Part shown: piece after piece, positions 1 through 20,777 of the stretch
How positions within the stretch are numbered: position 1 is the stretch's first letter
How the letters are laid out: each line of letters starts with the position of its first letter
Virus record (IMG/VR): IMGVR_UViG_3300025141_000967
Location: 1-20,777 of that record
DNA length: 20,777 nt
Strand: one strand, 5' to 3'
Source: a virus
The notes under the pieces: generated by a model
What the model was told of the DNA's origin: nothing
The model's database searches: none
Seen by the model: the letters and a program-made list of their open reading frames with translations, nothing else
Made by a program: the position numbers and the translations under genes

Positions 1-1418
1 TATCAGTGCAGCCTATGAGTCTGCCCAGTGGCCTCATCTTCTTCTTGGATTTCACTTATGGATCCACGAAGTTAGCTGGCGTCAATGTGTTAGGCGAATC
101 GCTGTATGGCGGAGGCAAAGTTGGTGCGCAAATCACCGGCGGTGTCAATTTGGATGGAGCTAACATTTCCAAGTCATTTTATGACTTGAACAATGGCTAC
201 TCTTCACCGACAGGCTCGGGCAACGCCACAATTGCGGCGATTGTTTCCGGAACGATGGGGGGTTCGACTAGCGCCGACTTAGAAGTTATGCGTCTAGCTC
301 AGTATGATCCCGATATCGCTTCAGGAACCGCTGTGTTTGTAGGTAACGTAGCTATAACGAGCTTTACTCAGCTTAATCGTGACGACTTAATCACGGTGGA
401 TTTCACTGCATTGGATGGACGACAAGCGCGTCGCCTCACTCAATTGGAGAGTGCTTCCGCCGATGGTGGTCCCACTAACTTGCTTATTGTTATTCAAGCA
501 ACCGGTTCGATGACGGCCGACGATTTGAATAACCTTAATACGGGTTCAGAGGCGGTTGAATGGGTAATGTCTGATGATTGGACGACAGGAGGAGCCGTTG
601 GTTCCGTTATTGCCGATCCTATCTGGGGCTTGGAAAACACTACCGATATCGCCGAAATCGATATCAAAGTGGACAGTGTTGCTGTAACGGCTAACACCAA
701 AAAATTGAAAGCAAAATGGACCCCTGAATTGGGACAAGATTTGAACGCTTATCACAACCTCGATGCCGAAGTTGAATTGACAAGTATTCTGTCGGAACAA
801 ATTGCTCTCGAAATCGATCAGGAAATCCTGGAAGATTTGGTGAAAGGCGCTACTGCTGGCACTTATTACTGGAGCCGACGCCCAGGTAGATTCTTAACGC
901 GGAATACGGGTGCTGCAATCAGCACAAGTGCGAATGAGAACTTGCTTGGTGGCGACTTTACTGGTAACGTATCAGAATGGTATGAGACTCTTCTCGAAAC
1001 CATTAATGATATCTCTGCTCAAATTCATCGTAAGACGCTTCGCGGCGGAGCCAACTTTTTAGTTGTCGGCCCTGAAGTTTCTAACATTCTTGAATTCACT
1101 GCTGGCTTTAAAGCCCGCGTGACTCATGATGATGATAAAGGGCAAGCCGGTGCAGTTAATGTAGGCAGCATTTCGAAGAAATGGGATGTATTCGTTGATC
1201 CTTATTTCCCACGTAATTTGGTGCTCGTCGGTCGTCGAGGTAACTCTTTCCTTGAAAGCGGTTACGTCTACGCTCCATATGTGCCACTGCAAACTACACC
1301 CACCATCTTCGGTACCGAAGACTTCGTGCCCAGAAAGGGTGTGATGACTCGCTATGCGAAGAAGATGGTACGTCCGGATATGTACGGCTTAGTCGTTGTA
1401 GAGGATCTGTTAGGTTAA
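1..1418 (+). CDS. Major capsid protein, T4 gp23-like (5' end outside window)
   Basis: This is the main shell protein of the phage head. The reading frame is open to the left edge with no stop. The first in-frame GTG (position 6) is not a convincing start, because it lies inside a motif (VQPMSLPSGLIFFLDF) that is internal in gp23-type capsid proteins, so the true N-terminus is missing. The C-terminal part shows the gp23 signature: ALEIDQEILEDLVKGA, then VVGPEVSNIL, then DPYFPRNLVLVGRRG, YVYAPYVPLQ and a final FVPRKGVMTRYAKKMVRPD block. About 470 residues are visible, against roughly 520 for unprocessed T4 gp23. Any prohead protease site near the N-terminus is out of view. A strong terminator follows directly, as expected for a very highly expressed gene. 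Family assignment is from motif recognition. Confidence 0.9.
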   Translation, partial: SVQPMSLPSGLIFFLDFTYGSTKLAGVNVLGESLYGGGKVGAQITGGVNLDGANISKSFYDLNNGYSSPTGSGNATIAAIVSGTMGGSTSADLEVMRLAQYDPDIASGTAVFVGNVAITSFTQLNRDDLITVDFTALDGRQARRLTQLESASADGGPTNLLIVIQATGSMTADDLNNLNTGSEAVEWVMSDDWTTGGAVGSVIADPIWGLENTTDIAEIDIKVDSVAVTANTKKLKAKWTPELGQDLNAYHNLDAEVELTSILSEQIALEIDQEILEDLVKGATAGTYYWSRRPGRFLTRNTGAAISTSANENLLGGDFTGNVSEWYETLLETINDISAQIHRKTLRGGANFLVVGPEVSNILEFTAGFKARVTHDDDKGQAGAVNVGSISKKWDVFVDPYFPRNLVLVGRRGNSFLESGYVYAPYVPLQTTPTIFGTEDFVPRKGVMTRYAKKMVRPDMYGLVVVEDLLG

Positions 1419-1452
1419 TCCTTTCAGTCTCAGACTAAGAGTTAAGTAAAGA

Positions 1453-1493
1453 AAAGAGTCTTCATATTGATTATGGAGGCTCTTTCTTTTTTT
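1453..1493 (+). terminator. Intrinsic terminator after the capsid gene
   Basis: A 13-bp stem (1453-1465 paired with 1473-1485, two G-U wobbles, no mismatch) with a 7-nt loop is followed by seven T at 1487-1493. It lies 35 bases after the capsid stop codon and 45 bases before the next start. It would insulate the abundant capsid mRNA from the neck genes downstream. Confidence 0.88.
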
Positions 1494-1538
1494 AAAAAAC
1501 TAATTACCTTATGTAATTTATAAAGTGGAGGAAACGAC

Positions 1539-2804
1539 GTGGCAGTTCCTGTTTTATCACCGGTTTCAAATTCGAGCCTAGTAGCGCTCCCACCCACGGG
1601 TTCTAAAGAACTCGTTACGGGCTCGCTCCCTATTGGCGTTTACACCGGAGCCGATTTTGTTTCGGGCGCTGTTGATCAAGTTGCCTATGTTTATCGCAAA
1701 CTGGGCGGTGAAGTTCTAGATATTGAAATAACCGCCAATCAAGTGTACGCGGCTTACGAAGAGTCGGTACTTGAATATTCTTACATTGTCAATATCCACC
1801 AGTCAAAAAATGTTTTATCGGATTTGCTTGGCGATCCCACTGGTACTTTTGATAGCGACGGCCAACTTCAAGCAGGGCAGCTGCTCACAGATCTCAGTGG
1901 TACTGGGGCAGAACTTAGGTTTCCTCAATTTAATTTTTCTTATGCACGACGCATTGCTTCAGGTATCAGCGATGAAGTAATAATAGGCGGAAATAACAGA
2001 GTTTATTCGGCGTCCCTAGATGTCGTAAGCAATGTTCAAGATTATGATCTGCAATCGATTGTATCCGCCTCCGCAGCTTCGGGGAATGTAGATTTTTCCG
2101 GCATTGATCGTAATAAGAAAATTGTGGTACGTAAAGTGTTTTATAAAACACCAGCCGCCATGTGGCGTTTTTATGGATATTATGGGGGCATCAACGTCGT
2201 AGGGAATTTATCTACTTATGGACAGTATGCTGATGATAGCACATTCCAACTTGTTCCCGTCTGGCAAAATAAGCTTCAAGCCATGGCATACGAGGATGCT
2301 ATTTATACGCGAACGTCGCATTATGCTTATGAGTTGCGGGATAATAATTTACGCATCTTTCCCACCCCTAGTGGGAACGAGATAAAGAAAATATGGTTTA
2401 ATTTTACAGTCGATGAGAATCCTTTGATCGATGAAGCGGGGATGGATACCGGTGCAAAGGGAATCAACAATATGAATACCCTTCCTTTTCAAAATGTTCC
2501 CTATAATAATATCAATTCGATTGGAAAGCAGTGGATCCGCCGCTTCGCGCTCGCACTTTGCAAGGAGATGCTAGGGCTTACCCGTAGTAAGTTCGCCACC
2601 ATTCCTATTCCAGGCGAATCTGTAACGCTCAATGGGCCAGCCCTTATTGATGCCGCCAAAGGAGAACAAGACTCTTTACGAGAGGAACTGAAGACAGTGC
2701 TGGATGAACTCACCTACAATAAGCTGGTGGAATCCGACGCTAATTTGGCAGAGTCAACTCAAAATTTACAAGCCAAAATACCGTTGGCTATCTTTGTAGG
2801 ATAA
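1539..2804 (+). CDS. Neck protein, T4 gp13-like head completion protein
   Basis: This 421-residue protein probably sits at the portal-proximal neck and helps join head to tail. Near residues 54-75 it has LGGEVLDIEITANQVYAAYE, typical of head-tail connector proteins (a short 'LG.P.v.vEl.d.ql..a' helix pair). The C-terminal third reads RFALALCKEMLGLTRSKF, then IPIPGESVTLNG and a long E/L-rich helix, matching the gp13 pattern (AKE.LG..RSKF..IP.P...LNG...REEL). It is longer than T4 gp13 (about 309 residues). The start is GTG, supported by GGAGG about 6 bases upstream. It is first of three neck genes and lies just after a terminator, so it needs its own promoter or read-through; no clear promoter is visible. 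Confidence 0.8.
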   Translation: MAVPVLSPVSNSSLVALPPTGSKELVTGSLPIGVYTGADFVSGAVDQVAYVYRKLGGEVLDIEITANQVYAAYEESVLEYSYIVNIHQSKNVLSDLLGDPTGTFDSDGQLQAGQLLTDLSGTGAELRFPQFNFSYARRIASGISDEVIIGGNNRVYSASLDVVSNVQDYDLQSIVSASAASGNVDFSGIDRNKKIVVRKVFYKTPAAMWRFYGYYGGINVVGNLSTYGQYADDSTFQLVPVWQNKLQAMAYEDAIYTRTSHYAYELRDNNLRIFPTPSGNEIKKIWFNFTVDENPLIDEAGMDTGAKGINNMNTLPFQNVPYNNINSIGKQWIRRFALALCKEMLGLTRSKFATIPIPGESVTLNGPALIDAAKGEQDSLREELKTVLDELTYNKLVESDANLAESTQNLQAKIPLAIFVG

Positions 2805-2819
2805 AGGGGAGATGTATAA

Positions 2820-3611
2820 GTGGCAACGAATGTAACGTGGACACAGCCGGAAAATCCCCCACCTCCCTTATTTACAGGGGCTCGTGAAAGGGATTTTGTT
2901 AAGCAAGTAAATGACGAGGTAATTGAACGCGTCATTGGACAGGCAATTCTTTATTATCCTGTGAGTCCCAAGTATACGAACTATCATCCCCTTTATGGCG
3001 AAGCTATTCATAAAAGCTTCTTGCCTCCGGTACATGTTCAGGCACTCATCTCATGGGATGGACAAGAAACGAGCACCACCAATTATGGAATTGATAGGCG
3101 ATCTAAGATTACTATCCATTTTCATAAGCGGCGCCTTACTGAAGATCAAGATTTACAAGTGCAAGAAGGAGATTACATTCTTTACGGACGCCTTTTCTAT
3201 GAAGTAGTAACACTCAATGAGCCTCAACGCCTTTTTGGGCAAGTAGATCACAAGATGGAAATTCAAGCTACATGCATTCGAGCCCGCGACGGCTTATTTG
3301 AGGAGCCGGCAGCACCTACAGTGTCCATTCCTAAGTACCAACTAGCTCAAGAAAAGGTTAATAATGTATGTGTACTTACGATCCCCGATGATTGTAAGAT
3401 ATGTGTACCTAAATTATCTGCCGCTGATGTGGATTCTTTAGATTATCGTACCCTTCAAGAGTTTGTGGCGGAACCTTGCAAGTATAAGGGGTATCAATTT
3501 TACTTAACGGCCGCTGGGCCCGCACCAATAGCGCCGTTTTTGATTTCTAATAAATGGTATTTTAATGAGAACTGCGTGTGGTACGTCAGTCCTTTTTATA
3601 GTACGACATAG
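2820..3611 (+). CDS. Neck protein, T4 gp14-like
   Basis: This 263-residue protein is the likely second neck/head-tail connector protein. Sequence cues are ERVIGQAILYYPVSPKYTNY followed by HPLYGEAIHKSF (the 'Y.p...d.lYGE' pattern of gp14 relatives), a beta-rich middle with RRSKITIHFHKRRL, and GDYILYGRLFYEVVTLNEPQ, typical of neck and head-closure folds. The length is close to T4 gp14 (about 256). It starts with GTG 15 bases after the gp13-like stop, with GGGGAG upstream. The C-terminus carries several Cys residues (CVLTIPDDCKICVP) of unknown role. The assignment also rests on position between gp13-like and gp15-like genes. Confidence 0.77.
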   Translation: MATNVTWTQPENPPPPLFTGARERDFVKQVNDEVIERVIGQAILYYPVSPKYTNYHPLYGEAIHKSFLPPVHVQALISWDGQETSTTNYGIDRRSKITIHFHKRRLTEDQDLQVQEGDYILYGRLFYEVVTLNEPQRLFGQVDHKMEIQATCIRARDGLFEEPAAPTVSIPKYQLAQEKVNNVCVLTIPDDCKICVPKLSAADVDSLDYRTLQEFVAEPCKYKGYQFYLTAAGPAPIAPFLISNKWYFNENCVWYVSPFYSTT

Positions 3612-3624
3612 GAGATAGAAACAC

Positions 3625-4470
3625 GTGACGACATCTAAGACAGGTGAAAAAATTATAACCCTTCAGCCCTCCAACTTGGAGACTATTGATTTAGCTTTGT
3701 TTACTTGGGTAAATGAGATCATCGATGTGTTCGCGCTCAGTAATCGGGGATGGGATAAGGTACCTGTCATGTGGGCCTCCGCCGAGCGCGCTTTTCAGTC
3801 TAAACGAGATAAGGGATTGCGCGATAAAGAAGGTGCCCTTATTTTGCCTGTCATGTCAGTGCAACGTACCGAAGTCACAAAGGATTTAGCATTTAAAGGA
3901 TCCTTGCAGGCGAATGTGTTTCCCAATCCAGATTATCAGGGAGGCGCCATTCCATTAGATCGAGTTATAAACCAGACGAAGACTAAGAATTTCCAGAATG
4001 CTGATGCAAAAAAGAATTTTGGACAACTTAATTTTAAAGTAGAACCTAAGAATGAAAAGATCGTTTATACTCATCGTATTATACCAATGCCCGTGTATGT
4101 TAGTGTAATGTACAAGATAATGTTGAGGGCAGAATATCAACAACAGATCAACGATATGTCGCAGCCTTTTATGGTGGCAACAGGGGGAATAAATAGTTTT
4201 GTTCTCAAGCAAAATGGCCATCGCTATGAGGGATTTATGGAGTCTGGGTATGGTGAGACAAATAATGTAGGAGATATGCAAGCGGAAGAGCGTATTTACC
4301 AAACCGAGATTCAAGTGAAGGTATTGGGGTACCTAATCGGGAGTGGCGGGAATCAAGAAAAGCCGTTTATTGTAGAGCGGGAAAATGCGGTTGAAGTAAA
4401 AATCCCACGCGAAAGGGTAATTTTGGGAGACGGGGCGCCATGGAAAGACGGAAAGTATAGAGCGAAATAG
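3625..4470 (+). CDS. Tail terminator / sheath stabiliser, T4 gp15-like
   Basis: This 281-residue protein probably forms the ring that caps the finished tail and docks it to the neck. It contains TIDLALFTWVNEIIDVFALS and WDKVPVMWASAERAF near residues 20-60, a conserved-looking block with an aromatic 'VP V.wA..eRAf' pattern seen in gp15-type proteins of T4-like phages. Further on are RIIPMPVYVSVMYKIMLRAE and YQTEIQVKVLGYLIG, consistent with the same fold. The length matches T4 gp15 (272). It starts with GTG 13 bases after the previous stop, with AGGAGA upstream. It sits immediately before the sheath gene, as expected for a tail-completion protein. Confidence 0.78.
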   Translation: MTTSKTGEKIITLQPSNLETIDLALFTWVNEIIDVFALSNRGWDKVPVMWASAERAFQSKRDKGLRDKEGALILPVMSVQRTEVTKDLAFKGSLQANVFPNPDYQGGAIPLDRVINQTKTKNFQNADAKKNFGQLNFKVEPKNEKIVYTHRIIPMPVYVSVMYKIMLRAEYQQQINDMSQPFMVATGGINSFVLKQNGHRYEGFMESGYGETNNVGDMQAEERIYQTEIQVKVLGYLIGSGGNQEKPFIVERENAVEVKIPRERVILGDGAPWKDGKYRAK

Positions 4471-4587
4471 CGCAGAGAGAATAAGAATAAAAAGTTCATT
4501 TGCCCATTTTCATAACTATTTACAAGAAGATAAATTTGTTTAGAAAGCGCGAAAATGTGCAGCTATTAAGAAGGAGATCAACATATT
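4471..4587 (+). other. 117-base AT-rich gap before the sheath gene
   Basis: There is no ORF, no strong hairpin and no sigma70-like promoter here. It is AT-rich and ends with a strong Shine-Dalgarno (AAGGAGAT). The spacing suggests a separate transcription start for the sheath gene by a phage-specific late promoter, but no known late-promoter consensus (such as T4 TATAAATA) can be recognised. This is an inference from spacing only. Confidence 0.35.
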
Positions 4588-7527
4588 ATGTCAGTGAGAA
4601 AATTTAAGTTTGTATCCCCTGGAGTATTTGTTAAGGAAATTGATAATTCCCAATTACCCGCTTTACCGCGTGAAGTTGGGCCGGTTGTCTTTGGTAGAGC
4701 CGAAAAAGGGCCGGCAATGCGCCCCGTTCAAATCGACTCGTTATCGTCTTTTGTAGAGACTTTTGGGAATCCAATTTTTGGATGTGGAAATAGTGATCAG
4801 TGGAGAGCAGGGCCCTCCAATGCTGCACCTTCTTATGGCACGTATGCCACGGTTGCCTATTTAAAAAATCGTAGCCCTCTAGTGTTTGTGAGACTAGCGG
4901 GAATTGAAGCCAACGGCTCTACCCCCGGCGGCAAAGCTGGCTGGCAAGCTACTGCTGCCCCGATTATGACATCGAACACGGCTCTTAATGGAGGCGCCTT
5001 CGGCTTATTTATGATCCCCTCTGCTTCAAATAAAGGAGAGTTGGGGACAGGATCTCTGGCAGCTATTTTTTATGCCACCACAGGATCCATTTCCTTAAGC
5101 GGTACCCTCGTTAACGATAGCGGCACCGTTGCTGCCAACCAAGCCACAGGAACGTGCGGCCTTTTCGAATCTCAGTTTGATAATAGTGGCTTTACCATCA
5201 TTGTTAAGAACGGGGAGGGAGACGTTCAGGAGACTGTTCCTTTTGATTTCTCTTTGAATTCTCAAATTTTTATTCGCGAAGCCTTCAACACCAACCCAGT
5301 GTTAGCTAACACTTCGAATAATGTAACGAAGCCGGCTAATCGTAAAACTTATTGGCTCGGGGAATCTTTTTATCGCAGCGTAAAGGATCATGTAGGACTT
5401 AATACTGCTGGCCAAACCTATGGTGTAATTCTCGGCCTTGAGTCGGGGAGTATATCTCAAGGGACGAAGCGGATGCCACTAACCCAAGGGGAAAGTGGCT
5501 GGTTCATCGGACAAGATTTGGGATCAGCAGGGACATATAACGCCCTTACAGCTCAAAAACTTTTTAGACTTGTTGGACTTGAAAGTGGACAATGGAATCA
5601 AGGGAACTTAAAAGTGTCTATTACTGACGTTGCTCCTTCTACCAATGCGGCTAAACCATACGGAACTTTTAGCGTGCAGATTCGCATGATTAATGATAAC
5701 GATGCAGTTTTGGGCCCGGTGGAGCAATATAGTAATGTCAATTTGGATCCATTCTCCCCTAATTATATCTCACGAAAAATAGGCGATTCCTATAGAGTAT
5801 GGGATGAGAATACCACGCGTTATCAGACGTATGGGATGTATCCCAACCAATCGCGCTATGTGCGCGTGCAGGTAGATGACGGTGTGCGAGATGGCACCAC
5901 CAATGCGGCTTATGTGCCCTTTGGGGTTTTCGGGCCTGTGCGATATACGGGATTTACCCTCGCATCTGGATCGGATGTGGTTAGAACTCTTGGCGCTTCA
6001 ACTGCGTTTAGCGGAGTTTTTGCGCAGGGGATTAATAACGTCCCTGATAGTTTGGCTAATGCAAATGAATTCTTCGTACCCGGCTTATTGACTGGTTCCG
6101 ATCATGTGACAGCCGCAAACAGCTCGTCGCTGTCCGCATCGTTTGTATTTCCAGCCGTTCCACTCCGACAAAACAGTGGGACGCCACCTCCAGGATCGAC
6201 TCAGGAAGATGCTTATTTTGGAGCTAATACTAATAGTGATGGCAATTCGTTTGAACAGTCAATCCCGGATATCTTGCGACGAAAGCCTGATAATTTGGAC
6301 GACAATGCAGAGAGCGATTCCGTCGGTACGGTAGCTTGTTTGGAATATTCTTGGGTATTTACTTTGGATGATATTAGCGGCTCGAGCACTGCCACGACGA
6401 CAGTGCTACCTGTTGGTACTTATGTCTCAGGCTCACGTCAGCTCGGAACTTCGTATACCGCAGTAGGGGGCACTCCCACCGCTGTTATTGATGTGGGATT
6501 AAATAGTTTTACAACTGTTTTTAACGCCGGCTTTGATGGATTGAATATCCTAGAAGCAGCGCCCTTCCGCAATACGTTGCTTGCAGCCGACACGGAGCCC
6601 ACTACGAATTATGCATATGCCACTATAGAGCGCGCCATGGATACGGTGAGCGATGCGGATATCGTGGAGTGTAATTTGATGACACTTCCAGGCTTAACTG
6701 AGAACACATTAACTAAAAAGTTGATGGATACTTGTGAAGCTCGAGGCGATTCGTTAGCAATCATTGATTTAGATGGCGGCTATATTCCGCCTACGGAGAA
6801 TGTTGCGGCATCGGATTCCACACGCAATGGCAGCTTGGCAGAGGTTATTAATAATTTGAAACAGCGCCAGCTAAATAATAGCTATGGTTGCTGTTATTAT
6901 CCATGGGTGATGATCGTTGACGACTTTAATAATGGAGGTACCTTAGTGGTACCGCCATCGGTAGCAGCACTGGGCACCTTTGCCAGCAGTGAAGCTCAAA
7001 GTGAATTGTGGTTCGCACCAGCGGGTTTTAATCGCGGCGGCTTGACAGTGGGAAGTGCCGGAATTCCTGTCTCCAACGTCACGCAACGGCTAAACCAGCG
7101 CCAGCGTGATTCAATGTATGACATTAACATTAATCCCATTGCTACCTTTCCTGCTGAAGGAATTGTAATATATGGACAGAAGACATTGCAAATAACGGAT
7201 TCTGCTCTAGATAGAATTAATGTCAGACGATTGATGATTTATGTTAAACGTGAAATTTCACGCATTGCTGCACTCTTATTGTTCGATCAAAATGTGCAGA
7301 GTACATGGAATAGATTTTTGGGACAAGTCGAGCCTTTCTTGCAGAGTGTGAAAACGCGCTTGGGATTGACAGACTTTAAGGTGGTACTCGATACTACCAC
7401 GACAACGCCCGATTTAATAGATAGAAACATCATGTATGCAAAGATTTTCTTGAAGCCCGCGAGAGCTATTGAATTCATTGCATTAGATTTTGTTATTACT
7501 CGTACGGGTGCTGGTTTTGAGGATTAA
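4588..7527 (+). CDS. Tail sheath protein, T4 gp18-like (oversized)
   Basis: This is the contractile sheath subunit. The N-terminus reads VSPGVFVKEIDNSQLP, the classic sheath opening, followed by VGPVVFGRAEKGPA. The C-terminal conserved domain (about residues 640-979) contains FDGLNIL, a Cys/Tyr-rich segment, PAEGIVIYGQKTL near residue 856, RINVRRLMIYVKREI, and a final strand-rich block typical of the inner sheath domain that binds the tube. At 979 residues it is far longer than T4 gp18 (about 659). The extra length lies in the middle (about residues 90-640), which is rich in Ser, Thr, Gly and Asn and looks like inserted surface domains. The ATG start has a strong AAGGAG upstream. Confidence 0.93.
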   Translation: MSVRKFKFVSPGVFVKEIDNSQLPALPREVGPVVFGRAEKGPAMRPVQIDSLSSFVETFGNPIFGCGNSDQWRAGPSNAAPSYGTYATVAYLKNRSPLVFVRLAGIEANGSTPGGKAGWQATAAPIMTSNTALNGGAFGLFMIPSASNKGELGTGSLAAIFYATTGSISLSGTLVNDSGTVAANQATGTCGLFESQFDNSGFTIIVKNGEGDVQETVPFDFSLNSQIFIREAFNTNPVLANTSNNVTKPANRKTYWLGESFYRSVKDHVGLNTAGQTYGVILGLESGSISQGTKRMPLTQGESGWFIGQDLGSAGTYNALTAQKLFRLVGLESGQWNQGNLKVSITDVAPSTNAAKPYGTFSVQIRMINDNDAVLGPVEQYSNVNLDPFSPNYISRKIGDSYRVWDENTTRYQTYGMYPNQSRYVRVQVDDGVRDGTTNAAYVPFGVFGPVRYTGFTLASGSDVVRTLGASTAFSGVFAQGINNVPDSLANANEFFVPGLLTGSDHVTAANSSSLSASFVFPAVPLRQNSGTPPPGSTQEDAYFGANTNSDGNSFEQSIPDILRRKPDNLDDNAESDSVGTVACLEYSWVFTLDDISGSSTATTTVLPVGTYVSGSRQLGTSYTAVGGTPTAVIDVGLNSFTTVFNAGFDGLNILEAAPFRNTLLAADTEPTTNYAYATIERAMDTVSDADIVECNLMTLPGLTENTLTKKLMDTCEARGDSLAIIDLDGGYIPPTENVAASDSTRNGSLAEVINNLKQRQLNNSYGCCYYPWVMIVDDFNNGGTLVVPPSVAALGTFASSEAQSELWFAPAGFNRGGLTVGSAGIPVSNVTQRLNQRQRDSMYDININPIATFPAEGIVIYGQKTLQITDSALDRINVRRLMIYVKREISRIAALLLFDQNVQSTWNRFLGQVEPFLQSVKTRLGLTDFKVVLDTTTTTPDLIDRNIMYAKIFLKPARAIEFIALDFVITRTGAGFED

Positions 7528-7579
7528 AAAATTTAAAGTTAGACTAGTTATAGTGTAACCTAAAAAGGAGAAATTAAAA

Positions 7580-8203
7580 ATGGCGTTTTGGAGTGCAACA
7601 AACATAACAGATCCTAAGAGACAGCATAGATGGCTGATTGAAATCGGTTCCGGTGCCTTTAAAAACACTGCTACCTATGTTTGCAAGAAGGTAAATAAAC
7701 CTAAAGTTACGGTGACTAATGCCGAACATAAATTCCTTAATCACACTTTTAATTATCCCGGCAGTGTTACTTTTGAGCCGGTCAGTGTAACCTTTGTGGA
7801 CGCAGGCGATCCTCATACCACTGAAATTCTTTATGAAATTTTAAAAGCCGGAGGTTATCGACTTCCATCACTAATCAATGATGCCGTGGGTGCAGGGCCG
7901 CAGTGTGAAACGCCTGGGAAAGACGCTTCGGTAGGCGCCCTTACTAACTGCAATATTTTAACGCTAGACGGTGAGGGAACGGTTCTGGAAAAAACCAAAC
8001 TCATCAACGCGTGGATATCCAGCATTGATTTTGGTGGCGAATTAAGTTATGACGCTGATGGCATGATGGAAATTACAGCCGAGATCAGATATGACTGGGT
8101 TGAGTTGGACTTTGGTACCGGCGGAAGAAGCATCGCCGGCGACTTTGCTGATAAAGGCAGTATGATCGTCGAGGATCTCACTGGCGGCGTAATTGGCTTC
8201 TAA
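7580..8203 (+). CDS. Tail tube protein, T4 gp19-like
   Basis: This 207-residue protein forms the inner tube through which DNA passes. The opening MAFWSATNITDPKRQHRWLI and the strand pattern after it (CKKVNKPKVTVTNAEHKFLN, then YPGSVTFEPVSVTFVD) are characteristic of myovirus tube proteins, in which a conserved 'yP....w..v.vtf.D' hairpin faces the ring interface. It is slightly longer than T4 gp19 (163). Its position directly after the sheath is the usual arrangement. The ATG follows a strong AAAAGGAG. Two Cys residues in the middle (CETPG and LTNCN) fall in a loop and may be species-specific. Confidence 0.92.
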   Translation: MAFWSATNITDPKRQHRWLIEIGSGAFKNTATYVCKKVNKPKVTVTNAEHKFLNHTFNYPGSVTFEPVSVTFVDAGDPHTTEILYEILKAGGYRLPSLINDAVGAGPQCETPGKDASVGALTNCNILTLDGEGTVLEKTKLINAWISSIDFGGELSYDADGMMEITAEIRYDWVELDFGTGGRSIAGDFADKGSMIVEDLTGGVIGF

Positions 8204-8228
8204 CTAAACTAGCGAAAGCGAGGCATTA

Positions 8229-9122
8229 ATGACAAGAAAAAGTAATGAGGAGCGTTTGGGCCTTTCCCCCGGTGCGAAAGGAACGGCTGATGCTCCCGCT
8301 GCGTATGCAGAACAAGAAAATCATAGCTCTGGACTGAGTTATGTAGCACCTACTCACTTAATAGAGTTGCCCTCTCAAGGGAAGTATTATCCTCTCGATC
8401 ATCCTTTACATAATATAAAGGAAATTGAAATCAAAGAAATGACAGCTAAAGAAGAGGATATCCTAACATCCCAATCCTTTATCAAGAAGGGTGTCGTCTT
8501 TGACAGGCTTTTAACGAGTTTGATTATTGATAGAAGGGTTAGACTAGAAGATCTTCTCATCGGAGATAAGAACGCGCTGTTGATTGGAGCACGAATTAAT
8601 GGATATGGTGCCGATTATCAAGTGGGAGTAGCATGCGAGATGTGCAATTCAACCGAACAGGTTACATTCGATCTCGCCGCCTGTCCACATAAGCCCCCCC
8701 TCGATTTGAGCACCATTGAGGAGCCGGAATATGCAGAGGCGATATCCGAAGGCGAGAGCCCGGGCATCTTTTATGTACTTCTCCCCAAGTCCGGAGTGAC
8801 ATTGGGAATTCGGCTCTTAACAGGGAAGGATGAAAAGAGGACGACGGCAGCTGAAGAGATGAGGAAAAAACAAAAACTTCCTGAAGCTAGCTTAACCCAT
8901 CATTTTAAAACTATTATTGTTTCGGCTAATGGATCTACGGAGGCAAGTGACATTCGCGACTTTGTTGAAGTAATGCCAGCTTTGGATTCTAAATTTTTGC
9001 GTAAAGCTTTTCTTAAGATTACGCCCAATGTCGAAATGAGGCAGGAGTTCGTCTGCGAGAATTGCGATTACGAACAGGAGGTGGAGGTACCTTTTACCTC
9101 CACGTTTTTTTGGCCTGAGTGA
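8229..9122 (+). CDS. T4 gp26-family baseplate/tail assembly protein with two CxxC knuckles
   Basis: This 297-residue protein matches the T4 base-plate family that includes gp26. Near residues 46-55 is IELPSQGKYYP, at 66-80 IEIKEMTAKEEDILT, and at 109-130 LLIGDKNALLIGARINGYG; these are the family hallmarks (LPS.G..Y, MT..dEdil, gD...ll..RI..yG). Cys136-x2-Cys139 and Cys276-x2-Cys279 could together bind zinc. The N-terminal 40 residues look disordered. In T4, gp26 acts in baseplate hub assembly; here the gene sits between tube and tape measure, the usual place of tail assembly chaperones. The last codons overlap a hairpin and a run of seven T, and a short ORF continues in the +1 frame, so a minor frameshifted product of about 347 residues is possible. 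The start is ATG with GCGAGG upstream. Confidence 0.8.
   Translation: MTRKSNEERLGLSPGAKGTADAPAAYAEQENHSSGLSYVAPTHLIELPSQGKYYPLDHPLHNIKEIEIKEMTAKEEDILTSQSFIKKGVVFDRLLTSLIIDRRVRLEDLLIGDKNALLIGARINGYGADYQVGVACEMCNSTEQVTFDLAACPHKPPLDLSTIEEPEYAEAISEGESPGIFYVLLPKSGVTLGIRLLTGKDEKRTTAAEEMRKKQKLPEASLTHHFKTIIVSANGSTEASDIRDFVEVMPALDSKFLRKAFLKITPNVEMRQEFVCENCDYEQEVEVPFTSTFFWPE
9081..9111 (+). terminator. Terminator-like hairpin and T7 run inside the gp26-like coding end
   Basis: A perfect 9-bp stem (9081-9089 with 9095-9103, 5-nt loop), one G, then seven T at 9105-9111 make a textbook intrinsic terminator. It ends 11 bases before the gp26-like stop codon. It could terminate or attenuate transcription, or act as a slippage/frameshift element for the ORF that continues in the +1 frame. 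Its structure is certain; its role is not. Confidence 0.7.
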
Positions 9123-9129
9123 CGACTAT

Positions 9130-9273
9130 ATGAAAAGCGTCTACGAGCAATTTCATGCCCTCAAATATTTCGGTGGCTGGAGTTTTATCGAGGCATACAA
9201 TCTTCCCATTCAATTACGCAACTGGTTCATAGAGAGGTTGGTGAAGCAAATGAACGATGACGCTAAAAAATAA
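9130..9273 (+). CDS. Small ORF after gp26-like gene (47 codons), candidate frameshift extension or gp51-like protein
   Basis: The ATG-initiated ORF encodes 47 residues beginning MKSVYEQFHALKYFGGWSF, then EAYNLPIQLRNWFIERLVKQ. The block 'eaYnLPi.lRnWf...L' resembles short proteins found after gp26-type genes in T4-like phages (including gp51-like baseplate assembly proteins), though I cannot verify this. There is no good Shine-Dalgarno before the ATG, unlike almost every other gene here. The same frame is open upstream across the T7 run, so a ribosome or polymerase slip there would fuse it to the gp26-like protein through G-L-S-D-D-Y. It may be made by coupling, by frameshift, or both. A terminator follows immediately. 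Confidence 0.7.
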   Translation: MKSVYEQFHALKYFGGWSFIEAYNLPIQLRNWFIERLVKQMNDDAKK

Positions 9274-9280
9274 CAGCACC

Positions 9281-9311
9281 TAAAGGGGCATCGAGAGCCC
9301 CTTTATTTGTT
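9281..9311 (+). terminator. Intrinsic terminator after the small ORF
   Basis: A 9-bp perfect stem (9281-9289 with 9297-9305, 7-nt loop, GGGGC/GCCCC core) is followed by a T-rich tail (TTTGTT). It lies 7 bases after the stop codon of the small ORF and closes the neck-sheath-tube-gp26 unit ahead of the tape measure genes. Confidence 0.75.
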
Positions 9312-9353
9312 GGAACATACTAATTAATTAAGAGAAGGTGGAGGTGGAATACA

Positions 9354-9692
9354 ATGGAAGATAAGGATTTAGTCCCCACAACAATAGATTTTGCCGAAGC
9401 GCGCAACGCAGAAGGCAACCTTAATGAATCGTGGTGGCTTAGTTTTGGGGCTATTCTACGTTGGATAATGCCCTCTTTATACAAGGGCTCCGTCTTTCCC
9501 CTCCAGGTAAAAGGAAGCGCGGCCGAAGTATCTAGCTTTGCGAATGTTTTATCGAAAGAGAAAAACTATCTTAAATCATGGAAAGATAACGGTCTTGATA
9601 ATCCGCTCACATATCGCAACAAGTCTAAGTTGAACGGCGCGATCTCTCAATTTGAAAGGGTAACGGGACTCAGGTGGCCATTTACCAAATAG
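9354..9692 (+). CDS. Small conserved-looking tail protein preceding the tape measure
   Basis: This is a 112-residue protein of unknown function. Cues are WWLSFGAILRWIMPSLY (an amphipathic helix), FPLQVKGSAAEVSSFANVLS, GLDNPLTYRNKSKLNGA and a C-terminal FERVTGLRWPFTK. I believe the pattern 'v.G...ev.sFa..L..Ek.Yl......GLd.p.ty..k..L......Fer.TGl.WPf' recurs in T4-like phages as an unassigned small protein, but I cannot search for it. The ATG has a strong GGTGGAGGTGG upstream, and the gene lies between a terminator and the tape measure gene. A role in tail core or tape measure handling is only suggested by position. Confidence 0.8.
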   Translation: MEDKDLVPTTIDFAEARNAEGNLNESWWLSFGAILRWIMPSLYKGSVFPLQVKGSAAEVSSFANVLSKEKNYLKSWKDNGLDNPLTYRNKSKLNGAISQFERVTGLRWPFTK

Positions 9693-9712
9693 ACAAGGGG
9701 AGCTTATAAGTA

Positions 9713-11953
9713 ATGGCAACTGAAAAAGAGATCGCCGAAAGACAACTTAAAGCGCTCACGGCAGAGCGAAGAAATTTAAACAAAGTCATCTCGGAAGGAC
9801 AAGCAGCTTTGGAGGAGCAGCTCCAGCTTAAAAAGCAGTTTGCCGAATACACTGTCAAGATCCGGGACTTAGAAAAAGAAATTGCGGAATTGGCAGGCAC
9901 CGCTAGCGCAATGCACGATTCGCAGCTGGAAGCAGCCTACGAGCTATTACGTCAAAAGACGGCGGAAATTAAATTATATAAAGAGAAACTTTCCCTCCAG
10001 GAAAAAAGCAATGAACTCGCCGAGAGTTTTTCTATTAGGCTTGGGGTAAGTAAAAGTGCGGTGTGGGAAACTGTAAAAGGCTTTGCAGAATCCTATTCTA
10101 AACTCTCAGATGCTAATAAGGAAGCCGGAAAATGGCTTTTCCGCCTGCGCGCTATTTCTTCGGTGGTGGGCAATATTGCCAAGTCATTTATTATGGCGTT
10201 GAATCCTATTAGTGTTCTTTCATCAGCAATGAGCGCGATATGGAAAGCCTCCATTGAATTGTTTGTTAAGTTTTCTTCACAGATGGCACAGTTTAGTGCA
10301 ACAGCGGGTGACGCTGGGCGCGTAGCGCGCCAGCTAGGGGCGTCTATGAATCTGGGGCTCGGCATTAATATCGAGCAAGTGTCACGCGCTGCGCAAGGAC
10401 TTGTGGGAAATATGAGTGAGTTTTTCTCTCTTTCCAAAAGAGAGCGCGCCCCTGTCATTGAAATGGCAGCAGGGCTTGAGCGCCTTAACATACCCGCCAG
10501 CGAGTTTGGAAAGAATATAGATTTCATGACGAAGGCAATGGGACTGAAGCTGCCTAAAGCCTCACATCTCATGAAGGAATTGACACAATCAGCGGAAGCG
10601 TTTGGAAAAACTCCTCAACAAATGATAAGTGATTGGACGTCCCTATCTAACACTTTGATTGAGCATGGCCCTAGGATGACAGAGGTTTTCCTCCGCCTGC
10701 AAGCAGTATCCAAGGCGAGTGGGTTGGAGTTAAATTCCATGATGACAATTGCCAACAAGTTTGATACTTTTGATAGTGCTGCCTCTTCGGTAGGAAACTT
10801 AAATGCTATTATGGGAGGGGATTATCTCAACAGCTTAGAGATGATGAACATGTCGCAAGATGAGCGCGTTGAAGCAGTGAAAGCTGCCATTGAAATGACA
10901 GGCAGAGATTTCATGCAAATGGAGAAATATGAGAAAAGAGCTTACGCGAAGGAACTGGGTGTTTCTACAGGAGAACTGGCGAAGCTCATGGGTTACGAAA
11001 GTGACGCGTCTAAAAAAGCGCGCATCGAAGCCGAGAAAAAAGCAGCTGCCCAAGGGCGCCTCGACACAATGATTGGACGGACTGTGGATATTATGGAACG
11101 CCTTCGTCTTGCGTTACAATCTATTTTTGCGAAAACGGGCTTAATGAAGGCATTTGGAAAAGTCTTTGATCAGTTTATGAAGATGATTGGCGACAAGGGT
11201 TTCGGTAAAGAAATCCGAGAGATGACAGACTGGCTGGGCGACTTGATGGTAATGGGCATTGAGCTTGGCTTAAGTTTCATGAAATATCTCGTAGATAATA
11301 AAGAGAAGATCATGGGCTTCTTTTACGAGATCAAAGAGGGCGCAGAGAGGTGGTGGAAATCAGCGGAGAAACACTGGCTAGCTCATAAGCCCGCTATCAT
11401 GGCGTATTGGGAAGATATTAAGACGAAGATTAAGGAATTTAAAGTTTGGATGGTAGATACATTTAAATATATGATGGAGTTGGAGCCCGAAGCGATGATG
11501 ACAGGCCTAATAGCAGGGCTCCGAAGAGGCTGGGACGTCCTTGTCCTCACCCTCAAGGGGTATTTTAGAAATGTTATTAAACCTACCCTTATCAACATGG
11601 CTTTATCAGTTGGGGAGGATATGATGAAGGCGTTGCCCGGCGGCAAGCGACTGCATCAGTTTCTTGATGCGTTTATGATCAATCCTTTCGAAAGAAAGGA
11701 GGTTAGCACTGCTAAAAAAGAATACGGAAAAGCCAGAACCACCATGGGCGTTCCGGCAGGCGTGGGCCTACTGGATAATATGATTGAGGTGGGGAAGCAG
11801 ACAGCCGAATCGGAGACACAAAGGATTCAACAGGAGCGCCATGACATGGTGGAGGCAATCAAGAAGGTTAATATTCAAAATCAAATGACATTAATATTAG
11901 ATGGAGTAGAGTTAAAAAACTTTATTTTACACACAGTGAATGAAGACCGTTAG
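9713..11953 (+). CDS. Tape measure protein
   Basis: This 746-residue, strongly helical protein probably sets tail length and fills the tube before infection. Residues 1-105 form a charged coiled coil (many E/K/L/A heptads). Residues 140-195 are hydrophobic with small residues (AISSVVGNIAKSFIMALNP, then SVLSSAMSAIW), as is typical of the membrane-active part of tape measures. The middle has helices with MTEVFLRLQAVSKASGLELN and the segment GRTVDIMERLRLALQSIF. The C-terminal 250 residues are Trp-, Lys- and Met-rich. At about 0.15 nm per residue it would correspond to a tail near 110 nm (a family rule of thumb). The ATG is preceded by AGGGGAG. It lies after the tube and chaperone-like genes, as in most long-tailed phages. 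Confidence 0.82.
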   Translation: MATEKEIAERQLKALTAERRNLNKVISEGQAALEEQLQLKKQFAEYTVKIRDLEKEIAELAGTASAMHDSQLEAAYELLRQKTAEIKLYKEKLSLQEKSNELAESFSIRLGVSKSAVWETVKGFAESYSKLSDANKEAGKWLFRLRAISSVVGNIAKSFIMALNPISVLSSAMSAIWKASIELFVKFSSQMAQFSATAGDAGRVARQLGASMNLGLGINIEQVSRAAQGLVGNMSEFFSLSKRERAPVIEMAAGLERLNIPASEFGKNIDFMTKAMGLKLPKASHLMKELTQSAEAFGKTPQQMISDWTSLSNTLIEHGPRMTEVFLRLQAVSKASGLELNSMMTIANKFDTFDSAASSVGNLNAIMGGDYLNSLEMMNMSQDERVEAVKAAIEMTGRDFMQMEKYEKRAYAKELGVSTGELAKLMGYESDASKKARIEAEKKAAAQGRLDTMIGRTVDIMERLRLALQSIFAKTGLMKAFGKVFDQFMKMIGDKGFGKEIREMTDWLGDLMVMGIELGLSFMKYLVDNKEKIMGFFYEIKEGAERWWKSAEKHWLAHKPAIMAYWEDIKTKIKEFKVWMVDTFKYMMELEPEAMMTGLIAGLRRGWDVLVLTLKGYFRNVIKPTLINMALSVGEDMMKALPGGKRLHQFLDAFMINPFERKEVSTAKKEYGKARTTMGVPAGVGLLDNMIEVGKQTAESETQRIQQERHDMVEAIKKVNIQNQMTLILDGVELKNFILHTVNEDR

Positions 11954-11965
11954 GAGGGATAGATA

Positions 11966-13057
11966 ATGACAAGTTTTTTAAATCAAACAGGCGCCAAAAC
12001 CGCTGTCGGCTATGATGAGACATATGATTCTAAAGAGGTAGATCAGGGAGATCAGGGCAAAGTGCCCCAACCTCTGTTTAAAGTATCGTCTCAGAAGACA
12101 GCGACAGGGTATTTTAATGATCCCACCGATGCATTAGCTAATGGGAAAATGCAATATCTGGAAATTTATCATGTGCCCACTGGTAAGAATGTGTTTTTCA
12201 AATTATTTTTAGTTAATTTTGCTGATGCTTTTACGAGCGAATGGAACAAGGAGCCGGCATTTGGACGAATGGATCCTATTGCCACATTTAAACGAACAGG
12301 GCGTGTCATTAGCTTCACCTTGGATGTGCCCTCTTCCGGCCTGGCGGAGGCAAAAGAGAATCTGGCAAAAGCAAATCGCTTAATCCAAATGCTCTATCCG
12401 GTATATGAAACCAGTAGCGATCCAGCAGATCCACGTGGTGTCACTCTTAAGTCAGGCCCCATTTTTAAAGTGAAGATGGGTAACTTGATTATGAAGCCCG
12501 GCGTGGGTGAAGTGCAAGGGCCCGCAAAAGATATTGGATTAACAGGGATCATTGAAGGCTTTACTTATGCTCCCAATATGGCATATGGTGTTTTCGATCC
12601 GGCATATCAGGCTGCGCCCACTACATATGATAGTTCGTGGGACGAAAACCAAGCGAAGACAAAAGCTTTTTTTAAAGATGTTGCTTCTACGTTTAAACCT
12701 TCGGGAACTCGAAGTGGTGGTGGCAACGGCAAATGGGGATCAGCTCAGTTTGACGGTTCTTTATATCCTCAAGTTATTAGAGTAGATTTGCGCTTCACTG
12801 TCCTACACGATACACCTTTAGGTTGGGAAGAAGGTAAAGACGGCGCCCTGTTTTGGCGAGGACGCACAGTTGCCAACGGCCGCTTTCCTTATGGAGGAAA
12901 CAATAAAGATGACGCCGATCCCTTTGCTCAAGCAGCAGCCATCACAATCGGGCGGCCCCGGGGGCTGGTGGCGAGTGCTCTGGATAATGAGAGTAACGTT
13001 CTCAAGCGCGCTGCCCGTGGGCAAGCACATAAAATCTTAGGAATGGGGAGAAGATAA
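11966..13057 (+). CDS. Virion structural protein, probably baseplate or tube-initiator
   Basis: This is a 363-residue protein. The core (residues 65-130) reads YLEIYHVPTGKNVFFKLFLV, then FGRMDPIATFKRTGRVISFT and LDVPSSGLAEAKENLAKANR, which gives a 'GRMDPI..fk.T.R.i...l.vps....ea..nl' pattern recalling tube-to-baseplate proteins. Next come MLYPVYE, FKVKMGNLIMKPG and GIIEGFTYAPN, and near the end VIRVDLRFTVLHDTPLGW, consistent with a beta-rich structural domain followed by a Gly/Asp tail. Position between the tape measure and a LysM/gp53-like gene fits a baseplate tube protein such as T4 gp48 or gp54, but no specific homology can be claimed. The Shine-Dalgarno is TAGGAGGGA. Confidence 0.7.
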   Translation: MTSFLNQTGAKTAVGYDETYDSKEVDQGDQGKVPQPLFKVSSQKTATGYFNDPTDALANGKMQYLEIYHVPTGKNVFFKLFLVNFADAFTSEWNKEPAFGRMDPIATFKRTGRVISFTLDVPSSGLAEAKENLAKANRLIQMLYPVYETSSDPADPRGVTLKSGPIFKVKMGNLIMKPGVGEVQGPAKDIGLTGIIEGFTYAPNMAYGVFDPAYQAAPTTYDSSWDENQAKTKAFFKDVASTFKPSGTRSGGGNGKWGSAQFDGSLYPQVIRVDLRFTVLHDTPLGWEEGKDGALFWRGRTVANGRFPYGGNNKDDADPFAQAAAITIGRPRGLVASALDNESNVLKRAARGQAHKILGMGRR

Positions 13058-13058
13058 T

Positions 13059-13403
13059 ATGGTATCTCGTTACGACAACCGCTACACCGCTATTAATAGT
13101 ATGGATCAATATCTACCCCTCTTCCAAAGGAGGGGAGTAAAATTTATTAAACAATTTCGCTCCCCCAAAATGTCATACCCTAATGAAACTCAACGCGACA
13201 CTCTAACAGAGACTAATCATGTGTGGCGCATGGGAGATCGATATTACAAATTGGCTGCTCAATATTATGGAGATCCTACCTTGTGGTGGGTAATTGCGTG
13301 GTACAATCAGCTTCCTACTGAATCCCATGTTTCCATGGGGCAAACTATTATAGTTCCTCTCCCCTATGATCGTATCATTCCTCTTTTAATGCAGACAGGA
13401 TAA
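13059..13403 (+). CDS. Small LysM/gp53-like baseplate protein
   Basis: This is a 114-residue protein. The C-terminal half has VWRMGDRYYKLAAQYYGDPT, then LWWVIAWYNQLPTESHVSMG and QTIIVPLP, which is the shape of a LysM-like or gpX/gp53-like module ('.v..gdt.y.lA..yyGd...ww.Ia..N.....  ..G..l.vP'). In myoviruses such modules lie in baseplate wedge proteins (T4 gp53) or in small tail proteins that bridge tube and hub. The N-terminus has a basic stretch (RRGVKFIKQFRSPK). The ATG starts one base after the previous stop with GGGGAGAAG upstream, so the two genes are probably translated together. Confidence 0.78.
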   Translation: MVSRYDNRYTAINSMDQYLPLFQRRGVKFIKQFRSPKMSYPNETQRDTLTETNHVWRMGDRYYKLAAQYYGDPTLWWVIAWYNQLPTESHVSMGQTIIVPLPYDRIIPLLMQTG

Positions 13404-13407
13404 ATAG

Positions 13408-16400
13408 ATGCCCGAAGATTATGATGCACAAATGAGTTATGACGCTAACGCACCCGAGGTTTCGGTGAGCGAAACGGGCGTCATCCCCGTTGTCCAGCCT
13501 GACGATAAGGATATCATCATAGTGGCTCCTCCCAAAAAGGATCCCCTCCCACCACCGAAAAGCAACAAAGCTAAAGCGACGGGAAATATTGATCGGAATG
13601 CCCCTCGTTCGGGCAAGCTCCAAATGGGCACGCCTGCTTATTATCGTGCCGAGAAGAAAGCTTTCGAAAAGAAAAGAGATAATAAGCTAGAAGATATTGA
13701 AAGAACGCTCCATGGCCCCCGAGTAGGCAAAGCAGATGCGATTAAAAAGGCTAACGAGCAGTTTGCCAAAGATATGGAAGGGGCTCAAAAGCGTCTTAAT
13801 ATGAAAAAAGGTGGGCCATCCATTAAAGAGGCGCGCAACAAGCTATTGAGTGATGCGCTCACCGAAGAAGAAGAGCGCATGTTGAGCACTCAGAGTGATC
13901 AGAATTATATTATCGGCAATATGCTCAAGTTTACCCAATTTTTAGGACAGCCTGATCCACATGAGCTAGACAAACTGATTATGCTCCACGACTATAAAGG
14001 CAATCTAGTCAACAAGCTCACTGTTAATCGCAAGCTCGCCCCTCTGATGGAGGCAACCCCTTTGGAATTAAGCTCGTTGGTTCCCCGCTTTCGTTTATTT
14101 CACATGCCCGAAGGACGAGGAGGTGCACTCGACGAATTCATTTTTTCAGATCGCTACAGCTGGCAATATCGAAATGCCGCAGGAGAAGTTTTGAGCCATC
14201 GTAGCTCCCGAGGAGGAGGGATTGGGCTTAAAAGCTTTCAATGGGACACTACCGGCACGGATCCTTTTACTGCGCCTCGATTGATGAGGGCAACCTTAAC
14301 AATTCATTTCCAATCTATTACGGATCTAGCGAGTCAAGCGCGAGGCACTAATGCGGGCCCCACGTGGTATGATCTTATTATGCCTCGGCGGAATCGTACT
14401 AATATTCCCAAAGCGTGTTCGGATGATCTGCCGGATATAGACGCTTTTTTGAGAGATACGTGGAGCCCCACCAAGCTAAAAGAAATCCAAAAGGATGAAC
14501 GTGCCTATGAAGTGGCAACTGGTAATTTTTCTTTAGTGGCAGAAGTGGGATACGGTAAATCCACAAAGAATGTGTTATCCAAAGAACTCAACGAGGCTGT
14601 TGATGCGGCCCGACTCGTCCTCAATTTAAGCTTGGAGAATTATAAATTTCGTTTTCGCGAAGAAGGAACCATCGATTTAGAGATTAGGTATGTGGCTTCC
14701 TTAGAAGCGGCGCTGTCTAATTATGATGCTAATCTGTTTTCTCTCACTGAAGATGGCGCGCCCAGTGATCTTGTGAAGCAGCTGGAACAAAAGAAAAAGG
14801 AGTTTGGCAGCCTTAAAAGCGACATTAGTAGTCCCACTGGTGTAGTCGAGTGTGCGAAGAAAAACGCCACGAAGATACAGACGACAGCCATTACCGCCAA
14901 GGCAGAAAAATTTCAGGCAGAGGTGAAGAAGATTGAAGAAGAAATAGAAATTCTTACCCGGGATTACAAACTGTCCATGTACGGTAAGTTCATCCAATCT
15001 CTTATCAAGAAACAACGTCTCTTTTTTATGGACGTCTCAGAGCGTGATTATGCGTATGGGACGTTTCCCACTTCTAGAATCGCCATTGATGAGGTGGACA
15101 GGGAAGGTATAAGAGGGCCCGGCTCCGCAGAGACATCCGTCTCCGACTTAGCAGGCGGAGATCGCACCGCGATGAACGATTTAATTAAAAAGAATTCTAC
15201 CAAGAATAAGGAAGGCGAAGAGGCAGTCCTAGCATCTCAGTTTTCATCGGGCATATCCGCCCAGTTCGATGCATGCCATCCCATCGCGCCTGGGAAAAAG
15301 CGTGTTTATTTCTTTTATTTGGGGGAGTTAGTAAATTTTTATGCGGGTGTCTTGCCCGATGAGGACGGCCGCAGCATTCAGAGATATGAAATTATCTTGG
15401 GAGATTTATCTTTTTTGGATTATCAAGCTATAGGAGCGCGCCGAAATGCGCAAGGGCCCACTGATCACCAAGACAAAGATCACGCCACAAGAGGAGACAC
15501 CACGTTTGGAGCCGGCAGTACAATAACCGACGATCAAATGGAAGAACAGATTACGTCACCGGGTTCCGTCTATAAGGTGAAGAAAAATTTAGCTTACATA
15601 CCCATCTCATTAGATGGGTATAACCAGTGGTTCATCGACAAAATTACCAATGGTAATACCATTTTTACTTTTAAGCAATTCATGAAGTCTCTGGTTAGCG
15701 AGTTGCTTGTGGGGGCCCTCCAAGCTGTCGAGAATAAGTACGTCGGCGAGGGGCTTCGTAACATGCTTAAGGAAAAAAATACGGTGCGCAATACGGTGAT
15801 CTTCGGTAGAAATATGCATTTAGAGCGAGGTGTTGTGCAGCGCGAAGAAATTTTACCTAATAATCAAAGTAGTTATTTGATTAACATGTCGCTTCCTCCG
15901 ATTGAAAAAACTAAAACGACGCTGTGGGATGAGTCCACCACACACTCTACTGTACGTAATGACGACTTGCGATCTTTTTTGGTGATTTCGGTAGGGCGCC
16001 TTCCTTATCAGGAACAGATAATTGATGAAGATAAGAATGCTCATGAGGGTATTTTTCATCTCAAGATTGGGACAGATAAAGGAATCTTAAAAAGTATGGA
16101 GATGGCGAGGGACGGCTCGGCGCATATTCAAGATATGAATATCATGCGCGCCTATAATTCCATGACTGATCCGGGGTTGGGAGTTATCCAACAACCTTAT
16201 CAGGCTGTGTGTAGGACATTTGGGGCGGGGTGGTTTATGCCCGGACAGTATATTTATCTTAATCCCGTTAATATGGGGCTGGGCGATTTTCATTCGCGTT
16301 TTTCTTTATCGCGGGAATTGGGTATCGGTGGCTTCTATATGATAACTCAATGTTCTCATATGTTATCGGACGGCAACTTGGAAACTACAATTCAATGTAA

Positions 16401-16857
16401 GTTTGCATACTATGGCGCCCTCCCCAATACCGATGAAGCGGCAGCGTTGCCCAACGAACCGGTACTGGAAGTGCAAACTGCTCGCGGTAAAACCAAGCGC
16501 GAACGGGATGCAGCTATCGCCCAGGACGCTCTCAATCAATTGGGCATAGGCGGGCCCCCCGATGCCGATTCTCTTACGGAAGCTTTAGCCAATGCGCCAC
16601 TCGATGAACTGAGCGAGTTAACCCGTCACGAGACGGATCAAGCAGGGGGCTTGGGCACCCGGGACACAGGCGCCTATGGTACCCAACAGGATGTTATTGG
16701 GACTGGGCAGTTGGGTTCTGGCAACGCAATGGGAACACAGGGGCAATCCGAAACGGCAGACTTGGGTGGCGACGTGCAGCGTAGTGTTGAGAAGCAGGGC
16801 TCTCTAAGTTTAGGAAATGCTGACGGCAGACAGGGAGAGACGGGAGACGGTGAATGA
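13408..16857 (+). CDS. Very large baseplate hub-like structural protein
   Basis: This is a 1149-residue protein. Residues 1-130 are charged and Pro-rich (PPKKDPLPPP) and probably disordered. Around residues 220-310 is a beta-rich domain (SLVPRFRLFHMPEG, FIFSDRYSWQYRN, LTIHFQSITDLASQ). Residues 450-525 form a charged coiled coil. The domain at about 940-1003 (PGQYIYLNPVNMGLGDF, ELGIGGFYMITQCSHML, LETTIQCKFAYYG) has the 'pG..i.lnp....lG..Y.It..sH.....  .ett..c.....G' shape of hub proteins of the gp27/gpD type. The last 145 residues are Gly-, Gln- and Asp-rich low complexity. No lysozyme motif was seen. The hub role is inferred from this domain and from position. The stop overlaps the next start (ATGA). 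Confidence 0.72.
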   Translation: MPEDYDAQMSYDANAPEVSVSETGVIPVVQPDDKDIIIVAPPKKDPLPPPKSNKAKATGNIDRNAPRSGKLQMGTPAYYRAEKKAFEKKRDNKLEDIERTLHGPRVGKADAIKKANEQFAKDMEGAQKRLNMKKGGPSIKEARNKLLSDALTEEEERMLSTQSDQNYIIGNMLKFTQFLGQPDPHELDKLIMLHDYKGNLVNKLTVNRKLAPLMEATPLELSSLVPRFRLFHMPEGRGGALDEFIFSDRYSWQYRNAAGEVLSHRSSRGGGIGLKSFQWDTTGTDPFTAPRLMRATLTIHFQSITDLASQARGTNAGPTWYDLIMPRRNRTNIPKACSDDLPDIDAFLRDTWSPTKLKEIQKDERAYEVATGNFSLVAEVGYGKSTKNVLSKELNEAVDAARLVLNLSLENYKFRFREEGTIDLEIRYVASLEAALSNYDANLFSLTEDGAPSDLVKQLEQKKKEFGSLKSDISSPTGVVECAKKNATKIQTTAITAKAEKFQAEVKKIEEEIEILTRDYKLSMYGKFIQSLIKKQRLFFMDVSERDYAYGTFPTSRIAIDEVDREGIRGPGSAETSVSDLAGGDRTAMNDLIKKNSTKNKEGEEAVLASQFSSGISAQFDACHPIAPGKKRVYFFYLGELVNFYAGVLPDEDGRSIQRYEIILGDLSFLDYQAIGARRNAQGPTDHQDKDHATRGDTTFGAGSTITDDQMEEQITSPGSVYKVKKNLAYIPISLDGYNQWFIDKITNGNTIFTFKQFMKSLVSELLVGALQAVENKYVGEGLRNMLKEKNTVRNTVIFGRNMHLERGVVQREEILPNNQSSYLINMSLPPIEKTKTTLWDESTTHSTVRNDDLRSFLVISVGRLPYQEQIIDEDKNAHEGIFHLKIGTDKGILKSMEMARDGSAHIQDMNIMRAYNSMTDPGLGVIQQPYQAVCRTFGAGWFMPGQYIYLNPVNMGLGDFHSRFSLSRELGIGGFYMITQCSHMLSDGNLETTIQCKFAYYGALPNTDEAAALPNEPVLEVQTARGKTKRERDAAIAQDALNQLGIGGPPDADSLTEALANAPLDELSELTRHETDQAGGLGTRDTGAYGTQQDVIGTGQLGSGNAMGTQGQSETADLGGDVQRSVEKQGSLSLGNADGRQGETGDGE
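15598..15666 (+). repeat. Cluster of perfect inverted repeats inside the hub-like gene
   Basis: A perfect 10-bp inverted repeat with a 4-base loop lies at 15598-15621. It is followed within 23 bases by two overlapping palindromes, TTACCAATGGTAA (15644-15656) and AATGGTAATACCATT (15649-15663), the latter running into TTTTT. All are within coding sequence. The second pair can form a small terminator-like hairpin, and the two palindromes are mutually exclusive. Function is unknown. Confidence 0.55.
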
Positions 16858-18071
16858 AATTAAGTATAGGGAGCAACAACGCCACTTCTCGCGAAGGCTA
16901 CCTTGAAAGGTATGCGTATGCCCGTAATTATCCCCCTGGCATTCGTGATTATAGGAAGATTGATTTTTGGTATAACGAGATGCTCTTCGGGCGAGTGGAT
17001 TATGACGGCGAGGCAATTTATCCCTCTGAAGCCTTTTTAAAACAACTGGCGGGAGAGGCTAAGGAAAGCTATTTTGTGCTTAATTTTGTGGCGGACGCCT
17101 ATCGGGGGTTTCGCGAAACAATGAAAGCTCAAGAAGGCCAGCGTCACTTTATTCATCTCGAGGGTACCCCTTTTGAATCCCACTTCCAGCCTACTAATGG
17201 ATGGAAGAGTATCAATCAAGCCCACTCCTCCTATATTCAAAATTATTATAATTCTTACTTGCTCCCCTTTTTGGCAGAGCCAAGTCGGAAAGATGAGATT
17301 TTAAATTTTGACGATTTTGTGGAAGCCTTCGCACAGATGATTGATACTACGTCGCTCACGGCGCCCCTTACTAAGACGCAGTATATTAGTAGTAAGCAAG
17401 CCTCTCCTCTGAGCAGCGGACTTATGGTAGAATTTCAGAGGGGAGGACATGGCGAAGATGCTCCTAAGATTAATGATTTTATTAATAATATTAATTTTGA
17501 GTTGTATCGAGAAATGGCTAGCAAGCATGGGTTTGCTGTCGATGTTAATGCCCCGTGGCGACTAGTAGCTGATGTTGGATCGGATGCAATGCAGCGTTAT
17601 ATGTCAAACCATAATATAAGCTTGGGAAGTTTATTTGGTGAGTATTATTATAAAGCTTGTTTTTTTGACATCCCCTCTTTAAAAGTATACTTATTCGATT
17701 TTTATCAATATTTTCTCAATGCCTTCCCCAATATCCGAGCCCCGGTGGTGGGCGAAGTGGAGGGCGGAACTATTAACTTGACAACGGTTGAAAAACGTGC
17801 TATGATGAGCGTAGCTGAGTATGAAAGTAAGTATGATAATTTATTTTGGATTAGATTTTATTTATATGTGAGAGGAAAAGAGACTAACCAGGACTGGGAT
17901 CAGCATGATTTTGATCACCGCTCCCAACGTGCTAGTGATTTCCTGATTTATTCGGGAGAGGAAGTGGCGATGAAATATATCAATAAAGAGGTATTCATCC
18001 CAGTCAATCAATATGCCCGAGGGGTTAAAAAACGCAAGGGATCGTTTAGGCTTAAAAGAAAGAGAGAGTAA
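16854..18071 (+). CDS. Uncharacterised probable structural protein (405 residues)
   Basis: Function is not recognised with confidence. The ATG overlaps the stop of the hub-like gene by four bases (ATGA), with GGGAG upstream, so the two are translationally coupled and probably made at the same stage. Conspicuous segments are FGRVDYDGEAIYPSEAFLKQ, TAPLTKTQYISSKQASPLS, GFAVDVNAPWRLVADVGSD and a Lys/Arg-rich C-terminus (RGVKKRKGSFRLKRKRE). It is rich in Tyr and Phe with no signal peptide or membrane segment. The 'NAPWRLVAD' block is reminiscent of structural proteins in T4-like phages, but this is memory and not a search result. Its 3' end contains a sigma70-like promoter for the next genes. Confidence 0.75.
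   Translation: MKLSIGSNNATSREGYLERYAYARNYPPGIRDYRKIDFWYNEMLFGRVDYDGEAIYPSEAFLKQLAGEAKESYFVLNFVADAYRGFRETMKAQEGQRHFIHLEGTPFESHFQPTNGWKSINQAHSSYIQNYYNSYLLPFLAEPSRKDEILNFDDFVEAFAQMIDTTSLTAPLTKTQYISSKQASPLSSGLMVEFQRGGHGEDAPKINDFINNINFELYREMASKHGFAVDVNAPWRLVADVGSDAMQRYMSNHNISLGSLFGEYYYKACFFDIPSLKVYLFDFYQYFLNAFPNIRAPVVGEVEGGTINLTTVEKRAMMSVAEYESKYDNLFWIRFYLYVRGKETNQDWDQHDFDHRSQRASDFLIYSGEEVAMKYINKEVFIPVNQYARGVKKRKGSFRLKRKRE
17778..17806 (+). promoter_or_regulatory. Sigma70-type promoter inside the 405-residue gene
   Basis: TTGACA (17778-17783), a 17-bp spacer and TATGAT (17801-17806), with TGC directly before the -10 (extended -10). That is 11 of 12 matches to consensus with ideal spacing. Transcription would start near 17813 and reach the polymerase gene after a leader of about 260 bases that overlaps the upstream coding region. 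Confidence 0.72.
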
Positions 18072-18072
18072 A

Positions 18073-19263
18073 TTGAATAATGTTTTCACTGTTTTAGATT
18101 CAAGAAACGAGTGTTTAGGATATTATTACAACGGGGAAATTAAAGAGCATAAAACTCAAGATCAATTTATCACATGGGATTACAAACCAGAATTCCATGA
18201 TGACACTATTGAGTATGTAGAGTTGTATGCTTTTGGGAAGTCGTTGTCTGAAGTATGTCCCGAACACTTAAGAGAAGAATGGGAAAGGATGCAGGATAAA
18301 AAGGGCGCCTTTCAAAATGCATTAGTAATGGCCAAGGTAGATGCTCATAATGTATGTGCTTATGATGTTATTCCTCCGTGGTTTCTAAAAGAATATTCAC
18401 AAGTTAAATGTGATATTGTTGAATGGATTTTCTCCAATATGAATAAGCCGGTGAACTATGCGACGATGCTTAGTTTAGAAAAACTTTTTGCCGACATAAA
18501 AAATAATCTTTTGGATATAAATTTAAGTGCAATGAAGGGAGAATTCTCGTCGCTGGTTGTAAGACAGAACTTAAAGAAGTTGAGCACGGTAAGCAATACT
18601 CTCGCATATAATCAGTTTGGTTCTGTTACGGGGCGCCTTACCTTAGAGAAGGGGAGTTTCCCCATTCTTAATTTACCAAAGAACTTTAGAAAAGTGTTGA
18701 AACCCAACAATGATTTCTTTGTAGAGTTTGACTATAATGCAGCAGAGTTGAGAACCATGCTGGCGCTTATGGATATAGAGCAACCCCAAGAAGACATTCA
18801 TGATTGGAATGTACAGCACATCTTTAAGGATGGCTGCTCCAGGGAAGAGGCTAAGAAGCGAGTCTTCGCGTGGTTGTATAATCCTCAATCCAAAGACGAT
18901 CTTTTAAATAAAGCATACAAACGTGACGAAGTGTTGTCCAAGTATTGGGATGGTACCCAAGTTACCACCCCGTTTGGTAGGGTAATGGAAGCAGGCGAAC
19001 ATTACGCCTTAAACTACCTCATTCAAAGCACCACGAGCGATCTTGTCTTGGAGCAAGTGCTCAAAGTGAGCGAATTCCTTGAGGAAACCCCCTCCAAAAT
19101 AGTTTTTTTGATCCACGACAGTTTTGTGCTTGACATTCCTGCCGAATCGCGGTATAATATACCCGAGATCAAAAACATATTTGCGTCCAATCGGTTCGGA
19201 GAGTATATGGTTGGAGCCAGTGCAGGAAAAAACTTTGGAGCAATGAAAGAGATTAAAGTATGA
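18073..19263 (+). CDS. Compact family A DNA polymerase (polymerase domain only)
   Basis: Family A (Pol I-type) palm/fingers motifs, numbered from the TTG start: Thr186-Gly187-Arg188 (TGRL); motif A DYNAAELRTMLAL with Asp220; motif B R257-x3-K261-x3-F265-x3-Y269, matching E. coli Arg754, Lys758, Phe762 and Tyr766 in spacing; an NYLIQSTTSD helix; and motif C HDSFVLDIP with Asp349. Both catalytic Asp are present, but the usual Glu after motif C Asp is Ser. At about 396 residues it lacks 5'-nuclease and 3'-5' exonuclease domains. The frame also opens at ATG 18013, but that start would overlap the upstream gene by 59 bases and add only a Lys/Arg-rich stretch; TTG 18073 follows the upstream stop by one base and begins with a natural-looking strand (NNVFTVLDS). 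The exact start is uncertain. It may need a separate exonuclease subunit. Confidence 0.85.
   Translation: MNNVFTVLDSRNECLGYYYNGEIKEHKTQDQFITWDYKPEFHDDTIEYVELYAFGKSLSEVCPEHLREEWERMQDKKGAFQNALVMAKVDAHNVCAYDVIPPWFLKEYSQVKCDIVEWIFSNMNKPVNYATMLSLEKLFADIKNNLLDINLSAMKGEFSSLVVRQNLKKLSTVSNTLAYNQFGSVTGRLTLEKGSFPILNLPKNFRKVLKPNNDFFVEFDYNAAELRTMLALMDIEQPQEDIHDWNVQHIFKDGCSREEAKKRVFAWLYNPQSKDDLLNKAYKRDEVLSKYWDGTQVTTPFGRVMEAGEHYALNYLIQSTTSDLVLEQVLKVSEFLEETPSKIVFLIHDSFVLDIPAESRYNIPEIKNIFASNRFGEYMVGASAGKNFGAMKEIKV
19130..19158 (+). promoter_or_regulatory. Perfect sigma70 promoter inside the polymerase gene
   Basis: TTGACA (19130-19135), a 17-bp spacer and TATAAT (19153-19158) match the bacterial consensus 12 of 12 with ideal spacing. 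It lies in the codons just after polymerase motif C. Transcription would start near 19165, about 95 bases before the MazG-like start. Confidence 0.82.
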
Positions 19264-19574
19264 CGTATTATGACAAACTAGTTCGGGATAGAATCCCCGA
19301 AATCCTACAGAAGAAAAATAAAGAATTTGTAGCGTACAAGGCAGCAGATGGGGATTACTTCCGCTATTTGAAAAGGAAACTCATTGAAGAAGTCGATGAG
19401 TTTTTAGAGTCACCTTCATTGAAAGAGTTGGCAGATGTTCAAGAAGTTCTCAACGCCATTCTTAAAGATATGGATTATGTGCAAGCAGATTTGCGTCGGG
19501 AACGTGCTCTTAAAATAGAAGAACGCGGCGCTTTTGATGAGCGTTGGATTTTGGGGGAAGTGAAAGATGATTAA
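19260..19574 (+). CDS. MazG-type nucleoside triphosphate pyrophosphohydrolase
   Basis: This 104-residue protein should hydrolyse (d)NTPs to monophosphates and pyrophosphate. It opens with YDKLVRDRIPEIL, the standard N-terminus of the small MazG-like family. The metal-binding helices are E43-E44-V-D-E47 (EExxE) and E56-L-A-D59 (ExxD), the all-alpha NTP pyrophosphatase signature. The end reads ERALKIEERGAFDERWIL, also typical of the family. The ATG overlaps the polymerase stop by four bases (ATGA), and a consensus promoter lies 100 bases upstream, so it can be made with or without the polymerase. In a replication cassette it could clean up the nucleotide pool or alter host alarmone levels; the substrate cannot be told from sequence. 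Confidence 0.9.
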   Translation: MTYYDKLVRDRIPEILQKKNKEFVAYKAADGDYFRYLKRKLIEEVDEFLESPSLKELADVQEVLNAILKDMDYVQADLRRERALKIEERGAFDERWILGEVKDD

Positions 19575-20421
19575 TATCATCGGCATAGGATCCGCAGGAT
19601 GCGCTGTGGCTGATGCACTGCGGGCGTATGATACGGAGAACTATGAGTCCTATAAGATAGACGTGGGCTTACCTAAAGGTAAGAAGTGTTTTAGTGTAGC
19701 TCCTCGGATCAACCCTGAAGACTATGAGACTAAATTCCCAGCTCGTGTGGCGACAGCCCTTGCAAAGATTCGCGGTGACGTATTAGTAGTTATTGGGGGA
19801 GGCGGCGCAATTTCTAGTGCTGCTCTTCGAGTGTTGGAGTGTGTTACCTACAACAATAAAGTTGAGGTGTTCTATATTAAGCCGGATGAGAGTTTCATTA
19901 GTGAGGGGGCGATTATCTTAGATAAGATAGTGTACGGTATCTTGCAAGAGTACGCACGATCCGGCGCCATCGATAGAATGTACATGGTATCTAATGGTGA
20001 GATTGAGCGTGTAGTGGGAAACATCCCCCTCTCTTCTTACTACGAGAAGTTAAATGACATCATGGCTTCTACCTATCATATGATGAATGTGTACAAAAAC
20101 TCGTCGCCCGTCATTTCTAATCTCACCCAAGTTCCCACCCTCTCCCGTCTTTCGACGATAGGAGTAGCTACCTTTGAAAAGGTGGAGGATCAAATGTTCT
20201 TTCCGTTGGATTATGTGAGCGAGAAAGTATACTATTTTGCGATTAATAAGGAGCGATTGGATAAAGATAAAGAATTATTAGGAAAAATTAAATTAAGAAT
20301 TAAACAAGCAGATGCTACTATTAAGACAGGGTTTGGAGTGTACGCCACTTCTTATCCAGATGATTATGTCTACGTGGTGGCAAATGCCAAAATTATACAA
20401 GGAGTACAATATGATGACTAA
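19567..20421 (+). CDS. Candidate divergent FtsZ/tubulin-superfamily protein
   Basis: This is a 284-residue protein with no certain assignment, but its order of elements follows FtsZ. It has an N-terminal strand and Gly-rich turn INIIGIGSAGCAVADAL (compare FtsZ IxVIGVGGxGxNAV); GDVLVVIGGGGAISS at residues 70-84 in the place of the tubulin signature loop GGGTGTG; KVEVFYIKPDESF for the following strand; a long helix; DRMYMVSNGEIERVVGNIP at 136-154 (compare FtsZ 'VDTLIVIPNDRLLEIV...P'); a helix SSYYEKLNDIMAS; and SNLTQVPTLSRLSTIGVAT at 184-202 (compare 'LDFADVKTIM..KG.A.MG.G'). The catalytic Asp pair of the T7 loop is absent. It overlaps the MazG-like stop by eight bases. An alternative is another Rossmann-like nucleotide-binding protein. 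Confidence 0.62.
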   Translation: MINIIGIGSAGCAVADALRAYDTENYESYKIDVGLPKGKKCFSVAPRINPEDYETKFPARVATALAKIRGDVLVVIGGGGAISSAALRVLECVTYNNKVEVFYIKPDESFISEGAIILDKIVYGILQEYARSGAIDRMYMVSNGEIERVVGNIPLSSYYEKLNDIMASTYHMMNVYKNSSPVISNLTQVPTLSRLSTIGVATFEKVEDQMFFPLDYVSEKVYYFAINKERLDKDKELLGKIKLRIKQADATIKTGFGVYATSYPDDYVYVVANAKIIQGVQYDD

Positions 20422-20695
20422 GGTTTATACTGGAATGTTTAAGAAGAAAAATAATGAGTTACGGGAGATGACGTTTATGAAGTTGAGCGACATCCCTACA
20501 GCTTTTTTAGAGACAAAAATCAAAGCAGGTTCAAAAGACCGCGTGATGCCCAAGGGGATGGAGTTGGTGTGGGATGTGAAGGCGAAAGATTTTCGCGTCT
20601 TTAATTATTCCTCTCAGGTGGGAACACTTGACGAAGTGGCTTTTTCGGAGGAAGAAAAAAATAAACTTTTTGCAAACAAAAGCTTGACACCCTGA
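20411..20695 (+). CDS. Small Sm-like/SH3-barrel protein (WYL_2/DUF2693-like)
   Basis: This is a 94-residue protein. The frame is open further upstream, but ATG 20411 is chosen because AAGGAG lies at about 20399 at good spacing; it overlaps the preceding gene by 11 bases. The order 'FKKKNNELREMTFMKL', 'DIPTAFL', 'MELVWDVKAKDFRVFNY' fits a small beta-barrel family seen in phages (F.KkdGe.R.M.., then .VwD.....R.FN), known as WYL_2 or DUF2693 with an Sm-like fold. Its function is unknown; a nucleic-acid-binding role is possible from the fold. The C-terminus is charged (EEEKNKLFANK), and its last codons contain the -35 element of the next promoter. Confidence 0.75.
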   Translation: MMTKVYTGMFKKKNNELREMTFMKLSDIPTAFLETKIKAGSKDRVMPKGMELVWDVKAKDFRVFNYSSQVGTLDEVAFSEEEKNKLFANKSLTP

Positions 20696-20712
20696 TCTGG
20701 GTGTGTTATAAT
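20684..20712 (+). promoter_or_regulatory. Perfect sigma70 promoter with an operator-like palindrome
   Basis: TTGACA (20684-20689), a 17-bp spacer and TATAAT (20707-20712) match the consensus exactly, with TGT before the -10 (extended -10) and an A/T-rich UP-like stretch at 20651-20683. An 18-base inverted repeat (ACACCC-TGATCT-GGGTGT, 20687-20704) spans the spacer and could be a repressor site. Transcription would start near 20720. Confidence 0.88.
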
Positions 20713-20743
20713 GGGGATGTCGTTTAGATAAAAGGAGAAAATA

Positions 20744-20777
20744 ATGGCAATTGATATGAAGAAAATGCAAAGCAAAT
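20744..20777 (+). CDS. Start of an early gene, possibly single-stranded DNA-binding protein (truncated)
   Basis: Only eleven codons are visible (MAIDMKKMQSK) before the window ends. The Shine-Dalgarno AAAGGAG lies six bases before the ATG, about 25 bases after the predicted transcription start. The N-terminus resembles openings of gp32-like single-stranded DNA-binding proteins in some T4-like phages ('M.id..km..kl..l'), and the very strong promoter suits an abundant protein. The gene call is firm; the product is a guess. Confidence 0.6.
   Translation, partial: MAIDMKKMQSK

Follow-up and report, generated by a model that had tools for sequence, protein, structure and literature searches.

A candidate programmed +1 frameshift would give short and long tail assembly chaperones from one gene in a T4-related phage and its relatives

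The use of a frameshift to build tails is a trick of most tailed phages, and the lambda gpG/gpGT-type tail assembly chaperone frameshift was reportedly described by Xu, Hendrix and Duda in 2004. The lambda gene lies between the tail tube and tape measure genes, and a -1 shift near its 3' end gives a short chaperone and a longer form with a C-terminal domain. A review of tail chaperones named only the archaeal virus HSTV-2 as very likely to use a +1 shift for this gene, and T4 as the exception (PMC5009743). T4 gp26 and gp51 are treated in the literature as T4-like tail assembly chaperones, as far as citations of Vladimirov, Gautam and Davidson (2022) indicate; in some T4-like phages a short gene reportedly coexists with a longer, fused one (Vladimirov et al. 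2022, as cited in PMC10885494), and polyT -1 sites in T4-like chaperone genes are mentioned as cited work in PMC12846349. Among +1 systems, a close one is the release factor 2 gene (prfB), which has a (C/U)UU_U slip codon with a stop codon (UGA) in the A site and an internal Shine-Dalgarno (SD) sequence 3 nt upstream, and whose shift is autoregulatory. In addition, an upstream hairpin next to the E site was shown to stimulate a +1 shift at CUUUGA on 70S ribosomes in vitro; the stimulation reached about 60% of that by an internal SD and was seen only when RF2 was absent (Huang, Cho and Chang 2018, PMC6321510). In the literature we found hairpin-stimulated +1 frameshifting described for constructs only.

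We analysed an IMG/VR virus record of 20,777 bases (hereafter the window) from a T4-related phage, in which a gp23-like capsid protein (PF07068, E 6e-61), a tail sheath protein and a family A DNA polymerase are T4-related markers. The gene of interest is the following:

8229..9122, + strand: zero-frame gp26-like gene, putative short form of the tail assembly chaperone, 297 aa (PF12322, phrog_150, AlphaFold2)

Its product matched PF12322 (T4_baseplate, the T4 gp26/gp51 family; E 3e-12, 47.1 bits, above the curated cut-off of 24.5) and phrog_150 (baseplate hub; E 2e-15). A preliminary description had placed the gene between tail tube and tape measure, and PHROG matches of both flanking genes agree with this (tail tube, phrog_4542, E 1e-20; tape measure, phrog_167, E 1e-8). 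The AlphaFold2 model had a mean pLDDT of 86.7, with a core above 90 and a helical extension of lower confidence, and structure matches in BFVD included T4-like baseplate hub assembly proteins. A sequence search of the PDB gave no matches, and in a Foldseek search of the PDB the highest probability (0.38) was that of the HK97 tail assembly chaperone 2ob9, with a non-significant E of 0.94. Elsewhere in the window, the tail sheath protein (4588-7527) is unusually long (979 aa), with conserved sheath domains in its C-terminal part only; a 112-aa ORF between chaperone and tape measure (9354-9692), also present in a relative (L003), has no Pfam or PHROG match; and a 284-aa ORF (19567-20421, start MINIIGIGSAGCAVADAL) without a Pfam match has an IGGGGAISSA motif that recalls FtsZ/tubulin-like nucleotide binding.

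The 3' end of the gp26-like gene reads ACG TTT TTT TGG CCT GAG TGA and contains the following features:

9105..9113, + strand: putative slip site TTT TTT TGG, with the proposed P-site codon at 9108-9110 re-pairing at 9109-9111 ((T/C)TT_T consensus)
9120-9122, + strand: zero-frame stop TGA, eight bases past the T run, which the shift would bypass
9112..9273, + strand: +1-frame extension GLSDDYMKSVYEQF...DDAKK plus stop, putative gp51-type C-terminal domain of the long form (conservation, dN/dS, profile match)
9281..9305, + strand: terminator-like hairpin TAAAGGGGC...GCCCCTTTA followed by a T-rich stretch, just past the extension (structure scan)

Re-reading of the sequence bore out several points of the preliminary description: the seven T lie at 9105-9111; skipping one base gives the expected 347-residue fusion (...T-F-F-G-L-S-D-D-Y-M-K...); a -1 slip reaches a stop at once (TTG GCC TGA); and the 47-codon ORF at 9130-9273, whose ATG is 7 nt past the gp26-like stop, has no SD of its own (best anti-SD energy -2.2 kcal/mol), against -6.4 to -10.4 at eight of ten other starts checked in the window. 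A -1 slippery heptamer (X_XXY_YYZ) followed by an open -1 frame was not found at this site. The hairpin at 9281-9305 may reduce expression of the tape measure gene compared with that of the chaperone; terminator-like structures 3' of the +1 ORF were seen in 29 of the 164 loci described below.

To the window we added a relative of about 50% identity found by direct search (L003), four phage records and 158 IMG/VR contigs, the latter from two profile searches that gave 80 and 78 further usable loci (the first set comprises n = 86 loci). Of the resulting 164 gp26-like genes, 148 are distinct in the 30 nt upstream of the site. L003 has a +1 ORF with the same domain and no start codon near its beginning, and the +1 frame is likewise open across the stop in the Microcystis phage Mel-JY01, a 484-kb uncultured phage, the Flavobacterium phage immuto and the Streptococcus phage GXN1. 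As the preliminary description had suggested, the overlapping frame was compared throughout the relatives; in all 164 genes it passes the gp26 stop and goes on to encode the same domain, which is more than chance would give. The conserved pattern is FFGL[ST]xxYxxxVYEQFFxLKYxGGWSFxEAYNLPxxLRxWFxxRL, or a variant with FFTLP. Differences 3' of the stop are distributed 31/18/51% over codon positions 1/2/3 of the +1 frame, and the median dN/dS of the extension is 0.086 (35 pairs). None of the 164 genes of the window's clade showed the two ORFs clearly apart and with a ribosome site each. Judged by these sequence comparisons, the gp26-like gene and the 47-codon ORF form a single recoded gene. In public records the extension has been mis-annotated or missed: it is a separate hypothetical protein in Mel-JY01 and immuto, and no gene is annotated for it in LIS04.

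The slip site itself is strongly conserved. Across the 164 loci it reads TTTTTTTGG (110), TTTTTTTAC (38), TTTCTTTGG (8), TTCTTTTGG (2) or TTCCTTTGG (2), with four singletons. When representatives below 60% identity were considered, the second slip codon was TTT in all 54 Phe cases, as against 76% TTT elsewhere in the genes (P = 4.5e-7, if the representatives are independent). Conservation of the T run had been proposed as a check: (T/C)TT_T is kept in 162 of 164 sites, and the run has only three T in twelve loci and four in three, with the +1 frame open all the same. Stops in the +1 frame occur as near as 5 nt 5' of the TTT (L042, L065, L078 and L083), so that the shift should take place at or after the codon preceding TTT. 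In addition, the next Pro codon is CCT in 76 of 79 cases, whereas CCT makes up only 24% of the Pro codons elsewhere; such a bias would follow if ribosomes were by then reading the +1 frame (G-L). The A-site codon is UGG or UAC in nearly all loci, and the stop follows 2-5 codons further on. L006 and L009 are the exceptions to a slip from UUU or CUU to UUU, and a UUU to UUC slip is still possible in both. At the slip position of L009 (GXN1, 3200-3230) the sequence is TTC TTT CGT, in which TTT CGT recalls the influenza PA-X +1 site.

Two elements 5' of the slip site, absent from the preliminary description, are candidate stimulators:

9076..9083, + strand: SD-like AGGAGGTG inside the gene (AGGAGG at 9076-9081), proposed stimulator (conserved GGAGG)
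9081..9103, + strand: 9-bp hairpin GTGGAGGTA-CCTTT-TACCTCCAC, proposed stimulator with 1 nt between its end and the T run (synonymous-column shuffles support this class of hairpin)

The mean best anti-SD energy 5' of the slip site was -8.75, as against -3.89 for the gene control and -5.46 +/- 0.32 for random synonymous sequences. Codon choice is restricted here as well: all 35 Glu residues at codon -7 are encoded by GAG (40% elsewhere), and all 32 Asp residues at codon -1 by GAC (34% elsewhere). The hairpins of the relatives sit between GGAGG and the slip site and end 0-5 nt before TTT (for example, AGTTTGCCG-ATGA-CGGCAGACT in L053 and TCTGCCG-TTTA-CGGCAGA in L017); their mean score of 8.23 exceeded all 200 within-column synonymous-codon shuffles (5.74 +/- 0.58). 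The second set of loci, which was not used in forming the idea, repeated both results (hairpin, 10.33 vs 6.63 +/- 0.59; SD, -7.44 vs -4.87 +/- 0.29). By the score used, about half of the loci have a weak hairpin only. Base-pair covariation in a fixed register is weak because the hairpins sit in different registers, and the evidence for the hairpin comes therefore from the synonymous shuffles. SD and slip site are 15-25 nt apart, and in many loci this distance falls to 1-4 nt only if the hairpin is looped out; by inspection, the SD tends to sit further upstream when the hairpin is longer. Downstream structure gave no conserved signal (mean z -0.13 over 58 loci). These results suggest that GGAGG and the hairpin probably stimulate the shift, and the in vitro result for the upstream hairpin (PMC6321510) makes such stimulation plausible here, without proving it. 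That the two elements act in the manner proposed below has about even odds.

The joining of the two ORFs by a programmed frameshift, as read in the preliminary description, is supported by the conserved +1 frame, the slip consensus and the homology described below. It had left a +1 slip, a -2 slip and a transcriptional event open, and the relatives favour a +1 ribosomal slip and speak against the other two. In the window, the T run directly follows the hairpin at 9081-9103, the strongest terminator-like site of the whole window, and a T run right after a strong hairpin is a known context for hairpin-assisted transcriptional slippage, in which RNA polymerase would slip on the seven T to give mRNAs with altered numbers of U. 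Nevertheless, the clade-wide mechanism cannot rest on this run, since the 15 loci with runs of only three or four T have the same open +1 frame; slippage was thus rejected as the general mechanism and appears improbable as an account of the data, while it may still contribute in the window itself. A -2 ribosomal shift at the same codons, of a kind known from phage Mu, would add one Phe and re-pair perfectly two bases back in 149 of the 164 loci; in six loci (TTCTTT, TTCCTT), however, the middle base would mismatch whereas +1 re-pairing holds, and we give this shift very little credence.

The extension could also be a separate protein made from its own ATG (9130) by termination-reinitiation at an overlapping or nearby stop, considering that this ATG is so close to the stop in the window and that a similar domain in L008 follows a stop-start overlap (TAATG). 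Yet, besides the missing SD, the first 20 +1 codons contain no ATG in 47 of the 86 loci of the first set and no ATG, GTG or TTG in 28 of them. The Met of the window is not kept (it aligns with I, T, S, Q and L in the relatives), and conservation begins 5' of the ATG, at F-G-L, so we consider separate translation quite improbable. Homopolymers are error-prone in sequencing, and an in-frame fused gene with an error in its T run would look the same in a single record, but 164 genes share the frame relation, some of them from isolate genomes and some with no homopolymer at the site; the chance of such an error is negligible, and the relatives already exclude it. A programmed +1 ribosomal frameshift yielding short and long chaperones from one gene is, on the sequence data, the best-supported mechanism and in our view highly probable.

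The homology of the extension connects this gene to both T4 proteins. PF12322 matched T4 gp26 (E 9e-64) and residues 1-201 of the 249 residues of T4 gp51 (E 4e-52), and the gp51 residues past this match align with the small gp51 proteins of cyanophages. In a profile-profile comparison, the C-terminus of T4-like gp51 matched the +1 domain (95.3%, E 2.3e-8); when T4 gp51 was compared as a single sequence with either the +1 domain or the core, no useful result was obtained. With PF12322 in both proteins and a gp51 C-terminus that matches the extension, T4 appears to encode the short and the long tail assembly chaperone separately, in two genes. The result agrees with the statement on short and fused genes as relayed in PMC10885494. 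In Syn1, P-HM1, phiM7, SRB7757, ACP17 and OLIVR5 the same domain can be reached in the -1 frame, which has no stop across T_TTT_TTC or T_TTT_TTT, and SP-15 and LIS04 have +1 arrangements. In L095 and L098-L103 (T4-like cyanophages and others), most of which are annotated with two genes, the -1 frame leads without a stop via T_TTT_TTC/T into the small 'gp51', a sign that the recoding may exist there in a -1 version. The jumbo phages RAS14 (L010), XacN1 (L097) and Atu_ph07 (L096) have T_TTT_TTT or T_TTT_TTC near the end of the gp26-like gene and a similarly patterned domain in the -1 frame; the annotation gives separate hypothetical proteins.

We infer the occurrence and efficiency of the shift, the mechanism of the stimulators and the chaperone roles as follows. 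The P-site tRNA-Phe at UUU_UUU_UGG (tRNA-Leu in the CUU variants) would slip forward by one base and re-pair with UUU, in the manner of release factor 2, and GGAGG and the hairpin would help, either from a position beside the E site or by drawing the SD near to it. The products would be the 297-aa short chaperone and a 347-aa long form, presumably minor, with the gp51-type C-terminal domain. By analogy with lambda gpG/gpGT, the short form may coat the tape measure protein and the long form may recruit tail tube subunits.

The lambda G/GT analogy of the preliminary description gained support from gene order and from the homology to T4 gp26/gp51. As in lambda, the putative shift lies near the 3' end of a gene between tail tube and tape measure, and in 164 of 164 genes the predicted long form is the short form plus a C-terminal domain in an alternative frame; lambda differs in its -1 direction and slippery sequence, whereas here the shift would be +1 at (T/C)TT_T, in a PF12322 protein and with an upstream rather than a downstream signal. 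With T4 the gene shares its Pfam family and an extension homologous to the gp51 C-terminus, but T4 has two genes, cyanophages and others a -1 site at T_TTT_TTC/T, and the window's clade a +1 site. The slip codon, the open +1 frame and the internal SD resemble those of prfB; in contrast to prfB, the A-site codon is the sense codon UGG or UAC, a hairpin separates the more distant SD from the slip codon, and both products appear useful. The construct of Huang, Cho and Chang (PMC6321510) also combines a +1 shift with a hairpin adjoining the E site, but it was engineered for in vitro use, while the arrangement here is natural and conserved, with a putative effect.

What is new here looks confined to the +1 direction and to the upstream cassette; a paper on T4-like chaperones appeared in 2022. 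The chances are evenly balanced that an internal SD, an E-site hairpin and (U/C)UU_U together form a natural +1 cassette, in which the hairpin loops out the spacer or mimics the SD duplex, and that the T4-like chaperone gene has moved among +1, -1 and gene duplication with its Phe-Phe junction unchanged. Being natural and conserved, the SD-hairpin-(U/C)UU_U arrangement offers a candidate case of +1 frameshifting stimulated by a hairpin, and with +1, -1 and two-gene solutions in one gene family, conversion between recoding solutions becomes traceable.
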